A stretch of DNA of 38,224 nucleotides from Dactylosporangium sp. AC04546 (lineage in GTDB: Bacteria > Actinomycetota > Actinomycetes > Mycobacteriales > Micromonosporaceae), in the NCBI RefSeq assembly GCF_022095675.1, contig NZ_JAHYSG010000112.1, forward strand, positions 1 through 38,224, in the 5' to 3' direction. The translations under genes and the position numbers were made by a program. The notes beneath the pieces were generated by a model. It made no database searches. It saw nothing but the letters and a program-made list of their open reading frames with translations, and had not been told where the DNA came from. Positions 1 through 38,224 of this stretch are shown here, piece by piece (position 1 is the first letter of the stretch; each line of letters begins with the position of its first letter).

Positions 1-1
1 G

Positions 2-1000
2 GCCGAGGGCGCGACCATCGACGGGCCGATCAACCTGCTGCTCGTCGGTGTCGACGAGCGCACCGGCAACGAGGAGATGGGCGTGCGGGCCGACTCGATC
101 ATCATCGCGCACGTGCCGGCCAGCCACGACGCGGTCTACCTCACCTCGATCCCGCGGGACACCCGCGTGCAGATCCCGGCGCACAAGTCGACGAAGTACG
201 ACGGCGGCACCGACAAGATCAACGCGGCGTTCTGGTTCGGCTACCAGAACGGCGGCGGCCGCGACGGCGGCCTGGAGCTGCTCGCCGAGACCGTGAGCAA
301 GCTCGCCGGCGGGCTCAAGTTCAACGGCGGCGCGATCGTCAACTTCGACGGCTTCAAGGGCCTCGTCACCGCGCTCGGGGGCGTGCACATGTGCGTCGAC
401 GAGAAGGTCACCTCGGTGCACACCGGCTGGAACTCCAAGACCGGCGCCGAGGGCGTGCCCTACTACTTCAACGCCGACGGCCTGCCCACCGGCCTCAAGC
501 CCAACATGCAGCCGAAGACCTACGACGTCGGCTGCTACGACATGGCGGCCTGGGAGGCCCTCGACTACGTCCGGCAGCGCGACAAGCTCGCCAACAACGA
601 CGGCGACTACGGCCGGCAGCGCCACCAGCAGCAGTTCATCAAGGCGATGCTGAGCAAGGCGACCAGCGCCGGCGTCATCACCAACCCGATCAAGGTCAAC
701 GCGATCCTGAACTCGGTCGGCAAGGCGGTGTCGTTCTACAACAACGACGTCTCGCTCGCCGACTGGATCTTCACGCTGAAGGGCATCAAACCCGACCAGA
801 TGCTCACGCTGAAGGTCAACAACGGCAGGTTCAACCCGCAGACCGTCAACGGGCAGTCGTTCGAGATCCTCGACGAGACCGCCGAGGGTCTGCTGACGGC
901 GATCGCGCAGGACCAGGTCGCCGCGTACGTGGCCGGCCACCCGGAAATGATCAACAACGATGCGGCCCAGCCGGCGGCGTCCCCCACGAAGGGCGGCTGA
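2..1000 (+). CDS. LCP (LytR-CpsA-Psr) family cell-wall ligase, 5'-truncated by window edge
   Basis: The reading frame is open from base 2, so the N-terminus, including the expected membrane anchor, lies outside the window. The 332 visible residues carry LCP-domain hallmarks. These are an acidic VDER segment, an RADSI motif, the SIPRDT motif and a late DYGRQRHQQQ segment that holds the arginines expected to bind the pyrophosphate of the polyprenyl-linked substrate. The family attaches wall polymers such as teichoic-acid-like or arabinogalactan-type glycans to peptidoglycan outside the cell. Two cysteines (HMCVDE and VGCYDM) flank an insertion and could form the disulfide seen in some actinobacterial LCP proteins. 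An internal ATG at 77 is not the real start, because homology-like sequence continues upstream of it. The gene downstream starts 17 bp later and may share its envelope role. The family call is confident; the glycan substrate is unknown. Confidence 0.9.
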   Translation, partial: AEGATIDGPINLLLVGVDERTGNEEMGVRADSIIIAHVPASHDAVYLTSIPRDTRVQIPAHKSTKYDGGTDKINAAFWFGYQNGGGRDGGLELLAETVSKLAGGLKFNGGAIVNFDGFKGLVTALGGVHMCVDEKVTSVHTGWNSKTGAEGVPYYFNADGLPTGLKPNMQPKTYDVGCYDMAAWEALDYVRQRDKLANNDGDYGRQRHQQQFIKAMLSKATSAGVITNPIKVNAILNSVGKAVSFYNNDVSLADWIFTLKGIKPDQMLTLKVNNGRFNPQTVNGQSFEILDETAEGLLTAIAQDQVAAYVAGHPEMINNDAAQPAASPTKGG

Positions 1001-1005
1001 CCCGC

Positions 1006-1011
1006 TAGCAT
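1006..1011 (+). promoter_or_regulatory. Candidate -10 element of a leaderless transcript
   Basis: TAGCAT (TANNNT type) ends six bases before the GTG at 1018, and no Shine-Dalgarno sequence is present. This is the spacing expected if transcription starts on the start codon. No clear -35 element was seen. Confidence 0.4.
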
Positions 1012-1017
1012 CCGCCG

Positions 1018-2394
1018 GTGGACCCCGAGGCTGCATTACCGAAGGACCGTCGCACGCTCGCGGCGGTCCTCGCCGTCTGTGGCGTGCCCATGGTCGCCAG
1101 CGCGCTGCTACAGCGGTACACCCGGATGCCCGAAGGCGACGAGCCCCACTATCTCGCCATCAACGAGGCGATCAAACGGTACGGCTCGATCCATGTGCGG
1201 CCGGTCTACGACAACTGGGACTTCACGGCCTTCCACCCGGGGCCGCTGTCCGCGCACGTGGCGGCGGCGCCGCACGACACGCTGCCGTGGCACGGGATCG
1301 GCGGGCCGGTGCTGTGGCATGTGCCGTACCTGCTCGGCGGGCGCACCGGTGTCCTGCTGTTCATGGTGGTCGTGTCGCTGCTCACCGTCGCCAACGTGTG
1401 GTGGCTGCTGCGCCGCGCCGGCCTCGACCGGTTCCCGTCGGCGCTCACCGCGGTCGCGATCGGCCTCGGCTCGACGGTGCTCACCTACACCGCGAAGGTG
1501 TTCGTCGAGCCGCTCGCGGCGCTCGTCGTGGTCTACGCCCTGCGGGTGCTCGCCGCGACGCCACGCCATCGCGACCTGCTGCTGCTCGGCGCCGGGATCG
1601 GCGCGCTGCCCTGGGTGCACAGCCGGTTCCTGCCGCTGGAGGCGTCGCTGTTCCTCCTCGCCGCGTGGCGCATCGGCCGGGACCGGCGCCGCTGGGCCGC
1701 GTTCCTGGCGCCACTCGGGGTGCTGACCGCGGGCCTGTTCACGTACCTGTGGACCGTCTGGCACAGCCTCAACCCGTCGATCAACCAGGCCGGCGACAAG
1801 CACCTGCTGTTCGGGGCAAACCCGGTCAAGAGCCTCGTCGGGGTGCTGCTCGACCAGGAGCACGGGGTGTTGTTCTCGTACCCCGTGTTCCTGCTCGTCC
1901 TGCCCGGAATGCTCCTGGCCGGGCGTCGCCGGCCACAGCTCATGCTGCTCGCCGCGGTCGGCCCGTACTGCGCGATCCTGCTCACCTCGCCCGGCTGGTG
2001 GGGCGGCTGGGCGCCACCGGCGCGGCTGTGGGCGGCGGTGCTGCCGGCGTTCGCGTACCCGATCGGCTACGCGCTGCACCGCGCCCGCAACGTCTACGTG
2101 ACCGCGTTCGCCATCCTGTGCGTCGTGACCACGGCAGCCCTGGAGACGCTGAGCCGGTTCAGCCCGAGCAACGGGTTCTCCGCCGACTTCGGGTACCTGG
2201 TGCCGCTGCGCGTCCTCGAGGGCCTCGCCGGCCTGCGCTTCACCGGCTACCTGCCGGCCTGGTACACCCGCGCCGACGCGCCGTGGCCGTTCCTGTGGTG
2301 GGGCCTGGCCGCCGTGGCGGTCACGCTGCTCGTCCTGCTGCCGACCCGGGTCAGGCCCTCAGCCGGAACCGCTCCAACGGCTGGGCCGCCGTGA
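1018..2394 (+). CDS. Polytopic membrane protein, GT-C glycosyltransferase-like
   Basis: This 458-residue protein has roughly 11-12 hydrophobic segments spread from residue 13 to about 445. After the first membrane segment comes an EGDEPHY loop with D41-E42. That is where GT-C fold glycosyltransferases and mannosyltransferases (polyprenyl-phosphate-sugar users) keep their catalytic acidic pair. The remaining loops are rich in Trp and Pro (for example SPGWWGGWAPPARLW), also typical of this class. The product would act at the outer face of the membrane in glycan or glycolipid assembly, which fits the LCP ligase just upstream. The start is GTG at 1018, supported by a -10-like hexamer and no ribosome-binding site. 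Its last 44 bases overlap the convergent flavoenzyme gene, so the C-terminal tail past about residue 445 is probably not under strong constraint. The GT-C assignment rests on topology and the DE loop only. Confidence 0.7.
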   Translation: MDPEAALPKDRRTLAAVLAVCGVPMVASALLQRYTRMPEGDEPHYLAINEAIKRYGSIHVRPVYDNWDFTAFHPGPLSAHVAAAPHDTLPWHGIGGPVLWHVPYLLGGRTGVLLFMVVVSLLTVANVWWLLRRAGLDRFPSALTAVAIGLGSTVLTYTAKVFVEPLAALVVVYALRVLAATPRHRDLLLLGAGIGALPWVHSRFLPLEASLFLLAAWRIGRDRRRWAAFLAPLGVLTAGLFTYLWTVWHSLNPSINQAGDKHLLFGANPVKSLVGVLLDQEHGVLFSYPVFLLVLPGMLLAGRRRPQLMLLAAVGPYCAILLTSPGWWGGWAPPARLWAAVLPAFAYPIGYALHRARNVYVTAFAILCVVTTAALETLSRFSPSNGFSADFGYLVPLRVLEGLAGLRFTGYLPAWYTRADAPWPFLWWGLAAVAVTLLVLLPTRVRPSAGTAPTAGPP

Positions 2395-3430
2395 GCGCCA
2401 GGTCGGCGAGCAGGTCCCCGATCACGGTGGTGAACTTGAACCCGTGGCCGGAGAAGCCGGCGGCGACCACCAGCGGCCCGGCCCGGTCGACCACGAAGTC
2501 CTCACTGTCTGTGCTGGTGTAGGTGCAGCTGATCGGCGCGGCCGTGCCGGGGTCGACTCCTGGCAGCCAGCGCTCGACGTACTGCCGCAGCGTTTCGAGC
2601 TGTCCGGGCTCGGCGGCGAAGTCCCGCTCGTCCGGGTCGACCACGGGGCCGGCGGCGTGGAAGCCGGCCTTGACGCCCTCGCCGGGTGTGAGCAGGCCGT
2701 ACACCGGCGGGAGGCCGGGCCGGTGGTGGATGAAGCTGGGCCAGCCGGCGTCGGTCGCCGGGGCGAAGTGCGCGGGCTGCTCCTGCGTGACCGTCAGCTC
2801 CGGCAGCCGCACGAGGCCGCCGAGGAGCTTCGACGTCCAGGCGCCGGCCGCGACGACGACCCGCCGGGCGTGGTGGACGCCGCCGCCCGTGGTGACCTCG
2901 ACGTCGTCGTCCCCGCGGACCGTGATGGCGTGGACCGGCTCGTCGTACCGCACCGTCGCCCCGTGCTGCACCGCGCCCTGCTGGAGCGCCGCGACGGACC
3001 GGTCGGCGTGCAGGCGCCCGCTCGCCGGGTGGAACAGGACGGGGGTCTCGAACCGCAGGCCGGGCCAGCGCTCGCCGGCGGCCTCGGGATGGAGAATCTC
3101 ACCCGGTACACCTGCGGCGTCCAATGCCCGGGCCAGCTCCCGGATCGCCGTGGGGTCACCATGGTCGACGCCGCCGGTGATGTCGAGCAGTCTCGTGCCG
3201 GTGGCTGCCTCGAGCTCGCGCCAGAGCGGCAGCGCACGGCGGGCGAGGCCGATGTAGTCGGCCTCGGGGTAGACGACCCGGAAGATCCGCGACGCCCCGT
3301 GCGACGCGCCGCGCGTGTGCCCGGCGCCGAACCGTTCGAGCAGCAGCACACTCGCACCGCGCCCGGCGAGCCGCCAGGCCGCGGCGGACCCCATGGCCCC
3401 ACCACCGATGACGATGACGTCGTACCGCAC
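2351..3430 (-). CDS. solA: FAD-dependent N-methyl amino acid oxidase (MTOX/monomeric sarcosine oxidase family)
   Basis: This 359-residue flavoprotein oxidises secondary N-methyl amino acids, releasing formaldehyde and hydrogen peroxide. The N-terminus has the FAD-binding Rossmann motif VIGGGAMGSAAA, followed by an ERF acidic end and the family's GASHGASRI segment. Lys254 in GVKAGFH matches the oxygen-activating lysine of the family. Cys302 in SCTYTSTDSEDFVVD matches the cysteine that binds FAD covalently in MSOX and MTOX. The C-terminus has GFSGHGFKF, the second dinucleotide-contact motif. I place the start at GTG 3430, because a strong GGAGGGAGG lies just upstream. A start at 3463 would add eleven residues before the Rossmann strand. 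The gene converges on and overlaps the GT-C-like gene by 44 bp. The exact substrate (sarcosine, N-methyltryptophan or another) cannot be read from the sequence. Confidence 0.85.
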   Translation of the reverse strand: MRYDVIVIGGGAMGSAAAWRLAGRGASVLLLERFGAGHTRGASHGASRIFRVVYPEADYIGLARRALPLWRELEAATGTRLLDITGGVDHGDPTAIRELARALDAAGVPGEILHPEAAGERWPGLRFETPVLFHPASGRLHADRSVAALQQGAVQHGATVRYDEPVHAITVRGDDDVEVTTGGGVHHARRVVVAAGAWTSKLLGGLVRLPELTVTQEQPAHFAPATDAGWPSFIHHRPGLPPVYGLLTPGEGVKAGFHAAGPVVDPDERDFAAEPGQLETLRQYVERWLPGVDPGTAAPISCTYTSTDSEDFVVDRAGPLVVAAGFSGHGFKFTTVIGDLLADLALTAAQPLERFRLRA

Positions 3431-3522
3431 GCGCCTCCCTCCGACCCGCCGCACCGTAGGCACCTCGCCGCCGCCGGGTCAAGCTGGGCACCTGGCGACC
3501 CGCTTCGAGGAGGTATCCGCCC

Positions 3523-4245
3523 GTGTGGTGGCATGCTGACGCGTTCCGAACCATCGGCCTCAGCCCGTCGGTGGACCCTGTCGTGGCGGGCTGGATCGAC
3601 GCGCTGGAGCGCGAGTCGGGTCTCCACGTGCCGCCGGCCGTGCGGGAGTGGTACTCCGTGCGGGGAGCGGTGGAATGGCTGGCGCGCCACAGCGACAACA
3701 TCCTGGTCAGCGCCGCCGGACTCGGTGACCCGATCGACGGTCTCGACTACCTCGACGGCGGCCGGCTCGTCACCGAGACCGACGCACAGTGCTGCTGGCG
3801 CTGGGCCGTGCGGCTGCGGCCACCGCGCTACGAGGGCGAACCGCTCTTCCACCTGCCGGGCGCACCGCCGGCCACCCTCGACGAGGACCCACCAGTCTGG
3901 ATCATCGACCCCGACGACGACGATCCGTTCGAGCAGCTGTACGCCGACCGCTTTTCCGAGTACGTGCTGACGTCGGTCTGGACGGCTCAGGCGTTCGGCA
4001 AGGAATCCTTCTTCACGGACGATGATCGCTTGCCCCGACAGGCACTCGACACGCTGCGACAGCGCTACGTCGAACTTCCCACGACCTACGCCTGGGCCGG
4101 CAACCAGCCCTGCGACGCGGTGTACCGTTTCACCGGCCCCGCCCGTGTCATGATCGCGGTCCAGGGCCAGACCGCCCTGCACACCGTCGTGGCCACGGAC
4201 AGTGAGCAGGAGCTCGCCAGGATCCGAGCGGTCCTCGACCTGTGA
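3523..4245 (+). CDS. Hypothetical protein, possibly SUKH (SMI1/KNR4)-like
   Basis: This acidic 240-residue cytosolic protein has no signal peptide or membrane segment. The N-terminal stretch resembles the opening of SUKH/SMI1-KNR4 domains: an amphipathic helix (WIDALERESGL), the phrase VPPAVREWYSVRGAVEWL, then an ASP-rich mid-region (IDPDDDDPFEQLY) and an aromatic C-terminal half. SUKH proteins often serve as immunity proteins against polymorphic toxins, but no toxin gene adjoins this one. It could also be a housekeeping member. The start is GTG 3523, well supported by GAGGAGG nine bases upstream. It is divergent from the flavin oxidase, with a 92-bp gap that must hold both promoters, and it converges on the HAD gene with 10 bp between stops. 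Family membership is tentative. Confidence 0.6.
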   Translation: MWWHADAFRTIGLSPSVDPVVAGWIDALERESGLHVPPAVREWYSVRGAVEWLARHSDNILVSAAGLGDPIDGLDYLDGGRLVTETDAQCCWRWAVRLRPPRYEGEPLFHLPGAPPATLDEDPPVWIIDPDDDDPFEQLYADRFSEYVLTSVWTAQAFGKESFFTDDDRLPRQALDTLRQRYVELPTTYAWAGNQPCDAVYRFTGPARVMIAVQGQTALHTVVATDSEQELARIRAVLDL

Positions 4246-4255
4246 GCCCTGCCGC

Positions 4256-4939
4256 TCATCGCGTGTGCCCGGCATCCTGAACTGCGGCCAGTCGGGCCAG
4301 CACCGCGTCCAGGGGCAGGTCTGTGGCGCTGGGAAGCAGCAGGTCCGCGGCCGTGAAGCGAGCGTCGTCCGCATGCGGGTTCGGCACTGCCACGCAGCGC
4401 AGCCCGGCCGCATGCGCCGCCGCAACGCCGTGCGCGGTGTCCTCGAACGCGACCGCCGCTGCCGCCGGCAGCCCGAGCCGGTCCAGCGCCAGCAGGTAGA
4501 CGGCCGGGTCCGGCTTGTGCGCGGCCACCTCCTCACCGGTCGCCAGCACCTCGAACCGCGCTCGCAGCCCGGCCTGGTCCAGCATCGCGCCCACGTGGGC
4601 GATCGGGGAGCTGCTCGCCACCGCCAGCCGCAGCCCCAGCTCCGCGGCCCGGTCCAGCCAGCCGACGATGCCGGGGCCCGGCTCCAGCGCCGCGTTCAGC
4701 TCCGCCCGGTGCGCCATCCGCAGCGCGTGGCTGGACTCGCGGTCGTAGGCTGGTCCGACCGCCGCCGCGAGCGCGGCGTACCGGGGTTCGTTCGCGTCGC
4801 CGCCGTGGTTGGCGAAGAAGCCGGCCGTGTCGAGTTCCAGGCCGTGCCGCCGCCACTCCCAGCGCCAGCTCTGCAGGAGCGTGGTCTCCGTGTCCATCAA
4901 CAGGCCGTCGAAGTCGAAGATGAGTGCCTTGATCGTCAC
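4256..4939 (-). CDS. HAD-superfamily phosphatase (beta-phosphoglucomutase-like subfamily)
   Basis: This 227-residue haloacid-dehalogenase-type hydrolase has all four motifs. Motif I is FDFDGLLMDTE, with nucleophile D9 and acid/base D11. Motif II is VASSSP with S109/S110. Motif III is the lysine in AAHKPDP (K142). Motif IV is AFEDTAHG with E166-D167. Residues 17-85 form the helical cap expected of subclass I, as in beta-phosphoglucomutase and sugar-phosphate phosphatases. Substrate identity cannot be inferred. The start codon is GTG at 4939 and overlaps the stop of the upstream membrane-protein gene (GTGA), so the two are translationally coupled. With the PadR gene ahead of that pair, this is the last gene of a three-gene operon. 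Confidence 0.85.
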   Translation of the reverse strand: MTIKALIFDFDGLLMDTETTLLQSWRWEWRRHGLELDTAGFFANHGGDANEPRYAALAAAVGPAYDRESSHALRMAHRAELNAALEPGPGIVGWLDRAAELGLRLAVASSSPIAHVGAMLDQAGLRARFEVLATGEEVAAHKPDPAVYLLALDRLGLPAAAAVAFEDTAHGVAAAHAAGLRCVAVPNPHADDARFTAADLLLPSATDLPLDAVLARLAAVQDAGHTR

Positions 4940-5916
4940 GGCGGCCAGTATCCCAATCCTCGCCGCTGTGACCGGCGCCGGCGTTGCCGTACCCCCAGGA
5001 TGGTCACGAAGACCAGCGCCGCCACGCTGCTGACGGCCACGGCCATGGCGATCAAGGATGGCATCGAGGCGTGCGTGCTGCGGTCATTGCCGGTCGCGAG
5101 CAGCGCCAGGTCGTTGACGAGCAGCAGCAGGAACGGGCCGAGCAGGACCAGCGCCGGCCACCACGCCCGCGGGTCGCGGCGGGCGGCGAGCGGGACTGCG
5201 GCGCTCAGGACGCCCAATCCCAGAAGGCCGGCGGCGAGCGGCAGGAATCCGACCACAGGGTAGTAGTCGGCCGGGGAGTAGCTGGTCATGAACATCGTCG
5301 GCCAGGTGTACGCCGCGCTCGCCAGACCCGCGAGCGCCGGGGTGAACCGGGGACGCCGCGGCATCGCCAGCGCGACCAGACCCAGGGCGATCATGGGTAG
5401 CAGGATCATGATCGGCGGCCGGAAGCGGTCGAACACCGCCGACACCGGCGCGACCAGCACGGTCGCCGCCAGCGCCAGCGCGACCAGCGGCCGGGCGCGG
5501 CCGGCGAGTGCGCCGACCGCTGCCGCCGCCCAGCATCCCCAGACGACGACACCCGGCGACGCGAACGGGCCGAACCCGTATCCCGGCGGCGATGCGATCG
5601 AGTCGGATCCGTGGGCGGTCACCCGGGTCGACTCGACGAACGCGAACCAGAACACCGCCATCACCGTGTTGAGCGCCAGTGCGATCGTCGCCGCGATCGG
5701 CAGCGCGGACGGCAGACCGGTCGCGCCGGCGGCGCGCAGGTGCTGGCGTACACCGCCGCGCACCAGGTCGGCGGCGTCGGCCGGGCCGGGCCACCGCCGG
5801 CCCGGGGCGGCGAGGTCGAGATACGTGCCGACGATCTCGTCGCCGCGTTCGGCCCGGTAGGCGGCGGGATAGGCGTGCAGCAGGGCACGGTAGCGCCGTT
5901 CCAGCTGACCGCTCAT
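4936..5916 (-). CDS. Multi-pass membrane protein partner of a PadR regulator
   Basis: This 326-residue protein has a cytoplasmic N-terminal helix region (LERRYRALLHAYPAAYRAERG, about residues 5-25) of a type that recurs in actinobacterial membrane proteins encoded beside PadR regulators. About eight hydrophobic segments follow between residues 70 and 305, and the tail ends in a basic RQRRRRSQRR stretch. No catalytic motif is visible, and the function of this group is not established. One plausible role is a stress-responsive or transport-related membrane sensor. The gene overlaps the PadR gene by four bases (ATGA) at its start and the HAD gene by four bases (GTGA) at its end. That gives a tightly coupled operon in the order PadR, membrane protein, HAD. 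Confidence 0.75.
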   Translation of the reverse strand: MSGQLERRYRALLHAYPAAYRAERGDEIVGTYLDLAAPGRRWPGPADAADLVRGGVRQHLRAAGATGLPSALPIAATIALALNTVMAVFWFAFVESTRVTAHGSDSIASPPGYGFGPFASPGVVVWGCWAAAAVGALAGRARPLVALALAATVLVAPVSAVFDRFRPPIMILLPMIALGLVALAMPRRPRFTPALAGLASAAYTWPTMFMTSYSPADYYPVVGFLPLAAGLLGLGVLSAAVPLAARRDPRAWWPALVLLGPFLLLLVNDLALLATGNDRSTHASMPSLIAMAVAVSSVAALVFVTILGVRQRRRRSQRRGLGYWPP

Positions 5917-6269
5917 GCGAACCCTCCAGCGAGCTTGCCCGAGGCCCGCGCGTCGCGGACCCGCAGTCGGGCTGTCGCCGCCTCGACGTTGGCGCGCAGC
6001 CGTGCGGTCTCCGCGCGAAGGGCGGCGTCGCCCGAGTCGGTCAGCCGGTAGTAGCGGCGACGCCGGCCGTCGACGATCTCCTCGGCGCTCGGCTCGACGA
6101 GACCGTCGTCGGTGAGCCGGTCCAGCGCGCCGTACAGCGTGCCCGGGCGCAGGCCGAGACGGGCGCCGGACAACGCGGACACCTCGGCGATGATCGCGTA
6201 TCCGTGCAGCGGCCCGGCCGCGAGCGCGGTGAGGATCAGGAAGGTCGGCTCCCTGAGCGGCAGGTCCAT
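5913..6269 (-). CDS. PadR-family transcriptional regulator
   Basis: This 118-residue winged-helix regulator opens with PTFLILTALAAGPLHGYAII, the classic PadR start in which the HGY turn precedes the recognition helix. Next come SGARLGLRPGTLYGALDRLTDDGLV and the wing containing RRRYYRLTDSG. The C-terminal helix is a dimerisation arm. The frame stays open further upstream, but the protein logically begins at ATG 6269, with MDLPLREP just before the PadR fold. It is the first gene of a three-gene coupled operon. PadR proteins usually repress their own operon. The 5' region (6270-6300) is notably AT-rich and holds two CGATA-type words that could belong to such an operator. Confidence 0.88.
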   Translation of the reverse strand: MDLPLREPTFLILTALAAGPLHGYAIIAEVSALSGARLGLRPGTLYGALDRLTDDGLVEPSAEEIVDGRRRRYYRLTDSGDAALRAETARLRANVEAATARLRVRDARASGKLAGGFA

Positions 6270-6340
6270 GCCGCCCAATATATCGGCTACGAAGGTATCG
6301 CGTGGCCCGTAAACCCGGTGACCTCCGTGGTCATCCCCGC

Positions 6341-6346
6341 GATAAT
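6341..6346 (+). promoter_or_regulatory. Candidate -10 of a leaderless transcript, with GTGACC -35
   Basis: GATAAT ends six bases before GTG 6353. GTGACC at 6318-6323 lies 17 bp upstream and fits a -35 element. No ribosome-binding site precedes the GTG. This supports starting the downstream kinase gene at 6353 rather than at 6302. Confidence 0.5.
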
Positions 6347-6352
6347 GCCGGC

Positions 6353-7090
6353 GTGGACGGGGTCGAGGTCGTCGTTGCCCACAACGAGCGCGCGACCCTG
6401 CGCGTCGGTGACGTGTTCCTGAAGGTCGACGCTGATCAGGCGCGCATCGAGGTCGAGGTCGAGGCGATGGCCATGGCGCCGATCCCGACTCCGGAGGTCC
6501 TGTGGCGCAAGCCGCCCGTGCTCGCGCTCGCCGCCGTCCCAGGCACGGCACTCGGCCGCCTCGGCGAGCCGTCGACCGCGTCGCCGGCCGCGTGGGCCGC
6601 GGCGGGTGCCGCCGTACGGCTGCTGCACGACGCGCCGTTGCCGCCGTGGCCCGGCCGGAGCCTCGACGAGATCGCATCGAGCCTCGACGCCGAATGTGCA
6701 TGGCTCCTCACCAACGGCGTCCTGCCCACCGACCTGGTCACCCGCAACCGCCAGGTCGCCGAGGCCGCGCTGCGGCCGTGGACACCGGTGTTCATCCACG
6801 GCGACCTGCAGATCACCCACGTCTTCGTCGACGGCGACGAGCTCACCGGCGTGATCGACTGGTCCGAGGCGGCCCGGGGCGATGCCCTGTTCGACCTCGC
6901 CACCCTGACGCTCGGACACGAGGAGCACCTTGACGACGTCCTCGCCGGCTACGGCACCGACGTCGACCTCGACGTGATCCGCGCGTGGTGGTCGCTGCGA
7001 AGCCTACTGGTGGTCCGCTGGCTGGCCGAGCACGGCTTCGACCCGGCCTCGCCGGGCTGCGAGATCGACGTGCTGAGATCCCGGATGTGA
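6353..7090 (+). CDS. Phosphotransferase of the aminoglycoside-phosphotransferase (APH) fold
   Basis: This 245-residue cytosolic kinase-fold protein has a probable ATP lysine in the VFLKVD strand (K24). The catalytic loop is HGDLQITHVF, with H149 and D151. The metal-binding motif is VIDWSEAARGDALFDLA, with D169. The loop is odd: the residue that is normally asparagine in HGDxxxxN is a histidine (H156). The substrate could be a small hydroxylated metabolite, antibiotic or amino sugar. The family is too diverse to choose, and resistance should not be assumed. I start it at GTG 6353 from the leaderless promoter geometry; a start at 6302 would add 17 residues of unconvincing sequence. It is divergent from the PadR operon and converges on the MerR-HEAT gene 22 bp downstream. 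Confidence 0.8.
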   Translation: MDGVEVVVAHNERATLRVGDVFLKVDADQARIEVEVEAMAMAPIPTPEVLWRKPPVLALAAVPGTALGRLGEPSTASPAAWAAAGAAVRLLHDAPLPPWPGRSLDEIASSLDAECAWLLTNGVLPTDLVTRNRQVAEAALRPWTPVFIHGDLQITHVFVDGDELTGVIDWSEAARGDALFDLATLTLGHEEHLDDVLAGYGTDVDLDVIRAWWSLRSLLVVRWLAEHGFDPASPGCEIDVLRSRM

Positions 7091-7112
7091 GCCCGCACTA
7101 CGCGACGCGCGT

Positions 7113-8180
7113 TCACGTCGGGTCCGGGTCGGTGGGCCGGTCTTCGTGGGGACGGGGTGGGCCGCTCTCGTCGTGCGGCCGTTCTTCGAGCACCGTGACC
7201 AGGGTCGAGGCGATGAGGGCCACGGGCCGGTCGTCGTCGTGGGCCAGTTGCCGCAGGACGTCGAGCGCGATGGTCCCCGGCATCTCCGCGAGCGCCTGGG
7301 TCAGTCGCATCCGTACCGACGAGTCCGCGCTGTGTGCGGCGAGTTCCTCGACCAGCGCGCTCATGATCCGGTCCGCCCACTCCGCGTCCCGGGCGAACGT
7401 TCCCAGCAGCTCGGCCGCCTCCACGTCGTTCGGGCCCTCCACCACCATCGCCAGGAGCGCCGGCACGGCGCGGGACACGCCCCGTGCGCCCAGGGCGAGA
7501 GCGGCACGGCCGCGGATCGTCGTGTCCGGGTCGCTGAGCGCGTCCGTGAGCATCGCCGTCGCCTCGTCGCCGGGCAGTTCGGCGAGCGCCAGGACCGCGC
7601 GGCGCCGAACGTCGGCGTCGTCCGAGGCCATGCCGGACGCCACGCTCGCCACACCGTCGCCGCCGGCCCGCGCGAGGGCCCACCGCAGTGCCCCGGCGAC
7701 GTTCGGATCGGATTCGGTGAGTACCGCCCTGGCGAGCACCTCAACGGGTACCGACGCATGCCCGGCCGGAGCCAGCACGGCCTGCTGCCGCCGCGCGGCA
7801 CTCGCCGAACCCAGTCCGTGCAGGAGCTCGACGATGCGGGCGACGTCCGGCCAGCCGGCGGGCTCGGCCGCATCGACCGCTCGCAGCCGTTCGAGGAGCT
7901 CCTGCTCCCGCCGCATTCGTTCCCCGGTCTCCACGATGAGGTCGCCGACCAGCGCGGACGGGGTGAATCCGGGATCGTCGAGCGTGCGTGCGATCTGGCG
8001 CAGCGACAGTCCCAGCGACCGCAGACCCTCCACGAAGAAGATCCGCCGGACGTCCTCGGGAGTGTACTGCCGGTAGCCGCCCACGGTCCGCCCGGTCGGC
8101 CGCACCAGCCCGAGGGCGTGGTAGTGCCTGAGCATCCGGGCGCTCACCCCCGAGCGGCGCGCCACCTCACCGATCAGCAC
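7113..8180 (-). CDS. MerR-family regulator fused to a HEAT-repeat domain
   Basis: This 355-residue fusion starts with a MerR winged helix: LIGEVARRSGVSARMLRHY, then YRQYTPEDVRRIFFVEGLRSLGLSLRQI (residues 2-65). A coiled dimerisation helix follows to about residue 115. The remaining two-thirds (about 130-330) are repeating Ala/Leu helical pairs of roughly 30 residues, such as VRRRAVLALAELPGDEATAML and IRGRAALALGARGVSRAVPAL. These are HEAT/PBS-lyase-type repeats that would act as a protein-binding or effector scaffold. Typical MerR proteins are 110-280 residues, so this is a long regulator. The start is GTG 8180, preceded by GGGAGGAG eight bases upstream, and it overlaps the stop of the upstream HEAT gene by 7 bp. 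A MerR-type promoter precedes the pair, so autoregulation is likely. Confidence 0.85.
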   Translation of the reverse strand: MLIGEVARRSGVSARMLRHYHALGLVRPTGRTVGGYRQYTPEDVRRIFFVEGLRSLGLSLRQIARTLDDPGFTPSALVGDLIVETGERMRREQELLERLRAVDAAEPAGWPDVARIVELLHGLGSASAARRQQAVLAPAGHASVPVEVLARAVLTESDPNVAGALRWALARAGGDGVASVASGMASDDADVRRRAVLALAELPGDEATAMLTDALSDPDTTIRGRAALALGARGVSRAVPALLAMVVEGPNDVEAAELLGTFARDAEWADRIMSALVEELAAHSADSSVRMRLTQALAEMPGTIALDVLRQLAHDDDRPVALIASTLVTVLEERPHDESGPPRPHEDRPTDPDPT

Positions 8181-8851
8181 GCAGTGCTCTCCTCCCGGTC
8201 CGGACCGAGCGCGACGACCCGCCTCGCCGCATCGACTGCCAGGTCGAATCCGGCATCCGGGTCGAGCCGGAGCCGCTCCGTCGCGGTCGCATGCGCGCGT
8301 ACCGCCGGGTCGTGATGGGACATCGCCGTCCGCAGGACCGGCTGGACCACGTCGCCGAGCGCGACGAGGGCGCGGCTCAGGCTCAGCCGTACCTCCCGGT
8401 CGCCGCGACCGAACTGCGTGGCCAGCTCCACCGCCAGCGCCTCCCGCTCCCCGTCGGGCACGAGCACGACGGCGGCGCGCCACGCACTGCGCGCAACCTC
8501 GTCCTCGGCGTCGTGCAGCAACGACCGCGTGATCGCGGGCCACGCGCTGCTGTCCCCGATCTTGGACAGGGTATGCAACGCCTGACTGCGGGCCTGTGCG
8601 CATCCGGACCGCAGCTCCGCGCGCAGCTTCGGCAGCGTGACGTCCGGCGGGAGTCGGGTCAGCGCCCAGGTGAGCATGTCGCGCACGAAGAAGTCCGGCT
8701 CGATCGCGCACCGCGCCACAAGCACGTCGACGAAACCGGGCTCGGGATGCGTACCGATGGCCAGCGCCGCCTGCAACCGCGCCGACGAGCTGCCCGCCGC
8801 CAACGCCTCGCGCAGCCGCGTGTCCTGCAAGAATCCATGTGCCGAGCTCAT
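8174..8851 (-). CDS. HEAT-repeat protein, partner of the MerR-HEAT regulator
   Basis: This 225-residue all-helical protein is made of HEAT-like units, for example SSARLQAALAIGTHPEPGFV, FFVRDMLTWALTRLPPDV, ARSQALHTLSKIGDSSAW and PAVRAHATATERLRLDP. It has no signal peptide, membrane segment or catalytic motif. Repeat proteins of this kind bind other proteins or act as scaffolds. The coupled downstream gene encodes a MerR regulator with the same repeat class, so a direct physical partnership is a reasonable inference. ATG 8851 is preceded by GGAGGTGG. Upstream of that lies the dyad at 8881-8901 within a long-spacer promoter, as in MerR-controlled operons. Confidence 0.75.
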   Translation of the reverse strand: MSSAHGFLQDTRLREALAAGSSSARLQAALAIGTHPEPGFVDVLVARCAIEPDFFVRDMLTWALTRLPPDVTLPKLRAELRSGCAQARSQALHTLSKIGDSSAWPAITRSLLHDAEDEVARSAWRAAVVLVPDGEREALAVELATQFGRGDREVRLSLSRALVALGDVVQPVLRTAMSHHDPAVRAHATATERLRLDPDAGFDLAVDAARRVVALGPDREESTAC

Positions 8852-8873
8852 GGGGCACCACCTCCGACACCCC

Positions 8874-8904
8874 AGTCAAAACCCTGTCACAGTGACAAGG
8901 TCAA
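8874..8904 (-). promoter_or_regulatory. MerR-type promoter/operator of the HEAT-MerR operon
   Basis: Read on the minus strand: TTGACC (8904-8899), a 19-bp spacer, then TTGACT (8879-8874) as a weak -10. The spacer and its edges hold a 21-bp near-perfect dyad at 8881-8901 (ACCCTGTCAC, a central A, GTGACAAGGT; one mismatch). An overlong spacer containing a dyad is the hallmark of MerR-activated promoters. The MerR-HEAT protein of the same operon is the obvious ligand. Confidence 0.7.
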
Positions 8905-8928
8905 GGTCACGGGCAGCCCTGTGCCGGG

Positions 8929-9594
8929 CTAGCTGGGCGGCTGGGCGAACCAGCCGGAGGACGGGCGGGGCGGGGGCGGCGGCTCGGCCGGCTGCGTGAC
9001 AGGTTGCGGCGGCCAGAGCGGCTGGCTGCGGGCGGCCGCGGCGTGGATGGCGCCGCCGTCGAGGACGGTGCGGGACTCCGGCATGCCGAAGCCCGGCCAG
9101 GCGAGCACGACGGTGATCGGTCCGTCGGGCGGCAGCGGTGCCACCCAGTAGGTCTGATCCACGCTCTGGTCGCTGCCGCCTCCGCCCTGCTGGACGAGCA
9201 CCAACTGCGTGCCGTCGGCTTCCGCGGCGGGCCCTGACATCCGCATGTCGTGCAGGCTCGACGCTCGACGGCCGTCGGGGTACTCGATGCCGAGCAGCAG
9301 GCGGTCGTCCAGTGGGATCTCGGTGCCGGGGTGGACGTGGGAGCTGACCAGCATGAACAGCCGGCCGCGGGCGAGCTGCGGCCGGGCCTGGCGCACCCGG
9401 ACGGCCAACGTGAACCGGAAGCCCGTCGAGAACGCCTCGACCTGGGTGATCCCGACCGCCGCGTCGCCGGTCCGGCCGAGCAGGACCGAGAGCCCGACGC
9501 CGGCTGGGAGCTCGTTCTCCGGCGGAGCCATCCGCCGGTGCCACTGTGCCATCTGCTCGGGCGTCAGCTTTTCCGCCGAACCGCCAGTCCACAT
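8929..9594 (-). CDS. Hypothetical protein with proline-rich C-terminus
   Basis: This 221-residue cytosolic protein has no family I recognise. The N-terminal two-thirds look like a beta-rich domain (GFRFTLAVRVRQARPQL, RLFMLVSSHVHPGTEIPL, GPITVVLAWPGFGMPES). The end is a low-complexity tail with PAEPPPPPRPSSGWFAQPPS. A ligand-binding or structural role is conceivable but unsupported. I start it at ATG 9594, which has GGAAGGA eight bases upstream; the frame is open to 9666 but lacks a better ribosome site. The gene is single, with its stop 25 bp from the MerR operator of the operon downstream on the same strand. Codon use matches its neighbours, and a second minus-strand frame open over the same bases gives an arginine-rich shadow. 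Confidence 0.65.
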   Translation of the reverse strand: MWTGGSAEKLTPEQMAQWHRRMAPPENELPAGVGLSVLLGRTGDAAVGITQVEAFSTGFRFTLAVRVRQARPQLARGRLFMLVSSHVHPGTEIPLDDRLLLGIEYPDGRRASSLHDMRMSGPAAEADGTQLVLVQQGGGGSDQSVDQTYWVAPLPPDGPITVVLAWPGFGMPESRTVLDGGAIHAAAARSQPLWPPQPVTQPAEPPPPPRPSSGWFAQPPS

Positions 9595-9754
9595 GGTGCG
9601 ATCCTTCCGTGCGGGCAACCCCGCGCACGATGCCGACCGCTCGGAAACCCGGCAGTCAGCTTGCACATGCCGTCCAAACTACCTCCCGTCCCCAGACCTG
9701 AGTGGCCCGACGACGTCAAGCACCCCCGACGCACCACGCACGTGACAGGACGCA

Positions 9755-9771
9755 GTCGAACCGGATTCGAC
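9755..9771 (+). promoter_or_regulatory. 17-bp inverted repeat upstream of kinase-like gene
   Basis: GTCGAA, five bases, TTCGAC is a perfect dyad, lying about -51 to -35 from the proposed start at 9806. It resembles a LexA box, but the half-site spacing is one base too short. The rest of the 9595-9805 gap shows no gene; it holds a TAGTTT hexamer on the minus strand that could serve the gene at 9594. Confidence 0.3.
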
Positions 9772-9805
9772 GGCGCGGCGGTAGCCCACTGGCATGATGG
9801 GCGCC

Positions 9806-10837
9806 ATGCTCACCACCCGGCGTTCCCTCCACGACCACGTCTCGGCCTGGCTCGCCGCCCGTGACGATGCCGAGCTGGCGGCGTTGCTCCGCGCCGCACC
9901 CGTCGGTGCGGTGGGCGTGGGCGGGGGATCCGCGATGCTCGACGTCGACGGCGTGCCGGTGTTCGCCAAGCGAATCCCGATCACCGACCGGGAGCTGGCA
10001 CATCCGCAGAGCACGGCGAACCTGTTCGACATCCCGGCCTACTGCCAGTACGGCATGTACCAGCTCGGCGGCCCGGGCTTCGGCGCCTGGCGCGAGCTGG
10101 CCGCGAACGTGATCGTCACCGAGGGGATGCTCGCCGGTGAGGCGGCGTCGTTCCCGCTGCTGTACCACTGGCGGGTGCTGCCCGGCCGCCCGCCCGTCGC
10201 GTCCGAGCACCTCGACGTCGACGCCGTTGTCGCCCAGTTCGGCGGCGCCCCGGGCGTGCGAATCCGGCTCGACGAACTGGCCAGTGCGACCTCCAGCCTG
10301 GTGCTGTTCCTCGAGTACGTCCCCTACGATCTGCTCGACTGGCTGCACGAAGACCCGGTCGGTCGGGCCGAGGCGATGGAGCGGCAGCTGTTCGACGTCG
10401 TGGCGTTCCTGCGCAACCACGAGCTGCTGCACATGGACGGGCACTTCGGCAACATGCGTGCCGACGACGACCGAATCTACCTCGCCGATTTCGGCCTGGC
10501 CACGTCCCCCCGCTTCGACCTGTCCGACGCCGAACGCGCCTTCGTCGCCCACCACGTCGACCACGATGCCGGCTACGCGGCGATGCGGCTGGTCAACTGG
10601 CTGGTCACCGCGGTGTGCGGGGTGCCGATGCCGGCCACCGGCGGCCCGGTTGCCCGCAACGAGTACGTGCGTCGGTGCGCGGCCGGCGACATCCCGCCAG
10701 GCGTGCCGGCGAGCGTGGCCGGAATCCTGGCCCGGCACGCCCCCGCCGCGGCACGGATGAACGACTTCTACTGGCAGGTGTTCGCCGGCGACATCCACGC
10801 GCAGTACCCCGGCGCCTACCAGGCGACCGACGATTGA
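9806..10837 (+). CDS. Protein-kinase-like fold protein
   Basis: This 343-residue soluble protein has eukaryotic-type kinase landmarks in the right order. There is a glycine-rich stretch (VGVGGGSAML), a candidate VAIK-type lysine in PVFAKRI (K55), a hinge-like LVLFLEYVPYDLLDWL, a catalytic loop HMDGHFGNM (H209, D211, N216), and the metal-binding ADFGLA (D228). It lacks the full C-lobe size and membrane anchor of Pkn-type kinases, and no PASTA or sensor domain is present. It may phosphorylate a protein or a small molecule, as APH-like kinases do. I chose ATG 9806 because CATGAT at 9793-9798 lies seven bases upstream as a leaderless -10; ATG 9794 and 9797 are also in frame. It converges on the next gene with only three bases between stops. 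Confidence 0.65.
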   Translation: MLTTRRSLHDHVSAWLAARDDAELAALLRAAPVGAVGVGGGSAMLDVDGVPVFAKRIPITDRELAHPQSTANLFDIPAYCQYGMYQLGGPGFGAWRELAANVIVTEGMLAGEAASFPLLYHWRVLPGRPPVASEHLDVDAVVAQFGGAPGVRIRLDELASATSSLVLFLEYVPYDLLDWLHEDPVGRAEAMERQLFDVVAFLRNHELLHMDGHFGNMRADDDRIYLADFGLATSPRFDLSDAERAFVAHHVDHDAGYAAMRLVNWLVTAVCGVPMPATGGPVARNEYVRRCAAGDIPPGVPASVAGILARHAPAAARMNDFYWQVFAGDIHAQYPGAYQATDD

Positions 10838-10840
10838 CCC

Positions 10841-11515
10841 TCAGGGCTGGAGACCGCCAAGCCACGCCCGCTGCCAGGACGGGCCGGCGTACGCCGGCGG
10901 GTCCTCCCGGCCACCCTTGATGCTGTGCCACTGCGCGGGCCATCGCGCGGCCGGCCCGGCGAGCAGCGCCCGCACCTCCGCGGCGCTTTCGTCGGGCCGC
11001 TGCTCGTCCCAGGGCACGCCCACGAAGATCTGGTACTCGTCCGGCTCCTCGAGCCACACCTCGAGCGTGCCGGAGCGGTCGGCGCGGACCCTGACGCCCT
11101 CGATCCCCGGTGGCAGCGCAAGGCCGGTGAGGATGAGCCGCCCGGCCCGGCGCTCCGCCGTCTCCCAGCTGTGCTCGGCCCCGACACGGGCCACCTCGGC
11201 GTCATAGGCCGCAGCGTCGAAGCGTGTCGTGCGCCGCTCGCCCTCCCGCGCCGCGCCGCGCCGGCCCCACTCCCAGCGCACGGCGTCACCCTCGCGGCGG
11301 ATGCGCGCCTCGACGGCGAAGCAGTCCGGGCCGCAGCTCGGACAGCAGGCAATCGTCGCGGTCGTGGCCTCGCCGGTCGCCACGAAGCGGTTCACCGGTA
11401 CCAGCACGTGCCACGGATCGGGGCCATTGTTGCCGTCGGCGCGGCTGACATCCTCGCCGTCGATACGCACGATCACCCGCAGTCCGTCGACAGACAACGA
11501 CAGCGACGACGTCAC
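10841..11515 (-). CDS. Hypothetical protein with CC-x2-C-x3-C cluster
   Basis: This 224-residue soluble protein belongs to no family I can name. Near residues 57-65 it has CCPSCGPDC, four cysteines spaced as a possible zinc knuckle or thiol site. The segments around it (TATIA and FAVEARIRREGDAVRWEWGRR) alternate like beta strands. The C-terminal half has WLEEPDEYQIFVGVPWDEQRP and a Trp-rich end. I prefer GTG 11515 because TAGATT on the minus strand (11528-11523) stands seven bases upstream in leaderless geometry; the frame also opens with TTG at 11524. The VOC gene lies 21 bp upstream on the same strand, so co-transcription is equally possible. Confidence 0.6.
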   Translation of the reverse strand: MTSSLSLSVDGLRVIVRIDGEDVSRADGNNGPDPWHVLVPVNRFVATGEATTATIACCPSCGPDCFAVEARIRREGDAVRWEWGRRGAAREGERRTTRFDAAAYDAEVARVGAEHSWETAERRAGRLILTGLALPPGIEGVRVRADRSGTLEVWLEEPDEYQIFVGVPWDEQRPDESAAEVRALLAGPAARWPAQWHSIKGGREDPPAYAGPSWQRAWLGGLQP

Positions 11516-11536
11516 GCCAACCAATCTATCGTCGCG

Positions 11537-12280
11537 TCAGGCTGCGGGGGGCATCCACTGCTCGATCAGCGCGGGGTCGGCGACGGTGGACTCGACCAGA
11601 TGGCGCTCCTCCGTGGTCAGACGCAGTTGCCGAAGCCTGCCGCCCCATTCCGGTACCCGATCCGGCTCCTCCAGCGCCGTCGACAGCTCGATGAGCACGG
11701 CCAGTGCCACCGCCTGCTCGACGGCCGGTGCGCTGTCGCCGTGGCGGCGCAGGCCCGAGTTCAGGGCCCGGAACGCGGCCCGGTCGTCGTTCTTGAACTC
11801 GCGCAGGATCCGCGCGTTGTCCAGCACCCGGGCAAGGCCTTGGAGCTGCTTGGAGCCGCCGTACTCCACCTCCGCCGGCTCGTCGCGCTGGATGAAGATG
11901 ATCGAGTTTCCCGACGGATCCATGATGGTGAACCGTGAGGCGCCGGGGCGGTACCGCGTCATCCGGGGTAGCCCCTTGGTCAGCGCCTTGCCGTAGGTGC
12001 GCCGCATCGCCTCGGTGAACGCCGCGTGGTACGGCGCGACCGTATCGACCATGACCAGGCATCCGCCGGTGTTCTCCAGCGCCGGGTCCACGGTGCTGGC
12101 CGCGCGCCCGTAGTGCAGGTCGAACCCGCGCCACCGGAACGCGAGGTACAGATAGGGCTTCTGCTGTTCGTAGGTCACGGCGAAGCCCAGGGCGCTCCAG
12201 AAGGCCAGGGTCTCCTCCGGTGCCGCACAGGGCAGCAACGGCACGGTGGTCTCGTTGGGCTGGACCTGTTCGTCAAGCAT
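11537..12280 (-). CDS. VOC-superfamily (glyoxalase/bleomycin-resistance-like) protein with extra C-terminal domain
   Basis: This 247-residue protein's first 125 residues form a vicinal-oxygen-chelate fold of the bleomycin-resistance kind. Strand one is TTVPLLPCAAPEETLAFWSALGF. The middle has YLAFRWRGFDLHYG, and the metal/ligand edge is SRFTIMDPSGNSIIFIQRD. VOC proteins sequester drugs or catalyse metal-dependent isomerisation or dioxygenation. The class is too broad for a substrate call. Residues 130-247 are helical (LARVLDNARILREFKNDDRAAFRALN) and are not part of a standard VOC protein, so this is a two-domain variant. The start is ATG 12280, with GAGGTG six bases upstream. The gene is divergent from LLM-1, and about 150 bp between them hold both promoters. 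Confidence 0.75.
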   Translation of the reverse strand: MLDEQVQPNETTVPLLPCAAPEETLAFWSALGFAVTYEQQKPYLYLAFRWRGFDLHYGRAASTVDPALENTGGCLVMVDTVAPYHAAFTEAMRRTYGKALTKGLPRMTRYRPGASRFTIMDPSGNSIIFIQRDEPAEVEYGGSKQLQGLARVLDNARILREFKNDDRAAFRALNSGLRRHGDSAPAVEQAVALAVLIELSTALEEPDRVPEWGGRLRQLRLTTEERHLVESTVADPALIEQWMPPAA

Positions 12281-12397
12281 CGTCAGCACCTCATTGTTCG
12301 GCGGGGCGGACAACGCAGCAGTCTGCCAAACCCGTGACCATCGCGCACATGCAAGAAACTCGACGAGCGTTGCAAGGCTGTGACGGGAGGCACATTC

Positions 12398-12418
12398 TCC
12401 TATTTATCCGATAGGAAT
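12398..12418 (+). promoter_or_regulatory. Regulon motif site A (21-bp dyad) before LLM-1
   Basis: TCCTAT (12398-12403) and ATAGGA (12411-12416) form a perfect inverted repeat with a 7-bp centre, continuing to T at 12418. The site ends where the candidate -10 TATGGT (12418-12423) begins, seven bases before ATG 12431, so it covers about -33 to -13. Sites B (14801) and C (17449) align with it base for base in both half-sites. The position suggests repression. Confidence 0.7.
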
Positions 12419-12430
12419 ATGGTGAAGGGC

Positions 12431-13723
12431 ATGACCGCGCGACCGCCACGCACGCTCGGGATCGTCACCGGGGCCGGTGGGCATCCCGGGCCGTACGAGC
12501 TGGCCATCGACCCTCACCGTTCCACCGTCGACACCGCGGTCACCGTGGCGAAGAAGGCCGAAGCGGCGCGGATCGACGCGCTGTTCGTGCCCGACCTGCT
12601 GACCTTCGGGGCGCAGGGGACGATCGGGGCGCAGGAGCCGATCGTGTACGTCGCCGCGCTCAGCCAGGTCACCACCCGCGTCGGGCTCATCGCCAGCGTC
12701 TCCACCACCTTCCACCACCCGTACAACCTGGCCCGGCTGTTCGGCACCCTCGACCACGTCAGCAACGGGCGCGCCGCCTGGAACCTGGTCACCTCCTCCA
12801 TCGGCGAAGAGCACTTCGGGCCCGGCGGGCTGCCCGGGCCGGAGGAGCGCTACGCGCGCGCGGCGGAGACGCTCGATGTCGTCAACGCCCTGTGGGGCAG
12901 CTGGAAGCCCGGCGCGCTCAGGCTCGGGCCCGACGGCCGGGCCGTCCTCGACCCGTCCAGGGTCCGGCCGATCGACCACCGCGGGCGGTACTTCAGCGTC
13001 GAAGGCCCCCTGAACATCCCGCCCCTGCCGCAGGGCCGGCCGGTCCTCATCCAGGCGGGACAGTCCGGGGCCGGCATCGAGCTCGGTGCCCGCTACGCCG
13101 AGGTCGTCTTCACCGCGCTGCCGACGCTCGACGCCGCCCGCGAGTTCACCACCCGCATCCGCACCCGGGCCGCCGAACATGGCCGGCCGGAAGGGCTGCC
13201 GTTCATCTTCAGCTCCTTCCACGCCACGTTCGGCGCGACCGAGGAGGAGGCGCGCAGGAGGGTCGAGGAGCGGCACGAGGCGATCGACTTCGAGGCCGGC
13301 CGTGCGCTCGTCGCCGACATGCTCGGCGGCGGCGTCGACCTGAGCGAGGCCAAGCTCGACGAGCCGCTGCCCGAGTCCCTGCTGCCCGAGGTCGGCGCGG
13401 TGCAGCGGCGCAGGGGGAGGGTGGAGATCTTCAGCCGGTACGTCCGCGAAGGCCTCACCCTGCGCGAGATCATCGTCAAGGCGCAGGACACCGGGCACTG
13501 GAGCGTCGCCGGCACGCCCGAGCAGCTCGCCGACGCGGTCGAGGAGCGGTTCCGGGCCGGGGTGCTCGACGTGCTGTCGGTCGGCGGACTGCACGACCCG
13601 CGCGAGCACGAGTTCGTCGTCGACGGGCTGCTGCACGAGCTGCGCCGCCGCGGCATCGTCAAGCCCGACTACCTCGGCCCGACCCTGCGCGAGAACCTCG
13701 GGTTGCCTACGCTCGGAGCGTGA
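12431..13723 (+). CDS. LLM-class flavin-dependent monooxygenase (NtaA/SnaA/DszA family), LLM-1
   Basis: This 430-residue TIM-barrel flavoenzyme would use reduced FMN and oxygen. It shows the family signatures: DALFVPDLLTFGAQG, VGLIASVSTTFHHPYNLARLFGTLDHVSNGRAAWNLVTS, the RYARAAETLDVVNALWGSW helix, the insertion HRGRYFSVEGPLNIPPLPQGRPVLIQAGQS, and the terminal GPTLRENLGLPTL. Family members act on nitrilotriacetate, sulfones, pristinamycin IIB and other small organics. The reduced flavin must come from a partner reductase, and one is encoded at 15000. The frame is open from 12380, with possible starts at ATG 12419 and GTG 12422. I favour ATG 12431 from the -10 hexamer TATGGT seven bases upstream. 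The stop overlaps the glycosylase start (GTGA), so the two are coupled. Confidence 0.88.
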   Translation: MTARPPRTLGIVTGAGGHPGPYELAIDPHRSTVDTAVTVAKKAEAARIDALFVPDLLTFGAQGTIGAQEPIVYVAALSQVTTRVGLIASVSTTFHHPYNLARLFGTLDHVSNGRAAWNLVTSSIGEEHFGPGGLPGPEERYARAAETLDVVNALWGSWKPGALRLGPDGRAVLDPSRVRPIDHRGRYFSVEGPLNIPPLPQGRPVLIQAGQSGAGIELGARYAEVVFTALPTLDAAREFTTRIRTRAAEHGRPEGLPFIFSSFHATFGATEEEARRRVEERHEAIDFEAGRALVADMLGGGVDLSEAKLDEPLPESLLPEVGAVQRRRGRVEIFSRYVREGLTLREIIVKAQDTGHWSVAGTPEQLADAVEERFRAGVLDVLSVGGLHDPREHEFVVDGLLHELRRRGIVKPDYLGPTLRENLGLPTLGA

Positions 13724-14817
13724 CGCACCACCTGACCAAGGACGAGGCACGGCAGATCGCCGTGCGCGCCCAGCTGCTCGACGCGAACCGGCCGAAGCAC
13801 CTGCTCGACCTTGTGCGCGGCCTGACCCTCCTGCAGCTCGACCCGACCTCGGCCGTCGCGCCCAGCGCCCACCTGGTCGCGTGGAGCCGGCTCGGATCCG
13901 GCTACTCGCCGGCCGACCTCGAGGAGGCCGTCGACCAGCGCTCGCTCATCGAGCTGCGCGGGATGGTGCGACCGGCCGAGGACATCCCGCTGTACCGCGC
14001 CGAGATGGCCGACTGGCCCGGCCCGCCCGGCGGCTGGCGGCACCACCGCGCCGCGTGGGTCCAGGCCAACGACGAGTGCCGCCGCGACATCCTGGCCCGC
14101 CTCGACGCCGACGGCCCGCTGCTGTCGCGGGACCTCCCCGACACGTGCACCGTGCCGTGGAAGTCCAGCGGCTGGACCAACAACCGCAACGTCACCCAGA
14201 TGCTGGAGATCATGCTCCAGGCCGGCGAGATCGCGGTCGCCGGCCGCCACGGCGGCGAGCGGTTGTGGGACCTCGCCGAGCGGGTGTACCCCGACACGCC
14301 GATCCCGGACGCGAACGAGGCGAAGCGACAGCGCGACGAGCGGCGGCTCGCCTCGCTCGGCATCGCCCGCGGCCGCGCCGCCGAGTGCCCCGTCGAGCCG
14401 CAGGACGTCGGCGAGGCCGGCGAGCCGGCCGTCATCGAGGGCGTCAAGGGCGTCTGGCGCGTCGACCCGGCGCAACTGGGACGGCCGTTCGAGGGCCGCG
14501 TCGCGCTGCTGTCACCGTTCGACCGCCTCATCTACGACCGCAAGCGCATGGTCGAGCTGTTCGGCTTCGACTACCAGCTGGAGATGTACAAGCCGGTCGC
14601 CAAACGCCGCTGGGGCTACTACGCGCTGCCGATCCTGGCGGGCGACCGCCTCGTCGGGAAGGTGGACGCGGTCGCCGATCGGCGTTCAGGTGTACTGCGG
14701 GTGCATGCGGTACACGAGGACACGGCACACGACCACGAAGCGGTCCTGCGGGAGCTGGTGTCGCTGGCCACCTGGCTGCGGCTGGAGCCGCCGGAAGAAA
14801 TCCTATCGGCGAAGTAG
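13720..14817 (+). CDS. YcaQ/AlkX-type DNA glycosylase (winged-helix HTH_42 family)
   Basis: This 365-residue protein belongs to the winged-helix family that includes E. coli YcaQ and Streptomyces AlkZ. These glycosylases unhook interstrand crosslinks and remove bulky N-alkylated bases. The catalytic signature is LLQLDPTSAV. The Q39-x-D41 pair matches the QxD motif of the YcaQ/AlkX branch rather than the QxQ of AlkZ self-resistance enzymes. Downstream landmarks are APSAHLVAWSRLG, ELRGMVRPAEDIPLYR, the winged segment with VPWKSSGWTNNRNVTQMLEIML, and the family block FEGRVALLSPFDRLIYDRKR. The start GTG 13720 overlaps the LLM-1 stop by four bases, so its expression is tied to a flavin monooxygenase. 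It may repair damage from a reactive product or simply ride along; the coupling is the observation. Confidence 0.85.
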   Translation: MTHHLTKDEARQIAVRAQLLDANRPKHLLDLVRGLTLLQLDPTSAVAPSAHLVAWSRLGSGYSPADLEEAVDQRSLIELRGMVRPAEDIPLYRAEMADWPGPPGGWRHHRAAWVQANDECRRDILARLDADGPLLSRDLPDTCTVPWKSSGWTNNRNVTQMLEIMLQAGEIAVAGRHGGERLWDLAERVYPDTPIPDANEAKRQRDERRLASLGIARGRAAECPVEPQDVGEAGEPAVIEGVKGVWRVDPAQLGRPFEGRVALLSPFDRLIYDRKRMVELFGFDYQLEMYKPVAKRRWGYYALPILAGDRLVGKVDAVADRRSGVLRVHAVHEDTAHDHEAVLRELVSLATWLRLEPPEEILSAK

Positions 14818-14821
14818 GGTT
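14801..14821 (+). promoter_or_regulatory. Regulon motif site B (21-bp dyad) before the small ORF / flavin reductase
   Basis: TCCTAT (14801-14806) and TAGGGTT (14815-14821) align exactly with sites A and C; CCTA and TAGG are separated by nine bases, as in site A. The site lies inside the last codons and stop of the glycosylase gene. It sits about -38 to -18 from a leaderless start at 14839, over the -35 region. Confidence 0.6.
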
Positions 14822-14826
14822 ACTGA

Positions 14827-14832
14827 TAGACT
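14827..14832 (+). promoter_or_regulatory. Candidate -10 of leaderless small ORF
   Basis: TAGACT ends six bases before GTG 14839, with no Shine-Dalgarno sequence. Motif site B lies immediately upstream. Confidence 0.5.
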
Positions 14833-14838
14833 CGGCTC

Positions 14839-15003
14839 GTGTACGTGAGACGACTGCTGCAGCGCGCGGCCGCGTTCGCGCACCGGGTCGCCGGCCTCGG
14901 CGCCGGCGTGCCGCCCGAGCCGCAGGTCTGGGCCGAGCTCGCCCCCGAGCTGGCCCTGCGCCGGATCTCCACCACCGCGACGGAAGGCAGGTTCGCGCGA
15001 TGA
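14839..15003 (+). CDS. 54-residue protein translationally coupled to the flavin reductase
   Basis: This small reading frame begins at GTG 14839 (another in-frame GTG is at 14845). It encodes a basic amphipathic N-terminus (YVRRLLQRAAAFAHRVAG), a proline patch (GVPPEPQVW), a helix rich in Glu, Leu and Ala (AELAPELALRRI) and the tail STTATEGRFAR. It has no cysteine run that would make it a cysteine-sensing leader. The stop TGA overlaps the reductase ATG (ATGA), so it may serve as a coupling leader. It could also be a small partner protein of the flavin system. Support comes from the promoter geometry, the regulon site upstream and the exact overlap. I know of no described family for it. Confidence 0.55.
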   Translation: MYVRRLLQRAAAFAHRVAGLGAGVPPEPQVWAELAPELALRRISTTATEGRFAR

Positions 15004-15494
15004 CCATGCGCGCCGTGCTGCACCCCACCGAGCTGCGCCGCGTCTTCGGCGCCTTCCCGACCGGCGTGACGGCCATCGCCGCGCTCGTCGACGGGGCACC
15101 CGTGGGCCTGGCCGCCAGCTCGTTCACGTCGGTCTCGCTCGACCCGCCCCTGGTCTCGGTCTGCATCGCCCACACGTCGACGACATGGCCCGTGCTGCGC
15201 CGGGCCGACCGCCTGGGCGTCAGCGTCCTGGGCGCCCACCAGGAGCACCTGGGCCGGCAGCTGAGCTCCCGATCGGGCGACCGCTTCGCGGGCGCGACCT
15301 GGCGGGCCAGCCGGGGCGGCGAGATCGTCCTGGACGGCGCCTCCGCCTGGCTGGACTGCACGATCGAGCACGAGATCCCGGCGGGCGACCACGACATCGT
15401 CCTGCTCCGGGTGCACGACCTCGACGCCGACCGCACGGTCTCCCCGCTGGTCTTCCACCAGAGCACCTTCGGCCGCCTGCAGCGCGCCGCCTGA
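15000..15494 (+). CDS. Flavin reductase (NtaB/DIM6/HpaC-like domain)
   Basis: This 164-residue split-barrel flavoprotein supplies reduced FMN or FAD to two-component monooxygenases. Family marks are LRRVFGAFPTGVTAIAAL, then PVGLAASSFTSVSLDPPLVSVCIA, which lines the flavin pocket. SRSGDRFAG and WLDCTIEHEIPAGDHDIVLLRVHDL follow, the latter with the conserved GDH near the flavin ring. The usual length is 160-190, so it is full length. With two NtaA-type and one short LLM in the cluster, it is the likely shared reductase. The start is ATG 15000 (ATGA overlap with the small ORF); ATG 15006 is also possible. Regulation would come through motif site B upstream. Confidence 0.9.
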   Translation: MTMRAVLHPTELRRVFGAFPTGVTAIAALVDGAPVGLAASSFTSVSLDPPLVSVCIAHTSTTWPVLRRADRLGVSVLGAHQEHLGRQLSSRSGDRFAGATWRASRGGEIVLDGASAWLDCTIEHEIPAGDHDIVLLRVHDLDADRTVSPLVFHQSTFGRLQRAA

Positions 15495-15510
15495 GCGCAC
15501 CCACCGCCGG

Positions 15511-15516
15511 TAGGCT
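15511..15516 (+). promoter_or_regulatory. Candidate -10 of leaderless GNAT gene
   Basis: TAGGCT ends six bases before GTG 15523, and no ribosome-binding site is seen. The gap to the reductase stop is 28 bp. Confidence 0.45.
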
Positions 15517-15522
15517 CGGCAC

Positions 15523-16041
15523 GTGGTGGACTGGGTGCGCCTCCGGCTGGACGTCGACGCCTTCGACGAGCGGGAGTTCGAGCCCTGCGCGGACCAGGCG
15601 CGCGAGTCCGGCGTCCGGTTCGCCAGCCTCGCCGAGCTGGGCGACACCGAGGCGCACCGGCGCGCGCTGTACGAACTCAACAAGGAGTGCTCGGCCGACA
15701 TCCCCGAGCGGGGCGAGTTCCACACGTACGACGAGTACGTCGCCCGGCGTCTCGACGTGCCCACCTTCGACCCGGCCGGCGTGATCCTCGCGCTGCGTGA
15801 CGGCGAGTGGATCGGCATGTCCGCCACGTCGCTGCACCCCGCCGACGGTTCCGCGTTCAGCGAGATGACCGGCGTCCGTGCACCCTACCGCGGCCGGCGC
15901 CTCTCCCTGGCCCTGAAGCTCCACGCCATCCGCTTCGTCCGGGCGGCCGGCCACCGCTGGCTGGTCGCGTACCACCACCCGCGCAACGCCGCGGCGATCG
16001 CGATGAACCGCCGCCTCGGCTTCGCCGACTTCGAGCCTTGA
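15523..16041 (+). CDS. GNAT-family N-acetyltransferase
   Basis: This 172-residue acyltransferase has the acetyl-CoA pyrophosphate loop in VRAPYRGRRLSLALKLHAIRFV (R/Q-x-x-G-x-G/A type, here RGRRLS). The preceding strand is DGSAFSEMTGV. The C-terminal end is NAAAIAMNRRLGFADFEP, the usual GNAT motif B finish. The first 75 residues (FASLAELGDTEAHRRALYELNKECSADIPERGEF) resemble GNATs that act on small amines or antibiotics. The substrate is unknown. GTG 15523 fits a leaderless promoter. The stop codon lies within the -35 of the MerR-type promoter of the next operon. It does not carry the 21-bp regulon motif, so it may not be part of that regulon. Confidence 0.85.
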   Translation: MVDWVRLRLDVDAFDEREFEPCADQARESGVRFASLAELGDTEAHRRALYELNKECSADIPERGEFHTYDEYVARRLDVPTFDPAGVILALRDGEWIGMSATSLHPADGSAFSEMTGVRAPYRGRRLSLALKLHAIRFVRAAGHRWLVAYHHPRNAAAIAMNRRLGFADFEP

Positions 16042-16069
16042 CCTTGCCCCCCGCGGCAGGGTTTAGCGT
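16038..16069 (+). promoter_or_regulatory. MerR-type promoter/operator of the MDR-MerR operon, leaderless
   Basis: TTGACC (16038-16043), a 20-bp spacer, then TAGCGT (16064-16069), six bases before GTG 16076. The spacer contains the dyad ACCTTGCC / GGCAGGGT (16041-16048 and 16055-16062; one mismatch). The MerR gene at 16980 in the same operon is the expected activator. The outer half-sites match those of the promoter at 8874-8904, suggesting related recognition helices. Confidence 0.75.
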
Positions 16070-16075
16070 CCGGGC

Positions 16076-16975
16076 GTGACGAACATCGACGTCCGGCTCG
16101 CCGCGCCCGTCGCGGGGCCGCCCACCCTCACCGACCTCCTCGTGCACACCTCCGGCGTGCCGGAGCCCGGGCCCGGTCAGGTCCTGGTCCGTAACCGCTG
16201 GATCGCGCTCGGCGCCGTCCAGCGCACCCTCATGGCCCGCGGCGTCCTCGTCGCGAAGTGCCTCGGCGAGGTCGCCGGCTCCGGGGACCTCGTGACACAC
16301 ACCGGGGCGTGGAGCACTCACGTCGTCGCCGACCCGGCCATGCTCCGGCCGGTACAGGGTGCCGCGGGGGCGCCGGACGCACCGGACGCGGCCAGCGCCG
16401 CGCGGCTGATCGGGAGCGCCCCCGTCGCGCTCGCGGCGTTGCGGGCCGCCGGGCTGCGGGCCGGAGAATCCGTGCTCGTCACCGGGGCCGCCGGTGGGCT
16501 GGGCAGCGCCGCCGGAGCTGTCGCGCGCAGCCTTGGGGCCGGGCGCGTCGCCGGGACGACCGGGTCGGCGTGGAAGGTGCCGCTGCTCACCGGCGAGCTC
16601 GGGTTCGACGCCGCCGCCGGGCACGCGTCGCTCGCCGAGGCGGTCGACGCGCTCGGGCCGCTCGACGTGGTCGTCGACACGCTCGGCAGGGTCGAGGAGC
16701 TCGTCGCCGCCGTGGCGGCGGGGACCCGCATCGCGCTGTGCGGGGCGCTCAGCCAGCAGCTCGGCGGGGCGGCCGACCCGCGGCTCGACCTCACCGCCGT
16801 CATCCTCAAGCGGCTCACCCTGGTCGGCGCCACGGCCGGCGCCGACCAGGGCGGGGAACTGCCCGCCGGCCTTTCCCTGCCGTACACCGTGATCGAGGGT
16901 CTGAGCGCGGCGCCGCAGGCGCTGCTCGACCTCTTCGCCGGCAGGCACACGGGCACCGTTCTCGTCCGCGTGTGA
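16076..16975 (+). CDS. MDR-superfamily NADPH-dependent (quinone-type) oxidoreductase
   Basis: This 299-residue medium-chain reductase lacks zinc ligands. The N-terminal GroES-like part contains PEPGPGQVLVRNRWIALG. The cofactor Rossmann motif is VLVTGAAGGLGSAAGAVARSLGA (about residues 134-156), and a late RLTLVGATAG segment follows. Members reduce activated double bonds or quinones, often in detoxification. It is about 30 residues shorter than most quinone reductases; the catalytic-domain loop after residue 50 looks compressed. It is the first gene of a two-gene unit with a MerR regulator, led by a MerR-type leaderless promoter. That arrangement suggests induction by an electrophile or quinone; the inducer is inferred only. 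Confidence 0.82.
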   Translation: MTNIDVRLAAPVAGPPTLTDLLVHTSGVPEPGPGQVLVRNRWIALGAVQRTLMARGVLVAKCLGEVAGSGDLVTHTGAWSTHVVADPAMLRPVQGAAGAPDAPDAASAARLIGSAPVALAALRAAGLRAGESVLVTGAAGGLGSAAGAVARSLGAGRVAGTTGSAWKVPLLTGELGFDAAAGHASLAEAVDALGPLDVVVDTLGRVEELVAAVAAGTRIALCGALSQQLGGAADPRLDLTAVILKRLTLVGATAGADQGGELPAGLSLPYTVIEGLSAAPQALLDLFAGRHTGTVLVRV

Positions 16976-16979
16976 CACC

Positions 16980-17339
16980 GTGGACCGCATGCGGATCGGC
17001 GAACTCGCGGCGGAGACCGGCACCACCACCCGCGCGCTGCGCCTGTACGAGGCGGAGGGCCTGCTCGCCAGCGACCGCGGCCCGAACGGCTACCGCGACT
17101 ACCCGGCGGGCGCCGCGCTGCGGGTGCGCAACATCCGTGAGCTGCTGAGCCTCGGGTTCACCATCGCGGACGTGCGGTGGTTCACCCGGTACCTCGACCA
17201 GGAGCTGCCGCCGGCGTTCGCCGACGGCGGCTCCTGCGCCACCGCCATGCGGGTCGCCGGCGAGCGCCTCGCCGACCTCCGTGCCAGGATCGACGCGCTG
17301 ACCCGCCTGCACGACGTCCTCGCCGCCCGGATGGGCTGA
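16980..17339 (+). CDS. MerR-family transcriptional regulator (small)
   Basis: This 119-residue regulator has the MerR winged helix MRIGELAAETGTTTRALRLYEAEGLL, then NGYRDYPAGAALRVRNIRELLSLGFTIADVRWF, followed by a dimerisation helix. A single cysteine (GGSCATAM, about residue 83) near the start of the long helix could sense thiol stress, as in some small MerR proteins. The start GTG 16980 comes 4 bp after the MDR gene's stop; ATG 16989 is an alternative. Its target is very probably the promoter at 16038, because that site has the long-spacer dyad and this is the only regulator in the operon. Confidence 0.88.
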   Translation: MDRMRIGELAAETGTTTRALRLYEAEGLLASDRGPNGYRDYPAGAALRVRNIRELLSLGFTIADVRWFTRYLDQELPPAFADGGSCATAMRVAGERLADLRARIDALTRLHDVLAARMG

Positions 17340-17387
17340 GGCACCCGCGAAGCCAGCGGAATGGCCGGCCGGTCTCTATGAATGAGA

Positions 17388-17422
17388 TGGGAAATACATG
17401 ATTTCCCACCCGTGAGGGGTGG
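17388..17422 (+). terminator. Two overlapping inverted repeats after the MerR gene (terminator or regulatory RNA candidate)
   Basis: TGGGAAAT, five bases, ATTTCCCA (17388-17408) is a perfect 8-bp stem. CCACCC, five bases, GGGTGG (17406-17422) is a perfect 6-bp stem. They share bases 17406-17408, so both cannot form fully at once. No U-tract follows. The rest of the 17340-17478 gap carries motif site C and the MFS promoter. Confidence 0.4.
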
Positions 17423-17448
17423 CCCGGGCGGGCGCGCGGAGGGCAAAC

Positions 17449-17469
17449 TCCTATCGTGCACATCGGAAT
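17449..17469 (+). promoter_or_regulatory. Regulon motif site C (21-bp dyad) before the MFS-LLM operon
   Basis: TCCTAT (17449-17454) and TCGGAAT (17463-17469) align with sites A and B at the same spacing. AATAGT (17467-17472), six bases before GTG 17479, is the candidate -10, so the site covers about -30 to -10. Confidence 0.65.
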
Positions 17470-17478
17470 AGTTCCGCA

Positions 17479-18906
17479 GTGACGGCGCACCGGCTGATCG
17501 TGGGGGCCTGCCTGGCCGCCGGCTTCACCACCCTGCTCGACCAGTCCGTGCTCAACGTCGCCATGCCCGCGCTGCGCGGCTCCCTGCACGCCGGTGACGC
17601 GGCCCTGCAATGGATCATGGCCGGGTACTCGCTCACCTTCGGCCTCGCGCTCGTCCCGGCCGGGCGGCTCGGCGACATGTACGGCCGCCGCGCGCTGTTC
17701 GCCGGCGGGCTCACCGTCTTCGCCGTCTGCGGGATCGTCGCCGCCCTCGCGTCCGACGCCTGGGCCGTCGCCGCGGCCCGGCTCGTCCAGGGCGCCGGGG
17801 CCGGCGTCGTCAACCCGCAGATCATCGGGCTGTTCCAGGACCTGTTCACCGGCACCGGGCGGGCCCGGGCCCTCGGCGCCTACGCGGTCGTCGGCGGGGT
17901 CGCCGCCTCCGTCGGGCCGCCCGTCGGCGGGGTCATCCTCCACCTCGCCGGCGACGACCCGGGCTGGCGGCTGGTCCTGCTGCTCAACCTGCCGTTCGCG
18001 ATCGCCACGGTACCGCTGGCGCTGAAACTCCTGCCGAAGGACGTGCCCGACCGGCGCCGCACCCAGCTCGACCTGCCCGGGCTGCTGCTGCTCGCCGCCG
18101 CCACACTCGCCGTGCTGCTGCCCCTCGTCGGCGTCTCCGGCGGCTGGTGGTGGGCGGCCGCCGCCGCGGCCGGCGTCGCGGCGCTCGTCGCCTGGGAGCG
18201 CCGCTACACCGCCCGCGGGCGGACCGCGCTGCTGCTGCCGGCGCTCACCCGCAGCCGCGGCTTCGTGCTCGGCACGCTCGTCGCGATGTGCTACTTCGGC
18301 GCCGCCCTCGCCCTCAACCTGGTCATCGCGCTGTTCCTGCAGGACGGGCTCGGGCTGTCCCCGCTCGCCGCGGCGGCGCTGTCGCTGCCCGGCGCGGTCG
18401 GGTTCGCCGCGTCGTCGACGGCCAGCCACCGCCTCGTCAGCCGGTACGGGCGGCACGGCGTCTCGGCCGCCCTCGCCGTCGCCGCCGTCAGCGTCGCCGC
18501 CGCGGCCGCCGCCACCATGCTGCTGCCGGTCGGCGGGGTCGTCGTCGCGCTCGGGGTCAGCCAGCTCGTCACCGGCGCGGCCGGCGGCCTGATCAACGCG
18601 CCCAACCAGGCCCTCACGCTGACCCACGCGCCGCCCGGGGCGGGCGGGCTCAGCGCCGCGATGCTGCAGCTTTCCCAGCGCCTGGCGGCCAGCGTGAGCA
18701 TCGCCGCGGTCACCGGGATCTTCCTGCACACCGCGCAGGCCGGGCTCCTGCAGTCGTACCGCGCGGCGCTGACCCACGGCACCCTGCTGTGCCTGGCCCT
18801 GGTGCTGCTGTCGCTGCTGTTCGCCGTCGCCGACGGCGTCGCCGTGCGAGCCGTTTCCGTGCAAGCCGTCGCCGACGGCCCGACCATCCGGAGGTCCACC
18901 GTATGA
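17479..18906 (+). CDS. MFS transporter, DHA2 (EmrB/QacA-like) 14-TM family
   Basis: This 475-residue polytopic membrane protein opens with DQSVLNVAMPALRGSLHAGDAALQWIMAGYSLTFGLALVPAGRLGDMYGRR. That contains the MFS loop 2-3 motif (GRLGDMYGRR) and the DHA2-type QWIM segment. Motif C-like sequence appears in VQGAGAGVVNPQIIGLFQDLF and VASVGPPVGGVI. About 14 hydrophobic segments follow. These proteins usually export drugs or metabolites with proton antiport. In this operon it could remove a toxic product or move the substrate. I start it at GTG 17479, from the alignment of site C with the -10 element; GTG 17419 would only add a basic, non-membrane leader. Its stop overlaps the next ATG (ATGA). Confidence 0.85.
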   Translation: MTAHRLIVGACLAAGFTTLLDQSVLNVAMPALRGSLHAGDAALQWIMAGYSLTFGLALVPAGRLGDMYGRRALFAGGLTVFAVCGIVAALASDAWAVAAARLVQGAGAGVVNPQIIGLFQDLFTGTGRARALGAYAVVGGVAASVGPPVGGVILHLAGDDPGWRLVLLLNLPFAIATVPLALKLLPKDVPDRRRTQLDLPGLLLLAAATLAVLLPLVGVSGGWWWAAAAAAGVAALVAWERRYTARGRTALLLPALTRSRGFVLGTLVAMCYFGAALALNLVIALFLQDGLGLSPLAAAALSLPGAVGFAASSTASHRLVSRYGRHGVSAALAVAAVSVAAAAAATMLLPVGGVVVALGVSQLVTGAAGGLINAPNQALTLTHAPPGAGGLSAAMLQLSQRLAASVSIAAVTGIFLHTAQAGLLQSYRAALTHGTLLCLALVLLSLLFAVADGVAVRAVSVQAVADGPTIRRSTV

Positions 18907-19760
18907 GCGCACCACCGCTGCACCTGGCCGTCGAGCTCGACGGCGTCCCGTTCGCGGACCTGCCCGCGGCCGTCGCCGCCGCCGAGGCCACCGGCTTCGC
19001 CCTCGTCACCCTCGCCGACTCGCCGCTCCCGCCGGCCTCGGGGGAGCGGATCGAGGCCGGGGTGCTGGCCGCGTACCTTGCCCGGCGCACCAGCCGCATC
19101 GGGCTCGCCCCGGCCCTGCCGGTCACCATCACCGAACCGTTCCACCTGGCCACCCAGCTGGCCAGCCTCGACCACGCCTCCGCCGGCCGGGCCGCCTGGG
19201 TCGTCGCCGCCCCCAACGGCGCCGACGAGCTCGCCACCGTCGGGCGGGCGCCGCTCGACGCGGCCGGGCTGCGCCGCGAGGCCGAGGACGTCATCCGGGT
19301 CGCCCGGCTGCTGTGGGACTCGTGGGAGGACGACGCGATCATCCGCGACGTCGCCAGCGGCCGGTTCCTCGACGCCGACCGGGTCCACCACGTCAACTTC
19401 GAGGGCGCCACGTTCTCGGTCGCCGGGCCGCTCATCACGACCCGCCCGCCGCAGGGCCAGGTCGTCGTCATCGTCCCGCACGCGCTCGGCCTCGACGCGT
19501 TCGCCGACGTCGTGCTGGTCGAGGACCCGTCGGACGTGGTCGAGGCGGGCCCGCTGGTCTTCGCCGAGGTCCGTTCGTACCCGGCCAGGCTCGACGACCT
19601 GGCCGGAGCGGTGCACGGGATACGGCTGCATCCGCAGTCACTCGAGGAGCTCACCGCGGTCATCACCCAGGCCCCGGGCCGGCCCGTCGCCGGTCCGACG
19701 CTGCGCGACACCCTCGGCCTGCGCCGTCCCGTCAACACGTTCGCACTCCAGGAGGCCTGA
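18903..19760 (+). CDS. Short LLM-class oxidoreductase, internally compressed
   Basis: This 285-residue luciferase-like protein keeps the N-terminal barrel strands (LHLAVELDGVPFADL, TSRIGLAPALPVTITEPFHLATQLASLDHASAGRAAWVV). It also has the family's mid-helix and insertion (ILRV-like DVIRVARLLWDSWEDDAI, NFEGATFSVAGPL) and the ending GPTLRDTLGLRRP. That tail is almost the same as LLM-1's. NtaA-type enzymes are about 430 residues, so roughly 140 residues between the insertion and the C-terminus are missing. It may therefore be a non-catalytic partner, like the beta subunit of luciferase, or a reduced enzyme. The frame is intact with normal codon use, so it is not obvious decay. It is coupled to the MFS gene, and one base separates it from LLM-2. 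Confidence 0.75.
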   Translation: MSAPPLHLAVELDGVPFADLPAAVAAAEATGFALVTLADSPLPPASGERIEAGVLAAYLARRTSRIGLAPALPVTITEPFHLATQLASLDHASAGRAAWVVAAPNGADELATVGRAPLDAAGLRREAEDVIRVARLLWDSWEDDAIIRDVASGRFLDADRVHHVNFEGATFSVAGPLITTRPPQGQVVVIVPHALGLDAFADVVLVEDPSDVVEAGPLVFAEVRSYPARLDDLAGAVHGIRLHPQSLEELTAVITQAPGRPVAGPTLRDTLGLRRPVNTFALQEA

Positions 19761-19761
19761 C

Positions 19762-21033
19762 ATGAGTGTTGGTCGAAGCCCGCGACTGCACCTCGGCGTC
19801 TTCTTCACCGGCGTCGGGCCGAACCTGCTGTGGACCGAGCCCGGCGCCGCCGACCACACCCACATCGACACGTTCGTCGCCGTCGCCAGAACCCTCGAAC
19901 GCGGCCTGTTCGACGCGTTCTTCCTCGGTGAGGGCCTGCGCGTGCGGGAGAACCGCGGCCGGGTCCACGACCTCGACGTCGCCGGCCGGCCCGACGCCAT
20001 CACCCAGCTCGCCGCCCTCGCGGCGGAGACGACGCACATCGGGCTCGTCGCGACGCAGAACACGACGTACAACTTCCCGGCCGACCTCGCCCGCCGCCTC
20101 GCCTCCCTCGACCGCATCAGCAAGGGCCGGGCCGGCTGGAACGTGGTCACGACGGACAACGCTTGGACGGGCGAGAACTTCCGCCACGGCGGCTGGCTGC
20201 CGCACGAGCGCCGCTACGAGCGCGCGGCCGCGTTCGTGGCCGCGGCGAAGGCGCTGTGGGCCGGTTCGCCGGTGGACGAGCACTCCGACGTGATCTCCCT
20301 GCGGGCCCGCGGCACGGTGCCGGGCACCCGGCCGGTCATCTTCCAGGCGGGCGACTCGCCCGGCGGTCGCGACCTGGCGGCGCGGCACGCGGACGTGGTG
20401 TTCTCGGCCAACACCGACTACGACAAGGCCGTCGAGTACGCCGCCGACCTGCGCCGCCGCCTGGCCTCGTACGGGCGGCCGCCGGACGCGGTTCGCATCC
20501 TGCCGGGCGCGTCGGTGGTGCTCGGCGACACGCCCGCCGAGGCGTCGGAGAAGGCGCGGTGGATCCGCCGCGAACAGACCACGGGCCCCCGCGCGATCGC
20601 GTTCCTGGAGCAGTACTGGGGCAAGGACCTCGCAGGCTACGACCCCGACGGCCCGCTGCCCGACGTCGAACCGGCCGAGGGCGAGCTCGACCCGTCCCGC
20701 GGCACGATCCCGATCGAGCTGCGCACCGGCAAGCTGGAGCGGGTCCGCCAGTGGCGCGAGCAGGCGGCGGCGAACGGCTGGTCGATCCGCGACCTGGTGA
20801 TCGAGGTGACGCCGAACCACACCGCGTTCGTCGGCACCCCCGGCCAGATCGCCGACGAGTGGGCCCGCTACGTGCGCGACCGCGCCGTGGACGGCTTCAA
20901 CCTCCTGCCCCAGCAGCTGCCCGGCACCGCCGAGGACGTGGTCGACCGCCTGGTCCCGGAGCTGCAGTCCCGCGGCGTGTACCGCACCGAGTACGAGGGC
21001 ACCACCCTGCGCGAACACCTCGACCTGGTCTGA
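19762..21033 (+). CDS. LLM-class flavin-dependent monooxygenase (NtaA/SnaA/DszA family), LLM-2
   Basis: This full-length 423-residue barrel enzyme shows LHLGVFFTGVGPNLLWTEPGA at the N-terminus, FDAFFLGEGLRV, THIGLVATQNTTYNFPADLARRLASLDRISKGRAGWNVVTTDN, the GRDLAARHADVVFSANTDYDKAVEYAADL block and the C-terminal VFVGTPGQIADEWARYV-like stretch. The W-N-V-V-T core is the FMN-phosphate region of this family. Reduced flavin would come from the reductase at 15000. Close families act on sulfones, nitrilotriacetate and other xenobiotics. Start ATG 19762 has AGGAGG six bases upstream, the only strong ribosome site in this operon, perhaps to raise LLM-2 yield. It follows the short LLM by one base. LLM-1 and LLM-2 are clearly diverged. 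Confidence 0.88.
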   Translation: MSVGRSPRLHLGVFFTGVGPNLLWTEPGAADHTHIDTFVAVARTLERGLFDAFFLGEGLRVRENRGRVHDLDVAGRPDAITQLAALAAETTHIGLVATQNTTYNFPADLARRLASLDRISKGRAGWNVVTTDNAWTGENFRHGGWLPHERRYERAAAFVAAAKALWAGSPVDEHSDVISLRARGTVPGTRPVIFQAGDSPGGRDLAARHADVVFSANTDYDKAVEYAADLRRRLASYGRPPDAVRILPGASVVLGDTPAEASEKARWIRREQTTGPRAIAFLEQYWGKDLAGYDPDGPLPDVEPAEGELDPSRGTIPIELRTGKLERVRQWREQAAANGWSIRDLVIEVTPNHTAFVGTPGQIADEWARYVRDRAVDGFNLLPQQLPGTAEDVVDRLVPELQSRGVYRTEYEGTTLREHLDLV

Positions 21034-21048
21034 TGGTTAGGGTGGTGG

Positions 21049-21978
21049 ATGCGATTTCTGCCCGAGGAACAGTCCGCCGCCCTCGTCGACGAGGAGCTCG
21101 CGTTCGCCGCGGTGCGTGACGCGCTCGTCGCCGCCGCCGGGGACCAGGCCGAGGTCTTCCCGGCCGTGGCCGGGCACGGGTCGTCGGCCGGGAACCGGTT
21201 CACCGTCAAGTCGGGCGCGTCCGCGGGGCTCGCCGGGGTGAAGGTCGGCAGCTACTGGCCCGGCAACGTCGGCGTCCCGCGGCACAACTCGATCGTGCTG
21301 CTGTTCGACCAGGAGCTCGGGCGCATCGGGGCGGTGGTCGAGGCCGGCGTCGTCAACGCCTACCGGACCGCCGCCGCCGACGCGGTCGCCGCGAGCGTCC
21401 TCGCCCGCGACGACGCGGCCACGCTCACCGTGTTCGGGACCGGGCACCAGGCGCTGTACGAGTGCGCCGCCGTCGCCCGGGTGCGCCCCATCAGCACCAT
21501 CCACGTCGTCGCCCGCAGCCCGCAGCGCGGCGAGCGGTTCGTGGCCTCGCTGGCGGGGCGCGGGCTCACCGGGCAGGTCACCGCGGCCGAGCCGGCCTGC
21601 CGCGCCGCCGACATCATCGTCACCGCCACCACCGCGACGGCGCCGCTGTTCGACGCCGGCTGGGTGCGGCCCGGCACGCACGTGGCCAGCATGGGCTCCG
21701 ACGCCCTGGGCAAGCAGGAGCTGCCGCCGCGCCTGCTCGCCGCGGCCCGGCTGTTCTGCGACCTGCCGTCGCAGTCGGTGCGCATCGGCGAGCTGCAGCA
21801 CGTCGCCGACCTCGTCGCCGACGGCACCCTGCGGCTGACGGCGATCGGCGATGTGCTCACCGGCCGCGCACCGGGGCGCGCCGGTGACGGCGACATCACC
21901 GTGTTCGACAGCTCCGGGATCGCGCTGCAGGACCTGTTCGTCGCCGACGCGCTGCTGCGGGCCGCCGGGTCACCGTAG
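21049..21978 (+). CDS. Ornithine cyclodeaminase / mu-crystallin family NAD(P)-dependent protein
   Basis: This 309-residue Rossmann protein has the family's substrate lysines in [10 protein letters not shown] (K54) and [11 protein letters not shown] (K65). It also has the conserved [15 protein letters not shown] stretch (R106-T107) and the nucleotide loop [16 protein letters not shown] (G130-x-G-x-x-A). Members are ornithine cyclodeaminases, alanine dehydrogenases, imine reductases and related amino acid enzymes. This one has no residue set I can tie to a single reaction. It follows LLM-2 by 15 bp with no good ribosome site, so it is probably in the same transcript. That suggests an amine or amino-acid step in the pathway. 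Its last nine bases overlap the convergent DUF1348 gene. Confidence 0.82.
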
Positions 21979-22410
21979 CGGGATGTCCTGGCCGTGCTCC
22001 TGGGGTGGGCGGGGGCCGAAGATGCGCCGGTCGGCCTCGGTGATGCGCACGTCGTTGATGCTCGCCTCGCGGCGGCGCATCAGGCCGTCGTCGGCGAACT
22101 CCCACAGCTCGTTGCCGTAGCTGCGCCACCACTGGCCGGCCGGGTCGTGGCACTCGTACTGGAAGCGGACCGCGATGCGGTTGCCGTTGAACGACCACAG
22201 GCTCTTGCGCAGCGCGTAGTCCAGCTCGCGGGACCACTTGTCGCGCAGGAACGCCACGATCGCGTCCCGGCCGGTCAGGAACGTGTCCCGGTTGCGCCAC
22301 CGCGAGTCGGGCGTGTAGGCGAGGGCCACCCGGTCGGGGTCACGGGTGTTCCAGGCGTCCTCGGCGGACTGGACCTTCGCGGCCGCGGTCTGCGGCGTGA
22401 ACGGCTCCAT
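21970..22410 (-). CDS. NTF2-like / DUF1348 family protein
   Basis: This 146-residue protein has the SnoaL/NTF2-like cone fold pattern: [54 protein letters not shown], then the beta-rich [40 protein letters not shown]. It closes with [13 protein letters not shown], the DUF1348 signature. The function of DUF1348 is unsettled; members appear as orphan small-molecule-binding or hydrolase-like proteins. It converges on the cyclodeaminase gene with a 9-bp overlap. No ribosome site is evident near ATG 22410. It may not belong to the LLM cluster, since it is on the other strand. Confidence 0.8.
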
Positions 22411-22512
22411 GCCATCCAGCGTCCGCGTGGGTCAGGCGCCCGGCAACCGCGGCGCGGTGACGTGCCGGGTGTCGAGCGCCGCGGACCGTGACCACGTCCG
22501 CGTCGCCGGTAG

Positions 22513-22527
22513 GTGAGGATCACTCAC
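22513..22527 (+). promoter_or_regulatory. 15-bp inverted repeat upstream of the membrane protein/two-component unit
   Basis: GTGAG, five bases, CTCAC is a perfect dyad about 105 bp before ATG 22632. The gap 22411-22631 holds no credible gene. This dyad is the only clear structure seen in it, and a response-regulator or repressor site is possible. Confidence 0.3.
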
Positions 22528-22631
22528 GCGCAGTACACCCGGGCGGTCCTGGCCTGCCGGGACATTCCTCCCGGCCGGGTGGGACGGCGGGCCGGTCCGG
22601 CCCGGGTCGATCGGACGGCACCGTTTCGGCC

Positions 22632-23297
22632 ATGACGACAACACTGACGACTTCACCTTCACGCACCTGGGCCCTGTGCGGTGCCCTGGGCGGGCTCATC
22701 GGCCTCGTCGGGCTCCTCGTGGGCGCCGACCTCACCGGCGGCGTCGGCGACGGCATCAAGGACAGCGCGCTCGTCGTGGCCGAGATCGCCGGCAAGCGCA
22801 ACTACGTGTGGCTCTACCAGGTGGTCAGCGCCGCCTCGGCCGGGCTCATCGTGGTCTTCGCCGCCGGGCTGCGCCGCCACCTCGCCGCCCAGGAGCCCGC
22901 CGGCAGCCTCGTGCCCGGCGTCGCCGGCACCGGCCTCGGCCTCGTCGCGGCGGTCCTGCTCGTCGGCGGCGGCATGAGCACGGAGCTCTACTGGGCGCTC
23001 GGCGAGCCCGAGCGCTGGGACCCGGACACGATCGCCGCCATGGTCGAGATCTACAACACGATCGCCTGGGTGTGGACCGGCGCCGGGGTGGCGGCGCTCG
23101 CCGTCGCGATCGGCGGGTTCCGGCACGGCTCGGTCGCCAAGTGGCTCGCCGCCGTCAGCGCCGTCCTGGCGGTGCTGGTGTTCGCCACGCAGGCGTACCC
23201 GGCCCAGTACGCGGCGCTGTTCGCCGGCGCACTCTGGGTGATCGTCGCCGGCCTGGCGTTCACCTTCGGTGGCCGCCGTCCGGCCGCGACCGCCTAA
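22632..23297 (+). CDS. Six-TM membrane protein upstream of a two-component system
   Basis: This 221-residue protein has about six hydrophobic helices: WALCGALGGLIGLVGLLVGA, VWLYQVVSAASAGLIVVFAAGL, a third near VAGTGLGLVAAVLLVGGGM, then IAWVWTGAGVAALAVAIGGF, WLAAVSAVLAVLVFATQA and FAGALWVIVAGLAFTFGG. Between helices three and four is a loop with STELYWALGEPERWDPDTI. No enzymatic motif is visible and I do not recognise the family. It lies 12 bp before the histidine kinase gene and is probably co-transcribed with it. It could be the sensed protein or a target of the two-component system. The start ATG 22632 is the first methionine that precedes the membrane part; the frame is open to 22488. Confidence 0.68.
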   Translation: MTTTLTTSPSRTWALCGALGGLIGLVGLLVGADLTGGVGDGIKDSALVVAEIAGKRNYVWLYQVVSAASAGLIVVFAAGLRRHLAAQEPAGSLVPGVAGTGLGLVAAVLLVGGGMSTELYWALGEPERWDPDTIAAMVEIYNTIAWVWTGAGVAALAVAIGGFRHGSVAKWLAAVSAVLAVLVFATQAYPAQYAALFAGALWVIVAGLAFTFGGRRPAATA

Positions 23298-23309
23298 GGT
23301 CTGCAGATC

Positions 23310-25244
23310 ATGAGGATCGCCTGGCCGCTCGCGGCGCTGACCGTGGCCCTGGCCGTGGCCGGCGGCGCGCTCGCGGCCGGGAACGGGGCGGCCCTCGGCG
23401 ACGTCAGCCACCTGCCGGCGGTGGCCGCCTGCGCGGTCACCGGCGGCCTGCTGGCCCGCCGCCGGCCCGGCAACGCGGTCGGCCCGCTGCTGCTGCTCAG
23501 CGCGTGGTCGTTCGCGCTGCAGGAGGCGTGCGGGCAGGCCGCCACCCGGTGGGACAGCGCGGCGCTCGCCTGGCCGCAGACCTGGCTGTGGGTGCCGGCC
23601 AACCTCGGGCTCGCGCTCGTCCCGCTGTACTTCCCCGACGGCCGGCTCGCGCCCCGCGCCCGGCCGGCCGTCGTGGTCCTGCTCGGCCTGGCCGCCGTCG
23701 CCGCGGTCACCGGCGCGCTGCGCCCCGGCGTCAACGACCAGGTCGGCCCGTCCGCGCCCGCGAACCCGCTCGGCGTGGCCGCGCTCGGCGGTGTCGCCCC
23801 GGTCGCCGAGGGCCTGTTCACGATCGCCGCCGGGCTGTGCTTCGTCGCCGGCGCCGCGGCCGTCGTCTGGCGGGCCCGCAGCCGGGCCGGGGTCGCCGGG
23901 GCGCAGGCGCGCTGGCTCGCCTACCCGGTCGGCCTGGTCGCCCTCGTGGTGCTGGTCCGCCTCGGCGTCGGCCTGCTCGACGCCGACCCGGGCCGGATCT
24001 GGCCGGCCTCGGACTCGCTGTGGAACATCGCCGGCGGCCTGGCCAGCGCCCTCATCCCGGCCGGGATCGGCATCGCCGTGCTGCGCCACCGGCTGTTCGA
24101 CATCGACCTGCTCATCAGCCGCACCGCGGTGTTCGTCGCGCTGTCCGCCGCGGTCGCCGCCGCCTACCTGCTCGTCGTCGGGGTCCTGGGCGCCTCCTCG
24201 GTGATCGCCGCGGTGGCGGCCGCGCTCGTGTTCGGCGCGCTGCGGCAGTGGATGCAGCAGAGAATCAACCTGCTCGTGTACGGCGAGCGCGACGACCCCT
24301 ACACCGTCCTGGCACGGCTGGGGGAGCGCCTGGCGACCGTCCCGGACCCGGGCGCGATCCTCGCCGCCGGCACCGTCACCGTGCGCGAGGCGCTGCAGCT
24401 GTCCTACGTCGGCATCTTCGTCGGCGCCGGCCGCTCCTACGAGCTCGGCCGGCGCCCCGCCGACCCGGTCGCCCTGCCGCTCGTCGCCGGCGGCGAGCCG
24501 GTCGGCGAGCTGCTGCTCGGCCCGCGCCCCGGCGAGGCCACGCTCGGCCCCCGCGACCTGCGGCTGCTGCGCGACCTGGCCGGGCACCTCGGCGTCGCCG
24601 TCCAGGCGGTGCGGTACTCGGCCGACCTCCAGCACTCCCGTGAGCAGCTCGTCCTGGCCCGCGAGGAGGAGCGCCGCCGCCTGCGCCGCGACCTGCACGA
24701 CGGCCTCGGCCCGACCCTCGCCGCGCTCACCATGCGGGCCGAGGCGGCCCAGGAGGTCGGCGGCGAGGCCGCGCAGCGGCTCCTCGAGGAGATCGTCACC
24801 GACACCCAGACCGCCCTCGCGGACGTGCGGCGCATCATCGAGGGCCTGCGCCCGCCGGCGCTGGACACCCTCGGCCTGGTCGGGGCCATCCGGGCCCACG
24901 TGGCGTCGTGGCCGGCGGGCCCGCGGGTGGTCCTGGACGCGCCCGACGACATCGTCGAGCTGCCGGCGGCGGCCGAGGTGGCGGCGTACCGCATCGCCGT
25001 CGAGGCCCTCGCCAACGCCCGCCGCCACGCCGGGGCGAGCACCGTGCGGGTCGCCGTCGCGGTCGACGGCGACGCGCTCACACTGTCCGTGCACGACGAC
25101 GGCGCCGGCGCCGGATCCGCGACCCCGGGAGTGGGCATGCACTCGATGCGCGAACGCGCCGCCGAGCTCGGCGGGACACTGGTCTTCGGGACGGGCGACG
25201 GCACCACCGTGACCGCGCGGCTGCCGCTGGGGGCCGCCCGATGA
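23310..25244 (+). CDS. NarL-type membrane sensor histidine kinase
   Basis: This 644-residue kinase begins with about ten hydrophobic segments (residues 5-325) forming a multi-pass sensor. A GAF-like cytosolic region follows, near residues 325-440 (YTVLARLGERLATVPDPGAILAAG, YVGIFVGAGRSY). The HisKA_3 dimerisation helix is REEERRRLRRDLHDGLGPTLAALTMR, with phospho-acceptor H463. The HATPase domain runs from about 550 to 640, with VAAYRIAVEALANARRHAG (N-box) and VHDDGAGAG and PGVGMHSMRERAAELGG (G-boxes). The gene overlaps the response-regulator start by four bases (ATGA). The stimulus cannot be read from the sensor. Start ATG 23310 lies 12 bp after the small membrane protein. Confidence 0.92.
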   Translation: MRIAWPLAALTVALAVAGGALAAGNGAALGDVSHLPAVAACAVTGGLLARRRPGNAVGPLLLLSAWSFALQEACGQAATRWDSAALAWPQTWLWVPANLGLALVPLYFPDGRLAPRARPAVVVLLGLAAVAAVTGALRPGVNDQVGPSAPANPLGVAALGGVAPVAEGLFTIAAGLCFVAGAAAVVWRARSRAGVAGAQARWLAYPVGLVALVVLVRLGVGLLDADPGRIWPASDSLWNIAGGLASALIPAGIGIAVLRHRLFDIDLLISRTAVFVALSAAVAAAYLLVVGVLGASSVIAAVAAALVFGALRQWMQQRINLLVYGERDDPYTVLARLGERLATVPDPGAILAAGTVTVREALQLSYVGIFVGAGRSYELGRRPADPVALPLVAGGEPVGELLLGPRPGEATLGPRDLRLLRDLAGHLGVAVQAVRYSADLQHSREQLVLAREEERRRLRRDLHDGLGPTLAALTMRAEAAQEVGGEAAQRLLEEIVTDTQTALADVRRIIEGLRPPALDTLGLVGAIRAHVASWPAGPRVVLDAPDDIVELPAAAEVAAYRIAVEALANARRHAGASTVRVAVAVDGDALTLSVHDDGAGAGSATPGVGMHSMRERAAELGGTLVFGTGDGTTVTARLPLGAAR

Positions 25245-25894
25245 GCGCCGTGCGGGTCCTCATCGTCGACGACCACGACCAGTTCCGGGCCGGGCTGCGC
25301 GCGCTGCTGGCCACCGCGCCGGAGATCGAGGTCTGCGGCGAGGCGGCCGGCGGCGAGGAGGCGCTCACCGCGGTCGCCCGCCTGCACCCCGACGTGGTCC
25401 TGCTCGACCTGGCGATGCCCGGCATGGGCGGGATCGCCGCCACCGAGCGGATCGTGGCGACGACCCCGCACGTGCGGGTGCTGGTGCTGAGCATGGCGGA
25501 CGACGACGACTCGGTGTTCGCGGCGCTGCGCGCCGGGGCCCGCGGCTACGTCCTCAAGGGCGCCCGCCGCCTGGAGATCGTCCGCTCGATCCTGGTCGTC
25601 GCCGAGGGCGAGGCCATCTTCGGCCCGGCGATCGCGAGCCGCCTCATGGGCTACTTCGCGGGCCTGGACCGCGCGGCGGCCGCCCCGGTCCCGTTCCCGG
25701 AGCTGACCCAGCGGGAGCGGCAGATCCTGACGCTGGTCGCCCAGCACCTGACGAACCCGCAGATCGCCGAGCGGCTCGGCCTGAGCCAGAAGACGGTGCG
25801 CAACCACGTCTCGAACATCTTCGCCAAGCTCCAGGTCGCCGACCGCGCCCAGGCCATCGTGATCGCCCGCGACGCCGGCCTACCCGACGGTTAG
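25241..25894 (+). CDS. NarL/LuxR-family response regulator
   Basis: This 217-residue regulator has the receiver acidic pair D10-D11 (VDDHDQFRAGL), the phosphorylation site D56 in VVLLDLAMPGMGG, and the conserved lysine K106 in GYVLKG. A linker leads to a LuxR-type HTH from about residue 148: LTQRERQILTLVAQHLTNPQIAERLGLSQKTVRNHVSNIF. It is translationally coupled to the kinase (ATGA), so the two form a cognate pair. Targets are unknown; the dyad at 22513 is one candidate site and would allow feedback control of the operon. It is full length for its family, with nothing odd in codon use. Confidence 0.93.
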   Translation: MSAVRVLIVDDHDQFRAGLRALLATAPEIEVCGEAAGGEEALTAVARLHPDVVLLDLAMPGMGGIAATERIVATTPHVRVLVLSMADDDDSVFAALRAGARGYVLKGARRLEIVRSILVVAEGEAIFGPAIASRLMGYFAGLDRAAAAPVPFPELTQRERQILTLVAQHLTNPQIAERLGLSQKTVRNHVSNIFAKLQVADRAQAIVIARDAGLPDG

Positions 25895-25902
25895 CCGAGC
25901 CA

Positions 25903-26874
25903 CTACCGCAAGAGGGCGTACGGCTCGGCCCACTCGTGGTGGTCGGCCGCGTCGAGGCGCTCCAGCTGGTCCGCCGTCAGCGCCAGGGCGACCGCGTCGA
26001 GGGCGCTGTCGAGCTGGTCGAGCCTGCTGCCGCCCAGCATCGGCCGGACACCCCGGCTGACCAGCCAGGCCAGGACGACCTGGCCGCGGGCGGCGCCGGT
26101 CTCGGCGGCCACCGCGTCGAGCGCGGCCAGCCGGGCCGTGTTGCCCGGGTGGTCGTACACCTCCGGAATGTCCTTGGCCGGGTTGTCGTAGGCGCCGGAC
26201 AGCAGCGGCGTGTACGCCCACAGCTCCAGGCCGTGCGCCTGCGCGTAGTCGGCCTGCTCGTCGCTGAGCACCCCGAACCGGTGCACCACGCCGGGCGGCA
26301 GCGTCCCGGGCCGCGGTCGCAGGTAGGTGGCGTTGAGCTGGAGCGCGTCGATCGGCGGCGCCCCGATCGCCCGGGCGTGGGCGCGGGCCCGCTCGACCAC
26401 CCAGGACGGGTGGTTGGAGGCGCCGAACCGGTCGGCGGGGAGCTTGGCGAGCGCCTCGACGGTGTCCTCGACCGGTACCGCCCGGTCCTCCTGGTGCAGC
26501 CACAGCAGGTCGACCCGGTCGACGCCGAGCCGGTCGAGGCTGCCGTCGAACGCCGCGCGCACCGCGTCCGGCGACAGCCCGGCCCGGCGGGCGGGCCAGG
26601 AGCCCGGTTCGAGCGGCTCGGCGCCGAGCTTGGTGGCGATCCGGACCCGGTCGCGGACGCCGGGGCGGGCGGCGAGCCAGCGGCCGAGCACCCGCTCGCT
26701 GTCGCCGCCGTGGCCGGAGTCGCTGGCCCAGAACGCGTAGCAGTCGGCGGTGTCGATCCAGGCGCCGCCGCGCTCCACGAACCGGTCGAGCAGCGCGAAC
26801 GACGTGCGCTCGTCAATGGTGGTGCCGAACATCATCGCCCCGAGCACGAGCGGGGACTGTGGCGCGTCATGCAT
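25903..26874 (-). CDS. Aldo/keto reductase
   Basis: This 323-residue NADPH-dependent (alpha/beta)8 reductase has the catalytic tetrad landmarks in order: WIDTADCYAFWASD (Asp and Tyr), RIATKLGAE (Lys) and DLLWLHQED (His). A C-terminal nucleotide-binding part follows, with VRPMLGGSRLDQLDSAL. It belongs to the AKR group that resembles the Tas/YghZ-type enzymes; aldehydes or ketones are likely substrates. I place the start at ATG 26874; upstream in-frame sequence is part of the promoter. That promoter has MerR geometry and a perfect operator dyad at 26890-26909 and is leaderless. No MerR gene adjoins it. It is separated from the two-component system by eight bases and converges on it. Confidence 0.88.
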   Translation of the reverse strand: MHDAPQSPLVLGAMMFGTTIDERTSFALLDRFVERGGAWIDTADCYAFWASDSGHGGDSERVLGRWLAARPGVRDRVRIATKLGAEPLEPGSWPARRAGLSPDAVRAAFDGSLDRLGVDRVDLLWLHQEDRAVPVEDTVEALAKLPADRFGASNHPSWVVERARAHARAIGAPPIDALQLNATYLRPRPGTLPPGVVHRFGVLSDEQADYAQAHGLELWAYTPLLSGAYDNPAKDIPEVYDHPGNTARLAALDAVAAETGAARGQVVLAWLVSRGVRPMLGGSRLDQLDSALDAVALALTADQLERLDAADHHEWAEPYALLR

Positions 26875-26881
26875 GGTGCCG

Positions 26882-26912
26882 AATGTGGCACCTGGAGCGC
26901 ACTCCAGGTCAA
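26882..26912 (-). promoter_or_regulatory. MerR-type promoter/operator of the aldo/keto reductase gene
   Basis: On the minus strand: TTGACC (26912-26907), a 19-bp spacer, then CACATT (26887-26882), seven bases before ATG 26874. A perfect 8-bp dyad, ACCTGGAG / CTCCAGGT with a 4-bp centre (26890-26909), overlaps the -35 and spacer. This is MerR-family activation geometry. The regulator is not encoded next to it. Confidence 0.7.
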
Positions 26913-26928
26913 GCACGTGTCAAGCACC

Positions 26929-27333
26929 TCAGGCGGCGGACCAGCCGGACCAGGACGCGACGTCGATCGCGATGAGGGCGCCGGTCAGGTGGAAGTCCGG
27001 GTAGCGGGCCGCCAGCAGTTCGAGTGCCGCCGCGCCCTCCTCGCCGGACGGGTCGACCTCGCGGGCCCGGCCGTCGGCCCGGACCCACCACAGCCGCGAC
27101 CAGTCGTCGTCGTAGTGGTCGACGAGCAGCGACACCTGCGGGTTGGCCCGCACGTTGGCCAGCCGGCGCAGGCTCGTGCTGCGCTTCGGCTTGGCGTCGA
27201 CGCCGTGGTACACCACGTCGCCCACCACCGCGAACACGATCGGGACCAGGTGCGGGCGGCCGTCCGCGCCGGCGGTCGCCAGCCGGGCCACCCGCGCCGC
27301 CGCGAAGCGACGCCGTGCCTCGGCCGGCGTCAT
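26929..27333 (-). CDS. PPOX-class, probably F420-dependent, oxidoreductase
   Basis: This 134-residue split-barrel protein matches the pyridoxamine-phosphate-oxidase-like group found in F420-using actinobacteria. It opens with TPAEARRRFAAARVARLATAG and continues with GRPHLVPIVFAVVGDVVYHGVD, the K-P-K-R-S-T-S-L-R-R-L-ANVRANPQVSLLVDHYDDDWSRLWWVR core, and ALELLAARYPDF at the end. The core fits families where F420 or FMN binds at the dimer edge. Start ATG 27333 overlaps the stop of the LLM gene upstream (ATGA). The coupling supports a shared cofactor but does not prove it. Confidence 0.8.
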   Translation of the reverse strand: MTPAEARRRFAAARVARLATAGADGRPHLVPIVFAVVGDVVYHGVDAKPKRSTSLRRLANVRANPQVSLLVDHYDDDWSRLWWVRADGRAREVDPSGEEGAAALELLAARYPDFHLTGALIAIDVASWSGWSAA

Positions 27334-28157
27334 CCCTCGCCGGCGAACGTCGCGATCGCGGCCTCCCACTCGTCGAGGGCGCGCTCCACCGTCGAGCGCG
27401 GGCCCGACGGCAGCCACCGGCTCGCGCGGGTCACGCCGGCGTCGTGCAGTTGCTGCAGTACCGCCGGATCCGCCGGGGCACTGAGCACCTGGACGTCGAT
27501 CGCGCGCTCGGCGCGGGCCCGCAGCTCCGCCACGCGGGGGAACATGCCGGGGGAGTAGTTGGGGAACCAGGCGTCACCGAACGCGAGCACCCGGTCCAGC
27601 ACCGTCGGGCCGTCGCCGCCGACCAGGATCGGCGGGTGCGGGCGCTGCACCGGCTTCGGCCACGACCAGATGCGGTCGAACGAGACGTACTTGCCGTGGT
27701 ACGTCGCCTCGTCCTCGCGCCAGATGGCCCGCATCGCCTCGACCCGCTCGCGCAGGACCGCCATGCGCACCCGCGGGTCGGTGCCGTGGTTGCTCATCTC
27801 CTCGCGGTTCCAGCCGGCGCCCACGCCGAACTCGAACCGGCCGCCGGAGAGCACGTCGACCGACGCGACCTCCTTCGCCGTGATGATCGGGTCGCGCTCG
27901 ATCACCAGGCAGATGCCGCTGCCGACGCGCAGGGTGCGGGTCGCGGCGGCCGCCGCGGTGAGCGCCACGAAGAGGTCGAGGGTGTGCCAGTACCGCTGGG
28001 GCAGCTCGCCGCCCGCGTAGGGCGTGGCCCGGCTGGCCGGGATGTGCGTGTGCTCGGCGAAGAACAGCGCGGTCTGGCCGCGCTCCTCGACGAGCGCCGC
28101 GAGCGGGCCGGGCAGCATCGCGTTGTGGGTGGGAAAGTATCCGACGCCGAAGTCCAC
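27330..28157 (-). CDS. LLM-class oxidoreductase, F420-dependent type
   Basis: This 275-residue luciferase-like barrel opens with DFGVGYFPTHNAM. It has FFAEHTHIPAS, RVGSGICLVIERDPIITAKEVASVDVLSGGRFEFGVGAGWN, the EEMSNHGTDP segment, HPPILVGGDG and DAWFPNYS. This is the actinobacterial F420-type LLM pattern (the FGVGAGWNREEM and TAKEVASVD blocks), not the NtaA pattern of the cluster at 12-21 kb. It probably transfers hydride from reduced F420 to an unknown carbonyl or unsaturated substrate. The start is GTG 28157. It is coupled to the PPOX gene downstream and divergent from a small acidic gene. An inverted repeat at 28169-28191 lies between the two. Confidence 0.82.
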   Translation of the reverse strand: MDFGVGYFPTHNAMLPGPLAALVEERGQTALFFAEHTHIPASRATPYAGGELPQRYWHTLDLFVALTAAAAATRTLRVGSGICLVIERDPIITAKEVASVDVLSGGRFEFGVGAGWNREEMSNHGTDPRVRMAVLRERVEAMRAIWREDEATYHGKYVSFDRIWSWPKPVQRPHPPILVGGDGPTVLDRVLAFGDAWFPNYSPGMFPRVAELRARAERAIDVQVLSAPADPAVLQQLHDAGVTRASRWLPSGPRSTVERALDEWEAAIATFAGEG

Positions 28158-28168
28158 GGTCCTGTGTC

Positions 28169-28191
28169 TTACCCGACGCCCGGCTGGGTAA
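28169..28191. promoter_or_regulatory. Divergent-promoter inverted repeat (TTACCC-N11-GGGTAA)
   Basis: A perfect 6-bp inverted repeat lies in the 44-bp gap between the divergent F420-type LLM and small acidic gene. It is a candidate operator for both genes. It could also be two face-to-face promoter parts. Confidence 0.4.
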
Positions 28192-28201
28192 CCAGCATGA
28201 C

Positions 28202-28426
28202 ATGCGCAACGATGACGAGCGGTACACCATGGGCACCACCGGCACCCCCGGCCGCTCGGGTGCCGACACGATCGACGAGGACGACGCGCCGAACGGCTCG
28301 GCCATCGGCATCCCTGCCACGACGCTGGGCGGCGAGCCCGACGACCCGGAGCTGCCGTACGACCACGCGCCGGGCCCCGACGACAAGCTGCACATGCCGC
28401 GCAACGCGGTCCAGCGGGGCGACTGA
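28202..28426 (+). CDS. Small acidic hypothetical protein
   Basis: This 74-residue polar, probably disordered protein is rich in Asp, Gly and Pro (ADTIDEDDAPNGSAIG, GEPDDPELPYDHAPGPDDK). It has no hydrophobic segment, cysteine or catalytic motif. I know of no function. The frame has high third-position GC like its neighbours, and a divergent dyad lies just upstream, so I judge it a real gene. ATG 28202 is the first start; ATG 28229 is also possible. No ribosome-binding site is visible. A short region (28427-28495) to the next gene holds only the SDR promoter. Confidence 0.55.
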   Translation: MRNDDERYTMGTTGTPGRSGADTIDEDDAPNGSAIGIPATTLGGEPDDPELPYDHAPGPDDKLHMPRNAVQRGD

Positions 28427-28483
28427 CGCCGGGGTCCTCCGAGCTGCGTCCACCGGCGTCGAAGGTGGCCGCCCGCTGACCGC

Positions 28484-28489
28484 TACGCT
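28484..28489 (+). promoter_or_regulatory. Candidate -10 of leaderless SDR gene
   Basis: TACGCT ends six bases before GTG 28496, and no ribosome-binding site is present. Confidence 0.5.
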
Positions 28490-28495
28490 GTCGGC

Positions 28496-29152
28496 GTGCG
28501 GCGTGCCCTGGTGATCGGCAACAGCGACGGGATCGGGCTGGCGCTGACCCGCCGGCTGCTCGACGAGGGCTGGGAGGTGCGCGGCCTCTCGCGCAGCGCC
28601 AGCCCGCTGTCCCACGCGTCCTACTCGCACGTCGCCGGCGACGTGGTGACCGCCTCGATTCCTTCGGATCCGGTCGACCTGTGCGTGTACGCGGCGGGGG
28701 TCGGGGAGATGCTCGACCTCGGTGACCTGGCCGCCCAGACCCGGGCGATCGAGGTGAACCTGCTCGGGGCGGCGCGGACCGTCGAGGCCGTGGTGCCGGC
28801 GATGGTCGCCGCCGGGAGCGGGCACCTCGTCGGGCTGTCGAGCCTGGCCGACATTGTGATCTCCGCCGACGCGCCCGGCTACGCGGCGTCGAAGGCCGGT
28901 CTCACGGCGTACCTCCTCGGGCTGCGGGCCGCCCTGCGCCCGCACGGCGTCGCCGTCACCGCCGTCCGGTTCGGCTTCGTGGACACCAAGATGGCCAAGG
29001 GCGCCGCCAAACCCCTCATGATCTCGGTGAACGAGGCCGTCGAGGTCCTGATGCGCGGCATCCGGCGACGGCCGGCGGTCATCTCGTACCCCAGGCGCGT
29101 CTCCGCCGCCGCCCGGCTCATCCGTCTCGTGGCACGCACGACGCTGCGCTGA
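28496..29152 (+). CDS. Short-chain dehydrogenase/reductase
   Basis: This 218-residue Rossmann enzyme has ALVIGNSDGIGLALTRRLL as the cofactor loop, with an unusual N-S in place of the usual glycine-rich T-G start. The structural YAAG motif is present. The catalytic triad is S115/S116 in LVGLSSLAD, Y129 in GYAASKAG and K133. The tail ends with RRVSAAARLIRLVARTTLR, a basic amphipathic helix that could touch membrane. The substrate is unknown. GTG 28496 is supported by a leaderless promoter. Its last bases overlap the histidine-kinase remnant on the other strand by about 35 bp. Confidence 0.87.
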   Translation: MRRALVIGNSDGIGLALTRRLLDEGWEVRGLSRSASPLSHASYSHVAGDVVTASIPSDPVDLCVYAAGVGEMLDLGDLAAQTRAIEVNLLGAARTVEAVVPAMVAAGSGHLVGLSSLADIVISADAPGYAASKAGLTAYLLGLRAALRPHGVAVTAVRFGFVDTKMAKGAAKPLMISVNEAVEVLMRGIRRRPAVISYPRRVSAAARLIRLVARTTLR

Positions 29153-29459
29153 TCGGGATCTCCGCCGTGACGGTCGCCCCGTCCGGCCCCGCCAGCATCC
29201 GCAGCGTGCCGCCGACCTGCTCGACCCGCTCGCGCATCGAGGCGATGCCGACCCCCGGCGTCCACGCCCCCGCCGAGCGGTCCCGGTCCCGCACCGTGGC
29301 GTGACCCGCAGGACCGCACCGTCGGCGATGGTGAAGCCGGCCGACGCCTCGGCGACCCCGGCGTGCCGAGCCACGTTGGTGAGGGCCTCGACCGCCATCC
29401 GGTACGCCGCGACCTCGACCGCCGCGCCGGGCACCGGCCCGCCCGGGAATCCCGCCTCA
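29118..29459 (-). pseudogene. Decayed C-terminal fragment of a NarL-type sensor histidine kinase
   Basis: On the minus strand, one frame reads AAVEVAAYRMAVEALTNVARHAG (read as two parts: the kinase N-box region and its helix), then DGAVLRVT. Another frame continues with TPGVGIASMRERVEQVGGTL and VTAEIPISAAS. These are the HATPase N-box and G-box of a two-component kinase of the same class as the gene at 23310. The frame break lies near 29295-29303, where CACG is repeated (a 5-bp insertion would explain it). The N-terminal half, including the phospho-accepting histidine helix and any sensor, is absent; the upstream end meets the next gene's promoter. It cannot make a working kinase. It ends at 29118, inside the SDR gene's 3' end. 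Confidence 0.8.
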
Positions 29460-29482
29460 TGTCTTCCGGCGACCGCCTGGTG

Positions 29483-29488
29483 CATGCT
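29483..29488 (+). promoter_or_regulatory. Candidate -10 of leaderless small membrane protein gene
   Basis: CATGCT ends seven bases before ATG 29496, with no ribosome-binding site. The spacing matches other leaderless genes in the window. Confidence 0.4.
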
Positions 29489-29495
29489 CGTCGTC

Positions 29496-29915
29496 ATGCG
29501 CACCCTCACCCTCAGCAACAAAGTGGGTCTCGTGCTGGCCGCCCTGCTCGGCATCGCGGACGTCACCGGCCCGGCGCCGTCGGCGGTCGCCGCCGCGCTG
29601 CTCTTCCCGCAGCCGACCGGCCAGGAGTCCGACCCGTTCGCGATCGGCGGGCCGGCGCTCGTCGCGGTGCTCGTCCTCGCCATCGTCCTCGGCCTGTCGA
29701 CGATCACCGGCGTCGTGCTCGCCTGGTTCCGGGGCAGCCGGCTCGCCGCGCGCGCCGTCGCCGCGGCCCGGGTCGTCGCCGTGCTCATCACCGTGCCGGT
29801 GTTCCTGCTGGAGGGCTTGGAGGCATGGCTCTACGTGCTCGCGGCAGCCGTGGTGATCGTGAACATCACCACGATCGTCCTGGTGCTGTCCCGCCCGGTC
29901 CTCAGGACGCCCTGA
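29496..29915 (+). CDS. Small four-TM membrane protein
   Basis: This 139-residue protein has four hydrophobic helices: KVGLVLAALLGIADVTGPAP and VAAALLF, ALVAVLVLAIVLGLSTITGVVLAW, AVAAARVVAVLITVPVFLL, and WLYVLAAAVVIVNITTIVLVLS. A single loop carries FPQPTGQESDPFAIGG. I recognise no family. I start it at ATG 29496 from promoter spacing; upstream in-frame sequence lies in the kinase remnant and is not protein-like. Its 3' end overlaps the convergent methyltransferase gene by 14 bp. Confidence 0.6.
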   Translation: MRTLTLSNKVGLVLAALLGIADVTGPAPSAVAAALLFPQPTGQESDPFAIGGPALVAVLVLAIVLGLSTITGVVLAWFRGSRLAARAVAAARVVAVLITVPVFLLEGLEAWLYVLAAAVVIVNITTIVLVLSRPVLRTP

Positions 29916-30459
29916 ACCGCAGGCGGCGGTTGTCCATCGTGGACACCTTGACGTCGGTGAAGCCGGCCGCGCGCAGCCGGTCGGGGAAGGTCGCCGGGTC
30001 GAGCGTCACCATCGTGTCGGCGATGTGCAGCAGGCGGAACCGGGGCGAGGGCAGGCTGTCACAGCCGGCGAACACGCCGCCGCCGGCCAGCACCCGCCTC
30101 GCCTCGGCGAGCAGCCGGTCCTGGAGCTCCACGGACGGCACGTGGTGCAGCATCGTGAAGCACACGACCGTGTCGAACGCCCCGTCCGGGAACGGCAGCG
30201 CGGCGCCGTCGCCCTCCACCACGCTCACCCCGGCCGGCAGCGTCCGGCGCAGGTGGGCCGCCAGCTTCGGGTTGATCTCGACCGCGGTCATCGCCGGGGC
30301 GTCACGCGCGAGGACCCGGGTCGTCGCGCCGAACCCGGGCCCGATCTCCAGTACCCGCGGCCCGAGCGGCACGCCGCGCAGCGCCCACGGCAGCACCTGG
30401 TCCTCGACCGTCCGGAACCACTTCGCCGACCGGCAGATCCGGTTGTGCAGCAGATTCAT
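29902..30459 (-). CDS. Class I SAM-dependent methyltransferase
   Basis: This 185-residue methyltransferase has motif I, VLEIGPGFGATTRVLA. The acidic end of strand two is TAVEINP, motif II is EGDGAALPFPDGAFDTVVCF, and motif III is TMLHHVPS with AEARRVLAGGGVFAGCDSL. These fix it in the UbiE/Methyltransf_11 group. The substrate is unknown; the N-terminal NLLHNRICRSAKWFRTVEDQVLPWAL is of the kind that contacts small hydrophobic substrates. I start it at ATG 30459, leaderless, because TACGGT (30472-30467) stands seven bases upstream; ATG 30468 would leave no room for that. It is divergent from the frameshifted AraC regulator, with a 56-bp shared gap. Confidence 0.87.
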   Translation of the reverse strand: MNLLHNRICRSAKWFRTVEDQVLPWALRGVPLGPRVLEIGPGFGATTRVLARDAPAMTAVEINPKLAAHLRRTLPAGVSVVEGDGAALPFPDGAFDTVVCFTMLHHVPSVELQDRLLAEARRVLAGGGVFAGCDSLPSPRFRLLHIADTMVTLDPATFPDRLRAAGFTDVKVSTMDNRRLRFRAS

Positions 30460-30466
30460 GCCAGTC

Positions 30467-30472
30467 ACCGTA
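30467..30472 (-). promoter_or_regulatory. Candidate -10 of leaderless methyltransferase gene
   Basis: TACGGT on the minus strand ends seven bases before ATG 30459. Confidence 0.5.
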
Positions 30473-30501
30473 GGCAGGCGCCTTCCATGGCCGGAAGCCG
30501 C

Positions 30502-30507
30502 TATGCT
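30502..30507 (+). promoter_or_regulatory. Candidate -10 before the AraC-type gene
   Basis: TATGCT ends eight bases before ATG 30516, so the transcript would be leaderless or nearly so. Confidence 0.45.
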
Positions 30508-30515
30508 GCCAACTG

Positions 30516-31453
30516 ATGTCGGAATCGGGACACCCGGCGATCATGGTCGGTGACGTGACCATGACCCCGGGCACGCGCTTCGACCAGCACCGCCACCCGG
30601 TGCCCCAGCTCGCCTGGGCGGTGAGCGGGGTGGTCCGGATCAGCACGCCGGCGGCGTCTGGGTCCTGCCGGCCACCCGCGCCCTGTGGATCCCGACGGGC
30701 GTCCCGCACGCCGTCGACGGCGGCGTGGCCGGCGGCCCGGCGGTCTTCCGCACGGTCTACGTGACCCCGCCGGCCGCTCCTGACGGCGGGGACGGTCCTA
30801 CCGCTGACGCGGGTCGGGACGGCCCTACCGTCGACGCCGGTCGGGTGGTCCCGGCGGCCGTGGCGCCGTCGCCGCATGACTGGACCGAGCCCACCGTCGT
30901 CGCCGTCACGCCCCTGCTGCGGGAGCTGGCCGGGCACCTCGCGAGCCGGGACCTGCCCGCCGACGCGCGCCGCCGGGCCGAGGCCGTGCTGCTCGACCTG
31001 CTCCAGCCCGTGCACGCCACCGCGCTGCCCGTGCCGCTGCCGGCCGACGACCGGGCGCTGCGGGTCGCCCAGGGCATCGTCGCCGAGCCCGCCGACGGGC
31101 GCTCCCTCGACGCCTGGGGCCGCGAGGTCGGCGCGAGCGGCCGCACCCTCGCCCGGGCGTTCGCGGCCGAGACCGGCCTGAGCTTCGGCCGGTGGCGCAC
31201 CAACGCCCGGCTGCGGGCCGCGCTGCAGCTGCTCGCCGCCGGCACGCCGGTGGCGGTGGTGGCCCGCCGGGTCGGGTACAGCACGCCCAGCGCGTTCATC
31301 GCCGCGTTCCGCCAGGCGCTCGGCGCCCCGCCCGGCGCGTACTTCGACCAGCGACCCGCGGCGTTTCGACCGGTCGCGGCGGGGAACGGGGCAACGTATG
31401 CGCGCCTTGCTGACCAGACTCGAACGGTTCCGGAGCGTCGACCGCGTTGGTGA
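30516..31453 (+). pseudogene. AraC-family regulator split by a single-base frameshift
   Basis: The first frame encodes the cupin start: TPGTRFDQHRHPVPQLAWAVSGVVRIST, with the His-x-His-type sugar-pocket motif. A second frame, shifted by one base, continues GGVWVLPATRALWIPTGVPHAV and runs through to the HTH. The break lies near 30647-30653 and would be cured by one added base. The C-terminal AraC HTH is intact: LSFGRWRTNARLRAALQLL, then VAVVARRVGYSTPSAFIAAFRQALGAPPGAYF. The reading error could be natural decay or a sequencing slip, and I cannot tell which. The last 56 bp overlap the Rieske gene start. If functional, it would likely act on the methyltransferase it faces. Confidence 0.75.
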
Positions 31454-32249
31454 CCCGGCGCGGGCCGCGGTGGAGGCGGTCCTGCCCAGCGACGGGGTGC
31501 GCGACGCGCTGCACGGCCGCTGGCTCGGCCACCCGCTGCACCCCGCCGTGGTGCAGTTCCCGCTCGGGGCGTGGCTGAGCGCGACGGTCCTCGACCTGCT
31601 GCCCGGCACCCGCCGCGAGGCGACCACCCTGCTCATCGCGGGCACCGCCGCCGCCCTGCCGGCCGCGGTCACCGGCGGCGCCGACTTCACCACCCTGTCC
31701 CGCGAGCAGCGCCGGGTCGCCGTCCTGCACGCCCTCGCCAACTCCGCCGCGCTCGGCCTGATGGTGTCCTCGATCGTCGCCCGGCTGCGCGGCCGGCACA
31801 CGACGGGCCGCTGGCTGTCACTCGCCGGGGTGGGCGTCGCGGGCGGCTCGGCGATGCTCGGCGGGCACCTGTCGTTCAGTCAGGACGCGGGCGCCAACCA
31901 CTCGGCGGCCGCCCTGCCCCTCGTCCCGGACGGCTGGCACGACCTCGGCGCGACGGGCGAGTACCGCCCCGGCGCCATCGAGGCCCGCATGCTCGGCGAG
32001 ACACCGGTCCTGGTGCACCGCGAGGACGACCGCTTCAGCGTGCTCATCGGGCGGTGCGCCCACCGCAGCGGCCCGCTCGTCGACGGCACGCCGGTCGAGA
32101 TCGACGGCGACGCGTGCCTGCAGTGCCCGTGGCACGGCAGCGTCTTCCGCCTCCGCGACGGCCGCGCGATGCGCGGCCCGGCGTCATCGGACCAGACCGT
32201 CCTGCGCACCCGCGTCCGCAACGACCGCCTGGAGGCCGCCCGTCCCTAG
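31398..32249 (+). CDS. DUF2231-Rieske (2Fe-2S) membrane protein
   Basis: This 283-residue fusion's first 160 residues have helices of the DUF2231 membrane domain (WLGHPLHPAVVQFPLGAWLSATVLDLLPG, TTLLIAGTAAALPAAVTGGADF, VLHALANSAALGLMVSSIVARL, LSLAGVGVAGGSAMLGGHLSF). The C-terminal 100 residues form a Rieske domain: RCAHRSGPL, then CLQCPWHGSVF, with C220-x-H222 and C243-x2-H246 as the cluster ligands. This would carry a one-electron centre at the membrane. The domain pair recurs in actinobacteria beside oxidoreductases; its partner here is unknown. The start ATG 31398 lies inside the frameshifted AraC gene's end. No clear ribosome site is seen. Confidence 0.85.
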   Translation: MRALLTRLERFRSVDRVGDPARAAVEAVLPSDGVRDALHGRWLGHPLHPAVVQFPLGAWLSATVLDLLPGTRREATTLLIAGTAAALPAAVTGGADFTTLSREQRRVAVLHALANSAALGLMVSSIVARLRGRHTTGRWLSLAGVGVAGGSAMLGGHLSFSQDAGANHSAAALPLVPDGWHDLGATGEYRPGAIEARMLGETPVLVHREDDRFSVLIGRCAHRSGPLVDGTPVEIDGDACLQCPWHGSVFRLRDGRAMRGPASSDQTVLRTRVRNDRLEAARP

Positions 32250-32324
32250 CGCAGCTCGGAATAACCATTTGCGCGTGATCGTTACCGTGGACGTAGTCAG
32301 GTCGTCGAGTGGAGGGAGCCGGCC

Positions 32325-32432
32325 GTGCGCTACCGCACCGCTGTCGTGGTTCCCCGCTCGCAGCACGAGGTGATCCTCGTGTCTTCGTCGCTCCCGGTGC
32401 CCGCACGCGCGGCGGCACTGGGTCGTCCGTGA
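32325..32432 (+). CDS. 35-codon upstream ORF (putative leader peptide) of the EF-G paralogue
   Basis: GTG 32325, preceded by GGAGGG seven bases upstream, opens a 35-residue ORF. It reads RYRTAVVVPRSQHEV, then ILVSSSLPVPARAAALGRP, and stops 72 bp before the EF-G paralogue start. It has a strong ribosome site, unlike many genes in the window. It ends just before a 16-bp palindrome at 32434-32449. Leader ORFs with this layout are known for inducible resistance genes in which ribosome stalling frees a downstream start. Here it is inferred; no stalling motif is recognised. The rest of the 32250-32504 gap holds the promoter and the hairpins listed below. Confidence 0.5.
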   Translation: MRYRTAVVVPRSQHEVILVSSSLPVPARAAALGRP

Positions 32433-32433
32433 C

Positions 32434-32449
32434 CCGGAGCTAGCTCCGG
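32434..32449 (+). promoter_or_regulatory. 16-bp perfect palindrome (hairpin) after the leader ORF
   Basis: CCGGAGC, TA, GCTCCGG forms a GC-rich hairpin starting two bases after the leader ORF stop. A ribosome at the leader's last codons would cover its left arm, so this hairpin could report leader translation. Confidence 0.5.
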
Positions 32450-32477
32450 CACGGGCGGAATCGCGCTGTCCTGCCCA

Positions 32478-32495
32478 GATCCTTCTCGAAGGGTT
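32478..32495 (+). promoter_or_regulatory. Hairpin that may sequester the EF-G paralogue Shine-Dalgarno
   Basis: CCTTC, TC, GAAGG (32481-32492) pairs across a tight loop, with G-U/A-U pairs extending to 32478 and 32495. GAAGGG (32488-32493) is the only plausible ribosome site for GTG 32505, eleven bases away. In this fold it is paired. The stem is modest, with two G-C pairs and the rest A-U or G-U, once a 4-nt loop is allowed. Confidence 0.4.
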
Positions 32496-32504
32496 CATCG
32501 GACC

Positions 32505-34487
32505 GTGCGTACCGACCTGAAGACCATGCTGGAAAACACCAGGAACCTCGGCATCCTCGCCCACGTCGACGCGGGCAAGACCACGACCACCGAACGCATC
32601 CTGTTCGCCACCGGCGCCACCTACAAGCAGGGCGAGGTCCACGACGGCACCACCGTCACCGACTTCGACGCCCAGGAGCGCGACCGCGGCATCACCATTT
32701 TCGCCGCGGCCGTCAGCGTCACCTGGGACGGTCACCGCCTCAACATCGTCGACACGCCCGGCCACGTCGACTTCGCCGACGAGGTCGAGCGGTCCCTGCG
32801 CGTGCTCGACGGCGCGATCGCCGTGTTCGACGGCGTCGCCGGCGTCGAGCCGCAGAGCGAGTCGGTGTGGCGGCAGGCCGACCGCTACGGCGTACCGCGG
32901 ATCGCGTTCGTCAACAAGCTCGACCGCACCGGCGCCGACCTCGACGCGGCCGTCGCGTCGATCCGGGACCGGTTGCACGTCACGCCGCTCGTCGTCCAGC
33001 GCCCGATCGGGCGCGAGGACGGCTTCGAAGGCGTGGTGGACCTGGTCGGCATGCGCCGGCTCACCTGGAACCCCGCACTGCGGCAGGACGAGGTGACCGA
33101 CGAGGACCGGCAGGCCCGGCACGAGCTCGAGGAGCGTGTCGCCGAGCTGCACACCGAAGCGCTCGAAGAGTTCGTCGGCACCGGCCGGCTCACCGACGCG
33201 ACGCTGCGCGCGGCGCTGCGCGAGCTCACGCTCAGCGGCGCGGCCGTGGTCGTGCTGTGCGGCTCGGCGTACCGCGACAAGGGCATCGAGCCGCTGCTCG
33301 ACGCCGTCGTCGCGTACCTGCCGTCGCCGCTGGACGTCGCGAAGGTCGACCCGGACGCGCCGTTCGCGGCGCTGGTGTTCAAGGTGCACGCGGCCGCGAC
33401 CGGGCGCCTGACGTACCTGCGCGTCTACTCCGGCACCATCGGGAAGGGGGCATCCGTGCTCGACGCCGGCACCCGCCGCACCGAGCGCGTCGGGCGCATC
33501 CTGCACGTCCAGGCCGACCGGCACACCGAGGTCGACCGGGCGTCGGCCGGCGACATCGTCGCCGTCGTCGGGATCAAGCACGCCCGCGTCGGCGCGACGC
33601 TGTGCGCCCCCGACGCCCCCGTCCTGCTGGAGCCGCCCACGACCGCGACGCCCGTGGTGTCCGTGGCGGTCGAGGCGCGGGCGCGCGCCGACACCGACCG
33701 CCTCGCCACCGCCCTCGCGCGGCTGGTCGAGGAGGACCCGTCGCTCGCCGTGCGCAGCGACCCCGAGACCGGCCAGACCGTGCTGTCCGGCCTCGGCGAG
33801 CTGCACCTGGAGGTCGCGGTGGAGAAGATCCGCCAGACCACCGGGCTGCCGGTGAACGTCGGCCGGCCGCAGGTGGCGTACCGCGAGACCGTCGTGCGCG
33901 GCATGACCGGCCTGCTGTACCGGCACGTCAAGCAGGAGGGCGGGGCCGGGCAGTACGCCCACGTCAACATCGACGTCGAGCCGTCCGCGGAGGAGTTCGT
34001 GTTCGAGTCCACTGTGGTCGGTGGCCGGGTACCGAAGGAGTACGTACGCGCGGTCGAGGCCGGCCTGCGCGACGCGCTCGCCCAGGGCCCGCTCGGCGGC
34101 CACCCGGTCACCGGCGTCAAGGTGACGCTCACCGACGGGGCCACCCACTCGAAGGACTCGTCGGAGCTGGCGTTCCGCACCGCCGGCCGGCTGGCCCTGC
34201 AGCAGGCGTTCCGGCAGGCCGACATGGCCCTGCTGGAGCCGGTCGTGGAGGCCACCGTCACGGTGCCCGACGACGTCGTCGGCGGCGTGCTCGGCGACCT
34301 CGCGGCCCGGCGGGGCCGGGTCACCGCGTCGGCCGCCCGCGGCGGCACGGTGGTCCTGACGGCGACGGTCCCGCTCGCGGAGCTGTTCGGCTACGCGACC
34401 CGGCTGCGCAGCCGGACGCAGGGCCGGGGCACGTTCACCACCCGCCCGGCCGGATACGCGCCCGCACCGGCGAGCGTGCCGGCCTGA
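32505..34487 (+). CDS. EF-G paralogue / ribosome-protection-like translational GTPase
   Basis: This 660-residue translational GTPase has G1 AHVDAGKTT (19-27), G2 in [10 protein letters not shown] (61-70), G3 DTPGHVDF (83-90, catalytic H87), G4 NKLD (137-140) and a G5-like CGSAYRDKG. Domain II is [18 protein letters not shown]. Domain III is [21 protein letters not shown], and domains IV/V include [19 protein letters not shown] short G' region is present, so it resembles EF-G more than Tet(M). It is a second-copy type, about 40 residues shorter than EF-G, and the domain IV tip may be altered. It would act on ribosomes, either as an alternative EF-G or as a protection factor. The start is GTG 32505; ATG 32526 is a weaker alternative. 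It is followed by a very strong terminator. Confidence 0.85.
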
Positions 34488-34496
34488 CGTACGTAA

Positions 34497-34534
34497 GAAA
34501 CACCCGGGGTGCACGACCGCACCCCGGGTGTTTC
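34497..34534 (+). terminator. Strong hairpin terminator of the EF-G paralogue
   Basis: A perfect 16-bp stem (GAAACACCCGGGGTGC and its complement) with a 6-nt loop lies nine bases after the stop. The stem ends in AAA/TTT, so a short U-run is built into the descending arm. Confidence 0.9.
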
Positions 34535-34592
34535 GCACGCGACAGCGCCGGGTAGCGGGCGCCCTCTAGACTGTCCGTTTCGGGGAGGACAC

Positions 34593-35510
34593 ATGCGGGT
34601 CGCGGTGCTGGACGTCGGATCGAACTCGGCGCATCTCCAGGTGGTCGACGACTCGCTCGATCCGGTCTTCCGGCTCAAGGCCCCGACACTGCTCGCCGAG
34701 TCCGTGACCCCGGACGGGGCGCTCACGCCCGACGCCGTCGAGCGGCTCGTCGCCGCGGTGGCCCGCACCGTCGCCGCGTCCCGCGAGCAGGCGGTCGCCG
34801 AGCTCATCCCGCTCGCCACGGCCACCATCCGCGACGCGACGAACAACGCCGAGATCCGCCGCCGGGTGCGCGACGCCTGCGGGGTGGAGCTGCGTTCGAT
34901 GAGCGGCGAGGACGAGGCGCGCGTGACGTTCCTGGCGGTCCGGCGGTACCTCGGGCCGGCCGCCGGCCGGCTGCTGCTGCTCGACATCGGCGGCATGTCG
35001 ATGGAGGTCGCGGCCGGCGCCGGCGACCGCCCGGACGTGGCGGTGTCGCTGCCGATCGGTGCGGGCCGGCTCACCCGCCAGTTCCTGCCCCATCACCCCG
35101 CGACCCGCGACGCTGTCGACGCGGTTCGGCAGCGGGTCCGCGACGCGCTGCGCGACGTGCCCCGCCTCGCCGGCCCGGACCTGGTGGTCGGCACCTCGAA
35201 GACGTTCAAGCAGCTGGCCCGGGTGGCCGGCGACGGCCGCCGGCTGACCCGCCGCAAGCTGCGCACATGGGTGCCGCGGCTGGCCCGCATGACCCCGAAG
35301 GAGCGCGCCCAGCTGCCCGGGGTGGCGGCCAGCCGGGCCCGGCAGCTGCTGGCCGGGGCAGTGATCGCGGAGGCGGCGATGGACGTGCTCGGCGTCCCCG
35401 CGCTGAAGGTGTGCCCGTGGGCGCTGCGCGAGGGCCTGCTGCTGCGCCGCCTCACGGAGCTGTCGGCGCCCCATCAACGGTCGCGACAGGACGGCGGGTG
35501 GCCAGGCTGA
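34593..35510 (+). CDS. Ppx/GppA-family exopolyphosphatase-like phosphatase
   Basis: This 305-residue ASKHA-fold phosphatase acts on polyphosphate or pppGpp. It starts with MRVAVLDVGSNSAHLQVVD, the phosphate-1 loop. ATATIRDATNNAEIRRRV and SMSGEDEARVTFLAVRRYL (GEDEA, the catalytic glutamate region) follow. Then comes LLLLDIGGMSMEVAAG, the phosphate-2 loop. Short actinobacterial Ppx proteins have this size and lack the C-terminal HD domain. ATG 34593 has GGGGAGGA just upstream, and TAGACT at 34567-34572 is a fitting -10. The last 59 bases overlap the decayed transporter on the other strand, so its final residues are probably poorly constrained. Confidence 0.88.
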   Translation: MRVAVLDVGSNSAHLQVVDDSLDPVFRLKAPTLLAESVTPDGALTPDAVERLVAAVARTVAASREQAVAELIPLATATIRDATNNAEIRRRVRDACGVELRSMSGEDEARVTFLAVRRYLGPAAGRLLLLDIGGMSMEVAAGAGDRPDVAVSLPIGAGRLTRQFLPHHPATRDAVDAVRQRVRDALRDVPRLAGPDLVVGTSKTFKQLARVAGDGRRLTRRKLRTWVPRLARMTPKERAQLPGVAASRARQLLAGAVIAEAAMDVLGVPALKVCPWALREGLLLRRLTELSAPHQRSRQDGGWPG

Positions 35511-36000
35511 ACGCGCCGAACGCGATCGCCGCCAGACAGGCGACGAACAATGCCAGGTCGGTGCGCGAGTGCGGGACGTCCTCGTGCAGCAGGACCGCGC
35601 CGAGCAGCACCGCCGTGCACGGGTTGGCGACGAGGTCGGCCGGGTAGCTGGCGCCGAGCGCGTCGACCTGGAACGCCGACTGCAGCAGGACCAGCCCGGC
35701 CGTCGCCACCGGGACCAGCAGCAGCGCGGCGACGACCGCGCCCGGGTCGGTGACCGCGTCCCGCCCGAGCGTCTGCCAGGCCGCGGCGACCGCGTCGAGC
35801 AGCACCGCCGAGAACCCGGCGCAGGCCCCGGCGACCAGACCGGTCACCAGCGCGCACGTGCGGCGGCCGCCCACGCACCGCGACGAGCGCGCCCGCGCCG
35901 GCGGCGAGGAGCACCACCGCGGTCCCGGCGGCCGCGCGGGCGCCGAGGGGATCGGCGTCGCCGGGGTCGCCGACCGTTCCGCAGGTCGTCGCGTATCTGT
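35452..36000 (-). pseudogene. Decayed DMT-superfamily transporter (C-terminal half)
   Basis: The minus-strand frame 35874 to 35452 encodes the C-terminal helices of an EamA/DMT-type carrier (LVTGLVAGACAGFSAVLLDAV, VVAALLLVPVATAGLVLLQSAF, LGASYPADLVANPCTAVLLGAVLLHED, LALFVACLAAIAFGAF). Upstream (35875-36000) another frame encodes a further helix: LGARAAAGTAVVLLAAGAGALVAVRG. The frame break is at about 35870-35878. Whole EamA proteins have ten helices; here about five remain and the N-terminal half is missing. The 3' end overlaps the Ppx gene by 59 bp. A working carrier is unlikely. Confidence 0.7.
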
Positions 36001-36104
36001 TCACAAACTTTACCAAAGGCATTGACAGTCGTGGCTGTTCCGTCAAGGCTTGATACAAGTCACGAAGTTAGTGACCTCCTCCTCCCCGCCAGGAGCACCC
36101 ACGC
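36001..36104 (+). promoter_or_regulatory. AT-rich promoter region of the GH30 gene
   Basis: This stretch is clearly richer in A/T than the rest of the window. It contains TTGACA (36022-36027) as a likely -35, a CTTTACCAAAG-like dyad at 36008-36018, and GTCAC-N7-GTGAC (36059-36075). AGGAG lies nine bases before ATG 36105. The dyads are operator candidates for carbohydrate control; no clear -10 was assigned. Confidence 0.4.
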
Positions 36105-37976
36105 ATGGTCCGTTCCCGACCCCTGACCAGTTCGCTGACCGGGCTGCTCGCCGCCGCCCTGGTGATCCCCGCCCTGGTGGCGGCCACGCCGGCGACCGCC
36201 GCGGCGACCACCGTCCAGGTCTACTGGAGCTCGGAGTCGCGCACCGCCGGCTACGAGCCGAAGAACGCGAACTGGTACAGCAACCCGGCCACCGGCCTGG
36301 CCGGCACGCCGTACCAGCTGTCCCGGCAGGCCGACCTGCCGATCACCGCCGCCGGTGGTACCGCCACCATCACCGCCGACACGAACACGCGGTACCAGAC
36401 GATCCTCGGCGTCGGCTCCTCCCTGGAGGAGTCCACCGTCTTCAATCTCTCGCGGATGAGCGCCACCGCCCGCGACCGGGCGCTGCGCGCGCTCGTCGAC
36501 CCGGTCAACGGCGCCGGGTTCAGCGTCGTGCGGATCACGTTCGGCACCAGCGACTTCACGTCGGGCGCGTTCTACACCTACGACGACGGCGCGGCCGACC
36601 CGTCACTGTCGCGCTTCTCGATCCAGCGCGACATCGACCTCGGCATCGTCGCCACCCTGGGTCAGGCCCTCGCCATCAACCCCGACCTGAAGATCTTCGC
36701 CAGCGCGTGGTCGGCGCCGCCCTGGATGAAGACGAGCAACGCCATCATCGGCGGCAGCCTCGTCAGCTCCCACATCCCGACGCTGGCGACCTACTACCGC
36801 CGGGCGATCCAGGCGTACAACGGCCAGGGCATCCCGATCCACGGCCTCACGCTGCAGAATGAGCCGCTGTTCTCACCGCCCGACTATCCGGGCATGCTGG
36901 TGAGCGCAGACCAGGAGCGCCAACTGGCCAAGGCGCTGCGCACCGAGCTCACGAACAACGGCCTGGGCGCCACGAAGATCTGGGCCTTCGACCACAACTT
37001 CAGTGAGGGCGCCAGCTACGCAGCCGGGGTGCTGACCGCCGACGCCCGCGCGTCGGTCGACGGCATCGCCTTCCACGACTACGCCGGTGAACCGACGGCC
37101 ATGTCCCAGGTGCACGCCTCCTACCCGGACAAGGACGTGCTCATGACGGAGCGGTCCGTCTGGGGTACCGCCGGGGCCGACCGCATCGTGCAGTACTTCC
37201 GCAACTGGTCGACCCTCTACGAGGGCTGGGTGAGCATGCTGGACCAGAACCGCTCGCCCGAGCGGTGGACCGGCGCGCCCGACCCGACGATGCTCGTGCA
37301 GAGCACGTCGAACCGCGACACGTTCTGGGCGCTGCCGGACTACAACATCATCGCCCAGTTCTCGAAGTTCGTGCGACCCGGCGCACAGCGGGTGGCCACC
37401 GGCTACGGCTCGACGGGCACCGTCACCAACGTCGCGTTCCGCAACCCCGACGGCACCCTCGTCGCCGTCGTCGTCAACCAGACCGCCGCGAACCAGTCGT
37501 TCACCCTGCGGGTCGGCGCGCAGCAGGTGAGCAGCACGCTCCCGGCCAGGACGGTCGGCACGTACCTCTGGGCGGGCGCGGACAGCGGCACCACGACCGG
37601 CCGGACGGGCCAGATCACCGGCTACGGCGGCAAGTGCGTCGACGTCGCCGGTGCCTCGTCGGCGAACGGCGCGAAGATCCAGCTGTACACCTGCAACGGC
37701 ACCGACGCGCAGCGCTGGACGGTCGCCGCGGACGGGTCGGTGCGGGCGCTGGGCAAGTGCCTCGACGTCGCCGGCGCCTCGTCGGCGAACGGGACGAAGG
37801 CGCAGCTCTACGACTGCAACGGCACCACGGCCCAGCAGTGGACCGCCGCCGCGGACGGTTCGCTGCGGGCGCTGGGCAAGTGCCTCGACGCGGCCGGGCC
37901 CAGCTCGGCCGACGGCACCCAGCTGCAGATCTGGTCCTGCACGGGTGCGGCCAACCAGCACTGGACCCTGCCCTGA
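36105..37976 (+). CDS. Secreted GH30-family glycoside hydrolase with C-terminal ricin-type beta-trefoil
   Basis: This 623-residue exported enzyme has a signal peptide at residues 1-33 (RPLTSSLTGLLAAALVIPALVAATPATA). The catalytic barrel (about 40-490) has GVGSSLEESTVFNLSRMS, VVRITFGTSDFT, the acid/base glutamate E253 in LTLQNEPLF, and the nucleophile E349 in VLMTERSVWG. This is GH30/glucosylceramidase type, with beta-1,6-glucanase, xylanase or glucosidase activities possible. A short linker (GTTTGRTGQ) leads to a beta-trefoil from about residue 505. It has three repeats with GKCLDVAGASSANGTK-like cores and QxW-type ends (AQRW, AQQW, NQHW), a CBM13 carbohydrate-binding domain. ATG 36105 has AGGAG upstream. 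It likely attacks fungal or plant wall glucan outside the cell. Confidence 0.92.
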   Translation: MVRSRPLTSSLTGLLAAALVIPALVAATPATAAATTVQVYWSSESRTAGYEPKNANWYSNPATGLAGTPYQLSRQADLPITAAGGTATITADTNTRYQTILGVGSSLEESTVFNLSRMSATARDRALRALVDPVNGAGFSVVRITFGTSDFTSGAFYTYDDGAADPSLSRFSIQRDIDLGIVATLGQALAINPDLKIFASAWSAPPWMKTSNAIIGGSLVSSHIPTLATYYRRAIQAYNGQGIPIHGLTLQNEPLFSPPDYPGMLVSADQERQLAKALRTELTNNGLGATKIWAFDHNFSEGASYAAGVLTADARASVDGIAFHDYAGEPTAMSQVHASYPDKDVLMTERSVWGTAGADRIVQYFRNWSTLYEGWVSMLDQNRSPERWTGAPDPTMLVQSTSNRDTFWALPDYNIIAQFSKFVRPGAQRVATGYGSTGTVTNVAFRNPDGTLVAVVVNQTAANQSFTLRVGAQQVSSTLPARTVGTYLWAGADSGTTTGRTGQITGYGGKCVDVAGASSANGAKIQLYTCNGTDAQRWTVAADGSVRALGKCLDVAGASSANGTKAQLYDCNGTTAQQWTAAADGSLRALGKCLDAAGPSSADGTQLQIWSCTGAANQHWTLP

Positions 37977-37987
37977 CGTAGGTTTCC

Positions 37988-38013
37988 GGAGGCCCGCGGT
38001 GACGCGGGCCTCC
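37988..38013. terminator. Bidirectional hairpin terminator between GH30 and FliL genes
   Basis: GGAGGCCCGCG, GTGA, CGCGGGCCTCC is a perfect 11-bp stem 11 bases after the GH30 stop. It lies between convergent genes and can serve both. Confidence 0.8.
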
Positions 38014-38019
38014 CGTTGG

Positions 38020-38224
38020 CTACTGGATCACGAACGTCGTGAAGTACACGCCCATGATGAGCTTCTTCTTGTCCTCCGTGTACGCCTTCACGATCTTCTC
38101 GGTGAGCTCGGTCTTCGTCTTCTCGCGCTCGCCGTTGGACATGAGCTCGGCCATGTCGCGGTTGCTGTAGAGGTCGATGGCGATGTCGAGGGCTTTGGAG
38201 CCGTCGGGTTCCTCGGCGGCGTCG
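38020..38224 (-). CDS. fliL: Flagellar basal-body-associated protein FliL, C-terminal part
   Basis: Sixty-seven residues are visible before the TAG stop; the N-terminus runs off the window. They read (in parts) KALDIAIDLYSNRDMAELMS, EREKTKTELTEKIVKAYTED and KKLIMGVYFTTFVIQ. The final VYFT-x-FVIQ is the FliL end, where the protein closes with a strand of the periplasmic domain. FliL sits beside the flagellar stator and motor switch. It implies a flagellar cluster to the right and so motile cells, in this genome probably motile spores. It is convergent with the GH30 gene and has the terminator at 37988 behind it. Confidence 0.82.
   Translation of the reverse strand, partial: DAAEEPDGSKALDIAIDLYSNRDMAELMSNGEREKTKTELTEKIVKAYTEDKKKLIMGVYFTTFVIQ

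Follow-up and report, generated by a model that had tools for sequence, protein, structure and literature searches.

The three inverted repeats in the window, which is the whole 38,224-bp stretch of Dactylosporangium DNA analysed here, are probably operators of one sulfur regulon controlled by a CymR-like Rrf2-family repressor of alternative-sulfur genes. The three units that they precede probably belong to one sulfur-starvation response, because the operator recurs at sulfur-scavenging genes and beside Rrf2 genes of the sulfur-regulator type. The sites, their conservation and their co-location with sulfur genes and Rrf2 genes were determined computationally.

The pattern TCCTAT-N7-RTMGGR was present at positions 12398, 14801 and 17449 of the window, the positions given in the initial annotation, with no mismatch at any of the three in a pattern search. 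When two mismatches were allowed, the remaining matches were only the opposite-strand readings of the same dyads, which agrees with the claim that the motif occurs nowhere else in the window. The motif had been described as a 21-bp dyad; it is indeed shared, but its symmetric part spans 19 bp. All three dyads, to which no strand was assigned, were located by pattern search and matrix score. Dyad 1 (12398–12416; TCCTATTTATCCGATAGGA) lies upstream of the LLM1 gene, dyad 2 (14801–14819; TCCTATCGGCGAAGTAGGG) contains the TAG stop codon (14815–14817) of an AlkZ-like gene, and dyad 3 (17449–17467; TCCTATCGTGCACATCGGA) lies upstream of an MFS-LLM-LLM unit. Compared with the perfect dyad TCCTAT-N7-ATAGGA, they had 0, 2 and 1 mismatches, respectively. 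The first base of the dyad was 33, 38 and 30 bp from the start codon at sites 1, 2 and 3, as read from the sequence, and each copy was positioned just 5' of a likely leaderless start.

At site 1, a predicted -10 element, TATGGT (12418–12423, forward strand), was read 7 bp 5' of the ATG of LLM1, whose start is putatively leaderless. The element was also TATGGT in the relative G002 and was TATCGT in G003. LLM1 (12431–13723; this and all following genes of the window on the forward strand) encodes an FMN-dependent monooxygenase of the NtaA/DmoA family (PF00296; TIGR03860 at 350.8 bits, cut-off 279.7), and its end is overlapped by the AlkZ-like gene (13720–14817; PF06224). At site 2, a predicted -10 element, TAGACT (14827–14832, forward strand), was read 6 bp 5' of a GTG start that may also be leaderless, and GATAGACT was found at this promoter in all four species compared. 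The unit does contain the flavin reductase assigned to it earlier (15000–15494; PF01613), but its first gene is a small ORF of 54 codons (14839–15003). The 54-aa product had no match in a Pfam search, and G002, G003 and G005 have the ORF ahead of their flavin reductase gene as well. Site 3 is followed by an MFS transporter gene (17479–18906; PF07690) with a GTG start, probably leaderless, for which the DHA2/EmrB model was nearest with a score under its cut-off. LLM2 (18903–19760) resembled the NtaA/DmoA family over part of its length (TIGR03860 at 130.9 bits, under the cut-off of 279.7), and LLM3 (19762–21033) is an NtaA/DmoA-family monooxygenase (344.8 bits).

The dyads sit at promoters and are AT-rich within a window of 73.6% GC, and they could in principle be ordinary promoter or AT-rich core elements that are alike by chance. 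This explanation was rejected as highly improbable on the exact-pattern genome count and the simulated-window scores. A genome scan with the exact pattern of the initial annotation gave three matches in 13,024,294 bases, all of them in the window, whereas the same pattern read backwards gave none. A weight matrix trained on 31 exact sites, all from outside the genus, scored the window sites 1–3 at 37.1, 25.7 and 22.8, and the next match in the window at 8.4. Among 300 simulated first-order Markov windows, none reached even the third-best score of 22.8, and the best single score was 13.8. The dyad was also kept although its distance to the start codon differs among the three sites.

Looser matching was less discriminating. 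The dyad at up to two mismatches occurred at 19 sites in the genome versus 24 for the backwards control, which favours the chance explanation and places single loose copies at chance level. Since these matches were no commoner than the control and several of them lay within predicted genes, the analysis was limited to matches that had AT flanks or were conserved. With this restriction, a three-mismatch scan of the genome gave 48 places versus 23 in the control. Of the 16 matches outside the window at up to two mismatches, 14 were fetched for inspection; of the 48 places, the window sites, those fetched earlier and 10 further regions picked by eye from the matched letters were inspected. No sulfur gene was recognised from the reading frames in five of these 10 regions (C4, C82, C93, C27 and C2).

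The link of the motif to sulfur and flavin genes, sought in the initial annotation, held for exact sites in the family, while loose matches in the organism's own genome were mostly chance. In relatives within the family, copies of TCCTAY-N7-RTAGGA stand upstream of ABC operons of the SsuA type and of genes for flavin reductases and luciferase-like monooxygenases. Exact sites lay directly 5' of five of the seven SsuA-like genes at the loci fetched, and at four of these five an Rrf2 gene followed the ABC permease gene on the same strand. Exact sites also lay before or beside genes for cysteine dioxygenase, flavin reductases, LLM proteins, TauE and a sulfite-oxidase-type protein. The operator was likewise present at 13 of the 14 family loci of a PF13454 flavoprotein gene, which in the organism's own genome lies on C37. 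By raw count, 19 of 37 family sites flanked a gene linked to sulfur or flavin; the other 18 were left without a clear assignment of this kind. The exact pattern was only slightly in excess within the family (41 versus 32 for the backwards control) and was rarer than the control outside it (5 versus 15). In the organism's own genome, the operator was also found upstream of an FMN reductase gene flanked by two Rrf2 genes on contig C31; this site was retained in G001, G003 and G006 and decayed in G002. A site at sulfite reductase was present in the genome (on C150) and in all six congeners (8.7–25.6 bits), with a decayed right half. Among the 12 non-congener loci within the first 19 of 26 loci, a comparable site was seen only at one (L246; 12.9 bits). 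These sulfur-acquisition targets are such as would be expected of a CymR-like, Rrf2-type sulfur regulon.

The three sites were conserved within the genus. Site 1 was kept in G002 and G003, and its left half was degenerate in G001 and G005. Site 2 was kept in G002, G003 and G005, the G003 copy having no adjoining AlkZ-like gene. Site 3 was kept in G002 and weak in G003 (13.2 bits). G002 thus retains all three sites (37.1, 28.3 and 27.9 bits). In G003, LLM1 lies 0.8 Mb away from the other two units, and a site was found at each of the three, the weak one being that of the MFS unit. Congeners keep the sites at orthologous promoters; counting in part against the initial interpretation, LLM1 orthologues outside the genus lack the site within 400 bp. 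Among the best 80 of 88 LLM1 orthologue loci, a few of which had a short upstream part, 77 had no site within 400 bp, and sites above 8 bits within this distance were confined to three Dactylosporangium loci. The orthologues of Nocardia, Streptomyces, Pseudonocardia and Rhodococcus in this set had no site within 400 bp. The proposal that one regulator is common to the three units is well supported, both by the orthologous sites kept in congeners despite dispersal of the units and by the association of the motif with sulfur and flavin genes elsewhere.

The MerR-family gene of the window (16980–17339; PF13411) lies just upstream of site 3, the dyads adjoin the -10 element, and in G003 a further copy of the operator (L055:2731) sits beside a MerR relative and 0.25 kb from the start of an ADH-like gene. 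Local control of the three units by this MerR protein is nevertheless very unlikely. A MerR-regulated promoter should be accompanied by its cognate MerR wherever the sites are kept, and G002 has all three sites with only an ADH remnant and a closest MerR match of 42% identity. Moreover, 44 of 61 genomes had no MerR match at 1e-15, including the operator-bearing G013, G021, G024 and G032. The regulator is probably encoded outside the window, as the initial annotation supposed, as regards this candidate.

Rrf2 genes were found adjoining and under the operator. The genome had 19 matches to PF02082, nine of them above the cut-off, and TIGR00738 was above its cut-off for Rrf2-A, -B and -D and for the L144 protein. 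The candidates include the two genes that flank the operator-bearing FMN reductase (Rrf2-A at C31:87172–87633 and Rrf2-B at C31:88735–89178) and a related gene (Rrf2-D at C67:12814) that precedes an SBP_bac_11-type solute-binding gene. A ROK gene was also observed near the C31 locus, but adjoining a sugar-isomerase-like gene. By a count made by eye from site and gene positions, seven of the 41 exact family sites had an Rrf2 gene no more than 5 kb away, versus 0.125 expected (Poisson P = 9e-11). In G032 a site lay about 62 bp upstream of Rrf2-B, and in G021 a site lay between two divergent Rrf2 genes; these two genomes belong to two other genera. No site was seen at the organism's own Rrf2-A and -B promoters or at the Rrf2-A locus of G004.

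The Rrf2 genes at the operator argue against control of the same sulfur regulon by a regulator of another family, such as a LysR-type protein, which we consider unlikely. LysR sites have a T-N11-A form, with which the half-site spacing CTAT-N7-ATAG agrees, and CysB and Cbl, which regulate sulfur genes elsewhere among bacteria, are LysR proteins. SsuR, CysR and McbR of Corynebacterium, also an actinobacterium, regulate genes for sulfonate monooxygenases and for flavin reductases. The targets here are similar to theirs, whereas those proteins are of the ROK and TetR types and the candidate regulator is of the Rrf2 family.

Among characterized Rrf2 proteins, CymR of Bacillus and Staphylococcus (PDB codes 2y75 and 3t8r) is a repressor of cysteine metabolism. 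The candidates resemble it in family, by sequence, and in sulfur-linked targets including Ssu-type transport. The matched regions of Rrf2-A, -B and -D contain no cysteine, as expected of a non-Fe-S, CymR-type protein; a paralogue on C102 does contain cysteine. CymR was the best specific NCBIfam model for Rrf2-B and -D. However, the scores of 63.2, 87.8, 68.5 and 62.5 bits were far under the 195-bit cut-off of the CymR equivalog (NF047409), and the present system differs in being actinobacterial, in having several paralogues and in targets rich in FMN-dependent monooxygenases. CymR itself has its own DNA site and a partnership with CysK. IscR of E. coli, at type 2 sites (PDB codes 4hf0 and 4hf1), shares the Rrf2 family and a two-fold symmetric site. 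It was the best specific model for Rrf2-A by a small margin (65.3 versus 63.2 for CymR). In type 2 sites, CC and GG are 13 bp apart, as in the operator here. In IscR, cysteines, which Rrf2-A, -B and -D lack, hold an Fe-S cluster, and the targets of IscR are Fe-S genes, not sulfur-scavenging genes. Three clades of Rrf2 proteins were associated with the site. When the site-linked label, as assigned by the analyst, was placed on the Rrf2 tree, its clustering did not exceed that of shuffled labels, 119 of 500 shuffles being as low; therefore, no single Rrf2 binder was picked out.

From the site position and the regulator family, we infer repression of the three units. A CymR-like Rrf2 dimer, from whichever paralogue, would bind TCCTAY-N7-RTAGGA across the core promoter and, when sulfur is ample, would block RNA polymerase. 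Under sulfur starvation, the putative signal, the dimer would leave the operator, and LLM1, LLM2, LLM3, the flavin reductases and the transporter would be made together. The flavin reductases may then supply FMNH2 to the FMN-dependent monooxygenases, which would free sulfur from organosulfur compounds, their presumed substrates.

To our knowledge, sulfur control in this actinobacterial group has been little studied. The three-copy motif can be extended to a sulfur regulon of the whole family that is open to testing and for which specific genes are put forward as candidate regulators. It is conceivable, at slightly less than even confidence, that a single operator code serves a family-wide organosulfur-scavenging regulon in Micromonosporaceae and is read by three Rrf2 clades, paralogous and mostly cysteine-free. 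If so, the PF13454 flavoprotein, two paralogous FR47-type acetyltransferases, the 54-aa ORF and the DHA2-like transporter would be new sulfur-metabolism genes. Searches for the operator could reveal sulfur genes whose function is unknown, that of the PF13454 flavoprotein being one example, and could match FMN-dependent monooxygenases with their flavin reductases.

The dyads shared by the three units lay at 12398, 14801, and 17449, exactly where the initial annotation had placed them, and its claim that the pattern was absent elsewhere in the window was borne out, with these three as the only exact matches in the whole genome (13.0 Mb, 348 contigs). The symmetric core of the pattern was TCCTAT-N7-(A/G)T(A/C)GG(A/G). 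A weight matrix trained on 31 exact sites, all from outside the genus, ranked the three dyads first in the window (contig C112, 1–38224; GC content 73.6%) with 37.1, 25.7, and 22.8 bits, followed by 8.4 bits, and the best score in a first-order Markov simulation of 300 windows was 13.8 bits. As read from the sequence, each dyad was followed by a -10-like hexamer and, 6–7 bp on, by a start codon: TATGGT and the ATG at 12431 for the luciferase-like monooxygenase (LLM) gene LLM1, TAGACT and the GTG at 14839 for the small ORF and flavin reductase, and a weaker hexamer, AATAGT, and the GTG at 17479 for the MFS-LLM-LLM unit. This spacing suggests that the three units give leaderless transcripts and that each dyad overlies a core promoter. 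The small ORF (14839–15003; 54 aa, no Pfam match) begins at the predicted leaderless codon and was found immediately before the flavin reductase in three congeners, with 47–89% identity. A second conserved element (17374–17404; CTCTATGAATGAGATGGGAAATACATGATTT) was located upstream of the MFS unit, near-identical in G002 and partly retained in G003; its score as an operator was low (8.4 bits), and another regulator may bind it.

LLM1 orthologues were found in the congeners G001, G002, G003, and G005 (82–93% identity). Their promoter site was strong in G002 (37.1 bits) and G003 (26.3 bits) and partly decayed in G005 (21.7 bits) and G001 (16.8 bits), and G001 contained a further copy (23.8 bits) 197 bp upstream of the LLM1 start. 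The unit of small ORF and flavin reductase carried its site in 4 of 4 species, the host among them (25.7–32.4 bits), followed in each by GATAGACT. No match to the AlkZ-like gene, whose end overlaps the second site in the window, was found beside this unit in G003; therefore, coding constraint does not account for the conservation of the second site. The MFS-unit site scored 27.9 bits in G002 and was weak in G003 (13.2 bits). In G003, LLM1 was located at 4.33 Mb, far from the flavin-reductase and MFS units at 5.15 Mb, and the presence of a site at each indicates that the sites follow the genes. An ADH-like and MerR gene pair adjoined an operator copy at different places in two species (window 16076–17339; L055:1086–2731), and a mere ADH remnant was found in G002 (L052:11399–11627), so the pair may have moved within the regulon.

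Further sites were found in the host genome. One, at C31:87925 in the stretch separating the genes of the Rrf2-family proteins Rrf2-A and Rrf2-B, lay 14 bp ahead of the start codon (ATG) of an FMN reductase (PF03358). It was retained in G001, G003, and G006 and decayed in G002 (15.9 bits), and no such site was found in the G004 piece or the incomplete G005 piece. Others were located upstream of a PF13454 flavoprotein (C37:93741), with an LLM-glutathione-transferase-like pair on one side and an SBP_bac_5 transporter gene on the other (C44), upstream of an FAD oxidase and LLM gene (C183), and upstream of a thioredoxin-like gene (C199). The start regions of two paralogous FR47-type acetyltransferases (C44, L223:9767; C33, L225:4046) each contained a site inside the longest reading frame. 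The site on C150, 305 bp before a gene of the sulfite/nitrite-reductase family, was found in the host and six of six congeners at -323 to -337 (8.7–25.6 bits), with an invariant left half, TCCTATCG, and a decayed right half. On C49, a weak site ahead of metK fell within the end of the gene before it, and another weak site lay before the Rrf2-D gene on C67 (13.2 bits, identical in G002), which is followed by an SBP_bac_11-family solute-binding gene.

When 61 genomes were searched with the pattern TCCTAY-N7-RTAGGA, the host's family, Micromonosporaceae, contained 41 sites versus 32 for a backwards control, and the other genomes contained 5 versus 15. The number of sites by itself is weak evidence, whereas their position is not. 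Among the 37 family sites outside the previously studied loci (6 in congeners), with neighbours classified by Pfam on the gene itself or a representative of its BLAST cluster, 19, as a raw count, flanked a sulfur- or flavin-linked gene. Five of these lay at the gene of an SsuA-like NMT1 solute-binding protein, usually accompanied by an ABC ATPase and permease; five at PF13454 genes, of which one also adjoined cysteine dioxygenase; three at flavin reductases; and one each at LLM, cysteine dioxygenase, TauE, GCS2, sulfite-oxidase-type, and sulfotransferase genes. SBP_bac_5 or peptidase genes accounted for three more, and the remaining 15 had no recognised sulfur or flavin gene or had unannotated neighbours. 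In three genomes (L119, L128, and L133), the operator lay at a GCS2 (glutamate-cysteine-ligase-family) gene or an adjacent Trans_reg_C gene. Relatives of the C37 PF13454 gene, which encodes an FAD-NAD(P)-binding protein (L260–L273), carried a site above 15 bits within 215 bp upstream in 13 of 14 loci and 12 of 13 genomes, three of these sites belonging to the matrix training set; the exception, G040, also had no Rrf2 match at 1e-15.

The expectation that orthologous promoters would share the site held for LLM1 within Dactylosporangium and failed beyond the genus. No site was found within 400 bp upstream of the LLM1 orthologues of Nocardia, Streptomyces, Pseudonocardia, Rhodococcus, and others, and the three positive loci among the best 80 of 88 were all from Dactylosporangium. 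Across these 80 loci, the matrix gave 10 matches above 18 bits and the reversed matrix none. The operator characterises the sulfur genes of the family, and LLM1 takes part in it as a feature of the genus rather than of the enzyme itself.

Rrf2-A matches (E to 1e-15) numbered 84 in 37 family genomes. Seven of the 41 exact family sites lay within 5 kb of such a match versus 0.125 expected (Poisson P = 9e-11), counted by eye, with two of the seven sharing one Rrf2 gene and the sites assumed independent. Five of the seven SsuA-like genes in the fetched loci had a site directly upstream; in L122, L140, L144, and L147, the Rrf2 gene came after the ABC permease in the same orientation, and in L129 (G033) it lay 1.2 kb upstream. 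In 20 further Rrf2 loci, mostly B-type, a site with at most one mismatch was found in two, both right at the Rrf2 start: ~62 bp before Rrf2-B in G032, and between divergent Rrf2-B and Rrf2-C genes in G021 (~128 and ~27 bp). A weaker site (16.2 bits) lay ~71 bp before Rrf2-B in G028. Near an Rrf2-A-type gene in G010 (L176:1995–2357), four near-identical GCCTAC-N7-GTAGGC-like units, ~104–134 bp apart, may represent a repeat array and not operators.

Phylogenetic analysis of 63 Rrf2 proteins gave clades A, B, and C. Site-linked members occurred in every clade, and their clustering was not significant (119 of 500 shuffled labellings gave a value as low). Clade C comprised four site-linked proteins and the host C67 protein. 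G001 carried the operator with only A and B among its Rrf2 matches at 1e-15, which favours Rrf2-A or Rrf2-B as the binder there. The host Rrf2-A, -B, and -D had no cysteine in the matched region. IscR and CymR were among the nearest solved structures by sequence, and the Rrf2 proteins scored did not reach the CymR equivalog cut-off.

In the three window units, FMN-dependent monooxygenases of NtaA/DmoA type (TIGR03860) are combined with a flavin reductase and a transporter, a set that would be needed for cleaving organosulfur compounds, their putative role. CymR is the best-known sulfur member of the Rrf2 family. With this precedent, the core-promoter position and palindromy of the operator point to repression, in which the regulator would occupy the operator when sulfur is plentiful. 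We read the operator set as that of a probable Rrf2-controlled sulfur regulon, with several paralogues as candidates for its regulator.
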